NCBI GenBank assembly: GCA_022539475.1
Contig: VCMS01000055.1
Span: 124,001-188,000 of the forward strand
From: Gracilaria domingensis
Lineage: Eukaryota; Rhodophyta; Florideophyceae; Gracilariales; Gracilariaceae
Length of the DNA stretch: 64,000 nucleotides
Direction: 5' to 3'
Shown here: positions 1 to 64,000 of the stretch, one piece after another
Numbering within the stretch: the first letter of the stretch is position 1
Layout: every line of letters begins with the position of its first letter
Program-made: the position numbers and the translations under genes
The notes under the pieces: generated by a model
What the model saw: the letters and a program-made list of their open reading frames with translations, nothing else
The model's database searches: none
What the model was told of the DNA's origin: nothing

Positions 1-1027
1 CCATAAAACACAGCGCCTGCTCCGATTCTGACAAGGTTACTCTGCCGGCACTCAATCGTACCATAGAGCGCGGCATTACGACTCGTGCAGTTGCAATCAT
101 TCTGCAAAGGTCCCAAACTCCTATCGGTTTGGCAAATTCCAAAGGAGTACCTGCATTGGCTACCAGTGCATTTACTGGTACACTTTCGGGATGTTCTGGT
201 AACGTGGACAAAGTATGAAGCAATGAAACTCGGTCTTCATGGCTCTCACCCAGACCGATGATGCCTCCACAGCAAACGGATACCCCTGCTTCGCGCACAT
301 TCTCCAAAGTCTTGAGGCGATCTTCATAGAAACGAGATGTGATCACTTGCGGATAGAACTCTTTGGATGTGTCAAGATTATGATTGTATGCTGTTAGACC
401 TGCATCTTTCAAAGCTATAGCCTGCTCTTTGGTCAGAAGACCCAAAGTAGCGCACACTTCCATTCCCATTCCTCGGATTTCTTTGACCATGTTCAATACC
501 CGTCCAAACTGTCTAGGCCCTACCTGTGAGACACCTCTCCATGCTGCTCCCATGCAAAATCTTGTTGAACCTGCTTCCTTAGCTTTTCTCGCTTCCTTCA
601 TTACATCTTCAAACTCCATGAGTTTCTCTGCCTTCACCTCCGTTTCAAACTTTGAACTTTGCGAACAATACTTGCAATCTTCAGGACACCCCCCTGTCTT
701 GATGGATAGAAGGGTGCACCTTTGTACTTCTCGCGGGTCGAAGTAGATTCTATGAGCTGTTGCCCCATGATATATTAACTCAAGTAGCGGTTGGTGATAA
801 ATATGTCGTATTTCTTCTCGAGACCAATTATGACGAACGGGGTAACTTTTTAGCCCAAAACTGTTCTCAGCCTGCATTGAAGATTGGTTCATGCTATTGG
901 ATGGCGGGATGGGAATAGAGGCAGATGGCGCCACAGTCTCAGAAACCTGAACCGCTGGGGTCTTCGCTCCAGAAACCCATCGCCGACATGTGCGCATTAA
1001 TGATGACCTCAGCGTTGAAGAGGCCAT
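1..1027 (-). CDS. BIOB: Biotin synthase, C-terminus cut off by the window edge
   Basis: Radical SAM enzyme that inserts sulfur into dethiobiotin, the last step of biotin synthesis; usually mitochondrial in algae and plants. About 342 codons are visible from the ATG at 1027. The radical SAM cluster motif CPEDCKYC (C114, C118, C121) follows SIKTGG; YNHNLDTS, GGIIGLGES, PVNALV and VRLSAGR are further family signatures. The reading frame reaches the window edge in QALCFM, so roughly the last 30-40 residues are missing. The first 20 residues (MASSTLRSSLMRTCRRWVSG) are basic, Ser-rich and free of acidic residues, fitting a mitochondrial presequence. It is divergent from the cyclophilin gene. Family assignment is very secure; the targeting is inferred. 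Confidence 0.96.
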   Translation of the reverse strand, partial: MASSTLRSSLMRTCRRWVSGAKTPAVQVSETVAPSASIPIPPSNSMNQSSMQAENSFGLKSYPVRHNWSREEIRHIYHQPLLELIYHGATAHRIYFDPREVQRCTLLSIKTGGCPEDCKYCSQSSKFETEVKAEKLMEFEDVMKEARKAKEAGSTRFCMGAAWRGVSQVGPRQFGRVLNMVKEIRGMGMEVCATLGLLTKEQAIALKDAGLTAYNHNLDTSKEFYPQVITSRFYEDRLKTLENVREAGVSVCCGGIIGLGESHEDRVSLLHTLSTLPEHPESVPVNALVANAGTPLEFAKPIGVWDLCRMIATARVVMPRSMVRLSAGRVTLSESEQALCFM

Positions 1028-1524
1028 CTTCAAGAATACTCGTCACGTACTCTTTGTGACTTCTAAACTTTGCTCTCCTCTGGATATATTCAGAGCAGTT
1101 CGCCAATGCTTCCGATGTTTGAAACTTGAGAGGAACTTTTGCACGGCAGTGAGTGGCAACTGAAGGTAATCCCGCGAAAGAAAGATGGTATAACAGGGTA
1201 CGGATACAGGGGTAGCCTAGTTCGGGGAGATCGAGGCAACGTTTTACTCAAAAAGTCGACAAGGGTAATACATGTAAGAAAGCCCAACGGAAGTTTTGCC
1301 TTCAAAGTGACAAAAAATGAACAGCGTTTTTTATGTCAAGTTCGGCCGGTAGAAACACAAGAGCTCTCATGAAGAGTTCCTCCTCTTCAAGGCAACCACC
1401 AAGGTAGGATCAGTAAATGCACCACGAGTACTAAGTTGTTGTGCCGCGTGAAATGAAGCGATTTGGTAGAAGATAAATCATAATATTCCGAAGAGGAATA
1501 TCTACGAGTTCATTTCAACCCAAC
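1028..1524. other. Divergent intergenic region BIOB/PPIH
   Basis: About 500 bp between the starts of two divergent genes, presumably holding both promoters. Two overlapping antisense ORFs of 71-77 codons occur here but neither resembles a protein family. No RNA gene was seen. Confidence 0.5.
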
Positions 1525-2100
1525 ATGATACCAGCTCCAGGGGGGGATCCCACTGACGCTCTTGGCCATCACGATGAGGAGAACCCAGTCGTCTTCCTGG
1601 ATATAGGGATTGGGAACGAAGAGGTTGGGCGAATAACTCTCGAACTTTTTGCAGACGTATGTCCGAAGACCGCAGAGAACTTCCGTCAGTTCTGCACCGG
1701 CCAGTACAGAAAGGATAATAAACCAATCGGGTATAAAGATGTTCTATTTCATCGGATCGTTAAGGGCTTCATGGTGCAAGGAGGGGACTTTGTCAATGGC
1801 AATGGCACCGGTTGCATGTCCATATACGGAGAGAAAGCGTTCCAAGATGAATCACTCGGTGCCTTTCGCCATTCTGGCGCTGGCGTCCTGGCTATGGCTA
1901 ACAGTGGTCCTAACACCAATGGTAATCAATTCTACATCACTTGCAAGCAATGCGCTTTCTTGGATGGAAAGCACGTTGTGTTTGGGAAGGTGACGAACGA
2001 AGAGTCAATGACTGTGGTGAGAACGTTGGAGAATGTTGCTGTTGACGGCAGCAATCGACCTCTTCTTGATAGCAAAGTTGTGCAATGCGGAGAACTTTGA
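1525..2100 (+). CDS. PPIH: Peptidyl-prolyl isomerase H (spliceosomal cyclophilin)
   Basis: 191-residue single-domain cyclophilin. Spliceosomal cyclophilin H accompanies the U4/U6 Prp3-Prp4 proteins of the tri-snRNP in the nucleus. Cyclophilin signatures in order: ENFRQFCTGQYRK, FHRIVKGFMVQGGDF (catalytic Arg, with Phe and Gln), MANSGPNTNGNQFYIT and LDGKHVVFGKV. The insertion and wording TGQYRKDNKPIGYKDV and the C-terminal VVQCGEL match the H subtype rather than cyclophilin A. The Trp that contacts cyclosporin in many cyclophilins is Phe here (CAFLDGKHVVFG). The roughly 20-residue N-terminal tail is typical of the subtype. No intron. Convergent with the next gene. Family certain; subtype well supported. 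Confidence 0.93.
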   Translation: MIPAPGGDPTDALGHHDEENPVVFLDIGIGNEEVGRITLELFADVCPKTAENFRQFCTGQYRKDNKPIGYKDVLFHRIVKGFMVQGGDFVNGNGTGCMSIYGEKAFQDESLGAFRHSGAGVLAMANSGPNTNGNQFYITCKQCAFLDGKHVVFGKVTNEESMTVVRTLENVAVDGSNRPLLDSKVVQCGEL

Positions 2101-2287
2101 CCAAGGGTCAGGTTGGCTTCGTAGAATACAGTAAACAGTTGAGAAGATGATGATCGCATCCCGAGTCTCTAATAGTGATGTTAGCGCAGTCTTGGTTGTT
2201 TTACATTACTGCCGGAGCTGGGACCCGTTCCCAGCATGTAAATAAGTCAACTGTAGTGGGGCTATTCATTACCCATGGTAATCGCAC

Positions 2288-3505
2288 TTAGCGCTCATGG
2301 CCTTCGTCATCTGAATCTTCGTAAGGAGTATTCTCAATGTCTCCGTCTGGCACACCACGAGCAGTAAATCTGGCGAACAGCACTCGAAGCCACATAAGCG
2401 GTGGTAGCTTCGGACCTCTCAATTGCTTGAGGGGAGCGAATTCTTGGATTCTGCTGTACGCAAACGCGCCAAACATCCAACAATAACAGAAGTAATAGAA
2501 AAAGGTACCGCGGAAAGGTCTGTCAAGAATGGCTGGCTGCCATACTCTGACATAGTAGTGATGACCTACGACGACGACTCCCAACGTTTCGCCCAGAGCA
2601 CCGAGAGTCATCTTGGATGCCAAAACCAGAACTCGAAGCAAAACAAAGTTCACGTACGAAAAGCATGCGACCAACTGAAACAAGAAGAACGCTATGGGGA
2701 ACCTATGCTTCATAACATAAAGAGGGTCATCGAACAGGATGGTAAAGCAGATCAACATAACCAGCCAAAAGCAAGCACAGAAAATGTCGCCTAAGAATAG
2801 CAAACGCGCTATTGTGAGCTTTCCTCTTACTTTGGAGTATATTCTGTAGATTGAAACCGCTGCAAGGATCATGAACGCGTAGATGAATAAAGAGGTAAGC
2901 AGTTCAAGGAACTTTGAAGTTCTGGATACTCGTCGACGATAGGTGCGCGCTGTTGCGGAGAGATCGGAGAACATTGGCATGACATCGGTCATGGTCTTAT
3001 TGAAAAGATTACGAGATACATTGCCCCAATTGTGCGACCGTGACTCCAGAACGTCAGCAAGAGTTGGATCTTGAAACCTTTTCTCTGTGGAATCCTTCTC
3101 CTGGTTAAGAAGTTGAAGTCGGGCTTCAAACTGTTGAATATGGTCTTTGAGGGATGCGACCTGGGTGGACATTCTGGCTATGGAATCCTGCTTGGCGAGG
3201 ACGTCATTCTTGGCTGCCTCTAGCTCCTTTTCGCGCTTTTCCTTCTCCTTAAGTTCCCACTCCTTAGCACCTTGCAAATGTTCTGCCTCTTCATCTACAG
3301 CAGCCTGCTCGTCCTTAAGACGCTTGATATCCTCACGAATGAATTCGAGTTCTTTAGAACGGTCAGAAACCTCGCCGCCGAGCTTCTTCTCTAACTCGGA
3401 CAGCTGCGCAGATGAAAGGCTCTGCAGATCAACTTCTTCTTCACCCCATACGGAAGCAAGAATTGTGAGCGCCAGCAGGAATGAGACCTGGATACAGCGT
3501 GTCAT
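2288..3505 (-). CDS. Orphan membrane protein: signal peptide, long coiled coil, then 4-5 TM segments
   Basis: 405 residues, family not recognised. Residues 1-21 form a classic cleavable signal peptide (FLLALTILASVWG, then an acidic stretch). Residues about 33-145 are a charged heptad-rich coiled coil that would face the ER or Golgi lumen. From about 195 come hydrophobic segments: LLTSLFIYAFMILAAVSIY, LGDIFCACFWLVMLICFTIL, FPIAFFLFQLVACFSYVNFV and FFYYFCYCWMFGAFAY, with possibly one more between them. The C-terminus is acidic (YEDSDDEGHER). N-glycosylation sequons NVS and NKT lie just before the first TM. The start is fixed by the signal peptide. The architecture suggests a secretory-pathway membrane protein, but no function can be assigned. 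Confidence 0.85.
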   Translation of the reverse strand: MTRCIQVSFLLALTILASVWGEEEVDLQSLSSAQLSELEKKLGGEVSDRSKELEFIREDIKRLKDEQAAVDEEAEHLQGAKEWELKEKEKREKELEAAKNDVLAKQDSIARMSTQVASLKDHIQQFEARLQLLNQEKDSTEKRFQDPTLADVLESRSHNWGNVSRNLFNKTMTDVMPMFSDLSATARTYRRRVSRTSKFLELLTSLFIYAFMILAAVSIYRIYSKVRGKLTIARLLFLGDIFCACFWLVMLICFTILFDDPLYVMKHRFPIAFFLFQLVACFSYVNFVLLRVLVLASKMTLGALGETLGVVVVGHHYYVRVWQPAILDRPFRGTFFYYFCYCWMFGAFAYSRIQEFAPLKQLRGPKLPPLMWLRVLFARFTARGVPDGDIENTPYEDSDDEGHER

Positions 3506-3898
3506 AGAGAGAGCTAAATGATGTCAACAAGCAGCTTAGTAGCACGCAAACACGCCAGGGCGCGAAGAAGAAGATATCCAGGGCACGCGGCCCCGCGGCA
3601 TAGAGTTACGACCAAAGCTGAGCGCGGTGAATGTCAGCAAGTGGTTCCCGGCGCTGACAGTAGGCGGCAGTGCTTACAGCGCGCGTCGAGGCTCGGATCA
3701 ACACAGAAGTGCTCCGTGCGTTCGTGATGGGCTGTTGGTGCGACACTTGGCGTGCGTGGAGTGCCCACCACGTCAGCCTCGGAGATTGTGCATCGTTCCC
3801 GTTTGGCTCTCTGTTTGGTTGCATCCCCCGTCAACGCCAAATGCGAGTCCACCGTCATCGGGTTATTGGAAGTTGTGCAACCGTCGAACCTCCTTAGC
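3506..3898. other. Divergent intergenic region
   Basis: About 390 bp between the orphan membrane protein and the DUF1995 gene. Frame-open antisense ORFs here are overlapping shadows. The reading frame of the downstream gene extends upstream to 3752, but that extension does not look like a targeting peptide. No other element seen. Confidence 0.45.
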
Positions 3899-4972
3899 AT
3901 GGCATTCATCGCCCCTATCTTCAACTCATTTCTCAGCACCCGCACTGGCTCTTATGCATTTTCCCAACCTTCGTCTATACGCAGAAGCCGCCGTGCTCGC
4001 ACATCAGCTGTAATTTCCTGCTCCGCGACCAACCCAGCCGAAACTGAACCCCCAGCCGACATCCAGCAGACTTTTGCTCCTCCACCTTCTACTTTTTATC
4101 AGGCTATAAAACAAGCTCAGCAAGCGGTAACGGAGGCCATTAAAGCTGGTTTCCGTATCATTGAGGTTGAGTTTCCACCCCTACCTGCCGCTCAACTGGA
4201 GAGTTCTGCCGTCGGTGCTTACGACGTTTCAGATGCTAATCTTCGTCTTGCTATTGACTTTTCGTCCAAGTTTGCGGCTGAAGGAAAACAAGTTGCAATT
4301 GCCTTTCCGGATCTTATCGAGAAGGACCGAGCGGTAGAGCTGAACAATGAGAGCGAGGAACCCATCGAAAACGTTCGTTTCAGTGCCGTAAAAGACTCGA
4401 AAAAAGGCGCATTTCTAGAGCGTCTTTGGGTTAAGCCTGAGCTTGAAATTGCTGTCAGGGATGAAGATGATATGTTTGTCGTGTTAGGTGCTTCATGTCA
4501 GGAGCTGCCGGATGTCGAACGTCTTGTTAACGATGTAGGCGAACGTCCCGTTATTCTTTTCAATCTCAAGTTGGATACAGCCCGGGGCGATCTTGGACTA
4601 CCTGCGTTTCCTCGAAAGGACCTCCACTTTCGTTTTCTCAGCAAGGCCTTGCCCGTATACTACTTACGAACACGCACTTATTCGAGATCCATGACGCGAC
4701 CTCCGTACGTAGTCAATTTCTCCGGTGCTTTGTATAAAGTCTTTCCAGGCCCATACCAAGTTTTGTTGGACACCTCCGCCGGCAATTATGAGCGGTTGAC
4801 TACATTGGAAGAACGACCTCCTTTGGGGCAGGTACGAGACATTTTAACCGACGGGCTGAAGATAGAAGGTGTGGCCGGGAAGGATGCCTCGTTTCTCTCG
4901 AAGGGGTACAAGTCGATGACTTGGTGGGAAGAAGATCGTTCAAAAGCTGTGTCTCAGAACTGGCGGTTATAG
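3899..4972 (+). CDS. DUF1995 plastid protein (LPA3-like)
   Basis: 357 residues from the ATG at 3899. DUF1995 proteins are plastid proteins of cyanobacterial descent; the plant member LPA3 assists photosystem II assembly. I chose the internal ATG at 3899, not the first possible start at 3752, because it opens a credible plastid transit peptide (MAFIAPIFNSFLSTRTGSYA, then basic and Ser-rich) with a Phe at position 3, as in red algal transit peptides. The mature part carries hallmarks of the family: FYQAIKQAQQAVTEAIKAG at the start, VAFPD-like IAFPDLIEKD, ILFNLKLDTARGDLGLPAFPRKDLHFRFLS split over the middle, YYLRTRTYSRSM, and FPGPYQVLLD near the end. DUF1995 is secure; equating it with LPA3 is weaker. 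Confidence 0.82.
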   Translation: MAFIAPIFNSFLSTRTGSYAFSQPSSIRRSRRARTSAVISCSATNPAETEPPADIQQTFAPPPSTFYQAIKQAQQAVTEAIKAGFRIIEVEFPPLPAAQLESSAVGAYDVSDANLRLAIDFSSKFAAEGKQVAIAFPDLIEKDRAVELNNESEEPIENVRFSAVKDSKKGAFLERLWVKPELEIAVRDEDDMFVVLGASCQELPDVERLVNDVGERPVILFNLKLDTARGDLGLPAFPRKDLHFRFLSKALPVYYLRTRTYSRSMTRPPYVVNFSGALYKVFPGPYQVLLDTSAGNYERLTTLEERPPLGQVRDILTDGLKIEGVAGKDASFLSKGYKSMTWWEEDRSKAVSQNWRL

Positions 4973-5892
4973 AAAGCTCTTCTTACACCACCACATTAGC
5001 AATCTCTGGTACGTGTGGTGGATCGCTATTCGTCATATGACTTCTTTATCAGAACAGGTCCCATGTGAATGCTCTCTTTCTGTTCCTGCGTTGACAGTTG
5101 GGTCAGATTTCAACTCACAACTACCGTGGTTGTCTCTGTGTCAACAGTAGGAAAGAGGGCCGTGGCGGTTCCCCTTCTTTGCGTTTGCCAGGACTCTACT
5201 CTTTCCCTACAGGTAACACCTAAACTTTAAGAGAAGTCCTCTCTTTTGCTCTCTCTTCGCATCTACACGAATTCTATATCTTCACTACGTGGCAAAGTTT
5301 TTGTTCAAAGAAAAATTTATCTCCCGAGGCAGTCTAAAACATTCATTCTACGTTCTTATCATCTGACGAAGAGATGCTATTAGTCTAGTAAAAATAGGCC
5401 CGAAAAGAAGCTCGCAGGATCAACGCTTGAAATATGTTTTCTGTTCTTTCTATTAATCGTAGATGTTGGACTACCACCACCATTTGCGGGAGGGAGGCCA
5501 GAAAGACGTTCGGCTTTGCAAGGTTATGACACGTGACGACGCTTTCGTAAGCCACTGTACAAAAGTGTCCGGCCAGACATCTGATGCAAGTGGATAGCTG
5601 ACCTTATAGTGGTCTCTCACAGAATGAAAGCCCGTAACCAAGGAGTCATTATCTCTTCGCCCTTTTTGATTAAAAGGCACATAGATCCAACTTCCAGCCT
5701 GGAAATCTCGCCAGAATGGCGTTCACAAAGTGCAACTTGAACTTTGAATGACGAGATTTCCAGAGCAAAAACAGGACAATTTACGGTGTTTGTACATATA
5801 GATACAGGTGTACAACCGTGCCTTGCCCAAGCCAAGTTGGCGTGAAGCCCAACCATTACGCGAGACTTAATCCAGAAACAAGCGTTGCAGGT
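4973..5892. other. Intergenic region, no gene seen
   Basis: About 920 bp between two plus-strand genes. It contains the 3' flank of the DUF1995 gene, a T/C-rich stretch (about 5150-5300) and the promoter of the metallophosphoesterase gene. The next gene's frame can be read upstream to a GTG at 5818, but no ATG precedes 5893. No RNA gene or repeat recognised. Confidence 0.45.
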
Positions 5893-6618
5893 ATGCTTCC
5901 CCTGCTAAGTCGTTCCGAACTTCCATTCGTTGTTTTCGCCATAGTCTTCTTGATCGTTTACCGCATTTTGAGTGAATCTGATACCATGTCAGCATCCAAA
6001 CAATCGCTGAGATTAGTAATTCTGTCTGACACACACCGTTACTTTCGTCATCCGGTACCAGATGGGGATATCCTTGTTCACTGCGGAGATTCGGAGTGGC
6101 GCGTGGACGAAGCAAATGACTGGGCTTCAAAGTTACCTCACGCGAACAAGATATTCGTATCCGGTAACATGGATAGGCGGTTTAAGGGCAAGACCAATGA
6201 ATTCCGTGATATTATATACCTGCAGGATTCAATGGTGGAGGTAAATGGGTTGAAAATCTACGGTTCGCCTTGGACACCAGAGTTTGTCGGCGAGTTCCAG
6301 TTGAGCAATAAAAAGCAAGCAGAAGATGTTTGGGATGGGGTTCCAAACGATGTTGATATTCTGATAACACATGGGCCTCCCAAAGGCATCCTGGATACTA
6401 CTAGTCGTGGTCTTCGTGTTGGAGATGCAGTTCTTCTGGAGAAAGTACGTGAAGTGAAACCTCGTGTTCATTGTTTTGGCCACGTTCACGAGAGCTACGG
6501 AACTGTGATGAATGACGGCCCAACCCTCTTCTGTAACGCGGCAGTTTTCAACGGCCACGCACCTCTTGTCGTTGACATACCGTTTGATCACACGAAACCT
6601 GCTCGACTTGTTGCTTAG
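5893..6618 (+). CDS. Calcineurin-like metallophosphoesterase, MPPED1/2-type, membrane anchored
   Basis: 241 residues. Metallophosphoesterase fold using two metal ions to hydrolyse phosphodiesters or phosphomonoesters; the natural substrate of this subfamily is not settled. Motifs in order: LVILSDTHR (DxH), ILVHCGDSEW (GD), VSGNMDRRF, ILITHGPP and HCFGHVHESYG (GHxH). The short length and spacing fit the MPPED1/MPPED2 and plant rhamnogalacturonate-lyase-neighbour type. Position 4 of the block normally reads GNH-D/E; here Met replaces the phosphate-binding His (GNMD). Residues 10-26 (LPFVVFAIVFLIVYRIL) form an N-terminal TM anchor. The ATG at 5893 is the first in frame. Convergent with RNASEH2A, tail to tail. 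Confidence 0.85.
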   Translation: MLPLLSRSELPFVVFAIVFLIVYRILSESDTMSASKQSLRLVILSDTHRYFRHPVPDGDILVHCGDSEWRVDEANDWASKLPHANKIFVSGNMDRRFKGKTNEFRDIIYLQDSMVEVNGLKIYGSPWTPEFVGEFQLSNKKQAEDVWDGVPNDVDILITHGPPKGILDTTSRGLRVGDAVLLEKVREVKPRVHCFGHVHESYGTVMNDGPTLFCNAAVFNGHAPLVVDIPFDHTKPARLVA

Positions 6619-6694
6619 ACGCGTGTTCCTGAGAGAGATCCTTGGACTGCTAGAACTACCTCCAGTCGTGGACCAGCACAAAGGAAGAAAGCAA

Positions 6695-7765
6695 TCAGAG
6701 CAAGCTCGGAGCACGCCGCAGAGCCATCGATTGCAGCACCTGAGGCATATGGTATGAAACTCCGGCAAGTTTGCGTCTTTTGGAAGGCCCGGGTTCCGAT
6801 GACTTGGGCTTAGCCGAAAAGAAGGATTTGATGTCCTTCGTCTTCACTGCTTTGGCTCTTGTTGCTTTCTGCGGTTTGCTTTCTTCTTCTTCCTCCTCAC
6901 ATTCCCTGGGAATGAAATGGAGATACCTCGTAAGTTAGTAACATCGTTTACATGACCTTTTCTCGAAAAGGGTATTGTTCACAGAACATTGTACAACGTA
7001 CCAATCGACTTGCACAGCATTCTGTTGCAAGATTGTTTTCGTGGTCCCCCAGGAGAACCGGACGAAAGTGGGAAACCCGAAAAGGTCGTCACAGTTCTTT
7101 TCCATCCAGACCTTTGTGAGAGGGTCGCTCGGATATCCACTCCCTCGTGGTCCGATGAACTCCACTCGCTGATTCAAATCGCTTGGCTCGAAAGTCGCAC
7201 TCCTTTGCTCTTCCGGAAAGCACCATTCTTTAATGGAGTTGTCCCTTGTTGTCTTCGCCATTATGCTCGCAGCTCCAACAATGGGATAGGTGGAATCCGC
7301 CTTCTTTGCCACGACAACTTTTTCAACCATTGGAAATCGTTCACGAAACTTGGCCGCATACTGGTCTGCATTACCCACAGTATCAACGTATATCTCCGTG
7401 ACGTTGATACGTTCATCGAAAGCGTTTTGTACCAACCCAAGAGCAGTATCATGAGATATAAGGTTGAGATTGTATTTTTCCTTTCGCAACATATTGCTGC
7501 TCAGGTACTCGGCGGTCAGGGCTCTCTCAAATATACGGAGGAAAGATGCTCCTTCAATTTTGCCGCGGAGTTTGTCTCGTTGGTCTTCTTTGAATGTCTT
7601 GGAATCGTTGACACCTAGAGCCCGCAGGCTACTGGCGTGTGACTTTGGGCAAACAGCAGCTGCATACACCATCGGACCGAGTACTGGTCCTCGTCCAGCT
7701 TCGTCGATACCAAGTATGCATGGGGTTCCTGATTGCCATACGTCTCGTCCTTTGTTTTCGCTCAT
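6695..7765 (-). CDS. RNASEH2A: Ribonuclease H2 subunit A, one intron, join(6695..6905, 7002..7765)
   Basis: Catalytic subunit of RNase H2, which removes ribonucleotides from DNA and RNA of RNA-DNA hybrids in the nucleus. Two exons give 324 residues. Exon 1 carries the active-site elements: GIDEAGRGPVLGPMVYAA, NDSKTFKEDQRDKL, VDTVGNADQY, KKADSTYPIVGAASIMAK and GSGYPSDPLT, ending in VRFSWGTTK. Without splicing the frame runs on into a non-family tail; splicing gtacgt (donor at 7001) to cag (acceptor at 6906) restores VQVDWECEEEEEES and a basic tail. The intron is 96 nt. The tail contains TKDIKSFF (about residues 277-284), close to a PCNA-interacting box. Family certain; intron inferred from frame, splice motifs and sense of the tail. 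Confidence 0.93.
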
Positions 7766-8326
7766 TGTGAGGAGGGAAGTTTTGCTTTGACGGGAAAGAA
7801 GAACCGATGATAGATTGTGTCCCTTTCGTCTGTCAGGTACTTATGTATAACTGGTAAGATATCATGGTTTGAAGGAGGGCTAGCCTTGTTGATGGTACAT
7901 CGCAATGGAGATAGTTCAACACCATTTCGTTCGAGGGATACCGTTCCCGCCAATTCTCTATTACCCTTTCTGGGCAGTTGCTAAAATGATTTCAGTGAAA
8001 TCGTTGAATCGTCTCCTCCTACTAGAACACGTGGATTAATTAATTGTTTTAGGTATAGGTATTCATAAAACCGTGAATGCCTTCGCATCTCTTACGTCTC
8101 AATTGCAATTCATGAGGTTTTGTTCGTTGGAATTCGTCAAGGATGTCCACAGCGTAAGAGGGCTACCCTTCGTACGTTAGGAAACTTTGCCCAGAGGGTA
8201 CATGCTCAACTTCTTAGACTGAAGAAGTTATTATGCTCCATTTCATCGACTTATAGTGATTCGCAGATTGACGGAATTCGTTGCCAAGAAGGTCGTTAAG
8301 ATTCAGAGCCAAAGCAAAGTTGCGTG
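7766..8326. other. Divergent intergenic region
   Basis: About 560 bp between RNASEH2A and the alpha-COP-like gene, presumably a shared promoter region. AT-rich around 8030-8080. Nothing else recognised. Confidence 0.45.
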
Positions 8327-10207
8327 ATGGGTGTAAAGGCGGCTGTAGTTCATGATGCTCCTCGCCACGCAACGATCGTGCTCCGCACGAGGAGCAATAA
8401 CATCGCTGACCGCTATTCGGTTCTAGAAACCGTGGCATCCTTTATGCAGCATTGTGATTCCTTACGCGGTGTTGCGAAGACAGTGACGCAAGTCAGCGCT
8501 CTTTGGGGAGGTCCGCCGTACATTGATTACACTGTGGTTGGTTCTCGTTTTCGAGTGCTTCTAGTGTGGGACGAAGAGCCGACCGAATTTGATGTTTGCT
8601 ATGATGTACATAATGCGATGAAGCGCCTCGAAAGCGCGGTGCAGAACGTCGTGGACGCATTAGAAGCTCGCTCTGTGGAAGCAGTTGCTGCGGTGTACGA
8701 TGCAGCTGGACGCGTATTGCGTTCTGAGTTTTCACCAGATCTGGTCGAGGCAAAGTCGTCTCGAGCGAAGACGTTGTCTATCCCAGGATCAAGACGCTCA
8801 TCTGTTTCAACTGAACCGAAGAAGAGGAAGAGTTTGTTTGGTCGCATTGGTTCCGCGCTTAAGTCCTCATCTGATGCAACTAAGAAGCCTCTAAAGCACG
8901 AGCCACTATCCCCGTTGCCATCGGAGAAGGAGTCTAGCGTGGCCGCCTTTGGCTCGACCACAGCACTTGATAATGAAGTTGGTCACTTGGAATTATCAGA
9001 TGAGGTGTTTAAGTGGACGGAATTCGCTCCCCTTCAAAGCGATGAAAATGACTTGAACTGGTTCGTGGAACTTATTAAGGGAAATGAAGAGCAAGAAGTG
9101 CGTGCTGAACCCCCAAGACTTCGCACGAATATCTCCACGCCACTTACTATTTTCGCACCAGATGCTTCGGGTGTTGAAACTGGAGCTCTTTCACTGATAC
9201 CTCCGAAAGATAAAACAGGGACAACACCGATGCAAAGTACACTGCCTCACAATATTATTATAGAGTCGCCAGCTTCCATGGCTGCTGAAAGCGCTACGAC
9301 GGCTACGAGTAAGACAGCTTCTGTTGTCGTTCAAAGTGTAAATTCAACGCCTCAAATGATTCCTACAGGTGTGAGAGAGAATGCTGAATCAAAGGGCACG
9401 ATTGTCACTGCAACTGAAGAACGAAAAGTCGCAAGCAGGGATAGCAGGCTTGCGAACGGCAGTTTTTCTAAGAAACCCGACGATACAAAAGAAGATTTGG
9501 CGGTTGAATCGCTGGGTGCTCTAAAAGACGAAGCAGCCTCAACAAATGCATCAGCACAAGAAGAGCAGGATTCTGCAGTTCGCTCACGGATGAACGACTT
9601 TGCGCGCTCAATGCAATCTGGAGAATTCCCAACTGCACTGCGCCAGGTGACCGCCACACTGCAGTTTCTTTCTACTATTAACCCCCGCCGAGAACGTGAA
9701 ACTACAACCTGTGCGAATTACTATGTTGCGATGAAAATTCTTTCTCGCAACGCTGCACTTGAGCGCGAACTATCTGTTGTGCTTCCAAATTCGCCAGACG
9801 CAGTTCAACGACATGTCGAATGTGCACTGCTGACTATGTTTCTTGCCGAATTGAAACATTTGCTTCCTCGACACCGGATAGCTGCAATGCAGGTGGCCAT
9901 TGAGAAGAATGCTGTCGTTGGCAACTACGGGATGTGCGCAAGATGGTTGCGAGAACTTATCGAACGGGCACCGGAGCGCGCGAAAGCGGAGTTGCAAAAC
10001 AAGCTTTCAGTCTGTGCGCGAAACGGAGAAACGAACAAACACATGCCACCCACCAACCGAATTTGCTATTCTACGTTGCAAGTAGTGACTTCCCCATATG
10101 GTAAGTGCTCTGTTTGCGAGGCAGTGTTTCATGGATTTTCGTCTGGTGTCTCTCACGGGCAACTATGTGGTGTCTGTTTCGTAGGTATCGTCCATCGTAG
10201 AGTGTAA
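8327..10207 (+). CDS. Protein with alpha-COP-like C-terminal domain and no beta-propeller
   Basis: 626 residues from the first ATG (8327). Residues 1-130 form a compact, mixed alpha/beta-looking domain without a name I recognise (MGVKAAVVHD...; YIDYTVVGSRFRVLLVWDEE). Residues about 150-420 are low complexity, Ser/Thr/Glu-rich and basic in part, likely disordered. Residues about 425-626 resemble the C-terminal domain of coatomer alpha: a helical part with RHRIAAMQVAIEKNAVVGNY, then CARWLRELIERAP, KHMPPTNRICYSTLQVV, and a closing zinc ribbon CSVCEAVFHGF...GQLCGVC. Coatomer alpha uses this region to bind epsilon-COP. The WD40 propellers that precede it in coatomer are absent. A trafficking role is inference; the alternative is convergent helical and zinc-ribbon similarity. 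Confidence 0.65.
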   Translation: MGVKAAVVHDAPRHATIVLRTRSNNIADRYSVLETVASFMQHCDSLRGVAKTVTQVSALWGGPPYIDYTVVGSRFRVLLVWDEEPTEFDVCYDVHNAMKRLESAVQNVVDALEARSVEAVAAVYDAAGRVLRSEFSPDLVEAKSSRAKTLSIPGSRRSSVSTEPKKRKSLFGRIGSALKSSSDATKKPLKHEPLSPLPSEKESSVAAFGSTTALDNEVGHLELSDEVFKWTEFAPLQSDENDLNWFVELIKGNEEQEVRAEPPRLRTNISTPLTIFAPDASGVETGALSLIPPKDKTGTTPMQSTLPHNIIIESPASMAAESATTATSKTASVVVQSVNSTPQMIPTGVRENAESKGTIVTATEERKVASRDSRLANGSFSKKPDDTKEDLAVESLGALKDEAASTNASAQEEQDSAVRSRMNDFARSMQSGEFPTALRQVTATLQFLSTINPRRERETTTCANYYVAMKILSRNAALERELSVVLPNSPDAVQRHVECALLTMFLAELKHLLPRHRIAAMQVAIEKNAVVGNYGMCARWLRELIERAPERAKAELQNKLSVCARNGETNKHMPPTNRICYSTLQVVTSPYGKCSVCEAVFHGFSSGVSHGQLCGVCFVGIVHRRV

Positions 10208-10385
10208 GGACTATGTGATCGAGGCCACGTCCACGGCGACTGCAATTAGCTGCCACTAGTGAGTTGGTTTAACCTAATTCGAAGAGGCGCGAAGATCTTC
10301 ACTGCTCCCAGGCGATATTTGTGAATCGAAACTGCAAGCAGCTCCATAATCTTCAAGGGAGCCGCGCGTGCACCTGGTGTGTCCA

Positions 10386-12869
10386 ATGGGGCCTAGGAAA
10401 CATTCAAACCGCCCGGCTCTTGTTGCCTCTCACCCAAGGCATGCTTCTGTAAACGACGCGACCCGAGCTTACCTGGAGTATCCATCGGCAGACGACTCTG
10501 TCTTATCTCGCACACGCACAAGACCCCCTCGTACCTCAAAGTTCAGGGGATCACGTCCACGAGCACATGGCCGGAGTTCCGTGCTTCCTGGCTCGCAGTC
10601 AAAGCTCTTGCGACCATTAAGATCGTGCGTATCTCATCTTTCATCTGAAGCAAGTGAGGTGAGCGTTGGTCGACTCTGGGTTCGGATTCCACATAGATTG
10701 CGCCGTGTTTTGTTTATCGCGGGTTTCATCGTTGTCTACTACTATGTGTTCGCAAAGCATCACTACTATGACCGAGAGATATCAGATATTCATGCTGAAG
10801 TTGAAAAACTAGTTCAAGAAGCCTCAGAATCGGGATTTATGGGACGGCAGTTTGTTGAAGCCGATCTACCCCCTATCCTTCGAGAATCAGTAGTACTTCC
10901 AGTTCTTGGGAATCAGTACAATTCCTCCGAGGACAAGACTGCAACGAAATCCGGTTCAAGTACGAAAAAGGCGAAGCCGGATAAGGGCTCTGCTGATAAA
11001 AAGCTCTCCAAGCAGAAGGGATCAACTGAAGATGACAGTCTACCCTTGAAGAAGAAAAAGAAAAAAAAAAAGAAAGCCACGAAAGAAGCTGACGTAGAGC
11101 CTAAAGCAAAAAGTAAGGCTAAAGCTGGGGAAGATGAAGGCGAATCTAATCACGTCAGCGACACTCATGTGGAGCGGACGAAAATGAGCAGCAGAGAGAC
11201 CGTTCCAGCTTCATCGAAAGAGCAGAAGAACTCCGCATCACCTTCTCCGCTATTAGATAGCCCTATTGGCAAGGGAGCGGGTACATCAACTGAGTCAGAT
11301 TCAGGGCACGGCTCGCGGTCAACTTCGGTGTCCCCAGTTTCGCCATCCCCAAATGCAGCGAGAATTGAAACAATAGAGAATGGAGCTCAAGAGAATAGTA
11401 CGACTGATGTTGTAGCGACAGAGGTGGACGACTCTATCTTTGAAGATCTGTCTTTCGAGGACGTACCGAAGGGAATGATACCTGTTCTGAAATGGAAATA
11501 CGAAAAGGTGAAGGATCCTACTACTACGGAACAAATTTTCGGTATTGGCGATAGACTCGAGCACATCGGGGTCTATAAGCCCCTTTGTATTGATTCAAAC
11601 TCCAGCGATGCACTTGTGTTTGAGGGCGAAACAATCTGCAGTGGTTTTAACAGAACGGAAGGCTGGCTCATTCATTATTGTGCAGTCATGCGAGAAGCAT
11701 TGTACAAAGAAGACCTTCTTCAAGTCCAGGACGCAAAGAAAGAACTTACTTGGCTTCAAGAGAATGAAGCGGATATTCAATGGGTTGAAGGTGTCACCGT
11801 CTTACAAATATTAGAGAGAAACTGCGGCAATATAGCTCACTATGGGGGACGACTTCTCTTTCTTCAACATATCATAGAAAATATTGCGGCTTACGTATCT
11901 ATGCCAGCAAAAGTGGATCAAGTTCTCATTCTGCCTACTCATCATATCATGAAACGCTTTCTATACCCTCAAAACTATGAGTATTGGCATAAAACAATGC
12001 TGAGCGCCTTGTTGGCGCCATCGAAGCCCGGGGTTGGTACTCTTGGAAACTTTCTTTATCGGCTGTCGAAAGCAAAGGATTTGAAAGAACCGCTGGTGCA
12101 ACTGCTTCACAACTACTCTTTGGCAGGTAGTGAAAACCCGAACAAGAAGTATGTTTGCTTTCGGAAAGTAGTTATTCCAGGTTTTCTAAAAGGTCGCTTC
12201 TTTGTCAATGACATGGAGTATCCGTCAAAACGAATATCACTACAGAGCAGAACTGAAGGTGCTCCATCGGTACCAAGAGATAGTCTAAGAATGCGGGAGA
12301 GAGTGTCAGCCCTAATAAGACAAACTCCTGTACTAGAAAGAATGAGGAAGGTAATCGTTTTGTTGGATCGGAATGGCTCTCGGCGAGTGTTTGAGACAAA
12401 GACGAGGTCAAAGATGATCGACATGTTCACTTCCGTTGGCAAGGAAAAAGGATTTGCGTTCAAAATCGTTGACTTTTCCAAGAAACCTTTTGAGGAGCAG
12501 TATCAAATGGTCAGCGGATCAGCAATCGCGATTGGCATCCACGGTGCCAATTTGGTCAATACCATGTTCATGCCTCCACTTTCAGTTCTCATTGAACTGT
12601 TTCCCAATGGATTTTGGCACGCCATGTATGCCAACGGAGGAAATTCAGGTCTCAAATACTTTGGATACGAAATGAAAACTGGCCCACGTTACCCTGGTTT
12701 ATCGAAGTTTCGGTCGGTTGCTCAATGCATCAAATACGATAATGCTTGTAAGCTGCATTATCGAGATGCTTATGTGATTTCGACGGACGAAGATACTAAA
12801 GCTGTGGAATCCATACTAAGGTCCGCGATAGAGTGGTGCGAAAAAATAGGCTTCGAAACAAGTCCGTGA
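10386..12869 (+). CDS. GT61-type glycosyltransferase, type II membrane protein
   Basis: 827 residues from the first ATG at 10386 (the frame opens slightly earlier at a GTG). A basic cytosolic N-terminus of about 107 residues precedes one TM segment (VLFIAGFIVVYYYVFA, about 109-126), then a long charged stem with a run of nine or more lysines and Ser-rich blocks (about 180-330). The catalytic domain occupies about 370-820. Family 61 signatures: DMEYPSKRISLQSR region, VIVLLDRNGSRR, then FEEQYQMVSGSAIAIGIHGANLVNTMF and VLIELFPNGFW. Members act in the Golgi or ER on xylose, arabinose or O-GlcNAc linkages. Donor and acceptor cannot be read from sequence; red algal cell-wall galactan or glycoprotein decoration is a guess. 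A second GT61-type gene lies 4 kb downstream. Confidence 0.88.
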   Translation: MGPRKHSNRPALVASHPRHASVNDATRAYLEYPSADDSVLSRTRTRPPRTSKFRGSRPRAHGRSSVLPGSQSKLLRPLRSCVSHLSSEASEVSVGRLWVRIPHRLRRVLFIAGFIVVYYYVFAKHHYYDREISDIHAEVEKLVQEASESGFMGRQFVEADLPPILRESVVLPVLGNQYNSSEDKTATKSGSSTKKAKPDKGSADKKLSKQKGSTEDDSLPLKKKKKKKKKATKEADVEPKAKSKAKAGEDEGESNHVSDTHVERTKMSSRETVPASSKEQKNSASPSPLLDSPIGKGAGTSTESDSGHGSRSTSVSPVSPSPNAARIETIENGAQENSTTDVVATEVDDSIFEDLSFEDVPKGMIPVLKWKYEKVKDPTTTEQIFGIGDRLEHIGVYKPLCIDSNSSDALVFEGETICSGFNRTEGWLIHYCAVMREALYKEDLLQVQDAKKELTWLQENEADIQWVEGVTVLQILERNCGNIAHYGGRLLFLQHIIENIAAYVSMPAKVDQVLILPTHHIMKRFLYPQNYEYWHKTMLSALLAPSKPGVGTLGNFLYRLSKAKDLKEPLVQLLHNYSLAGSENPNKKYVCFRKVVIPGFLKGRFFVNDMEYPSKRISLQSRTEGAPSVPRDSLRMRERVSALIRQTPVLERMRKVIVLLDRNGSRRVFETKTRSKMIDMFTSVGKEKGFAFKIVDFSKKPFEEQYQMVSGSAIAIGIHGANLVNTMFMPPLSVLIELFPNGFWHAMYANGGNSGLKYFGYEMKTGPRYPGLSKFRSVAQCIKYDNACKLHYRDAYVISTDEDTKAVESILRSAIEWCEKIGFETSP

Positions 12870-13562
12870 GAAACCTCTTGAGAACAACAGCGTCATTCCT
12901 GACCTTCATGAAAACGATGTAGGATAGGGATGAAAAACACATCTTCTTTCTTCAATGACATCTCTCTCTCTGTTTATGGGTGTAACAGCCTAATTCCGGC
13001 GTGCTACAGATCGTTTCTGTTGAAAGAAACGTTCTCTCACTAGGAAGGCCAAAACCTTGGTGTCATGAATGTAATTCTTCTTCTTTGATTTCATAGGGGA
13101 TTTCATAGGAAAACAGTTTTTGACATCTAATTGGAGTAGATCAGAGTCTGAGTAGCTAGCTGACCCTGATATGCAGTTCTTGTCTTGTGCCGAGTTATTT
13201 CATATGTCATATATATGTAACCGTAGAAACGAAGAAAAGCGTCCTTCACAGTTCTCTTCATCGTGTCACAGGCTACTCCTCCTTCGACCTCAACCTTCCT
13301 CTCGCGGACTAGATGCAAGGGGAATCACATGAGAGATTGTGAACAACACTTTATGAAAACAACGATCGCCAGTTATTCACCAAGGTGACCTATTTCTGTT
13401 TCATTTAAATGTGCAAACAGCACTTGTCAAATGACAACTCTCTCTCTCACAAGAAGTGGTTCAGCGTACCGTTTTTGTGCTCGGCTCATTGTCACTTGCT
13501 TGCCAAGCTAGATGTTATCGCAAAAGCGCCGGATTACTTACAGCTGTATTGGCGAACTTTCA
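12870..13562. other. Intergenic region with an interspersed repeat copy
   Basis: About 690 bp. Holds one copy of a diverged repeat at about 12961-13056 (described separately) and otherwise no recognised element. Confidence 0.45.
12961..13056 (+). repeat. Diverged interspersed repeat, copy A
   Basis: Shares a run of blocks in the same order and spacing with 47881-47980: TCTCTCTCTC, TTTATGGG, a GTTTCTG block, CTCTCACT and AAGGCCAA. Both copies are in intergenic DNA downstream of a plus-strand gene. By eye similarity is moderate; it could be an old MITE or a 3'-flank element. The flanking sequences differ. Confidence 0.4.
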
Positions 13563-13886
13563 CTACTGACGCGGTAGTCCCCTGTCATCAACAGAGAAGC
13601 CAGGATTGTCTATTTCTGCGATTCGCCGCTTGATCTCTTCCATATTCTTTCGAATTTCGTCACACTTCCGGAAACCAAGATAGTAGTCAAAACCGCTCGC
13701 AGTGACGGCAGCAAAAACAAGCGGCGAATACGACTTTAGTCGCACAGATATTGGAATGCTCAAAAACACGGCGGGTATTGTTACTGACCATGACGAATCT
13801 AGGACACAGGCGGACATTTCCTTTTTAGAGCGAGAAAGTTGTTCTGAAAGCTCCTTACGCAAACCTGAGTCTTTTGATGTCTGCAT
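13563..13886 (-). CDS. Small putative membrane protein
   Basis: 107 residues, family not recognised. A charged N-terminus with a Cys (ACVLDSSW) is followed by two hydrophobic segments (VTIPAVFLSIPISVRL and YSPLVFAAVTASGFDYYLGF), then CDEIRKNMEEIKRRIAEIDN, a likely amphipathic helix. The arrangement Cys, hairpin of two short TMs, Cys recalls small inner-membrane organising proteins such as Mic10, but the Gly-rich GxGxGxG motifs of Mic10 are missing, so I do not assign it. Codon content and the coherent hydrophobicity pattern favour a real gene over chance. The opposite strand also has an open frame of similar length with no such structure. Confidence 0.6.
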   Translation of the reverse strand: MQTSKDSGLRKELSEQLSRSKKEMSACVLDSSWSVTIPAVFLSIPISVRLKSYSPLVFAAVTASGFDYYLGFRKCDEIRKNMEEIKRRIAEIDNPGFSVDDRGLPRQ

Positions 13887-14889
13887 CGTGAATTATGAGT
13901 GCAAGTGGGTCAGAGTAAAAGGACAAAACTTCATCAGTCGCTTGTGGCGAAATAGAATCAAAGGGAAATGTTGTGATTGTGCTTCACTCCGTCTTCAATA
14001 AATTTAACCGTGCCGGTTAAAACACACGGACGTTCACAAGAGATTGTGAAGGATAAACTGATCTTACGTTCTGTTCTTCGGATCATGTGGACGCATATAC
14101 CGTTGGTACTGCACCGTCAATAGCCCTCTACCTTCTCACTCCGAAGTTCTGAGATCCTGCACTGTGGATTCCAGTGTGGAAGTCTACAGTCTACACTAAA
14201 TTTAGTGACTAAAACAGTACTGTATGTTCAGCTGTGCCATCATTTCCACAATTTTTGAACTCCGCACAGATTTCAGTTTGATCTCAAGACCACCTTCCCC
14301 TGCAACTGCAACATATGCAGTGCAGATTCTGCACCAAACAATACCAAGGGCACTTGAGAAGCATTGGGCTGTATCATAGATGCAGTTGAGAGATATCAAC
14401 ATACCCACATATCATCTCTGAAAGAAGCCGTCGTCGTACTTTGTGAACATCTTCGTCCTTGACATTCACAGCCATACCTGTCTCACAACCGTGGGAATTA
14501 CAAATTATCTCGTGGACCAGATATTCGCAACGAGAACTCTGAATGACGCTCTTCTAGACAAGGTCAATAGTTCCTTGTCGAAACGGGAGTCAAGTTGAGT
14601 AAGTTACTACAAAGTGAATACTTTGGTTGAGATATCACGGTATTACATGGGTCACAGTCACTTTGAAGATTGACAAAGATTCCGACTAGTCAGGCTTTGG
14701 TAGACTTTTTCCATTCTGCTGGAGATGGACTGAGTATCTTGCCTGTAGTTTTCATATCGCAGTCGGAAAGCGCAGAAATCGCAAACTTTATTCTCACATA
14801 TGTTCCGTCCTGAAGCATCATTTCGGGGAGTCTCTGCGATTTGTTCTCGCGAACGACAAACTTCTTACCGTGAACAGAAAGAAAGATAG
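13887..14889. other. Intergenic region, no secure gene
   Basis: About 1 kb. A 106-codon minus-strand ORF (14690-15010) overlaps the start of the next gene and could not be confirmed. No repeats, RNA genes or conserved blocks recognised. Confidence 0.4.
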
Positions 14890-16146
14890 ATGTGGGGGAC
14901 TTTACGATATCCGGCGTTCGCATCATCGCTGGCGCCGTATTTTGTTCCTTGGAATAACAAGGGCCGACTCCAAAAATGCTCACGAAAGTTGTCGGTGAAT
15001 CAACAGCCAAGAGCTTTGCTCGTGGAATTCTCTCCTGGTGACTTCGAAATCCGCCGTCTGGTTGGTCAGCAAGGATACGCTACAATAACAGACTGGGAAT
15101 ACTACGTTCCAAAAGATCCTTTGGCACCGACGAGGACAATTGAATCTAATGAACCTTCTGTTCGCCTGTATGAGGCCGTAATAACTGTATCGCAGCCTAC
15201 CATGTTTAACACACGCGTTCTTCTCAAAGAATTTCTTACCGATGGTGTCGAACTTGGAGTAAACGAAGCAGAAGCGTATAAAACGCTTTACGAAGCTGAT
15301 GGTGGTCCGGCCGCAATTGACCCGGATATCGTACCGGTGGCTACACTTCTCGGTACTTTTATAACAGACGAATCCTTTGCAGACCAAAACTTTCGACAGG
15401 CTTGGCGAAGTCAATTTCCCAATGCGCCCAATGCCCCACGCGTAGGAGCTCCATTTCTAGTGTTCCGATGGGAAGGGCTGAAGACTGGGTTATCATGCGC
15501 TGCACCACGAAGAGATGCTGATGAGATTGGCAACAGGCTGTTTGACAACATTTTTCGACCGAATCTGTTGCGCAGGCAAGCCCTGTTCGTGCGGAGATTC
15601 ATGAAACTGAGTATTGAGGCCTTGTTATACGTACATGGGACCGGGGGAATAGTACACAGATCAATTGGCCTTGCGAGCATAATGGTAAATACTATCGAGT
15701 ACCGACTTGTGAGTTCATTGCAGGTGAAGTTTCGAGACTTTGGGTTCGCTCGACCTGTAAGTGAGCTAGTGACAGGGAAAAATCTGGAGCGCGCTAGAAG
15801 GGCAGGAGCCGTGACCCCCAGTGAGATTGCAGCGTACCATTTTGCTGAAGATATTTATGCTCTTGGGTACGCGTTCCTTGAACTCATCTTTTCTACATTT
15901 AGCGGAAAGCCGGTCACCCAGGACAGATTTAAGAAGCTCTTTGAAGATACTTTCGATCTTGATATAGTTCCTTTCCGTGAGTATTGCACACAAGATCCTG
16001 ATTGGTTAGCTGCCGTCGAATTCCTCGATGAAGAGAACGAAAGTGGATGGGATCTTGTGAAGAGAATGATCGGTGCTCGAAAGAGCTTCACTGACGTATC
16101 GTTGAAAGATATCAAACTGTGCCCCTTCTTAAAAGATGTGGCATAG
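14890..16146 (+). CDS. Plastid-type protein kinase-like protein (probable pseudokinase)
   Basis: 418 residues. A kinase fold is indicated by GQQGYAT as a degenerate glycine loop, RVLLKEF with the lysine of the VAIK strand, YVHGTGGIVHRSIGLASIMVN in place of HRDLKxxN (about residue 256), and VKFRDFGFAR for the DFG motif (about 282). The catalytic Asp of HRD is Ser while Asn and DFG are kept, so catalysis by the usual mechanism is unlikely. The helical C-lobe (EDIYALGYAFLELIF) is present. The N-terminus (MWGTLRYPAFASSLAPYFVPW, basic, with Phe) resembles a plastid transit peptide. A TAG stands directly before the ATG, so an upstream exon ending in tag cannot be excluded. Substrate or partner unknown. 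Confidence 0.72.
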   Translation: MWGTLRYPAFASSLAPYFVPWNNKGRLQKCSRKLSVNQQPRALLVEFSPGDFEIRRLVGQQGYATITDWEYYVPKDPLAPTRTIESNEPSVRLYEAVITVSQPTMFNTRVLLKEFLTDGVELGVNEAEAYKTLYEADGGPAAIDPDIVPVATLLGTFITDESFADQNFRQAWRSQFPNAPNAPRVGAPFLVFRWEGLKTGLSCAAPRRDADEIGNRLFDNIFRPNLLRRQALFVRRFMKLSIEALLYVHGTGGIVHRSIGLASIMVNTIEYRLVSSLQVKFRDFGFARPVSELVTGKNLERARRAGAVTPSEIAAYHFAEDIYALGYAFLELIFSTFSGKPVTQDRFKKLFEDTFDLDIVPFREYCTQDPDWLAAVEFLDEENESGWDLVKRMIGARKSFTDVSLKDIKLCPFLKDVA

Positions 16147-16930
16147 ATAAAGTTCTCGTTCAACGCAACAGAAATCCTCGCGAATGATTTGGATACGATA
16201 GAAGGCTAACGGGTGAACCGAAGCCTAGCTGACACAAAAAATTACGATCCCGCAGACAAAAGGGCTACTTCCTAAACGTTGAAGTCGCTTTCCTCTTCTT
16301 TTGGGGACAACGCCTAGTACTCGCTCGTCAACAACGAATCGTTAGCTAGTCGGGTGAATCAGAACTTTCCGATACAATGTACCTACACGTAGCCGTCAAA
16401 GCAAATCCATGTGCCTCCTAGAGTGAATCTGGTTGAGACCGTGAATCACAACTTCAGTTTCGATCTCGATTAGATATTAGCCAGCAGAACTAGTAGCGTG
16501 GCAATTAAGCATGAGAAAAGGAATTCTGGATTGCTCTCGAACGCGAGAAACGCACTAGAATAGAATTCATGAAGGAGAGGAAACTTGCTTGGAAACTTTT
16601 CGTGACTTTTCGCAATAAGCGACACCAGAGGATGTATAAGAAGAAGAGGAAAAACAAAAGGACGATGAAAGGCTAGCACGATGAAAGTCTAACCTTAGCT
16701 TTGGCTCGACTTTCATCAGTAGGAGCTACTTTTATGAAAGTAAGAAAAATATCGTTTCTACGTCATTTGCATAGGGGCAAGTAAGTCCGATGATAATACT
16801 TGTTGCTTTTCTACCTCCGCATTCAAAACTAGCTAATGAATATCCCTCTGTAACCTGGGAAGGACTCTCCAAGTGCTCTTTCTGGTGTGGTTCTTTGCTT
16901 TCTCGAAATAACACAAACTGAAACGCATCC
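16147..16930. other. Intergenic region, no gene seen
   Basis: About 780 bp between two plus-strand genes. Contains a purine-rich stretch at about 16540-16680 and no recognised coding or RNA feature. Confidence 0.45.
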
Positions 16931-18166
16931 ATGAAGAATGAATCATTTTTCAGACATGCAACGGGGATAATGCATTCACAAAGATATGCGTTCTTGATAG
17001 CTGCGTTCTTCTTTCTGGTAACTCAGACTATACTACTCTCCAAGGTTCATGTTCAGTATTCAACAGAGGTTAAGCAAGTTCGCAGAAAAAAGTTGAGCAT
17101 TCCGGGAGATGTGCTGCGCTCTTTCTGTCACTCAGACCCAGGCATAGATGCTAGAAGGATAACGATGAAAACGAAGTTAAACTGCTTTGGTGATTGTGAC
17201 CAACAGCTGAAAGTGGCACAGAAAGGTGCACGTGCAATCTTAGCCCCGCCTGTTACTCGACTTTGTTTCGACAACCCTTTTCATGGCTTCTATGATTGCA
17301 TCTGGCCTCTTGTACACTACCTGAGTACGTGTGTATCAGCAAGAGAAACCCCTGAGTTAATCCTTTACGATATTAAGAACATATCAGCCATCCGACAAGC
17401 GAAATGGGTAATTCACGCGCAGCAGGCGTTCCTCCGAAACATTGGAGAAGAATTTAAATCTGTGGATAGAACCGAGCTTCCCCGATGCACATGCTACAAT
17501 CATATTGTGAGGTTCAGAAGGAATACTATGTGGAGACCAGTACGCTTTCATTCGAGGGCTACAATAGGAAACAATACAGTGATATCACCACATCCTACCG
17601 GATTGAAACGATTGGGACTACAACTGTTCCGAAGAGCAGTATTAAATGAATTCGGACTGAACAGTGAACCTCTAGAAGGTACGTTAGATATTCTGATCTA
17701 CGGTCGAGAGGATGTTTTCCGAAGAAGGTGGCTGAACGTGGACGAGTTTGAAAGAATGCTACAACAGGCAATTCCAACAAATGCGAGGATCAAGCGGTGG
17801 AAGACGCCTGATAGAGAGCAGAGAGATGCGTTTGAGACACAAGTGAGACAGATGAACGGCGCTGCAGTAGTAATAGCACCGCATGGTGGCGGAATGGTAA
17901 ACACGCTTTTCTGTCGTCGAAGGACAGCGGTTATCGAAATCGCGAGCAGGAGGTGTGCTATGGCGAATGAAAGCGTGTTTTTGAACGAAGCGATGGATGT
18001 CAACGATGAGAACACCTGGACGCCTTGGCATGCGGATAGTTTGGAACTTGTACACTTTGCCGCACCATGTTGGTATAGCCGGAGCGGGGAATACGATTTC
18101 TACGCGGACACGGAGGAATTAGTGCGCCTTGTACAGATTGCATTACATGCCCGGCAGCAGGTTTGA
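16931..18166 (+). CDS. Second GT61-type glycosyltransferase, type II membrane protein
   Basis: 411 residues. A short cytosolic tail, then one TM anchor at about 19-38 (FLIAAFFFLVTQTILL), a short stem and a compact catalytic domain. Signatures: DNPFHGFYDCIWPLVHYL near residue 115, ILIYGREDVFRRRWLN, and AAVVIAPHGGGMVNTLF followed by TAVIEI, the same block as in the upstream 827-residue enzyme (IGIHGANLVNTMF ... VLIEL). It is much shorter because it lacks the Lys/Ser-rich stem. Golgi residence is expected from the topology. The two genes are not recent duplicates, since identity is confined to the family motifs. Acceptor and donor unknown. Confidence 0.85.
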   Translation: MKNESFFRHATGIMHSQRYAFLIAAFFFLVTQTILLSKVHVQYSTEVKQVRRKKLSIPGDVLRSFCHSDPGIDARRITMKTKLNCFGDCDQQLKVAQKGARAILAPPVTRLCFDNPFHGFYDCIWPLVHYLSTCVSARETPELILYDIKNISAIRQAKWVIHAQQAFLRNIGEEFKSVDRTELPRCTCYNHIVRFRRNTMWRPVRFHSRATIGNNTVISPHPTGLKRLGLQLFRRAVLNEFGLNSEPLEGTLDILIYGREDVFRRRWLNVDEFERMLQQAIPTNARIKRWKTPDREQRDAFETQVRQMNGAAVVIAPHGGGMVNTLFCRRRTAVIEIASRRCAMANESVFLNEAMDVNDENTWTPWHADSLELVHFAAPCWYSRSGEYDFYADTEELVRLVQIALHARQQV

Positions 18167-18559
18167 CTTTTGAGGTGTGTGTGGGGGTGGGATGGGTTTG
18201 TCAGGGAGCTGATCCCCCTAGAGGAGCGCCTGCGTAGTCTTCGCTGACATTCCCCCGCATCATTTCGATCTCAATACAGTACACGTACACGTACGCGGTA
18301 GCATACCTCGCTGGGCCACGTGTCATACGTTGAATGGTCCATAGTGATAGCAGCATCGCAGTGGCTCGCTAGCAGATTCTTCTCTCACACCCAAGCGCCA
18401 TCGCTGCCGGGAGAGAGCTGTGTGACAGGGTTTCCGCCGGAAACTGTCCGGGTTCTCGCCTGTGGAGAACCGAGGAAGGTAAAACCCCAGTCTCTCCTCC
18501 ACCGAAAGCCCGCATGCACATTCTTCCGCGTTCACAGCAACCCTTCCGCCCTTCACCCA
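18167..18559. other. Promoter region upstream of the NUMOD3 gene
   Basis: About 390 bp. Includes a short (ACGTAC)n-like run at about 18280-18295 and a CCACGTGTC G-box-like hexamer near 18315. The downstream frame is open through here from 18320, but that stretch does not look like a targeting peptide. Confidence 0.4.
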
Positions 18560-20146
18560 ATGCTGCCGTCGTCTACGCTCCTCCTGCCTCGCCCGACAAC
18601 CTCGTTCTACGCCTTCGCACCCGCATCTCCGCTATCCAGCTCTCTTGCCCAAGCTTATGCCAAAAATGTAGGCAGAGCACGACAGTCCTTCACCACGCGA
18701 AAGAGGCCTCGTCCACCGTATACCTCTCCCACCAGCTTAGCTTCTCCTCCAGACTTGCATCAGGCAGGCAAACCACTTCTGCAACAAGCGCGAGACCGCG
18801 TGAAACTGCCGTCAGACGTTGCGCCCACTCCACCAGATGAAGCCGCCTCTGACAACGACGATTCTGGCATTTCACAAGCGCAAAGTGCTGAACAGCTCTC
18901 TGAATCCCAGCAACACAGGAAGCGAGTCGTCAGTGAGGAAACTCGCCGTCGCATTTCGTACACAATGCTAGGAAAGCCAAAGTCCAAGGAAATGCGTGAA
19001 AAGGTATCACGGAGCATGAAAGGACGTGTTCCATGGAACAAGGGCAAGAAGCTAAGCCCTGAAATTCGAGCTCGTATGTCTGAAGGACGCGTTGGACGTC
19101 CTGCATGGAACAGGGGGAGGGCACTCACTGCGTCCCATCGACAGGCTATCAGTCAGTCTATGACGAACATTGACCGAAGCATTTCTACTGAGACTAGGCA
19201 GAGAATGAGAATGGCTCGAAGACGACCGGGAGACGGTATTGTTCAGGGTTCTATGCGGTCGGGAATGGTTGGGAATTATCCGCTTGTTGACAGCGCCGAT
19301 ATCAATGCCTATGTTACATTGCGACGTGAGCTGCGTGTGTGGAGTGATAAGTTCAAGAAGAACAATTCTAGGAGACCCAGTTTAGCTGATATTCGACGAT
19401 TTGCCCCCATTAGTATCATTCGTAAGTTTGAGAAGTATGTGTCCATGAGGGATCAAATTCGCGGCCTTGCAGGTGATGTCTACGGTTCAGTGAACCCGAA
19501 TGACGTTCCAAGTGTTTCTACTGGAGAAGTGTCCAGTGCACCACGAAATAACGGTGCCAGGGCTATACACATCACCAAACACGGTAATCGACGCCTGGTA
19601 TCAACGGCTGCCGATCAAGAGGCTGACAATGTGGGATACAGCGATGGTCGCCATAGCTTAGAAGGCGCATTGGAGGATATGTGGGATATGTATGACAGAC
19701 CACATACTCGAAGTAGTGTCAAACGTGATCAATACAGTCATATGCTCATTGGGGCCGGCGAAGCTGGGAATAGGAAGGAGCGCCTTAGTCCACGTGACTT
19801 TCGTATGATAGGACGCTATCGACTCATGGAGAGTATGGACATCCATCGGTTTGTATCGTTGCGACGAGAGCTTCAGAAGTGGTCCGATGAATTTAGGGAA
19901 AAGCATGGGAGAAAGCCGAAATTGAGCGATGCTAGAAGCGAAGGGAAAACAGCTCTCTATCATCGTTTCTGTGAGTATTTAGATATTAGAGGCAAAATGA
20001 GTGGCCTTGTTGAGGAGGTGTACGGAACTGAAGTGGATGACCTAGAGACTCTCGTGAAGGCAAACGAGGAAGGTAAGATTATGCTAGATGCGCTTCGTTC
20101 CGGGGGGAGTGCCACGAACTATGACTGTTATGATAAAGCACAATGA
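18560..20146 (+). CDS. NUMOD3-motif protein with a duplicated 62-residue domain, plastid-type
   Basis: 528 residues from the ATG at 18560. I preferred this over the open frame from 18320 because it starts a transit-like peptide (MLPSSTLLLPRPTTSFYAFA). Residues about 125-190 contain several NUMOD3 units (GKPKSKEMREKVSRSMKGR, VPWNKGKKLSPEIRARMSEG, PAWNRGRALTASHRQAISQS), a DNA-contacting module known from homing endonucleases and from some plastid proteins. No GIY-YIG or HNH nuclease domain is present. Two copies of a basic helical domain follow, at 19302-19490 and 19841-20027, sharing LRREL-WSD-F, RRPS/RKPKLSDAR-type blocks, a conserved Arg-Phe-Tyr pattern and ending G-L-EVYG or GDVYG. A plastid nucleic-acid-binding role is inference. 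Confidence 0.78.
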   Translation: MLPSSTLLLPRPTTSFYAFAPASPLSSSLAQAYAKNVGRARQSFTTRKRPRPPYTSPTSLASPPDLHQAGKPLLQQARDRVKLPSDVAPTPPDEAASDNDDSGISQAQSAEQLSESQQHRKRVVSEETRRRISYTMLGKPKSKEMREKVSRSMKGRVPWNKGKKLSPEIRARMSEGRVGRPAWNRGRALTASHRQAISQSMTNIDRSISTETRQRMRMARRRPGDGIVQGSMRSGMVGNYPLVDSADINAYVTLRRELRVWSDKFKKNNSRRPSLADIRRFAPISIIRKFEKYVSMRDQIRGLAGDVYGSVNPNDVPSVSTGEVSSAPRNNGARAIHITKHGNRRLVSTAADQEADNVGYSDGRHSLEGALEDMWDMYDRPHTRSSVKRDQYSHMLIGAGEAGNRKERLSPRDFRMIGRYRLMESMDIHRFVSLRRELQKWSDEFREKHGRKPKLSDARSEGKTALYHRFCEYLDIRGKMSGLVEEVYGTEVDDLETLVKANEEGKIMLDALRSGGSATNYDCYDKAQ

Positions 20147-20498
20147 CCCCATGCTCTGTGTACACAATTGTCGTCTGTATACGACTGTGAGGCCAAGTAG
20201 TTTTATACTTCAGTAGTTCTTGTAGTCTTCTTCTGTACACGGGTGTATGGTTCAAATTTAGGTTAGCAGACTTTCGTGTTGCACTTGAACAGACCCGAGA
20301 CATCTGACAAAAAGTCTTTGTATGCTACAACTGACGTTTCCATATGTGAAACGAAAGCAATCTCGAATTGACTTGGTTCATTCTCTCTTCATAACCACTG
20401 TGGCAAACAGTTATCTCCCATCCTTCACTCGCCGTACCGGAGCTTCTGACCTGCAGCAGACATCACGAGATAATGCCAACCAAGGGACCGTAGACCTT
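20147..20498. other. Convergent intergenic region, nothing seen
   Basis: About 350 bp between the 3' ends of the NUMOD3 gene and ATP10. Holds both 3' flanks only, as far as can be seen. Confidence 0.45.
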
Positions 20499-21248
20499 CT
20501 AGAACGACTCTATCTCTGCATTATCTTCTGTAATTAGCTGTTTCCCGCTTTCCAACAACGCATCGATTGCGGCGGGGTTAGCCATGCCACTACCTCTGAA
20601 TCTCACTCTCGCCTTTCTGTCCAAAAGCAACACATATCCATACATGCGATTCCTAGACAGCAGCAAGCTCTCCAGTGGCTCACGAGCACGATCATTAAAA
20701 GAAACGTAATAGTCATGCAGGGCTTGATCTGTGCGACCCCGTTGCCACCGTTGAACAAATCCACTGAGAGCTTGTGCGCCAAACGACTCGTTAATGGTCA
20801 CGTCAAACCATCGGCCTTGGGGAAAATGATGTGTGAAAGTTTCACGCCAGGATGCCAGCTGATCGTCGGCGAAAGACCGGAATGCAACGAGAACCAGAGT
20901 GACAGGAACATGACTTGCTTCATCATGTATGACAATCCTCTTCGTAGAGAGCGAGGTAGTCTTGATTCTTGGAAACACCGCTGCCTCGGCAATTGGAATC
21001 AAAGACGAGTCAAAGCGAGCTAAGCGACCACTGCTTGTCGCTTCGTTGTATTCTTTGATGTCATCTGCCAGTCTGCGGGAACGCGGTGGCGTCTCGTGTC
21101 CTTTTGCACCCTGATCAGCTACAAAATTCCTGGTGATCGACTGTGAAACATATGGAAGCGCTGCTCGACGACGCGAGGATGCAGCAAGCAGCCGGTTGAG
21201 GCGGAGGAGCTGCGGGGACAGGCGGAGAAGGGAAGAGCGCCACATCAT
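20499..21248 (-). CDS. ATP10: Mitochondrial F1Fo ATP synthase assembly factor ATP10
   Basis: 249 residues from the ATG at 21248. ATP10 is an inner-membrane protein needed to assemble the Fo sector with subunit 6. The start is chosen because it begins a typical presequence (MMWRSSLLRLSPQLLRLNRL, Arg/Leu/Ser, amphipathic); the frame is open 40 codons further upstream without such character. Family motifs: VTLVLVAFRSFADDQLASWR, NESFGAQALSGFVQRWQRG, HDYYVSFNDRAREPLESLLL, SRNRMYGYVLLLDRKARVRF and RGSGMANPAAIDALLE. These extend across nearly the whole mature protein, and the length agrees with fungal and plant members. No intron. Confidence 0.93.
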   Translation of the reverse strand: MMWRSSLLRLSPQLLRLNRLLAASSRRRAALPYVSQSITRNFVADQGAKGHETPPRSRRLADDIKEYNEATSSGRLARFDSSLIPIAEAAVFPRIKTTSLSTKRIVIHDEASHVPVTLVLVAFRSFADDQLASWRETFTHHFPQGRWFDVTINESFGAQALSGFVQRWQRGRTDQALHDYYVSFNDRAREPLESLLLSRNRMYGYVLLLDRKARVRFRGSGMANPAAIDALLESGKQLITEDNAEIESF

Positions 21249-21718
21249 GAGCACAGAGTCGAGAAAAGGTAACGTGCAGTTGCTGAGGTTCTCATTCCGG
21301 TGCGGAGTTGCAGTCCATTTTCCAGTCGCGAATGTGCCGTGACGGGAGGATGCATGGCATTCTTCCATTGGACCGGTGGCCCTGATCGTAGTGCGAGATA
21401 CAACAAACTGGGTGTTTTTTCCAAGATTTGGTAGCCTGTCTGACGTGGCGCACGGCTTGATGTATTGGACATGTCCTCTGACCTCATCCCACTCCCACGT
21501 CTCTGCCTAGCTAGGTACCTAGCAGGGTAGTCAAGAGTTAGCCTTTTACTGGATGTAAGTACAAAGGTACATACAAGGGTACAGGTTCTGATAAGCAGTA
21601 GAGAAAGGACATACAAGAGGGCTACTGTCGACAGCAGCGGAGTTGCTTAACCTGAGATCAAAATGCTACAGTTTGCGAGGCGGGGCGGCATGTTAAATCG
21701 TATGGAATTAAATTCATA
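21249..21718. other. Intergenic region
   Basis: About 470 bp between two minus-strand genes, serving as ATP10 upstream region and nuclease-gene upstream-facing 3' flank. Nothing else recognised. Confidence 0.4.
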
Positions 21719-22813
21719 CTAACGAAAGCGTTTGAGGAAATTGTACATGTCTTCGAACAACCTGACGGCAGCAAAAGAGTCGGAATCGGACGACTGCGGG
21801 CTCGCTTCAACTCCATTGTGGGATGCTTTTGCACCTTTGGCACTTTTTGCTTCTTTCTTCATTAACTTTCTGAGGCGGTTTCCTCCAACCTTTAAAGCTT
21901 GCTTGTATTGTTTCGGTGTAATCACGTTGTTCTCACTCCACATACCCACTCTCTTGTTCTTTGCGCGCTGTTCCACCTTCTGATACAGCCTCATTAATCG
22001 CGCACTTCCATACTGGGCACCAGCACCTGTGTATATCGTCGCGTAGCCTGACCTCGTCAGCTCCAAACCGATGTTTTTCCTTCCCAGACCCAGCGATCTC
22101 AGGACTGCATTCTCAGGTTTCCTGTAGACTGTCGCCACTGCGCGTTTGTACTGATCAATCGCATGTATGCGAAAGGATACCTTGCGTCCCAAAGCATAGT
22201 CCTTCAACCAGTCGCGCGCTATAGGGCCATACTTTTGTCCTTTGTTACCAAAGCTTGCACATTCTGGAGCGTCGATGCCAGCTAGGCGAACATTTATAGT
22301 AGTCTGTGATATATTAGTACCCTTTGGTGGAGTGTACCAGTTGAAGATACGATGCAGGAAAGGAGCGTGACGAATACGAAGGTTATCTCCATCTCGCACA
22401 GCAACGACCGCTCCATGTAGCGTGCTACGGTTATTAACGAGGTTGGAAGGTATATGTGCTGCAGTTGGAAAACACCGAAAGGATCGTACAATAGCCGGTG
22501 TTGTGACGTACAAAACTGCAAGAGAGGCGAAAATATCCACAGCACCGATAATGTAATCGTCAGAAAGACTGACAGGCAGTTTCTTGCAAGCAGAGATTAC
22601 ACCCCGATGGACCCTTCTCCGAGCTACAAGTGCATTCTGAGGCAGATTCTGCACCGTTTTTGAAGCGGCTCTAGCCTTTACGCCCAGTGAATTGAGTATT
22701 TCGATATGAGTGCGTTTCCATGGGTCTGACGACATACTCCGATGCAGGAAAAAGTCAAGTGAAAGTAAGCGGGGTAGAAAGCCCTGATGGAATGCATTGA
22801 TGCGTTCGAACAT
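21719..22813 (-). CDS. Staphylococcal nuclease-like protein (Lcl3-type), membrane anchored
   Basis: 364 residues. Ca-dependent thermonuclease fold. SNase motifs: LHGAVVAVRDGDNLRIRH, INVRLAGIDAPECASFG (the R-GIDAPE loop with the metal-binding Asp), KYGPIARDWLKDYALGRKV, and QYKRAVATVY with the second Arg position held by Lys-Arg. A hydrophobic segment around residues 85-110 (IIGAVDIFASLAVLYVTTPAIV) precedes the nuclease domain, as in fungal Lcl3, which is mitochondrial; location here is inferred. The C-terminal tail is Lys-rich, then Ser-rich. No tudor domain is present, so it is not the SND1 type. Catalytic activity is plausible but the residue matching was done by eye. Confidence 0.87.
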   Translation of the reverse strand: MFERINAFHQGFLPRLLSLDFFLHRSMSSDPWKRTHIEILNSLGVKARAASKTVQNLPQNALVARRRVHRGVISACKKLPVSLSDDYIIGAVDIFASLAVLYVTTPAIVRSFRCFPTAAHIPSNLVNNRSTLHGAVVAVRDGDNLRIRHAPFLHRIFNWYTPPKGTNISQTTINVRLAGIDAPECASFGNKGQKYGPIARDWLKDYALGRKVSFRIHAIDQYKRAVATVYRKPENAVLRSLGLGRKNIGLELTRSGYATIYTGAGAQYGSARLMRLYQKVEQRAKNKRVGMWSENNVITPKQYKQALKVGGNRLRKLMKKEAKSAKGAKASHNGVEASPQSSDSDSFAAVRLFEDMYNFLKRFR

Positions 22814-23735
22814 CGATTCCAGATTTATGCTGTCTTAGACGATACGTAACGCAGTGACGTGAATCAATGCCACCGAAGCGCTAATTTCGGCATAAAACTT
22901 CTTGGGCCGGCTTGAGATTGGCGGCTTTAATTGGGTGGGATTTCGTGAAGAGCCGAGCAAGCAGCCCTTTGCATCAATTCCAAAATCCTGCTCGGAACAT
23001 GTCGGCCCGACCACAACTCGGATGAAGGTGAGGTGACTTGTACTCCTGCTCCTGAGAATACTGAACTCCGCAAAGGACTACTAGAATTGTTCTTCCACGC
23101 GCACAGGTGATAACTGTGTGTTGGCGGGAGAGGGAGAGAGACGTTCGTTAACGGCGAGATAGAATTGGTAAAGCCTTCCTAGCCTACGACGTAAACGAGA
23201 ATAAGTTCTGCATCGAAACTTGTCCTCGAAATTCATATCATTTGTCAAAGTTGTCACGAGGGCCAGCTGAAGGGCACCCCGGTGCAGTCCACAGTGTGGA
23301 GTACGCCGTGTAGGAGCTTTTTGTCCGCGTTATGCCGGACCGCTGAATAATGCGTTCCGATACATAAGGCATTTCATATCAGAAAGTTAAGCATATGTTA
23401 AAAAGGTTATTATTGAAATGCACAATGCAATTCACATGGATACAATGGCACCAATTGGAAGGAACCCGAATTTCGTAATAAGGCGATATTGTTGCCACGT
23501 GTATCTTTGTGAGAGGACGTTAAGCCTCCACTTCGACTGCATTCCACATGCATCATGACGATCCGAGTCCTCATTTCTCTGATCCCAGTCAATCCATCAA
23601 AGTTTTCCCGCTCTCAGTTGGGCAGGTTCGTGAGAAAAGGGACGAACCTGATACTCTAAACGAAGAGAATTGTCTTTAACTTCGAAATTGATCAGTGCAG
23701 GGGTCAGGTACATTGAGCATAGAGCTCGCTTCACC
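22814..23735. other. Divergent intergenic region, no gene seen
   Basis: About 920 bp between the nuclease gene and USP5. No conserved ORF, repeat or RNA gene recognised. The USP5 frame is open upstream from 23670. Confidence 0.45.
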
Positions 23736-26282
23736 ATGGTAGTTGATCTAATCAGACAAGGCATGAAGACTGTGCGAATGCCGACTCGTAACGACAGAGT
23801 TTTCAAGAACGAATGCATGTTTTCTTTTGATACACCGGAGAGTCCGTTTGGATTATACACATCTCTGACAACTTGGCAGTCCTTCGGGTCTAATTTTGTA
23901 AGCAAGGATTATGAGAAACATAAAAACCCTCTCTATCTGAAACAGGTTTGGAAGCGTGTCCGTGTAGAACAAAAGGAAGACGTTAACATGGGCGAAAAGT
24001 CAGATCCATCAAAAATGGCCATAGGTGTCGAAGGTGGCTTTGATATTGACAGTAAGCCCTATGAGAGACATGTTACTAACTACTTGGTAGTTTTCCCATC
24101 CCAACAAGAGATCAAGCTGCCAAACGATGACATCCCAACTGTTGTTACTATGACTGTAGATGCCATTCTTAAACATGATGGTGTGGAAAGAGCGACGCAA
24201 GTCGCTGCTGCTTGGGAGGAGGAAGATCGCAAAGAATCTAAGTACGCAAAGGAATTGCCACAACTGCCAAATGGTAAGAAAATTTCCCCTGATCCGAAGC
24301 AGTGGCGATGTGAAGAATCAGGTGAAACAGAAAACCTCTGGCTTAACCTCTCAACCGGCCATATTGGTTCTGGAAGACAGCACTGGGGTGGAGTGGGCGG
24401 CACTGGTGCCGCTCTTAGACACTATGAGGAAACAGGTCGAAAGTACCCATTGGTAGTGAAGCTTGGAACTATTACGCCGCAAGGAGCTGATGTATATTCT
24501 TATGCTTCGGATGAGGATGACATGGTTATTGACCCGTATCTTTCAGATCATCTTGCTCACTGGGGAATTAACATGCAAAGGCAGAAAAAGACGGAAAAGA
24601 CCATGACCGAGATGGAAATTGATCTCAATAAGTCTCATGCATGGAGCAGAATTACGGAAAGCGGATCGGACCTTGTTCCTTTGCATGGTCCTGGTTATGT
24701 CGGATTGGAGAACTTAGGAAACAGCTGCTACATGGCTTCAGTTTTGCAGATGATGTTTTCAATCCCGGAAGTAGAGCATCGGTTTAAGGACCACGCGCAA
24801 ACCCTTTTTGATTCAGCTCCTGAAGATCCCACCGGGGATCTTCTAGCGATGATGGCCAAAATTGCTGTTGGTTTGCTTTCAGACCGATATTCGAAACCAA
24901 TTCCTTTGTACGAGAAAGACCCTGAGGTAGCAGATGGCCTTCGACTTTCATCGACTACATCAGAGCATTATGGGAGCGTCAAACCATTTATGTTCAAGAC
25001 ATTAGTCGGGAAAGGACACTCAGAGTTCAGCACCAGCAGGCAGCAAGATGCTAGCGAGTTTTTCCAGCATTTGTTGGACAAACTCTCGAGAGCGGAACGA
25101 ACTGGAAAAGCTCGGCTACAGTCTGACTCTGATGCTGCTGAGAGTTTTGTTCACACATCGGCACTGTTTGGTTTTGAGCTCGAAGATAGAATAGAAGAAT
25201 TTCAGACCAAGAAGGTTCGGTACATAACACGCTATGACAACCTCTTATCTCTTGAGATTGATGTTTCTGCTGCTGTAAACAAGGACCAATTTGAAGAATT
25301 TGAAGAGCAGCGCAAAAAGAAACAGAGGCTGGATGAAGATGTTGAACCTGTAACGTTACAAATTCCTCTTTCCGCTTGCATTGACCTTTATTCTAGAAAT
25401 GAACTAGTTGAGCACTTTAGGAACCCAGAAACCGGGGAACAGGGGACAGCTATCAAGAGAACCAGGTTCAAGACGTTTCCGGAGTATCTGGCCATTCATC
25501 TTAAGCGGTATTACCTCGCAGAGGATTGGACTCCAAAGAAACTGGAGGTGTCTGTTCCAATGCCTGATGATTTGGATCTTAGCCATTTGAGAGGAACCGG
25601 ACTGGCAGATGGGGAAACTTTGATGCCCGAAGATCCGTCAGAAGAAACGGCTGAGCGGACTCAGGTTACCATCCCAGACCCTGGCATAGTCAGTCAGTTA
25701 ATGTCCATGGGATTTTCGGAGAATGGTTCGAAGCGAGCTGCAATCGCAACTAATAACGAAAGTGCTGAGGCAAGCATGGAGTGGGTATTTGCCCATATGG
25801 GGGACCCCGACTTCAACGATCCTCCCATTACTGAAACTATTGCCAACGGGGATACAAATACTGCTGCTGCTTCGGAATTTCCTGCTGAATCTGTTTCTAC
25901 ATTGTCAGCAATGGGCTTCAACGAAGCACAAGCTAGAGCGGCTCTACGCGCGACTGGGGGATCGCTTGAGCGTGCTGCAGACTGGTTGTTTAGTCACGCT
26001 GATGACTTGGACGCTGCCGTCAACGAAGTTGAAGCTGAGTCAAATGGTGCGGAGAGTAACAATGGAGAGGCCAATGGGAAGAACTTCATTGACGGGGAGC
26101 CCAAATACGAACTTCTGGGATTTGCCAGCCATCTGGGCAGTAGCACCGCTTCTGGGCACTACGTCGCACATATCAAGAAAGACTCGCGCTTCGTGTTGTT
26201 TAACGACGAAAAAGTTGCTATCTCTCAAAACCCACCTTCAGACCTCGGGTTCCTGTATATCTATCGTCGAAAGAAGAATTGA
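23736..26282 (+). CDS. USP5: Ubiquitin-specific protease 5 (isopeptidase T)
   Basis: 848 residues from ATG 23736, which has a strong CACCATGG context and aligns with the usual family start; the frame is open 22 codons further up. USP5 disassembles unanchored polyubiquitin chains. Domains in order: N-terminal cryptic zinc finger region (NDRVFKNECMFSFDTPESPFGLY), ZnF-UBP at about 187-285 (WRCEESGETENLWLNLSTGH, GRQHWGG), catalytic Cys box GLENLGNSCYM at about residue 330, UBA1 (about 651-690, LMSMGFSENGSKRAA), UBA2 (about 720-760, LSAMGFNEAQARAAL) and the His box GSSTASGHYVAHIK at about 805. The order and spacing match animal and plant USP5 closely. No intron. Assignment secure. Confidence 0.96.
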   Translation: MVVDLIRQGMKTVRMPTRNDRVFKNECMFSFDTPESPFGLYTSLTTWQSFGSNFVSKDYEKHKNPLYLKQVWKRVRVEQKEDVNMGEKSDPSKMAIGVEGGFDIDSKPYERHVTNYLVVFPSQQEIKLPNDDIPTVVTMTVDAILKHDGVERATQVAAAWEEEDRKESKYAKELPQLPNGKKISPDPKQWRCEESGETENLWLNLSTGHIGSGRQHWGGVGGTGAALRHYEETGRKYPLVVKLGTITPQGADVYSYASDEDDMVIDPYLSDHLAHWGINMQRQKKTEKTMTEMEIDLNKSHAWSRITESGSDLVPLHGPGYVGLENLGNSCYMASVLQMMFSIPEVEHRFKDHAQTLFDSAPEDPTGDLLAMMAKIAVGLLSDRYSKPIPLYEKDPEVADGLRLSSTTSEHYGSVKPFMFKTLVGKGHSEFSTSRQQDASEFFQHLLDKLSRAERTGKARLQSDSDAAESFVHTSALFGFELEDRIEEFQTKKVRYITRYDNLLSLEIDVSAAVNKDQFEEFEEQRKKKQRLDEDVEPVTLQIPLSACIDLYSRNELVEHFRNPETGEQGTAIKRTRFKTFPEYLAIHLKRYYLAEDWTPKKLEVSVPMPDDLDLSHLRGTGLADGETLMPEDPSEETAERTQVTIPDPGIVSQLMSMGFSENGSKRAAIATNNESAEASMEWVFAHMGDPDFNDPPITETIANGDTNTAAASEFPAESVSTLSAMGFNEAQARAALRATGGSLERAADWLFSHADDLDAAVNEVEAESNGAESNNGEANGKNFIDGEPKYELLGFASHLGSSTASGHYVAHIKKDSRFVLFNDEKVAISQNPPSDLGFLYIYRRKKN

Positions 26283-26307
26283 AGAAAAGCGCGCTACAGT
26301 ATAAAGA

Positions 26308-26805
26308 TTACAACCATACTTCAAAGTTCTTGAGAATGTCAGAAATTACATCATCGTCGTACCGGGCAGCAAGACTAGGAATAATGGCCTTCGCCTCGTC
26401 CACCTCCTTAGGCATTAAACTGGCAAGCTGTGCTACTTCAAACTCGTGAAGTTTGGGGTTGACGGCTTCTAGTTGCGCACGCACAGCAATTGATTGTTCC
26501 GTTTTTGCAAGTTGTCCAAACCGTTCCGCGTAATCAAGGGATTTGCGAAGTACAACATTGAGATCCCCTGGTCTCTTTTCTTGTTTCTCTACATGAACTT
26601 TCAGTAGATGTCCCACTTCAGAGATAAATAACGGTTGTGCATGACCCTCAAGGGTAAATTCATAGCTGAACTTAAGCGTGGACGCGTCTTCTTCGGCTGG
26701 TGGAATAGTAATAAATTCTTCCTCTTCCTCTTCAGCTTCATTACTTTGCTCACCGTTTTCCTCTGTGGGTTGATGGTTTTCGATTTCGTCCTCGGGCTTG
26801 ACCAT
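26308..26805 (-). CDS. RPB4: RNA polymerase II subunit RPB4
   Basis: 165 residues. RPB4 pairs with RPB7 to form the stalk of RNA polymerase II. The C-terminal two thirds match the family: PLFISEVGHLLKVHVE, LRKSLDYAERFGQL, VRAQLEAVNPKLHEFEVAQL and LMPKEVDEAKAIIPSLAARYDDD. The first 40 residues are a strongly acidic tail (EENGEQSNEAEEEEEEFITI). An RPB4-like subunit of another polymerase (RPC17/CRCP) is less likely given the SLAARYDDD closing block. Tail to tail with USP5, 25 bp apart; divergent from KDSR. Confidence 0.88.
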   Translation of the reverse strand: MVKPEDEIENHQPTEENGEQSNEAEEEEEEFITIPPAEEDASTLKFSYEFTLEGHAQPLFISEVGHLLKVHVEKQEKRPGDLNVVLRKSLDYAERFGQLAKTEQSIAVRAQLEAVNPKLHEFEVAQLASLMPKEVDEAKAIIPSLAARYDDDVISDILKNFEVWL

Positions 26806-27502
26806 GACTGAATCTCAAGTGGGGAAGAAACGAAAGAGCGATAGCGATCAGCCGGAAGTTGAAAAACCAGAGGAATCTGGTGGATTCGAATAGATCCAGT
26901 GAGAAGGTTCTGGGATTTGAAAGGCATACGGATTCCGTATTACGGAATATACGAAGGTATTGTCCCAAGGGTAGGGCGAAAAGGTCCAGAGCGAATTCGC
27001 CTGGGCAAGAATTTTATTAACAGTTACGGAGCATTTAAAAATGGGGACAGATACATACATTTATAATATACGTACTCGGCCAGGCCGTAAAAGAGTGTGA
27101 AATTCACATTATTTCCTGCAGCAACACTATATTACCAGTGACACTTCTGATACCAATGCTGTAAATTCAGGAGCCATTCCTTTTTTCGTATCCCGCTATC
27201 TATAAGTGTGGGGAGTAGAGCCAAATGAGAGGATCTTTGGACCCGAACACAAAGCCGCAACCCTTGGTAACTTTGATATTAGACTTCGGCCCAGAGCTCT
27301 AGCAATATCTTGAGAATCTCAAGTTGAGATACGACGGTACAAAAGGTGATAACGCAGCGCGACCTAAGCAACCTTTTTTGACCAATGAGACAAATTTCTT
27401 ATCATTTGGACCGTTGCAGTTGTCTGCTAGGGGACCTGAGTTTCACATACAGGTGGGGAATTAGCTGAGCAGACGAAGGTTGTAAACTCTTGTAAACGTC
27501 CG
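26806..27502. other. Divergent intergenic region RPB4/KDSR
   Basis: About 700 bp, AT-rich near 27040-27080 and 27170-27210. Contains presumed promoters of both genes. No other feature recognised. Confidence 0.45.
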
Positions 27503-28534
27503 ATGAAAAGCTTGTCCAGTTTGCTCGACTTGGGCGATTCAGCTGTTGTGGGAACCATCGTTCTGGTCATTCTATCGGGTCTTTTTGCTAACATGGGAAT
27601 TCTTCGGAACCCCTTCTGCAACCGCTCCAGCTTTTACAAAGACAAACATGTGCTTATCACTGGGGGAAGTTCTGGCATTGGAAAGGAGCTCGCACGCTTC
27701 ATGACAGAGGCTGGTGCAACTGTTACTCTTGTAGCTCGCAACAAGGAAAAGCTTAGAGCCGCGGCATTGGACCTGGAACCCGAAGATCCGTCAAATTCAG
27801 CATCTTCCCGCGTTTATGTTCACGCCACCGATTGTTCGGATAACAAATCAGTACAGGATATGGTTTCTTTCGTTGAAGAACATTATGGACCAATTGACAT
27901 TCTTGTTAACTGTGCCGGAGGGGCAGTTGGTGGCTACTTTGAAGATCTCGATCCGAATGTTTTCCGAGATCAAATGAATTCCAACTATTTCACCCAAGTA
28001 TTCCCCACCCACGCTGTGTTTAAGAGAATGGCTAAAAGGAAATCTGGTCATATTGTTTTTGTTAGTTCTATGGCAGGTCAAACACCTGTTTTTGGGCAGA
28101 GTGCATATGCACCTACCAAATACGCTGTTCGGGGTTTCGCTGAGACCATGTACTACGAAGCCAAACCATACAACATTGGGGTCACTCTCGTGTTCCCACC
28201 TGATACGGATACGCCTGGCCTACATCATGAAAAGTCATCTATGCCTCCGGAGACTCTGCAGATCTCGGAGACTGGAGGTTTATTCACAGCAGAACATGTT
28301 GCGAAATCAATAGCTGATGGTGTCGTACGCAAGCGATTTCGAGTTTGCGTGGGCTTCATAGGACACTTGCTTGGGATACTGACGGCAGGAGTAACCCCTG
28401 GCTTATCAGTTTTAGACGTACTGGTGATTCCCATAGCAAGAGCAATAACACCGTTTTTCATATGGGACCACAACAACATTGTACGCAAAGGTCATGCCAA
28501 ACGTATTTCGAATGGATCTGAAAAGGAGCAATAG
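27503..28534 (+). CDS. KDSR: 3-ketodihydrosphingosine reductase
   Basis: 343 residues, short-chain dehydrogenase of the ER that reduces 3-ketosphinganine to sphinganine in sphingolipid synthesis, NADPH dependent. N-terminal TM anchor at about 14-33 (VVGTIVLVILSGLFANMGIL). Rossmann glycine motif TGGSSGIGKELA at about 53, NCAGG at about 138, catalytic Ser in FVSSMAGQTP, and the YAPTKYAVRGF Tyr-Lys pair at about 202-206. PPDTDTPG after the active site is characteristic of KDSR, as is the C-terminal hydrophobic hairpin (FIGHLLGILTAG, VLDVLVIPIARAI). The plain ATG start gives the anchor directly. Convergent with the TLS1-type gene. Confidence 0.92.
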   Translation: MKSLSSLLDLGDSAVVGTIVLVILSGLFANMGILRNPFCNRSSFYKDKHVLITGGSSGIGKELARFMTEAGATVTLVARNKEKLRAAALDLEPEDPSNSASSRVYVHATDCSDNKSVQDMVSFVEEHYGPIDILVNCAGGAVGGYFEDLDPNVFRDQMNSNYFTQVFPTHAVFKRMAKRKSGHIVFVSSMAGQTPVFGQSAYAPTKYAVRGFAETMYYEAKPYNIGVTLVFPPDTDTPGLHHEKSSMPPETLQISETGGLFTAEHVAKSIADGVVRKRFRVCVGFIGHLLGILTAGVTPGLSVLDVLVIPIARAITPFFIWDHNNIVRKGHAKRISNGSEKEQ

Positions 28535-28635
28535 TAATCGTAGATATACAACAGTTCCCGAAAGGAGTAGGCTGTGACCAGCTGCGTGTAGCTCTGCAGT
28601 AGCTCGTGAAGAGAACCGGAAGGCATGGGACCAGT

Positions 28636-29520
28636 TCAACGCCGCCATCGTTTTCGAAAGCGATCTGCAACCAAATTATCGGTTGCATGTTTAAAACGTC
28701 GCTTCTTCCCATCGACATTGACATCTCTTAGGGTTTGAGAAGTTTGGTGATGATTTTCTTCCTCAAGCCTCGTGTTTTGGTCCCTTGAATTTCCGGTTTT
28801 ATAACTTGGTTGTACATTCTTCGGGTATGTTGAGTTTGTGCCCATGGTCCAATCTCCCATGATCGACGCATTATGCAGCTTCTCACGAGCTCGAAGTGTT
28901 TCCATCTCCTTCTTGCGGCGAACTTGTTCAGGAAGCTCAACTTCCTCCACACCTGCAACCGGCATGCCTTCACCAGGATCGTATTGCAGTCTTTCTTCTA
29001 CTTTTAAGTGTTCCGGTATAGCATACAAATTCTCCTCTTTCAACTCGTTACTGTTGCTCAAATTGCCGTTACCTTCTTGGTCTCCAAACTTTTTGCGTAT
29101 TCCTTCTTCAATGTATTTATTCATGTGCTCGTCCATGACATTGTTGGACCGCTCAACCGCAAAGTTGTTACGTAGACCTATGGTGGTGAGATTGTCGCAA
29201 CTATCGTTCTCTGGTTCCGCTTTTTGTGTGTTTGACTTGCTCTTCCTCCCTGTCGCGCTAATGTCAAGGGCTGCCACTCGAGTTTTTTCTCGCATTGCTT
29301 GAGCTTCTTTTATGAGTAGTAGATCATTTTTCGATATTCTTTCATCTTCGCCAACATCGAGTTCTTCTTTCTCTATGGAGGGCTTCTTTCGAGCTTTTTG
29401 AGAGCGCTTCCGAGCTCGAAACACAGGTGCTGGGTTACTCTCACTTGCCTGCTCTTCTGAGGAAGACTTGTCTGCCTTTTCTTGCGCGTGTTGTTCAAGA
29501 CTTGGCTCTGAACTTGCCAT
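28636..29520 (-). CDS. Splicing factor of the TLS1 / C9orf78 (HCA59) family
   Basis: 294 residues from ATG 29520. The human protein C9orf78 and fission yeast Tls1 are spliceosome-associated (Tls1 with Brr2). The protein is highly charged and mostly disordered. Family blocks: FRARKRSQKARKK with SKNDLLLIKEAQAMRE, then MDEHMNKYIEEGIRKKFG, YAIPEHLKVEERL and GMPVAGVEEVELPEQVRRKKEMET, the conserved core of HCA59 proteins. The tail ends in a basic KRRFKHATDNLVADRFRKR stretch. The frame is open 19 codons further upstream, but the internal ATG leads straight into the acidic N-terminus normal for the family. With PPIH it is a second spliceosomal gene in this intron-poor window. Confidence 0.85.
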   Translation of the reverse strand: MASSEPSLEQHAQEKADKSSSEEQASESNPAPVFRARKRSQKARKKPSIEKEELDVGEDERISKNDLLLIKEAQAMREKTRVAALDISATGRKSKSNTQKAEPENDSCDNLTTIGLRNNFAVERSNNVMDEHMNKYIEEGIRKKFGDQEGNGNLSNSNELKEENLYAIPEHLKVEERLQYDPGEGMPVAGVEEVELPEQVRRKKEMETLRAREKLHNASIMGDWTMGTNSTYPKNVQPSYKTGNSRDQNTRLEEENHHQTSQTLRDVNVDGKKRRFKHATDNLVADRFRKRWRR

Positions 29521-29981
29521 CGCTGTCAATTGATTTCTGTGGCGAAGCCCTTGAACACAAACCGCGGTGAAAGACAATCAAAAGTCTCTTTCGCCGTTAA
29601 CGCGATATAGATGGAGCCCTAATGATTGGTTGCGCGTAGTAAAATGATGAAGTCTGGTCAAAACCTGGATAGAGCAGCGTAGGTATACATTTCAACTTGA
29701 AATTTTCAAGAGGTTATTGCAACAATATCAAAATATTTATATCTCAACTCAATACTGATCTACCCTTGGTATGATTCCCTCGTCTTGCTGCCATGCGACT
29801 CGCCGCATGATGCGAGCGTGAGCATCATCAGTTTCGGTTCGATTCGCCACGCGCAGCGGCACTTCGTTTTCCAGTCAAAGATACACAATACCTTCGATAC
29901 TCCAGACTCTCTGAGTGCGGGAAAGCCGGAAATTGGGGAACAGAAGATTTAGAACAATTTGCCATCAAAACGTACTTCAAC
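29521..29981. other. Divergent intergenic region
   Basis: About 460 bp between the TLS1-type gene and TRAPPC5, AT-rich at about 29700-29760. A GGTTCGATTC string at 29836 resembles a tRNA T-loop but has no cloverleaf around it. Confidence 0.45.
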
Positions 29982-30752
29982 ATGCAATCCCGCGGGCGAA
30001 GAAGCATGTTGTCCGATATTTCTGCAAGTAATTCCTCCGCGGGCATAACGAAAAGTATATTGGAGATGAGTCTTGCGCAAGCAAGGGGTGAAGTAAATAT
30101 GGATGCATACCTTGCGCTTTTTGCAGAACTTGTGTCTTATTGCCGGGATCGTGTGGAATCGGTAATGGCCTTGCAAGAGAAACTATCACAGCTAGGGTAC
30201 CGAATTGGACGCAGAGCTCTTGATCTGATTATTGCCAGGGAAAAGATATCCAGACGAGAAACGCGCCATCGTAGTATTCTCAGCTTTATCGCAGTCACGT
30301 TGTGGACGTTTCTGTACGGGAAGCAAGCGGATTCTCTAAAGAAAGTTCGCGACTCGGAGCTTGAATGTAAGTTGGTTCTCTTTCTTGGCTTTGATTCAGC
30401 ATTTCTCTTCGACAAGCCGAAATCCTGCGCACGAAATTGCATTCTAACCGACACAATTCGTTCTTTCTTACGTTCGTTGGGAGGATGCGAAGACTATATT
30501 GAAGAAGCGGAACCTTTAATCAACAAATACATATCAGTACCCGCTGACTACGGTCACTTCAACTGTGCAGCGTTCTCAGCGGGAATTATTAGTGGAGTGC
30601 TGAATTCTGCAGGATTTCCCGCCGAAGTAACAGCCAAGGTATTGGCGAGGGACAACGAAACCGACGCGCCATCACAAGGACAACCGCTGACAATTTACTA
30701 CATCAAGTTTGAGCCAGAAGTTTTGGAGCGAGAAAAAAGACTGGGCACTTGA
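29982..30752 (+). CDS. TRAPPC5: TRAPP complex subunit 5 (Trs31)
   Basis: 256 residues. Core subunit of the TRAPP tethering complex, which activates Rab1/Ypt1 in ER-to-Golgi traffic; belongs to the Bet3-like fold. Family blocks: SILEMSLAQARGEVNMDAYL, LFAELVSYCRDRVESV, QLGYRIGRRALDLI, TLWTFLYGKQADSLKKV, LINKYISVPADYGHFNCAAF and SAGIISGVLNSAGFPAEVTA. The NCAAF-AGI block is diagnostic. A roughly 20-residue Ser-rich extension precedes the core, and the mid-region (VLFLGFDSAFLFDKPKSCAR) is longer than usual. No intron. Divergent from the TLS1-type gene. Confidence 0.94.
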   Translation: MQSRGRRSMLSDISASNSSAGITKSILEMSLAQARGEVNMDAYLALFAELVSYCRDRVESVMALQEKLSQLGYRIGRRALDLIIAREKISRRETRHRSILSFIAVTLWTFLYGKQADSLKKVRDSELECKLVLFLGFDSAFLFDKPKSCARNCILTDTIRSFLRSLGGCEDYIEEAEPLINKYISVPADYGHFNCAAFSAGIISGVLNSAGFPAEVTAKVLARDNETDAPSQGQPLTIYYIKFEPEVLEREKRLGT

Positions 30753-31244
30753 TAGAGTAAACAGACATGTGTATTGACAGAAAACATGGCGTGGCAGAGC
30801 GCAGCCGTACGATGGTTCTAACCGTTGAGTGATGTTGTGATTACAAGGATTTGGTTGTACGTTTTCTTCATTGCTGGTGGAAGGGTTGTGGTGTTGTACA
30901 GATGCGTGGAAGGTTTGTGAAATATAGTCACATGGGTGGTCTACATCTTTAGGCATAAAGAGGAAATAGGAGGGGAGGGAAGGGCGGTATCCTAAATTGG
31001 TGCTATACGATATGGGAAGACGGGCGTGTGGGGGGTGTGCGTGTGTGAGATGGCGATTGTTATTGTTAGGTTGATGTGAGCAGTGAAAAGCAGAACAACA
31101 ACGAACGATTGCAATCGAACATCTCCCTTTCCGTGACTGTATCTGCTCCTAGCCGAGTTGTTGGCAGGCGGTGAGTAGTGTTCTCTTTTCTGTTGTGTCC
31201 TTTTTTTCTTTTTTTAAGGCGTTAGATACGGATAAACGAAGCAG
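30753..31244. other. Convergent intergenic region, G-rich
   Basis: About 490 bp between 3' ends of TRAPPC5 and the lipid-tail-like protein gene. The plus strand has G-rich runs (about 30970-31040) and T-runs at 31200-31216. No gene recognised. Confidence 0.45.
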
Positions 31245-31969
31245 TTATCGGGAAGGATTTGTGGTGGGATGGTGGTTGACCATAGCTTGCGGTAGTCTGT
31301 CTTTCTCTGACGGCGGCTCAGCAGTGTTATCCGGTGCATCCGTTGGACCATCTTCGATGTTTGTTATCTCCTTGGGAGTGACATCGATCTGCTGATACTT
31401 ACACGAAGAGCGAAGCCATTTTTCTACCTTCATGAAGTTTTGACCACGAGTAAGACCGTTATTATCGGGGAGCTCGAGCTCCGCTCGATCAGGGACAGCA
31501 TGAGCTTTCCTAGACTCCTTTTGCTGAGCTGTGGAACGGGACGTGCATTGTATTGTGCGCAAGTGGGGAAAACACAAATTGGAAACGCAATCAATGCATA
31601 ACAAGGAGGCACAACAAGGTCAGTATACAAAAAAACGGACGAGAAAAACAGACGGCGTGCGACTGGCATAGTAGCAGGAAGACATGAAAGCATACCTGAA
31701 CGTTCCTTATGCTCCTTCTTCTTCTTTGGGTCAGAATGGTCTCGGTTAGAATTTGGTGGGTCAGTTACAGAACTGAGCTGCCCGTCCGGTTTGGTGGGAT
31801 CGAAGAAAACCTCGGTAGGAAGCTTCATCTTCTTTTTGTTGCCACTCGCGTCGGTAGCATAACCGGAGGCAGCGGCAGCGGCGCTTCGGCGATGCGAGGC
31901 GGATACCGGACGTACATTCTCCGGCGGCGGTCGCGGATCGGCGCCGACGCAACACTTGAGGAACGACAT
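31245..31969 (-). CDS. Unknown small acidic/basic protein starting MSFLKCC, one intron, join(31245..31528, 31696..31969)
   Basis: 185 residues after splicing; family not recognised. Exon 1 encodes MSFLKCCVGADPRPPPENVR, then a Ser/Ala-rich part and a Lys-rich segment DPKKKKEHKER. The frame then enters unrelated sequence; splicing at a gtatgc donor (31695) to a cag acceptor (31529) removes 167 nt and joins ERS to AQQKESRKAHAV in frame. Exon 2 has a more structured segment GLTRGQNFMKVEKWLRSSCKY and an acidic Pro-rich tail. The paired cysteines directly after the N-terminus could be palmitoylated, which would fit a small peripheral membrane protein; this is a guess. Splice sites look like the other introns of the window. 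Confidence 0.65.
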
Positions 31970-32665
31970 GGGAGCGGAGTGGGAAGTGGAGCTACGCGGA
32001 CGGGGAAGGGGAGGGCGTAGACGGCATTCACAACTCGGACGGTTGGAAGATATACGAAATGCGGCGAGAGGTGGGGGGCGGGGGGATTGCGAACGTTGTT
32101 CTTTCGCGTGAGGGTATAGGAGCGAATGAAAAAACGTAACGAACGAGGCGGGAGTGAAAAGACTCGCAAGGGGAGAGCGGTGGGGGGGAAGAGGGGGAAG
32201 GAAGGTGTAGTAATGGCAAAGGGTGAGGAAGAAGGAAGGGCGGGCGGGGAATTGTAGGGGAGGGGAGAGGGAGGGAGCGCAACGGATTGATAGTGGGAAG
32301 GGAAGGTATTTAGATGTGCAGCGCAGAGGTGGCTGGTGCGGTAGGCTGCGGGGCGACTGCGTCTGCTGTTTGGCGCTTCGGGCGCGAGCGCAGACGCGAG
32401 ACGCGGCGTGCCTGTGCGCACACGCGCGCAGCAGTAATAATAAGCAACGGCGCAGCGCGGCACGTGCTGCGCAGCGGCGCGCGCGCCGCGCACTACACGT
32501 AGCGCGGCGGCACCCGCGCACACGCGCCAACGGCACTCAGCTGCGCTGACGCGCAGCCATGCTTTGCTGCGCGCGCGCGCCGCCTTACACGCGCGCAGCG
32601 AGCCGGCGCTGTCAGCCGCGGCGCGCGCCCACGTGCCCACGCGCACACGTGGCGGGAGCACGCGG
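31970..32665. other. Purine-rich then GC-rich intergenic region
   Basis: About 700 bp. From 32040 to 32300 the plus strand is G/A-rich with several runs of five or more G (for example near 32072-32090 and 32181-32197), so G-quadruplex formation is possible. From about 32340 the base composition shifts to a very GC-rich, CpG-dense island. Long ORFs on both strands here follow from the composition and are not believed. Confidence 0.5.
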
Positions 32666-33151
32666 CTATGCGCCGTCGCCCTTGCAGTCGCGGCGCGATA
32701 CCATGTTGAGCATCGTGTGCAGCAGCAGCGAGCCGCGCACCTGCGCCGAGGGCGGCGACGGCCGCTGCGCGTCGCGCGCGCGCGCGGCGCGTCCGGCGCG
32801 CGGCTGGTCCTTCCACCGCACGTGGCGCTCGCTCAGGCGCCGCGGCGGCGCGAAGGGCGCGGCCAGGCTGGTCGACGAGCAGCTCGGCGACGACGACGCG
32901 CTGCGCGAGACGCTGGCGCTGCGGCTGCGGCTCAGCGCCGCGTCGCCGCGGCCTGGCATGAGGTTGCTGAAGAAGCTGGCCAGGTCGCTGAGCTCCTCCA
33001 CGGCGTGCTGCGACGGCGAGCGCGCCAGCGCGGCGTGCGCGCGGCGCTTCTTGCGGCGCGACGCCGAGCGCGGCGCGCGCGACGAGCGCTTGGGCGGCGA
33101 GCTCGACGCGCTTTCCGACGACGAGCAGCTTTGCACGCTGTCTGAGAGCAT
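32666..33151 (-). CDS. Unknown Ser/Arg-rich protein with an RVxF-like motif
   Basis: 161 residues in a GC-rich island where both strands are widely open, so the call rests on protein character. The N-terminus MLSDSVQSCSSSESASSSPP leads to a basic block (KRSSRAPRSASRRKKRR), a short hydrophobic helix-like segment VEELSDLASFFSNLMPG, a Ser/Arg repeat, and APPRRLSERHVRWKDQP. RRLS is a basophilic kinase site pattern and RHVRW fits the [RK]x[VI]x[FW] docking pattern of protein phosphatase 1. The last 40 residues look less protein-like. It could be a PP1-binding regulator or a compositional artefact. Confidence 0.45.
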   Translation of the reverse strand: MLSDSVQSCSSSESASSSPPKRSSRAPRSASRRKKRRAHAALARSPSQHAVEELSDLASFFSNLMPGRGDAALSRSRSASVSRSASSSPSCSSTSLAAPFAPPRRLSERHVRWKDQPRAGRAARARDAQRPSPPSAQVRGSLLLHTMLNMVSRRDCKGDGA

Positions 33152-33730
33152 GTTGGCTGCGGTTCGACGGCGACGCGGGCGTGTACCGGAGCAGCGCGCG
33201 CAGCCGGCGCCAGGCAGCGCGCTTATATAGGCGCGCGCGCGCAGCGAGCGAGCGTGACGCGCGCGCGCGCTATCTGCTGCGGCGGGCGCGGCTGGCGCGG
33301 CTGGCGGCGGCTGGCGCGGCTGGCGGCGCGGCGGCGCGGCGGCGCGGCGGCGCGGCGGCCTGGCGCGCGCGGCGCGCGTGGCGCGCGGCCGCGCGCGGCG
33401 CCGCGCGCCACGGGCTGGTGCTCATCTGGCGAGGTGGCAGATCGCATCTCGCGACCGCGCGCGCTATGCGGCACGTCTGCCGCCGTTTATGGCCGCCGCG
33501 AATGGCGCGCGCGCAGCCGCCGCTCGTGCGCCGCCGGCAGTTTGGGACGCCGCCACGGCGTCGCGCCGCCACGTGCCACACGTCGCGCGCGCCTCGCCTC
33601 GCGCCGCGCGCGCAGCCGCTGCCGCTGCCGCTGCCGCGCCACATGATGCGCAGCGCTCCGCCGCCTGCGCGCGCCGCCGCGCGCTGCGCCGTGCGCGCCG
33701 CGCTTCGCGACTGTCTCGCCGCCCGCCGCC
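33152..33730. other. CpG-dense divergent promoter island
   Basis: About 580 bp of almost pure G+C with many CGCGCG and GGCGCGGC runs (for example 33230-33275 and 33290-33420). It separates the Ser/Arg-rich ORF from the DUF1295 gene and most likely holds the DUF1295 promoter. Alternating CG tracts can adopt Z-DNA. ORFs of up to 260 codons cross it in several frames purely by composition. Confidence 0.55.
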
Positions 33731-34663
33731 ATGTCCAACCCGCTGGACGACCGCTTATTGGCGCTCACCGCCGTCGTCACGATTCTGTATCAGCTCGCTT
33801 TCTTCCTGCTCACGTACGCGCTGCGCTTCGACAAGCTCACTGATTTCGCCGGCACCACCAACTTCATCTTACTGGCCATTCTCACGCTTACGGTCGGCGC
33901 CGCCTTCAACGCGCGCCAAATCGTGCTCTCCGCCTGCGTCCTCGCCTGGGGCGCCCGCCTGTGCGCCTTCCTGCTCTACCGCATCCTGCTGTGGGGCGAG
34001 GATCGTCGCTTCGACGACAAGCGCGATAATCTTGCTAGATTGGCTGCCTTTTGGCTGTTGCAAGCTATATGGGCCTGGACCGTTTCGCTGCCCATCACCA
34101 TTGTCAACTCCAAGGCTGTCAGCAGCTCGCTCAACGCTCGCGACTACGTCGGCTGGATAATCTTCGCCTTGGCCGCCCTCCTGGAGGCTGTGGCCGACCA
34201 ACAAAAGTTGGCGTTCAAGAACAAACCAGAGTCGAAGGGCAGGTGGACCGACGTTGGTGTGTGGAAGTGGTCTCGCCATCCCAACTTCTTCGCCGAGATG
34301 CTTGTTTGGTGGGGCCTGTTTATCTCGGCTACCAATGACCTTCAAGGCGCGGAGTGGGCCGCTATTGCGAGTCCCATTTTCATCACCCTGCTGCTGCTGT
34401 TTGTCAGCGGTATTCCCATCCTCGAAAAGTCCTGGGATGCCCGATACGGCAACAAGCCGGGCTATGCGGAATGGAAACAACGCACTAGCGTGCTTATTCC
34501 CATCCCGCCCTCCCTGTACGTCGCATTGCCGAGCGCTATTAAGACCACCCTGTTGCTCGATTTCGCCATGTACAACCCCGGACCGCCCGAGCTCTCGGAA
34601 CAGAACGTCGTCGACGCAGCCAACGAACACACAAGTTTGGTGAATGACGACGCTCAGTCATAG
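33731..34663 (+). CDS. DUF1295 membrane protein, steroid 5-alpha-reductase-like
   Basis: 310 residues with about seven hydrophobic segments. DUF1295 proteins belong to the steroid reductase / isoprenylcysteine methyltransferase-like superfamily of NADPH-dependent membrane enzymes; the physiological substrate of the DUF1295 branch is generally unknown. Family features: FNARQIVLSACVLAWGARL with YRILLWGEDRRFDD, WIIFALAALLEAVADQQK, GRWTDVGVWKWSRHPNFFAE and LVWWGLFI, then IPILEKSWDARYGNKPGYAEWKQRT. The SRHPNFF block carries the cofactor-binding residues of the superfamily. The ATG at 33731 stands at the edge of the GC island in a GCCGCCATG context. Confidence 0.9.
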   Translation: MSNPLDDRLLALTAVVTILYQLAFFLLTYALRFDKLTDFAGTTNFILLAILTLTVGAAFNARQIVLSACVLAWGARLCAFLLYRILLWGEDRRFDDKRDNLARLAAFWLLQAIWAWTVSLPITIVNSKAVSSSLNARDYVGWIIFALAALLEAVADQQKLAFKNKPESKGRWTDVGVWKWSRHPNFFAEMLVWWGLFISATNDLQGAEWAAIASPIFITLLLLFVSGIPILEKSWDARYGNKPGYAEWKQRTSVLIPIPPSLYVALPSAIKTTLLLDFAMYNPGPPELSEQNVVDAANEHTSLVNDDAQS

Positions 34664-35603
34664 AGCCACATTACTGATTTCGAGCCATGTCACGGTTCGC
34701 GTGCCATATCATCGCGAATCTGGCTTGCGTTGCCACGCCTCTTCTAACAAACATTACGTCAGTTCACTTCTCTCATGCGTTTGTGGCCAGAGCGTTCGTC
34801 TTTGTAGCACAAGTCGCCCGTTTGTACAACATAAAGCGTTCACGCATTTTTGTTTTGTCGTCTTACTCACACAACCGTTATTACTTCGTCTCGGATACAC
34901 AGTCTGTAGCTTTGGTAGCTTTGATGGTAGATGTGCCGTGTTCGATGTGCGCCAGTCTCATGAATTATCGTTGCTTCATACTTGATTTAGACACAGACTG
35001 TGTCACACAGTGGCAACTTCCACCACCAAGCTGACTGCCCCAGCGAGAGACGGCGCGATCAAAATTTTTGGCACTGAACATGCGAAAACAGATACCCTTA
35101 CTTGAGCGGTTGACTTCTGGACCGTGTAGCGCCACAAGGTAGATAGGTGTTCGCTCCAACAACCCGCTACATGTCTACCAGGGGTATCATATCTGCCGTT
35201 CCGCCAAATATTCTACTTCGATTTGATCCGCCCCGATGCACGCGCCTGTCGTATTTTCAGACGCCCGCCAGTGTGTTTCGCCGCTCATTTCATGACACCG
35301 CCCTTCTCCCCTCCCCGCCCTTGCTCCGCGCTCCGCACCGCGACGCCCTGTAACTCGTTATCACTCTCTCCTTTGCCCTCTTTCCCCTTCTTTTGAGCCT
35401 GTTCTGAACACGTCTCCTGATCTCTTCTGTTTCTGGCGTCAGCGATCGCTACTTTTTGATCGCCCATTGCCAAACAGCAGTCGCACCACAACTCTGCTGC
35501 CGGCTGGCATACGAGTTAGTGAGCCGTTTGTGGCCAAAGTGCGCATCACATCCCCTTGGTTACAGCGTTCAATTCCTCGCTTGCTTCTTGCCGCTTCCGT
35601 ATC
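34664..35603. other. Intergenic region, no gene seen
   Basis: About 940 bp, C/T-rich on the plus strand close to XPO7 (35280-35460). ORFs of about 100 codons here have no recognisable domain. Presumed XPO7 promoter. Confidence 0.45.
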
Positions 35604-38600
35604 ATGTCTGTGGCGGTTGACACCCCGGGCAATGGCTATGCTGCTATCCCGAATGATTTGGCCGGCGTTGAACGCATGTGTGAACAGCTTTACACAGCCC
35701 AAGATGCCACCATCCGTCAGCAAGCCGAATCAGCTTTGCTTTCACTTGCATCAAACCCAAGGCATTTGTCCCAGTGCACCATGATCTTGGAAAACTCAGC
35801 AGTAAGTTTTCATCCTTCCGTATCTTATATTGTTCTTCTGCGACCATCACCGCTTGTCTTTCTCCAGCGGGAGTACGAATCTGCTGCTAACCATTTTATC
35901 CTCTCTCGCCTTTGTCTGATCCTTAAATGATGTGATGACCATGCAGGCTCCATATGCACAAAAGTTTGCAGCATGGACACTTACCAAACTTATAACTTCC
36001 TATTGGTCGCAGATTGGTGTACAGGAACGCGTTGAACTGCGAAACTACGTGCTTAATTACATGGCCAACAAGGGCCCACAACTTGAGCAGTACGTGAGAT
36101 TAGAGCTAACAACCCTTCTTTGTCGTGTTACAAAGCTGGGGTGGAATGATGGAGACAGTCATCGCGGCACCGTTGATGATGTTTGTCGCTTTCTCGATGC
36201 CTCCGAAGAACATTGCATAATCGGGCTCCAAATTCTTGCGCGGCTAGTGTCTGATATGAACACCAGTGCTACCACGTTTCGCCGTACTATAACTCACTCT
36301 CAAGCACGAAAGGTTTCCTTATCTTTCCGTGACTTGCAGCTGTTGAAGGTTTTCAACATTGCTATCAATACTTTCGCCAAATTGTCGCCTCCTCCTCAGC
36401 ACGCAAAATTACGTTCGTGTGCATTGGAACTTTCTCGTGCGTGTCTATCGTACGATTTTATCGGAACCAGTCTAGACGAGAGCAGTGAAGATATTGGAAC
36501 GCTTCATCCACCAACGACATGGCATGTCATTGTTGAGGATCCAAGCACTGTCAAGGTCTTCATGGATACCTACCGCGCCCTTTGTAATTCTGACAGTACA
36601 CAATCGTCCAAAGCTTTAGAGTGCCTTATACAGCTGGTGAGTATGCGACGTACTTTGTTTACCAAAGAAGAACTCCGTGTGTTGAATATTCAAAGGCATA
36701 TGGCTGCCACTTTAGAAATTCTTTCGAATCGTATGGGATTGGATGACCACAACAATTATCATCAATTTTGCAGATGGCTTGCGCGGTTAAAGGTGAACTA
36801 TCAGCTCGACGAAATTGCGAACGTAGACATCTACCCACAATGGATTGAACTTGTATCAAGCTTTACCGTACAATCACTCGCAGCGGATTGGAACTGGGTT
36901 GGCGATAGTTTGTATTACGTGCTCTCGTTATGGGCGAAGCTGATCGCTGCAAAGCCATATCTGAAAAGCGGTGTTGATACCCGGTTGGATGTGCATGTTG
37001 TCAAGATCATTGAGCAGTACATTTCGCGACGACTTGTGTCTATTCGACAAGCGGATGATGATGACGAAGATGACTTTTCGGAGCATCTAGACGCCATTCC
37101 CATGATATTCAGACTGCAGTACGAAAAGTCCGCTGTGTTCCTGACATCGTTAATGGATCCTATGCTTGAAAACTACAAGGCATTTGCAGCAAGCGGAGGC
37201 GTTGGAGCGAATCCTCATGAAGTGTCCCGCTTGGAGCGTGAACTCGCCTGGCTCGTGCGCATCATCGGTGCTGTCGTTGGAGGCAAGGCGAATTCGCTTA
37301 GCTCTGAGCAACAGGAGCTTACGGAAGGCGAGCTTAGTGCGCGTGTTTTCCAGCTCATGATACATACGGTGAACGCCGATAATGTGGCTCGCAATCGACC
37401 AGGAGTAACACCGAGTGCGTTGGCGACTCCCTCTGGCAGAGCAAGGAACACGAAAGGAGCTATAGTGTTGGATGCGGCAATAGCAGATTTCACACAAGCA
37501 TTCCGGCGTTCCTACATCGGCGAAGAAGCGGTTGCAAACAGCAAAGTGTATGTGAAAATGGCCGAAAGGCTAGGCATGACCGATCATATGCACGTACTCG
37601 ACGTTGTGGCGTCAAAGATTGCTTGCAACCTTCGAAACTACGGGGTTGTCGACGGTCTTCAGATCATTGGCAAATCTTTGTCCCTTTTACAAGACTTGGC
37701 TTCTGGTTACAGCAGCGGCCGCGTTTTATGCAAGCTTCAGACAATCAGGGATATGATTCAGAGTCATGACGAAGAATCATTTCCATTCATGAAAGGACCT
37801 GATGCACACATGGGTCGCCACCGAACCACGTTCTATCAAACTTTGCTTCGCATCTTATTCGCTAGTCCTTCCACAAGTGCCGACCCAGAACGTGAGTTCA
37901 CCCAGTTTATGGAACCGCTACAAAGAAAGCTAGAAGTGTTGGCAACCCTGCCAAGCAAAGAAGCATTCTTGAACGACCAGTCAGTGAAAGCTGCAACAAT
38001 TGGCGTTCTTCGCGACTTGCGTGGAGTCGCAGCAACTGTGGCTAATAGAAAGACTTACACATTGTTTTTCGACTGGCTTTATCCAACGCACACACCGGTC
38101 TTGTTGAAGATTTGCAGTGTTTTTTCGGAAGCCGGAGTCCCGGAAGTAACCAATGTTGTTTTGAAGTTCTTCACCGAGCTTGTGTTCAACAAGTCTCAAC
38201 GAATTGTGTTCGACAGTTCTTCTCCGAATGGAATTCTTCTCTTCCGAGAAGCATCCAAGGTTCTCGAGACATATGGAAAGTACACTCTAGCAAACTGGGA
38301 AAGAATTGGAGGAACTGCCATGGTGAAGAAGAATAACTCGGTAGATGCATATCGAGTACTCTACAAAGGTACATGGGTTTGCTTGCTCATGTTCCAAAGA
38401 GCTCTATCCGGCGGCTACGTTAACTTTGGCGTTTTTGCTCTCTACGGTGATCCTGCCTTGAAGAACGCAATGGCAATATGCTTCCAACTGATACTCGCTG
38501 TTCCCATTGACCAGCTGCTCGCATATCCTAAAGTCGCTAGGGCGCACTTTGGACTATTGGAAATTTTGGCGGCCAGCCATCCCAAGGATATAGCACAATT

Positions 38601-39102
38601 AGACCATGTGACTTTCAGCCGTATCCTTGAGTCTCTCAGAGAGGGTCTTCAGTCATATGAGGTTTGGATGAGTTCCCAGTCGGCGTCAGCGATTGACGCA
38701 CTGTCAGCGTTTAGATTTAAGCAGGCCATGAAAGGTAGCGACTACGGTCGGATGATGCAAGCGCATGTTGATCAATCTCCAGAGCTGTTCCCTTCCTGTC
38801 TTGAAATCATCTTTACGATGATTATTAACATTGACTGTACGAATCAATGGAGCTTGTCAAGACCATTACTGAGCCTGATCTTGACAAATCAAGACACCTA
38901 TGTCAAGATCAAGAATAGAGTCATCCAATCTCAGCCTCCAGAGCGACAGAGTGGGGTAGCCTCAGCATTTGACAAACTGATGTTTGACGTGCAGATGAAC
39001 CTGGAAAGTAAGAATCGAGATCGATTCACACAGCAGGTTACGCAATTCCGTCTCGCGCTGAGAGAGGTAGGAGTCACAGACGGTTTGGTTTTGGGGAGCT
39101 AG
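35604..39102 (+). CDS. XPO7: Exportin-7 (RanBP16), one intron, join(35604..35801, 35947..39102)
   Basis: 1117 residues. Importin-beta superfamily transport receptor built of HEAT repeats; exports proteins with RanGTP. Exon 1 (66 codons) encodes GVERMCEQLYTAQDATIRQQAE, matching the first HEAT helix. The intron (gtaagt at 35802 to gcag at 35946, 145 nt, phase 0) joins ENSA to APYAQKFAAWTLTKL, restoring the family's second helix. Signatures along exon 2: RNYVLNYMANKGP, TKLGWNDG, DFIGTSLDESSEDIGT, NNYHQFCRWLARLKVNYQL, ELAWLVRIIGAVVGGK, SSPNGILLFREASK, LSGGYVNFGVFALYGDPAL and NQWSLSRPLLSLIL. These are specific to XPO7 rather than XPO4. An alternative acceptor at 35869 would put an early stop in frame. 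Confidence 0.94.
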
Positions 39103-39155
39103 GTTGTGTACGCGTTTCGCATGGCGAGAGACTGCGGGTTGTTCAGGCGGTAGAA

Positions 39156-39961
39156 TCATGAGTCGTCGTTGACTCGCTTTTTAATTCGTAAGATGTACAA
39201 CGTTTCTATACCAGCTCTTCGTTTCATTAATTGATACACACTTAAACCGAGACCTTCGGCCATTTGCATAACCTCTACTATCTTGTTGGCTTCGAGCAGT
39301 AAGAGATAAGCTACACCTGTTTCACTGAGGAAGAGATTTAAAGACTTGAGGAACCTGTCAATCACTTCTCGCCCGTCTTTTCCACCTGCCCATGACGCTG
39401 AAATATCGTGCTTGGTCAGCGCACGTTGCAACTCGTCGTCATCCGTCGGAACGTACGGTGGATTAAAAACTATAACGTCAAACTGAAACATGGGACGAAA
39501 GGCCGTGAAAAGGTCGCAGAGCACGGGATCCACATTGTGCAAACTGCTGTGACGCAGAAGTTGGTTTGTCTTTGCCGTGGCGAGAGCGTTTACGTCAGTA
39601 GAGAAGCAAAACGAAGTTGGAAGAAGAGTTGCAAGGGTTTCTGTGACCAATCCAGAGCCAGACCTGTACACGAAGGAAACATTTCGATTTACTCATGAGG
39701 GCCAATATTAGCATCTACAATCAGAAGGAAGTTATGTGCTTTTCCAAAACGCGACCAAAGTTTGATGCATATACCCGCAGATTCTCGCCTGGGGGCGAAC
39801 GAACCTGAAGACTAAACAAAAGTTAATATCACGTACCCAATTTCAAGACAAACACCAGCAGACCCGACGACATGGGTCAGTAGACTCTTCTCGTGATGCA
39901 ACGCGTCTATGAGCAAAAACGTGTCTTCCGATGACGGATACACACCATCAGCCCCATCCAT
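39156..39961 (-). CDS. N6AMT1: Protein N5-glutamine methyltransferase HemK2/N6AMT1, one intron, join(39156..39663, 39837..39961)
   Basis: 210 residues. With Trm112 this enzyme methylates the Gln of the GGQ motif of release factor eRF1. Exon 1 begins at ATG 39961 and encodes GVYPSSEDTFLLIDAL, the family's substrate-side motif (EPAEDTFLLLDAL in relatives). Splicing gtacgt (donor at 39836) to acag (39664), 173 nt, creates CLEIGSGSGLVTETLA, the SAM-binding glycine loop, which is split in the genomic sequence. The catalytic NPPY stands in FDVIVFNPPYVP; SWAGGKDGREVIDRF follows as in family members. Tail to tail with XPO7. The N-terminus is shorter than in animals by about 20 residues, so another upstream exon is conceivable. 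Confidence 0.92.
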
Positions 39962-40924
39962 TCAAGAGCACACGCAACGCAAAGCAAGATAAATGTTGAA
40001 GGCTATAGATATACATCGATCAAAGGAACATGAAACCAAACAAAAAACTATGGTCAGTCAATGGCGACTATGGAAATTGCTCTAAGACGGAAAGTGTTCA
40101 GCTTCGGAAGTCAATTCAGAAAGTTGTTGCATTGTTTTGGATCCTCATAGTACTGAGACTAGGCTCACCTCTTTGAGGCATTGATTCATCATATCGAAAC
40201 TGTACGGAGCCAAATGGATCCCGAACTGGGGCGCTTGGCGGCGATCAAGTAACTTACCGCACTGAATCTGCCTTGTCACTTGTTCCTACACCACGATGAA
40301 AGATGTATCTAACTTCGTATTTGACTTTGTTCCCGAGGTTGATACGCGAATGCTTCCAGGTTGATTGTACCTTCGGTACTTGCGACTTGATCTAGCTCTC
40401 CCCGGGTGGGAGTCCCGGCTGTACGCAAATCTTGGCAACAACCAATGTGCAAACTTGAAATTTGGGTTGACCTTTCAGACTTTTCGAGAAAACTTTCTCT
40501 ACTAAAAAATGCCAGTGTCGGCTTGGCCCCGCCCAACACGTCGACGCCCTCCACGCTGCGCGCTGGTTCGTCGGCGTCATCATGTTGGCTTGATGAACCG
40601 GACCATACACAGCACACCACGTATGCCTCCGGCATATCGCTGTGTTTTCTTTCGTTGTATGAAGTTAACCCGTTCATGCTTCTTTGTCTTAAAGACCTGA
40701 CGCGCCTCCCCAGCTCGTTATCCTGTGCCGAACCCCAACAGTACAACACCATCCTTCTTTTGACGCTCCCACGACACTTGTTTCGGACACGGCTCCCTAA
40801 CCCGCAGTCATCATCCTCTCCGTGTCGCTAATCGCCTTTCCAACAAACGAACCACGCAGTTTCGCGCCTGATCTTTCGCTCTCAGTCGGGACATCCATCG
40901 CTTGCTCCTCCTTGCTCTTGCGAC
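39962..40924. other. Divergent intergenic region N6AMT1/UFD1
   Basis: About 960 bp. Overlapping ORFs of 63-147 codons occur on both strands at 40309-40831 but share no family features. No RNA gene seen. Confidence 0.45.
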
Positions 40925-41881
40925 ATGTGGGGTGGAAATGGATTTCCGTTCGGAGGCAACTTTGGAGATGATTCTTATGAACAAGCTGCCGCAGCACCTG
41001 GTGTTTTCACTCGCCAGTTCCGGTGTTACCCGGTGTCGTTCATAGACAAATCCGAGCTGGAAAATGGTGACAAAATCGTTCTGCCTCCCTCAGCGCTCGA
41101 CTTTCTAGCGCGACAAAACATTGCATTTCCTATGTTGTTCCAGCTAGAATCGCGCAATGGCAGGAAGACTCATTGTGGTGTACAGGAGTTCATAGCCGAA
41201 GAAGGCCACGCCAACGTGCCATACTGGCTCATGCAGAATTTATTGGTATCCGAAGGTGGTATGATAACTATCCGGAATGCAAATCTTCCGAAAGGAAACT
41301 TCGTCAAGTTCCAGCCGCAAACGTCAGACTTTCTAAAGATCTTTAATCCAAAAGCCGTCCTAGAGGCTACTCTTCGAAGTTTCACATGCCTCACCAAGGG
41401 CGACTCAATTGCAATCAACTATAACAACAAAGTTTATTACATCGATGTGCTCGAAGTGGCGCCAGGAGAGGCCATATCGATTATCGAGACAGATGTAAAT
41501 GTCGAATTTGCCGCTCCAAAAGACTATGTGGAGCCGGAAGCCACCAAGCCCAACAACGTGCCAGGAAGACCGAACGCTGGCATAAAGATCGGTCAATCGA
41601 ACAGCGATCCATCTTCGCGACTTAAGGATCGATTAGAAATGCTCAAGAAGCGAATGCCGGTCGAAGAAGACAGTGACTCTAGCGATGACGACACTGCCCC
41701 TCAACAGCCGTCATTTCCAGGTTCTGGACAGACACTGAAGACCAGCGCCAAGACCGGTGGTCTAGTGTTTGGTGGCCCTTCTTCAAACCCCACTGCTGAT
41801 GATGCAGCAAAGATCGAAGAAGATGACAACGAGAAGAAACCGTTTGTAGCGTTCGGTGGCCAAGGTAGATCACTAAGATAG
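40925..41881 (+). CDS. UFD1: Ubiquitin fusion degradation protein 1
   Basis: 318 residues. Partner of NPL4 in the p97/CDC48 complex that extracts ubiquitinated proteins, as in ER-associated degradation. The double-psi barrel N-domain is clear: FTRQFRCYPVSFIDKSELENGDKIVLPPSAL, PMLFQLES, THCGVQEFIAEEGHANVPYW, LLVSEGGMITIRNANLPKG and YVEPEATKP after the barrel (motifs given as short pieces). The C-terminal third has RLKDRLEMLKKRMP and a Gly/Phe ending (KKPFVAFGGQGRSL) like other UFD1 proteins. It has no targeting peptide, so it is the ordinary cytosolic or nuclear form. Confidence 0.95.
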   Translation: MWGGNGFPFGGNFGDDSYEQAAAAPGVFTRQFRCYPVSFIDKSELENGDKIVLPPSALDFLARQNIAFPMLFQLESRNGRKTHCGVQEFIAEEGHANVPYWLMQNLLVSEGGMITIRNANLPKGNFVKFQPQTSDFLKIFNPKAVLEATLRSFTCLTKGDSIAINYNNKVYYIDVLEVAPGEAISIIETDVNVEFAAPKDYVEPEATKPNNVPGRPNAGIKIGQSNSDPSSRLKDRLEMLKKRMPVEEDSDSSDDDTAPQQPSFPGSGQTLKTSAKTGGLVFGGPSSNPTADDAAKIEEDDNEKKPFVAFGGQGRSLR

Positions 41882-43145
41882 ATTGGTCCGGTTAAACGTT
41901 TCGTAAATGCATAGGCTCAGATGTGTCGAACAAGCCCATGGCTCAATACTTCATGTAATCTATGAGACGAAATGCTCCCACTGTCACCGCCGCCCTCGTT
42001 TTCATAGTCCATTATCCCGAAGTTCATGCTTTCGCTTATCCCCAGCGCGCCGCGGCCGTGCTTCGTCAATCCTGAATCCAGCTCGCGTTGCCTTTGCGAG
42101 CGGTTCAAGACGTTGCAGCTTACAACTTGCTAACTCTTGTTCAACCGCTGTCGCACCGCATCGTTCGGCGCTTCTGGGGCCCTGGACGTCGTGGCGTATG
42201 AATCCGGTCGCCAGTGTTTCTCCAGTCACTCTGCATTGAATCCCACCGAATACGTCGCTGTTGGTGACCGCGCGTACGACACACATTCGTGTTGCGCATA
42301 CTCATTCTGTGTAGCACAGTTGATCTGTGCTACACAACGGATCATGTGTCCTGCACAGAATGTGTATATCCTGGAACGACACGCAGCTCCACCCCTCGGA
42401 CCTAAACGTTACCGTCACGTCATCCGCCGCTCTCCTGCAAGCCAGCATTGTCGTACAGGAAACGATATACTATCGTAGATACTCAATGCTGTATAAATCA
42501 CTACTGTTTTCCGAGGATAGAACGTCTGTCAAGCGTTCTGCGCCGTTTCCAGCGGCAATTGCTATCAGTGGACCTGTGATATGAACCCGTATAACTCACT
42601 GCATTGATAGTTCGGCTATATTACATATGATAATCACATGATGATCATGATGAGGAGCAGTACCTCTTCACATATGTAACGTATGCAAAGTACGTGTTGT
42701 TGGCGTGGCGGTCTCGTTACGGGTAATTCGTCCGATAACTCCTTTTTGGATGCCTGTTCGCCATCCCATGCGCCTCAACGAATCATCCGAAACTCATCAA
42801 ACTCGATACTTCTTCGTTCTTCTTCTGTGGTATGCGAGCTATGCAGCGAATTGTTGTCTCTACCTGCAGCACTCAGTGCTCCAAACAAGCCCAATTTTAG
42901 AGGCTAGCATGCTCGCATGGGCTTCACGAATCCTTCTGGATCGCTCTTTACATCTCTTTGTGTTACACTTCGATTCTAAAATTGAGTTTCGCAAGAGGAA
43001 TGTATTCTTGTTGTATACATACAAAAAGCGTTTTCTAAGAAACAAGGAGTTGATTCACAGAAAAGCGTATTTACGCAGACAATGCTATTGTCACATTATA
43101 GAACAGGGAACAAGAGCAAGCATTCGGTGTGTGCGGAAAAGAGCG
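41882..43145. other. Intergenic region with a perfect hairpin
   Basis: About 1.26 kb between convergent UFD1 and the prenyl synthase gene. Contains the 12-bp hairpin at 42308-42336. A 176-codon ORF (42705-43235) runs antisense into the synthase 3' end and is not believed. AT-rich near 42600-42680. Confidence 0.45.
42308..42336. repeat. Perfect inverted repeat, 12-bp arms and 5-nt loop
   Basis: Arms TGTGTAGCACAG (42308-42319) and CTGTGCTACACA (42325-42336) are exact reverse complements around TTGAT. No ORF crosses it convincingly. It lies about 430 bp past the UFD1 stop, so it could be a short-RNA hairpin, a protein binding palindrome or a small foldback insertion. No T-run follows, so a simple terminator reading is not supported. 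Confidence 0.7.
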
Positions 43146-47394
<4,249 letters not shown>

Positions 47395-48353
47395 GGGAAT
47401 AAGCCCGGAGGAAACTCTTTTCCTCTTCGCGCCTATCATGTTTGAATTGGTCTAAGGAGTATGTACTGGGACCTAAATGTTCACCCGCATCATTCGTTGC
47501 AACCACTGGACAGCACTGAGAATTCCCAGCAGATATCTTCAATTGCTTCACTAACAGCTTGTTATGCCCCGCCGTGGCAACATTAGAATGACATTGTTAA
47601 CATTGTCATCAAACGAGTAGTAGTAAACTGATAATAGCAACTTATTCACGTTGTAAAGTTTATCTAGGAGAACGTATTTACCTGCAGAAGATGACCGAGA
47701 CGGCGGTAGGGTCTCAGTGTAGAGCCTTCTTTGGGCAACTGGGTATGTATGCGCACAGCCAGACCGAGAACCCTTCTTGATGTACAGTACCAAACTGGAT
47801 ATAGGGTGTCACATGGACCCTATACCCAAAGCGAGTTGAAGACTGGTGCATAGGGAAGCAGGTCAGGAAGAAACTTTCTCTCTCTCTCTCTCTCTCATTT
47901 ATGGGCACCCTAGCTTAACTAGAACTAGCTGCGGAACGTTTCTGAAAAAAAATGCTCTCTCACTGAAAAGGCCAACACTTAAACAAACTTAGTCTTCCAT
48001 ACTTCGCGCTTGCAAAGTGTCTTGGAGACGAATGATCTTATATCATAGTTTCAGGGACATCTCGAAAGCGAGAACACTTGCTGAAGGTCCAAGGTTTTTG
48101 TCATACTAGCTCCTAGTTTTACAATTTCCGATTGCGACAAATATAGAAGCGTTATTGTTTAACCTTCCCCTAAGCGGTGTATATCTACTTTTAAAGAAAG
48201 CGCCGTGAAATCAAACAGTGCGTGCCAGAAGTTGTGCACGCCGTTTCTTTAAGCGGCGACGGGATGTTGGTTTCGTCTGGATCAAAGGATGTCATGATTT
48301 ACATCCAAAGACCGAAAGCGAAACCAACATCCTGAAACCTTTGGCCATCATTC
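47395..48353. other. Intergenic region with microsatellite, repeat copy and a stranded WD40-like segment
   Basis: About 960 bp. Contains a (CT)n microsatellite at about 47875-47897, repeat copy B (47881-47980), and at 48209-48335 a stretch that translates as a WD40-like blade (AVSLSGDGMLVSSGSKDVMI) in the frame of the following gene, closed by a TGA. Confidence 0.5.
47881..47980 (+). repeat. Diverged interspersed repeat, copy B
   Basis: Same orientation and block order as copy A at 12961-13056: CT-run, TTTATGGG, a GTTTCTG block, CTCTCACT, AAGGCCAA. It begins in the (CT)n tract. Confidence 0.4.
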
Positions 48354-49631
48354 ATGAACAACCTTCTTCAAAACAGAGAACTCGGAAAAGAGGTCTCTAT
48401 CACCAGGAAATGGAGAACACATAGATTAGACGCAACGCGTAAAGTAGATTTGGCAACAATGAAAGTATTCAGTATCGACCTGGATAAAACTGGAGAACAT
48501 ATTCTCACCGCAGGGTTTTTACCCGCTGGAGTCGACCCGGAGGGATTACATGGCGGAGCAGTGGCCATTTACAAATATCCAAGCCGTGGCATCGCAACTC
48601 AGGATATTGAACATGGTCCATTGGATTGGAATACATTTGGAATGGCCCCTATACGATGCTTCCGCTTTGCAGAAGACAGCAAAAGATTCTTCACCGGACA
48701 CCACAAAGAGTTTGGAGTTCCACATGATGATGGACTGTTAACTGAATGGGACTCGGAATGCTTCCAACCGATATCGGCTTACTACTTCGATGGAGCAAGC
48801 GCTCGGGGACTGGAAGTTTCTCATGCTCCGGGTGCATATCAGGGTTTCATGTGCGCTGTACTTGAAGAGTCGAAAGACTTAGTGTGTATTGACACGCGAA
48901 GCTGTAATGGTCAAACAGTACAGTCCTTTTTCGTGAAGGGCCATGACTTTCCAGTGAGAAGCGCGGAGTGGGCGCCTTCAAATCCATTTCTTTTGGCTTC
49001 ATGCGACGCAACTGGACAGGCTTGCCTCTTTGACATCCGACGCTCTGGTCTTGATGCTTGCTTACTTAAGTTCGATCCGTTACGAAGGCTAGGTATAGAA
49101 AACCGGCAAGCTATTATTCATCCTGGTGAGGGGTATCGGTTTTCTAAAAGACAATGTCAATCACCAAACTATCAACGAAACTTTAAGGCTCCACTACTTG
49201 GTTTAGGTCGTGCTTGGACGCCAGAGTATTCTGTGCCGGCACAATCACACGATACGGAGTGTGACTACCGATTTAGTTCAGCTCCAGAGATTCACTTTTC
49301 AGTAGATGGCACCGAGGTTGTTACCGCAGGCCCGGCTACGTCCTTTCGTGTTTGGGACGTGATTACTGGTAGACTTGTATCCGAGGGTTTTGATCTCTCG
49401 ATTTATCGCCCGCCAGTAATGCCGCACATGCAAATGGCTCCGGATGGGGTCCACATGATATGGCATGTAGGAAGCGACAGTAATCTACAATTAATGGACA
49501 TAGAAAAAGGCAAAGTGGTGGACATAGCAGAAGGCAGGGACGGACGATTTTACGGCAACGTTAAGGTGCACCCGTTGGAGAACGAGGTAGTCAGTGCCCA
49601 CAAACGCAATCTTAACATTTGGACGTTTTAA
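48354..49631 (+). CDS. WD40-repeat protein
   Basis: 425 residues from ATG 48354. A beta-propeller is indicated by repeated blades: VFSIDLDKTGEHILTAGF with GGAVAIYKY, PIRCFRFAEDSKRFFTGH, PVRSAEWAPSNPFLLASC with ATGQACLFDIRRSG, EIHFSVDGTEVVTAGPATSF with RVWDVITGRLV, and NVKVHPLENEVVSAHKRNLN ending IWTF. The DIRRSG blade resembles substrate-receptor WD proteins such as ERCC8/CSA, but not enough for assignment. About six blades are visible, and a plausible missing one lies upstream in the same frame (48209-48338), cut off by a TGA 15 bp before the ATG. So this may be a gene with a wrong start, an unseen 5' exon, or a recent nonsense change. Confidence 0.75.
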   Translation: MNNLLQNRELGKEVSITRKWRTHRLDATRKVDLATMKVFSIDLDKTGEHILTAGFLPAGVDPEGLHGGAVAIYKYPSRGIATQDIEHGPLDWNTFGMAPIRCFRFAEDSKRFFTGHHKEFGVPHDDGLLTEWDSECFQPISAYYFDGASARGLEVSHAPGAYQGFMCAVLEESKDLVCIDTRSCNGQTVQSFFVKGHDFPVRSAEWAPSNPFLLASCDATGQACLFDIRRSGLDACLLKFDPLRRLGIENRQAIIHPGEGYRFSKRQCQSPNYQRNFKAPLLGLGRAWTPEYSVPAQSHDTECDYRFSSAPEIHFSVDGTEVVTAGPATSFRVWDVITGRLVSEGFDLSIYRPPVMPHMQMAPDGVHMIWHVGSDSNLQLMDIEKGKVVDIAEGRDGRFYGNVKVHPLENEVVSAHKRNLNIWTF

Positions 49632-50664
49632 CTTCACACGCCTGTTATCCTTAAAGGTATCCTCATAATTATCGTGCGAGTTGAACGTGAAGACATAACA
49701 TTATTATGAACGACAAATGTAAAGCGAAACGGATTGAGTGGGTTTGAAAGCCTTTGTTTCGTTTCTTGGCAGAAGAATTTTCCCAATATATCCTATTTAG
49801 AAAACGGAAAGGACACGGTTACTGCTTGTTGTGTTGAGTCAACGCAAGTAGCAGTGCTTAATGAGCATACGTAGAAGTCTTTCTCATTCGAAATTTGTCG
49901 GCACATGGATCTTTAAAGGAAGCCCAATTCCGATACGTGTGTCCATTTATATCTCATTTAGCGGAAGAACCCCTGTGAGTGATTGCACACCAAGGTTCTT
50001 CAATGACGCTGAGCATTACGCCCTGACTCGTCCGAAAAGAACTCTATCGCGGAGTTTCTGCCATCTTTCCCTTCAAGAGGGTGAAGACGTTATGCAGAGC
50101 GAATAATTAGAATGTGTACTGGAAATGTGTTGGCTTCTCTATTGAAAGCTAGCTTCCTCAATCGCACAGTTTGCTCCAAGTTGTATTTGGGCTAGCCTCT
50201 AGTGATAAAGAAGAGAAATTGTATTTAAAGTGGGCTTAAGAAGACGTAGTGTGAGAACCGCGTTTTTGTCATGATTCTGGATTGCTGGGGCTTGCAGAGC
50301 ACTCGTAAAGAAGGAAGTAAAGAAAGAACAAGTGACCCACACAGAGGAACATAATGGCACAAATACAAGCATCCTTTGAACAATCCGAATGCTTTGATTA
50401 TATCAAATAACTTATATGATGAACTGCAGGTAACACTTTCACGTGTAATTAAGCATAGGTTTTTAGCAAGGTTTCATGACAAACTAACACACACAGAAAG
50501 CAAAGTGTCGACGACCTTGATAGGGATACAACAAAGCTTAAGAGGAAAGGGTTTACTGTGTTTGTATTTACTGTACAAGTTATGGTCCAAAAAATGTTGT
50601 GTGTTGTCACACACCTTCTCAGGATGTACGACATGCAGAAGCGTTGACGTTTAAAATTTTATGG
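49632..50664. other. Convergent intergenic region, nothing recognised
   Basis: About 1 kb between the WD40 gene and the CRAL-TRIO gene. Only short ORFs without domain character (for example 49861-50106). AT-rich at 50390-50480. Confidence 0.45.
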
Positions 50665-51609
50665 TCACTGGCATTCAGTAGGGTCAGGCCAAGTAAGTGC
50701 TTCTCTACCAATACGTTCAACCCATTCAGAATGTTGAGCTGAATTCCATGCGGCAGTTCCACCCATATTGACGTCATCCATGATCTGATCAGACTCCAAG
50801 TATTCTTGAAGAATATGTTTGTCCCTCTCATCAATGGCTCTGATTCTGGCCTTAATCTTCTTTCCCATGATTGCTGTGACAAGGCCGATGATTCCTTTTA
50901 AGAAGAAGGGAGGATGGCATATGAGAATGGCTGCAACGCGAACAGGGAAGGTTTGAGAGAATGTGTTCTGTAATTCTCCGGGTAGTCTGAGGTCCAAGTT
51001 GTGAAACTTGAGATTGGCAAAATTGTGCACTATAATTACGCCATGAGTTTGAGCGGCGGGATATGTACGCATGGTCCATTCCATCACGAGTGCTAGAGTT
51101 CGTACAGTGTCAAGAGCGGAAAAGGTTGAGGGGTCATGACGAGGTAATCTGACGTTAATGACAGGGCGTTGATCTCTATCTGTATGTCCACTGACGAAGA
51201 CAACGCGTGATTGTAGCTGTTTCTGCGCGGCGCGCAAGCGTTCCGCGCGATCAGTGGAAGCAGCCAATCTTCGTTTCCATGCCAAAAAGTTTAACATGAG
51301 CTGTTCTGCACGCTTCACATCGCCCTTTCTGGCTCGGAGTGCAGCCAGTAGCCAAAAATGGTCCGCGTTTGCAACGGACTGGTTCCCAGATTGCGCTGCA
51401 GCTTGTCGGAGGCTTTGCACGAGTTTGTTTTCCTCTTCTGCCGAGCGTATGAACGGAGCGGACAAATCAGCGTGAGTGACGCGTGCGACGGTGTCGACGG
51501 TGTGGCTGGCGCCTATTGAACGAATCGTACTCAGCACGGAGGCCACGCCCGTCGGCGGTGCGGCGTTGTGCTGCAGGTGGGACAGGTCGTCCGTATGGCG
51601 GGAGCCCAT
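50665..51609 (-). CDS. CRAL-TRIO (Sec14-like) domain protein
   Basis: 314 residues from the first ATG (51609); the open frame begins earlier with a GTG. CRAL-TRIO domains bind a single phospholipid, inositol lipid or hydrophobic vitamin and move or present it between membranes. The N-terminal CRAL-TRIO-N helices (NADHFWLLAALRARKGDVKR, AEQLMLNFLAWKRRL) are followed by the lipid-binding core: RPVINVRLPRHDP, LALVMEWTMRTYP, GVIIVHNFANLKFHNLDLRL and FPVRVAAILICHPPFFLKGI with KIKARIRAI after the gate helix. No GOLD or START domain is attached. The ligand cannot be predicted by eye. Confidence 0.87.
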   Translation of the reverse strand: MGSRHTDDLSHLQHNAAPPTGVASVLSTIRSIGASHTVDTVARVTHADLSAPFIRSAEEENKLVQSLRQAAAQSGNQSVANADHFWLLAALRARKGDVKRAEQLMLNFLAWKRRLAASTDRAERLRAAQKQLQSRVVFVSGHTDRDQRPVINVRLPRHDPSTFSALDTVRTLALVMEWTMRTYPAAQTHGVIIVHNFANLKFHNLDLRLPGELQNTFSQTFPVRVAAILICHPPFFLKGIIGLVTAIMGKKIKARIRAIDERDKHILQEYLESDQIMDDVNMGGTAAWNSAQHSEWVERIGREALTWPDPTECQ

Positions 51610-52379
51610 GCCGGAAGAGAAGATGAGGCGTTCGCGCTCGCAGCTCACGTGCAGGCCGAGCGATGCCGCGCTTCTTCTGAGGCGAGGGAGAAGTCGTGGT
51701 TAGCAGCTGCCAGCTGCTGTTATCGCTGGTAGACTGGCGTGACGGCTTGGTGGCCAATCACAGTGGTCGACGTGGCGGCACAACAATGCATACGATTGGC
51801 CGATTGCTCGATGACGCGGATCGCGTTCACGTCATGGGAGTACGTAAAAGCTGCAGTAGCATGACCTTTCAGCTTTGCCGTCAAGCTTCTCGCCGGAAAG
51901 CCTGCGCACAAACACTTCCCTGCATGGCGTCTGAATGTTGCTTCTTCGCCGCACCAAAATCAAGTCTGTTCGCCTGTTTGGGGCTGTGGCGTGAAACTAC
52001 CATCCCTGATCTCGCAACTATGACGAGTGCCATGGCCCGAAAAGATGTAGTGTACTTGTAGTGGGAGTCCTGTCCCTTCTCAAGCACCACATCATGTGCT
52101 GCGCTTCAAGCGAAGAGCATCACGATGATGTTCTGTTATTCACTGATTATCCGAATCTCGTACCTGAATAATATTCCTTTTCGACAACGCCAGCACGCAA
52201 ACTATAAACTGTTTGTAACAAATTCCCGTGATCTGTCATGCAACGCCCTGGCGTTACAGCATTTAACAGACTTGTTCTTGTTGTTGCGTTAAACTACCTG
52301 TACTGCTAAACATAGTTGGCTCACTCCAACAGTTGTGAACATAGTAACGAATCCAGCATCCAGTGCACACCTTCTTCCC
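51610..52379. other. Divergent intergenic region
   Basis: About 770 bp between the CRAL-TRIO gene and the next plus-strand gene. A 121-codon ORF at 51696-52061 has no domain character and overlaps other open frames. No RNA gene or repeat recognised. Confidence 0.45.
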
Positions 52380-53252
52380 ATGTCGCAGATTCCGCATTCA
52401 ACGCCTGCGCAGAATGATGCTGCTCCGCCGACCGCTGAGCAAGGCATGTCTGAGCAAGGCATGTCTCTCGCAGCGTCTTTTGTAAACACTCCTCTGCGCG
52501 TCTTGCAAGCAAAGGTGGATGCGCCGCTCATGTCGGGCGTTCTTCGTGATGGCAGTCGCCGGTCAGATAACCAAAGGCTTTCTGTCACGTTTCCGATTCA
52601 AAGTTACATCATCAGAAACAATCGCACGCTATACGACCGTGGTGAGAATACTATTTACGTACCGCCTCCAAATCCTCGCCAAGACGTAGATTTCTTCAAA
52701 CAATGTTTGCCATTATTCAAGGCAACAATTGTTAGAGATGGTTCTATTCTAGGTTATATCATTCATGATGTGCAGCAGGATCGCTCCCTGCTCAAGGTTC
52801 ATTTTCACGGAGATACTACCAACCCGTTCTCCCGGGCGTTCAAGGCGTTTGTGCGAAGCCCCGTGCTCAAATGGGATGTTGAAAACTGGGGGTTATTCCA
52901 AGATTTGCCTGTGGGAGCCAATCTTGGGCTCATTCAGGAGGTGTATCCTGATAACCGCGTGTTCTTCCCCACGGCGGACACCGGAATGCCGCGTCTTGAG
53001 ATGCAATACGCTGCCTCCTTGGGTCTCAAGTATTATTTTGCGGTAACCGACATCCCTGAACCAATTGGAGAAGTGGATTCGAGCCTTATAGCCAGGTTTG
53101 CTCCGAGAAGCGAAGCATACCTCATGAGCATTCGAAATTGCACGAGAGAGGAAGCAGTTCTGTGGTTTACCATGGTCATCGCCACGGACATGAAGCGAAG
53201 GAAGGTTCAGAATACCAAGTACGGACCCGGACTCCCGCTCTATGCGCTGTAG
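52380..53252 (+). CDS. Unknown protein, possibly tubby/scramblase-like fold
   Basis: 290 residues from the first ATG (52380); the open frame starts at a GTG at 52335. Family not recognised. After a Ser/Pro/Gln-rich N-terminus comes a beta-rich region: RLSVTFPIQSYIIRNNRTLY, FKATIVRDGSILGYIIHDVQ, SLLKVHFHGD, LKWDVENWGLF and GLIQEVYPDNRVFF. It ends with a helical part (REEAVLWFTMVIATDMKRRK). The pattern of paired strands with G-x-I-x turns and a final hydrophobic helix recalls the tubby / LURP-one / phospholipid scramblase fold, but no diagnostic motif was found, so this is a weak suggestion. The convergent Hsp40 gene ends 68 bp away. Confidence 0.72.
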   Translation: MSQIPHSTPAQNDAAPPTAEQGMSEQGMSLAASFVNTPLRVLQAKVDAPLMSGVLRDGSRRSDNQRLSVTFPIQSYIIRNNRTLYDRGENTIYVPPPNPRQDVDFFKQCLPLFKATIVRDGSILGYIIHDVQQDRSLLKVHFHGDTTNPFSRAFKAFVRSPVLKWDVENWGLFQDLPVGANLGLIQEVYPDNRVFFPTADTGMPRLEMQYAASLGLKYYFAVTDIPEPIGEVDSSLIARFAPRSEAYLMSIRNCTREEAVLWFTMVIATDMKRRKVQNTKYGPGLPLYAL

Positions 53253-53320
53253 GCGTGCGTTTGTCATCCTGCGTATGATACAGCTCACCGTGATACCTGA
53301 CTTACAGCAGTGCAGCGCGC

Positions 53321-54883
53321 TCAGCCGGCGTCGGAGCGCGGCCGGCGTTTCTGGCGGCGCCACGCGCCGAACACCACGCCGCGCATCACCGAGTGCACCC
53401 AGCGGAAGCGACGACTTCGTCGCCGCGAGCTATCGCGCCGCGCTGACGTCGAGTGTTCGCCGCGGCTGGTCGTGCGCCGCGGCCGCGCGCCCGACGCCGC
53501 CTCCGACCGCGACTCACTAAAGTCTCTTCTCGACCGCTCGTGCCCCATCATCATCATCCTCAGTCGCTCCATCACGAACAATTCGCTCAGCGTGCCGCCC
53601 CACGACCCGTACCCCCAGTCCGACCGCGTTCGCATGCGCTCACTTCCGTCGTCGTCCGTTGCTTCGATGCGCAGAGACGAGCACACTTGTCGGTCGAAGA
53701 TGTTGTACCATACCGATGATGGCGTGCTTCGGTTCACCAGCCGCAGCGCCCTTCGCAGTCGCGCAAACGATGAGCACTGAATATCTCTGCCGTGCGCGGC
53801 TCTTCTGTCGTCCCGATAGCTCGAAAACGAGCTGCTGTGCACGAACTGCGTGCTGGTGCATTGATCTTCGCCACTTACGATGCAGCTCTCCGGCGGGTAA
53901 ATGACGTCAAAGTTGACGATTAGATCGCCGCGGAACGATGCGTCCTCGAAAGCGGGCATACCGGCGCCGCGAACCAACACGTTGACACCATGCTTCCATG
54001 AGAACTGTCTACTAAATACGGCCCAAACATCTACATTGACCGGCTTTCCATCGATACCCGTGATACTGACCACGGACCTCGTGAGCGCCTGCGCCAACGT
54101 GATGCTGTGTGAAACGCTCAGGTTATCGCCGTGTCTGACGAATTTAGGATGGGTCTTCTCCGCAATGGTGAACACGACGTCGCCATCAATACAGCCAGCA
54201 ATTCGGTTGCCACCGCCCTTGACTCGAATACGCATTCCAGCACGGCAGCCGGCCTTGACCGACACGCACCTCTCAAACATCTCTCTGACAATGACGCCAT
54301 CGGACCTTGTAACGCAGCGAATAATCCTCACAAATCTGTCAACGCCACTAAAAAGTTGTTCTAACGTACACAGCACGGTGACTTGTAAATCCGGGGGTTT
54401 TGGTATTCTTCCCTCGCCATTGTCCCTTAGCAACGCCTCAGTGGGCTCATACTCGGCTCCCCACGCGCGTGGAAAGTACGGGCCGCAGTAAGCGGCTAGG
54501 CCCTCTACGCCGTCGTCGTACTCCACGGTGGAGATGCCGCCACAGGGCTGCATTCTGAAGCCGCTACGTAATCTGGCCGCGCCGTGAGTGCCAAAGAAGG
54601 TGCGCAAGAGATGCTCATGACTCTGCACGGGCTGGTCGTTGACGTACAGCACCTTTCGATCGTGGTCACGCGCGTGGTCGTCGTGCGCGTGGGCGGCATG
54701 CATGACGTCTCGCTTGCCAAAACGGATGAGAGGGGAGACGTAGGGAGGCCTAGAGGGGCGATTCGACGGGAGGGCGACGTGTGGAGCGCACGACTGGAGG
54801 CGACGGAGAGGGCTGTTCAAGCGCAGAAGTGCGGTCGCTTTAGAGATAGCGGCGGACAGTCTCGAGTGCACTTCGCGGCGCAT
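53321..54883 (-). CDS. Hsp40 (DnaJ) C-terminal-domain protein lacking a J domain
   Basis: 520 residues. The middle part matches the substrate-binding domains of type II Hsp40: LQVTVLCTLEQLFSGVDRFV, SVKAGCRAGMRIRVKGGGNR, GDVVFTIAEKTHPKFVRHGD, NLSVSHSITLAQALTRSVVS and ITGIDGKPVNVDV, then LVRGAGMPAFEDASFRGDLI with VNFDVIYP, as in DNAJB proteins. No HPD tripeptide or J-domain helices occur before it: the first 170 residues are a basic presequence-like start, a His/Asp-rich linker (HAAHAHDDHARDHD) and an unassigned segment. The last 180 residues are Ser/Arg-rich and end strongly basic. Without a J domain it cannot stimulate Hsp70 by the usual route, so it may act as a holdase or subunit. The N-terminal region overlaps open frames of the neighbour's promoter. 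Confidence 0.8.
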   Translation of the reverse strand: MRREVHSRLSAAISKATALLRLNSPLRRLQSCAPHVALPSNRPSRPPYVSPLIRFGKRDVMHAAHAHDDHARDHDRKVLYVNDQPVQSHEHLLRTFFGTHGAARLRSGFRMQPCGGISTVEYDDGVEGLAAYCGPYFPRAWGAEYEPTEALLRDNGEGRIPKPPDLQVTVLCTLEQLFSGVDRFVRIIRCVTRSDGVIVREMFERCVSVKAGCRAGMRIRVKGGGNRIAGCIDGDVVFTIAEKTHPKFVRHGDNLSVSHSITLAQALTRSVVSITGIDGKPVNVDVWAVFSRQFSWKHGVNVLVRGAGMPAFEDASFRGDLIVNFDVIYPPESCIVSGEDQCTSTQFVHSSSFSSYRDDRRAAHGRDIQCSSFARLRRALRLVNRSTPSSVWYNIFDRQVCSSLRIEATDDDGSERMRTRSDWGYGSWGGTLSELFVMERLRMMMMGHERSRRDFSESRSEAASGARPRRTTSRGEHSTSARRDSSRRRSRRFRWVHSVMRGVVFGAWRRQKRRPRSDAG

Positions 54884-55095
54884 CGCGCCCCTTTTTTCCG
54901 AAACGGCCGTGACAGCGAAGGTGCCAATTCAGAGCCGCTTCGATTTTTTGTGCCGTCGCTACAGCAAACGACGCGGTCACACACGCACGTGCGCGCTGCC
55001 AGCTTGTCGCCGGCTCGAGCCGCCCGCGCGCCTTCAATCTCTTGTCGCCCGGTCTTCCACCCGTGCCACCGCGCTCCGCCGCGCCGACGGCAAAC

Positions 55096-55614
55096 ATGGG
55101 CGCCAACACCTCCGCTTTGCTCTCGGAGGAAATTGAGGAGATCTCCCGCCAGACCAACCTGCAGCAGTCCGAGGTCAAGCGCCTGTACAAGCGCTTTCAG
55201 AAGCTCGATCGCACCCAGTCCGGCACGCTGGACGCCACCAACTTGCTCATGGTGCCCGAGCTGGCCATGAACCCCCTCCACCCTCGTCTCATTTCCATCT
55301 TTGAAAACGTCAACTTTCAGCAGTTTGTCACCAATATTGGCGCTTTTACGTCCGGCGCCGATCCAGCGCGCAAGATTGACTTCACGTTTCGTGTGTACGA
55401 TGTGGATGATGATGGCTACATTTCCACGCACGACTTGGAGCACATTCTCTCCCTGCTCGTTGGGAATCACATCGACGCGCACACCGTGGCGCAGCTGGCC
55501 GCAAAGGTGATCGCAGATGCTGACACTGATGGCGACGGCCGAATCTCCAGACAAGAGTTCACCGGCGCTATGGACGTTCCCGAGCTAGCGCGCAAGCTCA
55601 CCGTATCATTCTAG
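55096..55614 (+). CDS. CNB: Calcineurin regulatory subunit B
   Basis: 172 residues from ATG 55096. Ca-binding subunit of the calcineurin phosphatase. The start is chosen because it gives MGANTS, an N-myristoylation signal found in calcineurin B; the frame is open 18 codons further up. EF1 loop DRTQSGTLDATN lacks the final Glu; EF2 is shortened (IFENVNFQQFV where about five more residues are normal), so it has no usable loop; EF3 DVDDDGYISTHDLE and EF4 DADTDGDGRISRQEF are complete. The linker and C-terminus (RLYKRFQKLD, NPLHPRLISIF, FRVYDVDDD, VPELARKLTV) follow the family. A calcineurin-B-like plant CBL is less likely because of the length and N-terminus. Confidence 0.88.
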   Translation: MGANTSALLSEEIEEISRQTNLQQSEVKRLYKRFQKLDRTQSGTLDATNLLMVPELAMNPLHPRLISIFENVNFQQFVTNIGAFTSGADPARKIDFTFRVYDVDDDGYISTHDLEHILSLLVGNHIDAHTVAQLAAKVIADADTDGDGRISRQEFTGAMDVPELARKLTVSF

Positions 55615-55699
55615 CTACATCACGTCCTGTACCATAATCACACTCACTTCCATTGTTTATTAGCCTACACAAAAACCCACAACCTTTTTGCTGCGGAAT

Positions 55700-57022
55700 C
55701 TACCCATCAATGTCTCTCGGTTTGGTACATCTCAACCATCCAAGCGGACAGTCATCATACAGCCTCGCTCTCCATACAGGCGTATACACTCGAATTGGTA
55801 AAGGAACCTCCCGTTTATAATAACTCCATTGTATTCTCGACGCCTGTTTCTCCACGGCCTGATGGTAAACGCTAATCATAAACTTTGCAAGCGTGCTTCT
55901 CATTGAATATACCAACGTATATGTCAACCGCATTTGTTCCCTCTCCGAAAATCGATCCGCGATCAAGGGGTACAACACACTCGACTTTGTTTTCCTTAAG
56001 CTCTCACAATCGTGAATCAGTTTGCTTATTTCTACTGCTACCTGTCTCACCTCCTCTGCGTTGATTGCCCTCTGTGATGAAGTTAGAGTTAGTCCATCTT
56101 CAGGTTCGTATCCTTCTCGTATATTCAGTTCCGCTTTCTCGCTTCTTTGTTTTCCGTCTAGTTCACCTTTCACATGCTCGGTGTTAGTGGTTTTCTTCTT
56201 CCTTCTTCTCCTCGCACTCTTATTACGAATGGCTCTGAACGTGGACTTTGAAGAGCAAAGTCCTGCCGAAGTGTAAGCATATCCTGTAGCGCACACCAAA
56301 CGCGCCAGTCGCTCATGCGCCACGTCCGAAGCATGCTCAATCCTCTGCCTCTCTTTTGAAAACAGATGTAGCGCTTTAGTGACGACGGGCTCCGCCGTGC
56401 CTGCACGAACCCAGGGGAACAGCACATCGCGCTCTAAAACGTTGTACACCGCCCAGACGTTATCAACCAAGTAAGCAAAACTTCTTTCCAACGGCACAAC
56501 GGCCCTTAGAGCGCGGGCGTCGCCCTCGCGAAGGCGATTCTCGACGTGTCTCAGAAACTGATGGATCCGTCGAAGATCCTGAACAATATACAACTGATGC
56601 CATGTCAAACCATTCAATCGAAACTCATGCAGCGTCTTTCGAGTACCAACTGAACGACGGGCCTCTCTGGCAGCATTTCGAAGAGCCCGTTGAGAGCGCC
56701 AACGTGCAAGCGTCTGTCGTGGTGTGAAGATCGGCAATAACTTAAGCGCCGCCAACGCTGAGCGTGCTGCGCGGAGCAGCGGCAGCGGACGGAGACGAGC
56801 GAGTGGATGGTGACCTGAGCGCTGGCGTGAGGGACGATTGCTCGCCATGGCCGCCGACATGGCCGGCATTGGAACAGGAATCATGAGGGATGTCGAGTGC
56901 GGACTGCGCGGCATAGAGAGGGCAAAAGCGTCGACGCGTTTGAACATCGAAGCTGTACGTGTAGTTCGGGGATGTAAGATGCACGTTTGGCAGCATCGGG
57001 GGGAGCATCGATGACAGGGCAT
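55700..57022 (-). CDS. Unknown protein with a hemerythrin-like helical domain
   Basis: 440 residues; assignment weak. After a Cys-rich and basic N-terminus (about 1-130) come helices resembling a hemerythrin HHE bundle: TWHQLYIVQDLRRIHQFLRH, then YLVDNVWAVYNVLERDVLFPWV in the place of the H-x-E-E-x-LFP helix, and, after a disordered Lys-rich insert (about 275-320), KLIHDCESLRKTKSSVLYPL with IADRFSEREQMRLTYTL. The YPL/FPW turns and the ER..Q..L pattern fit, but most metal-ligand His are missing, so iron binding is doubtful. It could be an unrelated four-helix protein. Several ATGs occur early (for example 56947), so the exact start is uncertain. Confidence 0.6.
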   Translation of the reverse strand: MPCHRCSPRCCQTCILHPRTTRTASMFKRVDAFALSMPRSPHSTSLMIPVPMPAMSAAMASNRPSRQRSGHHPLARLRPLPLLRAARSALAALKLLPIFTPRQTLARWRSQRALRNAAREARRSVGTRKTLHEFRLNGLTWHQLYIVQDLRRIHQFLRHVENRLREGDARALRAVVPLERSFAYLVDNVWAVYNVLERDVLFPWVRAGTAEPVVTKALHLFSKERQRIEHASDVAHERLARLVCATGYAYTSAGLCSSKSTFRAIRNKSARRRRKKKTTNTEHVKGELDGKQRSEKAELNIREGYEPEDGLTLTSSQRAINAEEVRQVAVEISKLIHDCESLRKTKSSVLYPLIADRFSEREQMRLTYTLVYSMRSTLAKFMISVYHQAVEKQASRIQWSYYKREVPLPIRVYTPVWRARLYDDCPLGWLRCTKPRDIDG

Positions 57023-57374
57023 GCGCGTGATGTTCCATTAAGTGAAACCTGTACCCACCTTATAACCCTAATATGAAACAAAATCCCTACCCCTGCAAAA
57101 GCCCCTAAAATCAGGGTTCTTTTTCAAATCTGTACCCACCCAAAACCCCCTAAAATCGCACCCCGCTAAAAAAACCTCTAAAATCTGGGTACCTTGATGC
57201 CTTCCAGAGGCAACATTTGCTGACACGTGTATTTGGATTTTTAGGCAAAAATCTATGCGAAGGGTACAGATCACCGATTAATATACCATTGGGGACAGTA
57301 CTGAATATCCACAAAATAATATTTTGTTCATTCACTTCTGAAGTGTCTGCCTCCCTTATCCCTGTGTCCGGAAT
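57023..57374. other. Intergenic flank with imperfect CCCTAAAA repeats
   Basis: About 350 bp between the hemerythrin-like gene and the retrotransposon. At about 57050-57195 an imperfect repeat unit occurs, starting twice with CTGTACCCACC and containing CCCCTAAAATC-like strings three times. No gene. The five bases before the LTR are GGAAT, one side of a possible target duplication whose other side lies outside the window. Confidence 0.5.
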
Positions 57375-57730
57375 TGTTGGAATGAAAGCCGTGACGGGAG
57401 AGGGAGTGGTGGAATTATCAGCCTCCAGCAGGAGAGGCTGATAATTCGAACCGACAGTCTGCCACGCCACGCTTTGAAATGCTACGTGGCGAAAGCGGCG
57501 TGGCAGAAGTGCAGCCTCTATCTCCTCGAGAGCGCGTCTCAGTGCTCTATAAAAGCGGGAGGGAGCAGAGGAGTTCCTTTCTCTTCTGCTCTCCTCCCAT
57601 CACCATCTTCCTACTCAAAGACTCTTTTCTACGCGCTGCGTCTTCATCCGCGCAAGGGAGCGAGCGCGAGCGCGTCAGCGAGCGCGTAAGCGAGCGTCAG
57701 CGAGCGTATGTTACGACATTTGCAAATCAC
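57375..57730 (+). repeat. 5' LTR of the copia element (right boundary uncertain)
   Basis: Identity with the right LTR is visible from 57375 to about 57660, where the right copy runs out at the window end. A TATA box (TATAAAA, 57548-57554) follows upstream nested palindromes: a perfect 14-bp stem at 57412-57425/57434-57447 with an 8-nt loop, and CTGCCACGCC/GGCGTGGCAG around 57459-57521. The 3' boundary is guessed near 57730 because a TGGCGCAAC string at about 57735 could serve as a primer-binding site. Confidence 0.75.
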
Positions 57731-57799
57731 AGTAATGGCGCAACGCAATACAGATACGCTTTTTGTAATATAGATAAAAAATAAATATAGATGTTACTT

Positions 57800-58115
57800 T
57801 ATTAAAGCGTACCTGTAATGTGCTGCGCCATTAAAGTGAGTGGCGAATGGCGTAAGGTAGGCTCGCTGACGCCCGTTTACGGGCTGGCTGAAGCGCTCTC
57901 GCTCGCTCGCTTGCGCAAATAAAGACCAAGCGCGTAGGCAAATTTGTTTGCGTACAAAGATGGTGATGGTAGGAGAGCCGCAGAGAAAGAAACTTCTCTG
58001 CTTTCTCTAGCTTTTATAGAGCACTGAAACGTGCTCTTGAAAAGAAAGGGGCTGCACTACTGCCGCGCTCGTTTTCGCCACGTCGCATTTCAAAGCGTGG
58101 CGTGGCAGACTGTCG
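57800..58115 (-). repeat. Inverted, diverged LTR copy forming a palindrome with the 5' LTR
   Basis: Reading the minus strand from 58115 to 57800 reproduces LTR sequence 57451-57765 with moderate divergence: the GGCGTGGCAGACTGTCG end, the TTTATAGAGCAC core (58013-58024, mirror of the TATA box), the CACCATCTT block, the CGAGCG repeats and AATGGCGCA. The centre of symmetry is near 57782 and the spacer is about 35 nt. The outer 75 bp of the LTR are missing from this copy. It may be the remnant of a second element inserted head to head, or part of a composite LTR. Confidence 0.8.
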
Positions 58116-59119
58116 TCAAATCCCTTCTGCCCCGCCCCGCCACCAACCCCTACGTTGTCATCTCTACAACGTTTTCTACGCCGATTGAATGCAGATCCCG
58201 TTGCTGGAAATTCAACCGGTACAGCCTTTTCTACTACCACTCTACCACGTGTGCTACGCCAACTTGTTGCACACACCGCTGCCGGTAATTCGTCCAGTAC
58301 AGCCTCTAATAGCACTTCCAGGTTTAGCGGTGCTCTACCACGTGTCCCACTTCGGCCTGTCGCAAACCTCATAACCAAGCACTTAACGTGTGCAGCATCT
58401 ACTAGGGCATCTCAGCCTAGTAGAACACGTGCACAACCGGACACCTCTCACGACAACCACCAAGCAGGATCTTCTTCTGGCACGACAGACCATGTCTTCA
58501 CTTTTCATCTCAAACAAGGCCGTCTAAAGATCCTCTCTGTACAAAAAGACAAAGTGCTACGTGACAGAGTTGGCTGTGACGTGAAGCAGAAATCAAACCG
58601 GCACAGAACTTGCAGACTGTGCAACGTGCATTGCAACGGAAATCCAACGTAGCGCGTGCATTTGGATTCACGTGGACACCGTCACGGCTTGGCGAACAAG
58701 AAAATCCCTCAAAAGTGTGCAAATGACAACAAAACATTCGAGTCTTACACGCATTTGGAATCTCACCTTGCTGGTTGGGCGCACGAACGCGATATGAACA
58801 AGACGAAGACCCAATTCATAATTCGTTAGTCATTTCTCGAGAACAGCCGCATAAAAGACCCCAGCAGCTAGTGATTTACTATTTTTTACTTTAGTTCTTT
58901 TTACCTATTGCTTCTAGTTTTCTACTTTTGGCTCCTAGTTTAAAAAAGTAATATTTTGAGCACCCCTGCAGGACAACCGCCTACCGTGAATCATCCGGCC
59001 GCCTCCCACGCCCCACAGGCTTCCACTCACCCACTCGTTAGAGAAGTCTTCGCGACTAACATCCGCCAACACTATTCCGCTCAAAAATCTTTCGAGGACA
59101 CCATACGTTTCTAAGATCC
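58116..59119 (+). other. Leader region between LTR copies and gag
   Basis: About 1 kb. An open frame without ATG (58155-58652) contains two imperfect repeats of about 80-90 bp (58198-58275 and 58279-58370; both translate to AGNS...TLPRV or ALPRV patterns) and ends CRLCNVHCNGNPT, a short Cys-rich tail. An AT-rich stretch with small tandem repeats (CTTCTAGTTTTC type) lies at about 58880-58955. It may be captured or leftover sequence of another element; no function assigned. Confidence 0.5.
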
Positions 59120-60262
59120 ATGCATGTAGACTCCTTTGGCCACGAGTTCCTGGAAATTTTCCGGGAACACTACCCACCCTCCCTTTTCTTCGAGATGAAC
59201 CTTGCCACTAATTTTGCCCTCATGCGTTTGCTTCGGGAATACTTCCGCTTAGTCAGAAGGATACCCGCACAGAACCACGAAACGGGTTTCCTCCTAGCTA
59301 ATCTTGCCGTGACTCTCTACCCAATCAATTTGATCGAGAACTGCATGTCCCGAATCGACTATATCCGAGAGCTCATCGAAAACCCGGGATCTGATTCTAC
59401 CGCTCGACAGTCAACCCCGACTACGACTAGCATTCGTATCTTTCAGCAGGCCGGTAGATTCCCCGAGACCTCGCCATTCCGACAACAGGATCAGCGGATC
59501 AAAGATTTTGACATGAATCGAGCTCTGAAGCAGATCTCGTATCGTTTTAAGTATGACTCGTCGAAGTCCTCGGGCGCATTTAGTCAATGCTGGCACGAAT
59601 ACCAGGACGAATTTACTGCCACCGCACAGGAAAATGGAATCCCGGAATCTCACTGGTTACGACTCATGCGCCACCTCCTGAGTGGCAAGGAGAAGAGGTA
59701 CTTCCTGTCGCACGTCCTGCCTCACTGTGAGACGTTCGCTGAAGCCTGCAACAAAATGAGTAATATATAGTACTCCGTCAGCAGGAAGAAGCGAGCCGAA
59801 AACCTCGTGCGCACACTCCGTCTAGAAGCATTCCTCAAGGACACAACCGACCTGTCCGAGGCTCTCTTCAAACTGGACGAGCAGATTTCCACATTGACCC
59901 CCCAGTGCTCCAGCTACAGCCGATCAGATCATCCCAAAATTAAGTATCTCCGCCAAGGTGTAGTAGGACATGCGTTTGCCCGAGAGGCCATCCAGCGTTT
60001 GGACTCCGAGAACCTCCACTACCAGGAGTTCTTGACCCAACTCGACTCGGCCGCTCAGCTCCGAACAGAAGAAATGGACCACTCGGCTTCGGTCAGCACG
60101 TCCGCCAACGTGTTCTTGACCCAGTACGGCCCCCTTCCACAACATTTCGGACAGAATCGGACCCCTCGTCACAATTACTCCTGCTCTAATTGTGGCAAAC
60201 CGGGTCACACAGTTCGGCACTGCCGTCTTACCCCGAAATATCAAATAAATTGGCGCCCGTAG
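59120..60262 (+). pseudogene. Gag gene of the copia element with an internal stop
   Basis: A single frame (59120-60262) encodes a Gag-like protein: an N-terminal alpha-helical part, a capsid-like middle (SYRFKYDSSKSSGAFSQCWH) and a C-terminal zinc knuckle CSNCGKPGHTVRHC of the CX2CX4HX4C type. A TAG at 59768-59770 splits the frame after MSNI; the downstream part stays in frame. Copia elements normally make one Gag-Pol polyprotein, so this stop abolishes it unless suppressed. Confidence 0.88.
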
Positions 60263-60263
60263 A

Positions 60264-63200
60264 GTGCGCTTCCTGCAAAAGAAGAAGTATGGAAACAATG
60301 AAGTTCCCGCCTTTGAACGCGTCATCTACGAGTTAAGCGAGCAACTCGAAGCCCCCTCGGACTCGGATTCCGAAGACGTCGACGATTTTTACAACTCTAG
60401 CTCAGAGAGCCCCACCAAGTACTCTGAAAAATCGGACCCCCCTCATTCAAAAGACGATTCGGATCATTCCCTCGAGGGATTCTATGAATCGGTCAACCTG
60501 CACGGGCTGGACAACACCCTGGATTTTTCCAACGGGACTCTCTCGTCTTAAATGAGATGGTTCCGAATAAAAACCCCAAGGTAGTTAGCAAGATAGCAGG
60601 TAGTGGTAGAAATCCCAAAAAACACCTCTTTATGTAGTAGATTTACTCTCATGTAACGTCTCCGAGGTCAAAATACATGACGAAACCCACCACTTTCTTG
60701 GCGCTTGCCTTGAAACTGGCGTTCAGCGAACGGTTATTGGCCTACGCCAGGCCAAATTCTAGTGCAAATCAGTCGGTATCAAGTTCAAACCTCACCAATC
60801 CCGGCTCCGCTACCATCTTGACAAATCCATCTTTCGACCACTGGGACAAATCCCCATCAGAATCCATGCTCCCGAAGGCCGCATAATCAAGTTCACAGTC
60901 AACGTCATCGACGTGACATTCCCCTCCTACTCGGCCTCGACTTCCTTGATCACAACCAGCTCTACGTCAAGAACATATCCAACAAACTGGTCTGTACTAG
61001 AGGTTGGACGATGCCAATCGAGCGACAATTGGGCCACCTCTATCTGGACTGGACGGACTATATTGACATCAGCTTCATGATGACAGAACTACGCAAATTG
61101 CATTTGCATTTCTATCACCCCTCTTCAGGGAAGCTGTTCAACTTGATCAACAAGACTCTGCCGAACGAAGCCCCCCCGGAAACAAAGAAGCTCCTGGAAG
61201 AGGTAACGAAGGCCTGCGCAACCTGCCAGCACTTCTCACCACAACCCATGAGCTTTCAAGTGTCTTTCCATGACGGAATTGTCTTCAATCGTGACATATC
61301 CCCAGATCTCATGTTTATTGACAACCAGCCGATTTTGCATGTAGTGGATCTCCCTACTCAGTTCAGTGCAGCCGTGTTTGTTACACGACAATCTCTGGAC
61401 GACATCTGGGAAGCATTTCTCCAATGCTGGGCTACTGTTCACACCAGTTTCCCAGACATCATGACATGCGACCACGGATCAGTCTTCAATTCTCCAAGAT
61501 GGCAAACCCTTATGAGAGAGGGCGGTATACAGTATAAACTCAGCGGCGTTGAGAGTCATAACTCCCTCGGCGCTGTTGAGCGTTACTACGCCCCTCTCCG
61601 ACCCATCTTCCGTAAGATTCGTCACCATCGACCATCAGTAACCCCCAGACTTGCCCTCTAACTTGCAATAAAGGCCATGAACGACACGATGAACCCCGAG
61701 GGCGTGGTACGCTCGTTACTCGTCTTTGGCGTTCTTCCTCGCCTACCTGGAGTGGCATCTGAAACAGGTGACCACCACGCACGGATGCAATCTCTTATGA
61801 TAGCTAGGCACGAAATGGAACAAATCTCTAATGAATTAAGGCTTCGTAGAGCCTTAAAAACGAAATTACCCCCTACTGTCCACACCAATCTCTCCGTTGG
61901 ACAGAAAATACTTGTCTTCCGTGAAGATTCCACCGCGCCTTGGACCGGTCCTTACGAGATCAAACGGATCGAGGACAAGCAAGTCTTCATTGACAGCAAC
62001 GGCACCCTAGTTCAGCACAATATCTCCCAAGTCAAGCCCTATGTGCAGGACCAGGAGCCGCCAGAAGAACCCCCTACATCTTACCTTGACCTCCTTGACA
62101 CGTTCCTCAATGACTTCTCGGACAAAAACGACGCCTCTGGGACCGAGTGACCCATCCATCTCACTGACATACTTAAACCAAACGACCCACGCCGGTTTCT
62201 TCCACAGTTTGACGAAGCACGGCGCAAAGAAGTTGACAGTTTAACGAAGCGTGAAGTCTGGAAGGTCGTCAAAACCGAAACAATTCCTCCCGGGGCCAAC
62301 ATTCTTCGGGGGCGCTTTGCACTCTCCATCAAGAACGTCGGCACACCAGAGAAGTTGTACAAGGCTAGGTTCATTGCTCAAGCTCACAGGGACAAAGACA
62401 AGAGTGTTCTTGTACACAACTCCACCACAGTCCGCAAAAGCTCCATCCGAACCATTCTAAGTCTTGCCGCCGCCTACGGATTCCGAACCTGGAGCGACGA
62501 TGTAAGTCAAGCTTACTTACAAAGTAGCGACAGCCTCCAACGAGATGTTTATTTGAAACCTTCCCCGGACTTCAAGCTACTTCCCGACGTAGCCTTGAAA
62601 CTACTCAAACCTCTCTATGGACTACCAGATTCCGGCGACTATTGGAACAAGACTATGTTCGATCACCTCCGAAACGACCTAGATATGTGTCAAGCCAAGT
62701 CCGATATCCCATTCTTTTACAAGACAGACCACAACACCCTTTCAGGTATGACCGGAACTTATGTCGACGACTCTTTGCTCGCCGGCAACCCTCAGTTCTT
62801 GGAACTCATCGACAAATCCCTTGACCGCTTTGAATCCCGTGGCCGTGAATTCGATAATTTCCGATTCTCAGGGCTGAATATCAAAACAATTGACAAGTCA
62901 TTTACTATTGATCAGACGGATTATATTCAGAACCTTGAAATTTTATCAGACTCCAACTACGGCAACTTCCGCTCTATGAGAGCAAAACTTGCATGGCTTT
63001 GCAACTCACGACCGGATATCTGTTTCATCGTGAACAGACTCACACAAATCACCGAGAATAAGTTTGCAACCGATCCTCAGAACTACTCAAAAATCGTCAA
63101 CAAGACAATCCATTTCTTGAAAAATCCCAACCATTGCATGTTGAAATTTCGAAAACTAGTTTTAGATAGTTTATGTTTACGGGTATATTCAGACTCTTCT

Positions 63201-63683
63201 TTTGCTAACAATGGCGACCTTACCTCTCAACTCGGTTATATTGTCCTCTTATAAGACAAGTAAAACCATTGCAACGTCCTCCATTACGCCAGTCACAAAA
63301 GTCGCAGAGTTATTCGCAGTGCTTTAGGAGGAAACCTGTATGCTTTTGCTGACGCATTCGACTATGCTTACTCTATGTAGAAGGACCTGGACGAGATGCT
63401 TGGTCGACAAATTGACATACGCATGTTTACGGACTCTAAGAGCCTTTTTGATGTCATCACTAAGTCTTCTACCACCGCAGAGAAACCAATTATGATTGAC
63501 ATTGCCGCTGTTCGACGAGGCTACGAATCGAACTGCATATGCGATATGGGTTTCCGTAAGTCCAAGTTCAACCCGGCCGACAGCTTCACAAAACTGGTTT
63601 CTAACGCCGTTTTGGAACGCATTTTAGATTCAAACCGCATCGAACACCCAACAGCGCAATGGATTGTTCGCAATAACAACTAG
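60264..63683 (+). pseudogene. Pol region of the copia element: protease, integrase, RT, RNase H, with several breaks
   Basis: An acidic Ser/Asp-rich segment (60264-60551) is followed by a retropepsin-like region whose active-site DTG reads ETG (about 60710-60720), with a stop and a frameshift of one base near 60920. Integrase occupies about 61011-61661: the HHCC finger (LHLHFYHPSSG ... CATCQHF) and a core with DHG and the late Glu in GAVERYYAPLR. A TAA at 61659 and a TGA at 62148 interrupt the same frame. Reverse transcriptase follows with the catalytic GTYVDDSLLAG (about 62756-62790), then RNase H with RVYSDSSFANN, broken by stops at 63252 and near 63378, and a final part with GFRKSKFNPADSFTK ending at 63683. 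The module order protease-integrase-RT-RNase H is diagnostic of copia. Confidence 0.9.
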
Positions 63684-63715
63684 GGAATGTAGTACAATAG
63701 AAGAAAAATATCGAG

Positions 63716-64000
63716 CGTTGGAATGAAAGCCGTGACGGGAGAGGGAGTGGTGGAATTATCAGCCTTCAGCAGGAGAGGCTGATAATTCGAACCGACAGTC
63801 TGCCAAGCCACGCTTTGATATGCTACGTGGCGAAAGCGGGCGTGGCAGAAGTGCAGCCTCTCTCTCTTAGAGTGCGCGTCTCAGTTCTCTATAAAAGCGA
63901 GAGAGAGCAGAGTAGTTCCTTTCTCCTCTGCTCTCCTCCCATCACCATCTTCCTACTCTAACAACCTTGCCTACACGCTGCGTCTTCATCCTCGCAAGCG
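63716..64000 (+). repeat. 3' LTR of the copia element, truncated by the window end
   Basis: Begins at 63716 with CGTTGGAATG and matches the left LTR for 284 bp, including the hairpin (one mismatch in the stem) and the TATA box at 63890-63896. Roughly 25 differences in 284 positions were counted by eye. The end, and so the LTR length and the second target duplication, are outside the window. Confidence 0.9.

Follow-up and report, generated by a model that had tools for sequence, protein, structure and literature searches.

What kind of protein would carry the C-terminal domain of a coatomer alpha subunit and yet have no beta-propellers? Such an open reading frame lies on the plus strand of the Gracilaria domingensis window (the whole stretch of DNA analysed here, 64,000 nucleotides). 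Read as a single exon, it runs from the ATG at 8327 to the stop codon ending at 10207 and encodes 626 amino acids, or 627 in the ORF listing if the GTG at 8324 is taken as the start. A TAA at 8297-8299 lies in the same frame, 27 bases 5' of the ATG. Three parts follow each other on the plus strand: a predicted N-terminal domain (residues 1-135; 8327-8731), which is a candidate for a longin-like order, a linker (residues 136-415; 8732-9571) and an alpha-COP/TTRAY-type C-terminal domain (CTD; residues 416-626; 9572-10204), which was delimited by profile and pairwise matches. Few hydrophobic residues were present in the linker, their fraction being 0.22 compared with 0.37 and 0.36 in the flanks, and from this composition the linker is probably disordered. 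Just after the N-terminal domain there is a basic stretch, PKKRKSLFGRIGSALKS (8816-8866, residues 164-180), in which inspection by eye suggests a possible nuclear localisation signal or amphipathic membrane helix. In a Pfam scan of the 626-aa ORF, no WD40 or propeller family was matched at E <= 1, and neither of the mu homology domain families Adap_comp_sub and muHD was matched at the same threshold. With the in-frame stop before the start, this agrees with the initial annotation, in which the absence of beta-propellers had been claimed.

The same annotation had seen an alpha-COP-type domain at the C-terminus and expected it to match the Pfam family COPI_C. Our results revealed that COPI_C aligned to residues 416-621 of the whole protein (profile positions 186-389 of 405, 19.3 bits, E 5.2e-4) and, when the CTD alone was used, to profile positions 197-389 of 405 (22.2 bits, E 6.8e-5). 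The match was found, but both scores were under the curated cut-off of 25 bits, and further homology tests on the CTD were therefore conducted. Using hhalign, residues 401-626 gave a probability of 94.3 and a score of 56.5 against an alpha-COP CTD profile made of two sequences (the alpha-COP of the same genome and PDB 6tzt), compared with 26.5 for the best of 100 shuffles. BLASTP to the own-genome alpha-COP covered residues 418-625 with an E of 4e-6, and a single-sequence search of PDB with the window protein reached alpha-COP only at E 1.6-1.7. In the COPI_C, hhalign and pairwise alignments, the helices of the CTD and its closing Cys region followed those of coatomer subunit alpha (COPA) in the same order; the protein differs from COPA in having neither the WD40 propellers nor approximately the first 185 positions of COPI_C. 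Judged from these alignments, the homology of the CTD to alpha-COP/TTRAY-type CTDs is real and beyond chance, and the domain assignment of the initial annotation stands. The closing region (10064-10204, plus strand) holds Cys 580, 594, 597, 614 and 617. The cysteines noted earlier are thus in place, but the label of a zinc ribbon given to them needs refining, since the available text of PMC4678705 describes the closing Cys region of alpha-COP as a RING-like treble clef. According to the same text, the alpha-COP CTD serves subunit contacts (PMC4678705).

To which family of such tails does the CTD belong? When the own-genome assembly (77.9 Mb, 680 contigs) was searched with the whole protein, the protein itself and one other place were found (seven scored candidates at E <= 1). 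Since the own alpha-COP was not among the places reported, such a search can overlook distant relatives. Five pattern matches were obtained in viral contigs, none of them a relative. The other place, here called C35, is a propeller-type ORF of 1351 aa on contig 35 with a CTD like that of the window protein at its end, the two CTDs being 31% identical over 109 aa (E 3e-13). Sub-threshold propeller matches were detected in the first 500 residues of C35, the best being Beta-prop_VPS8 (E 2.9e-6), and its last 251 residues had no Pfam match at E <= 1. Furthermore, the C35 CTD scored 22.1 against alpha-COP in hhalign, inside the shuffle range (best 24.7 of 100), and C35 against the own alpha-COP gave nothing under E 0.016.

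For comparison with plant TWD40/TTRAY proteins we used an approximate plant TWD40-type sequence, which is not a database copy; its naming as a TTRAY protein (probably TWD40-1) is provisional, and the comparison is a lead rather than a test. Three blocks of C35 aligned with it in collinear order: 153-334 with 139-310, 502-724 with 557-778 and 1146-1348 with 1391-1590 (E 7e-6, 5e-8 and 4e-8). Such collinearity with a real gene would not be expected of a made-up sequence. The window CTD was 31% identical to the approximate plant CTD over 171 aa (E 2e-20) and 22% identical to the own alpha-COP CTD over 222 aa (E 3e-6). The approximate plant CTD matched C35 at E 2e-9 and the own alpha-COP CTD at E 9e-12, and its COPI_C score (20.4 bits) was close to that of the window CTD. 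Against PDB it gave nothing at E <= 0.1 and one unrelated chain at 0.83. In an unrooted tree of five CTDs, the approximate plant one included, the alpha-COPs stood apart (100), and the window CTD and C35 were grouped weakly (56-60). We tentatively read the window CTD, with an approximate sequence as the TTRAY reference, as a TSET-type (TTRAY) tail rather than a coatomer tail. This agrees with the early pointer to TSET/TPLATE; the nearest CTDs are those of C35 and of the approximate plant TTRAY-type sequence and not that of alpha-COP. In the available text of PMC4031984, the TTRAYs are the beta-propeller/alpha-solenoid scaffold subunits of TSET. However, the best Pfam match of C35 is a Vps8 propeller, which counts against the TTRAY label, and Vps8 has the propeller-solenoid-RING plan too, as given in the available text of PMC4678705.

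The N-terminal domain was modelled by AlphaFold2 without an alignment. Strands were predicted at 4-11, 14-20, 65-71 and 74-80 and helices at 26-50, 87-113 and 117-133, an order which is that of a longin domain minus one strand. The best of the five models had a pLDDT of 62 and a pTM of 0.56, and the other four had a pLDDT of 40-51. By eye, residues 64-133 follow the pattern of sigma subunits. In the sequence and fold tests, no significant match was found for residues 1-135. With hhalign, residues 1-140 scored 11.5 against six longin domains of the same genome (mean of 200 shuffles 11.6), and the N-terminus of an approximate, non-database plant TML sequence scored 13.1 compared with 21.8 for the best of 300 shuffles. 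BLASTP with this TML N-terminus gave one in-register alignment of 51 aa, which was not significant (E 0.46). In dynamic programming with a longin profile, the window domain scored -50.6 and the approximate TML -39.8, compared with 35 to 105 for true longins left out in turn; 19 of 150 shuffles and none of 54 real segments scored at or above the window domain. That the domain is longin-like is thus a hypothesis from a low-confidence model, to which the sequence and fold tests added no significant support.

The explanation that we favour, tentatively and with a chance a little short of even for its main lines, is that the protein carries a CTD of the TSET scaffold (TTRAY) type without the propellers and bridges parts of a reduced TSET-like coat. 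The homology of the CTD and the missing propellers are the observed parts of this explanation. The long flexible linker would join the CTD to a small domain at the N-terminus, which may be a longin like those of the small and medium coat subunits. The N-terminal domain may dock on another trafficking protein, and the CTD may act as an interaction module which either binds the scaffold protein C35 or substitutes for the CTD of C35. The linker would let the N-terminal domain reach a second partner, so that the protein could bridge the core and the scaffold of the coat. Compared with TTRAY1 and TTRAY2 (plant TWD40-1 and -2), the likeness is in the CTD, strongest to the approximate TWD40-type sequence and C35, whereas another N-terminal domain and a long linker take the place of propellers and solenoid.

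The protein may also replace the medium subunit TCUP (TML), to which it is similar in having a possible N-terminal longin, a linker and a C-terminal domain. It differs from TCUP in that this last domain is of TTRAY type and not a mu homology domain, and the approximate plant TML N-terminus showed no significant similarity to its N-terminus. The Dictyostelium form of TCUP, like the window protein, has no mu homology domain; its C-terminal mu homology domain was lost, as reported in the available text of PMC4031984. The same text offers a precedent in the muniscins (FCHo/Syp1), in which a domain of TSET was transferred to a different N-terminal part (PMC4031984). Muniscins combine an F-BAR domain with the mu homology domain of TCUP, whereas here the domain concerned is a scaffold CTD. 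A rebuilt TSET in this alga, in which the CTD of its own scaffold TTRAY replaced the mu homology domain of the medium subunit so that core and scaffold parts came to lie in one chain, we consider unlikely. It would explain why TCUP is undetected in red algae, where TSET is reduced and one TSAUCER was recorded, according to the available text of a 2025 survey with 42 assembled libraries (PMC12167817).

Genome searches with PF01217, PF01602 and PF00928 returned sets which we read as AP-1, AP-3 and COPI. Three genes with a mu homology domain were found with PF00928 (two checked by Pfam); they were assigned by reading to AP-1, AP-3 and delta-COP, and therefore no separate TCUP was seen, nor an AP-2 or AP-4 medium subunit among these three places. 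PF01602 matched 11 places in nine loci, six of which were checked by Pfam. Three of these six also matched PDB sequences (C13, AP-1 gamma; C93, AP-3 beta; C30, AP-3 delta), and two long HEAT proteins, C122 and C4, were taken by eye as condensin- and CAND1-like. None of the nine was left over for TPLATE or TSAUCER. In a single genome search with an approximate TPLATE sequence, the lowest E was 8.98 and TPLATE was not found. This miss means little, because the beta-like subunits of Dictyostelium and Arabidopsis are only 14.63% identical in the available text of PMC4031984. As for the AP-1 set itself, AP-1 gamma occurs by reading in two closely similar copies (C13 and C291, the latter a close copy by eye), and AP-1 sigma (C107) has a second, interrupted copy (C345).

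A fairly unlikely alternative is that the gene is a shortened TTRAY/alpha-COP paralogue, which lost its propellers and solenoid, gained an unrelated N-terminus and now competes with the full-length scaffold for the partner of the CTD, acting as its decoy or regulator. The relationship of the CTD to both C35 and alpha-COP and the N-terminal domain having no accepted match are in agreement with this; however, the N-terminus was modelled, with low confidence, as an ordered mixed strand-helix domain of longin-like order. The initial annotation had instead suggested an adaptor which would rival coatomer alpha in binding epsilon-COP. One epsilon-COP gene was indeed found in the genome (on C3), but we regard this competition as doubtful and quite improbable, because the CTD does not have the first ~185 COPI_C positions and its nearest relatives, C35 and the approximate plant TWD40, are not coatomer CTDs. 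The beta-hairpin gripped by epsilon-COP presumably sits before the last helices of alpha-COP, within these missing positions.

The locus as the coatomer alpha gene itself was rejected, since an intact, full-length alpha-COP is encoded elsewhere in the same genome, as a 1300-aa ORF on C131 with propellers and a COPI_C score of 285 bits; the separate gene that the initial annotation had suggested looking for therefore exists. That a usual scaffold gene, with its propellers in an exon further upstream, merely ends in this ORF, which the annotation had named as what would overturn its reading, is most improbable: a splice acceptor-like stretch was seen by eye directly 5' of the ATG and the genome search used here reads no introns, but the in-frame stop intervenes, and the plus-strand ORFs of at least 100 aa in 6000-8327 comprise one for a phosphoesterase (266 aa) and two others (209 and 108 aa) which overlap a minus-strand RNase HII gene.

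Among the relatives of the AP and COPI coats, TSET has received little study. Our literature search, with subscription papers mostly outside it, found no published account of a propeller-less protein with such a CTD. A scaffold CTD apart from its propellers, together with the full-length C35, offers two genes with which the function of the CTD can be probed, and the same pair can be used to address the retention of a TSET-like coat in red algae. Should residues 1-135 turn out to form a longin domain, parts of a core subunit and of a scaffold would be fused directly in this protein.

Several other observations were made in the genome and the window. At least 65 COPI_C matches occur in the genome, one of them the intact alpha-COP, and 49 of the 65 share the same stop count (one TGA, two TAG). 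Seven of these loci were compared. At the protein level, their alpha-COP pieces are ~76-92% identical to the intact copy in six loci and 69% in one, and four pairs share 3.5-3.9 kb of DNA that is 95.7-97.8% identical. The copies resemble a repeat family which has taken up a piece of the alpha-COP gene. Near the gene described here are two ORFs of glycosyltransferase family 61 (window positions 10368-12869 and 16931-18166). A 608-aa ORF at 18320-20146 carries, in a nuclear-type genome, the NUMOD3 motif that is usual in homing endonucleases. The window is mostly 44-56% GC, except for two GC-rich stretches at 32001-34000 (73%) and 44001-46000 (66%), the second of which falls in an aspartokinase-homoserine dehydrogenase-like ORF.
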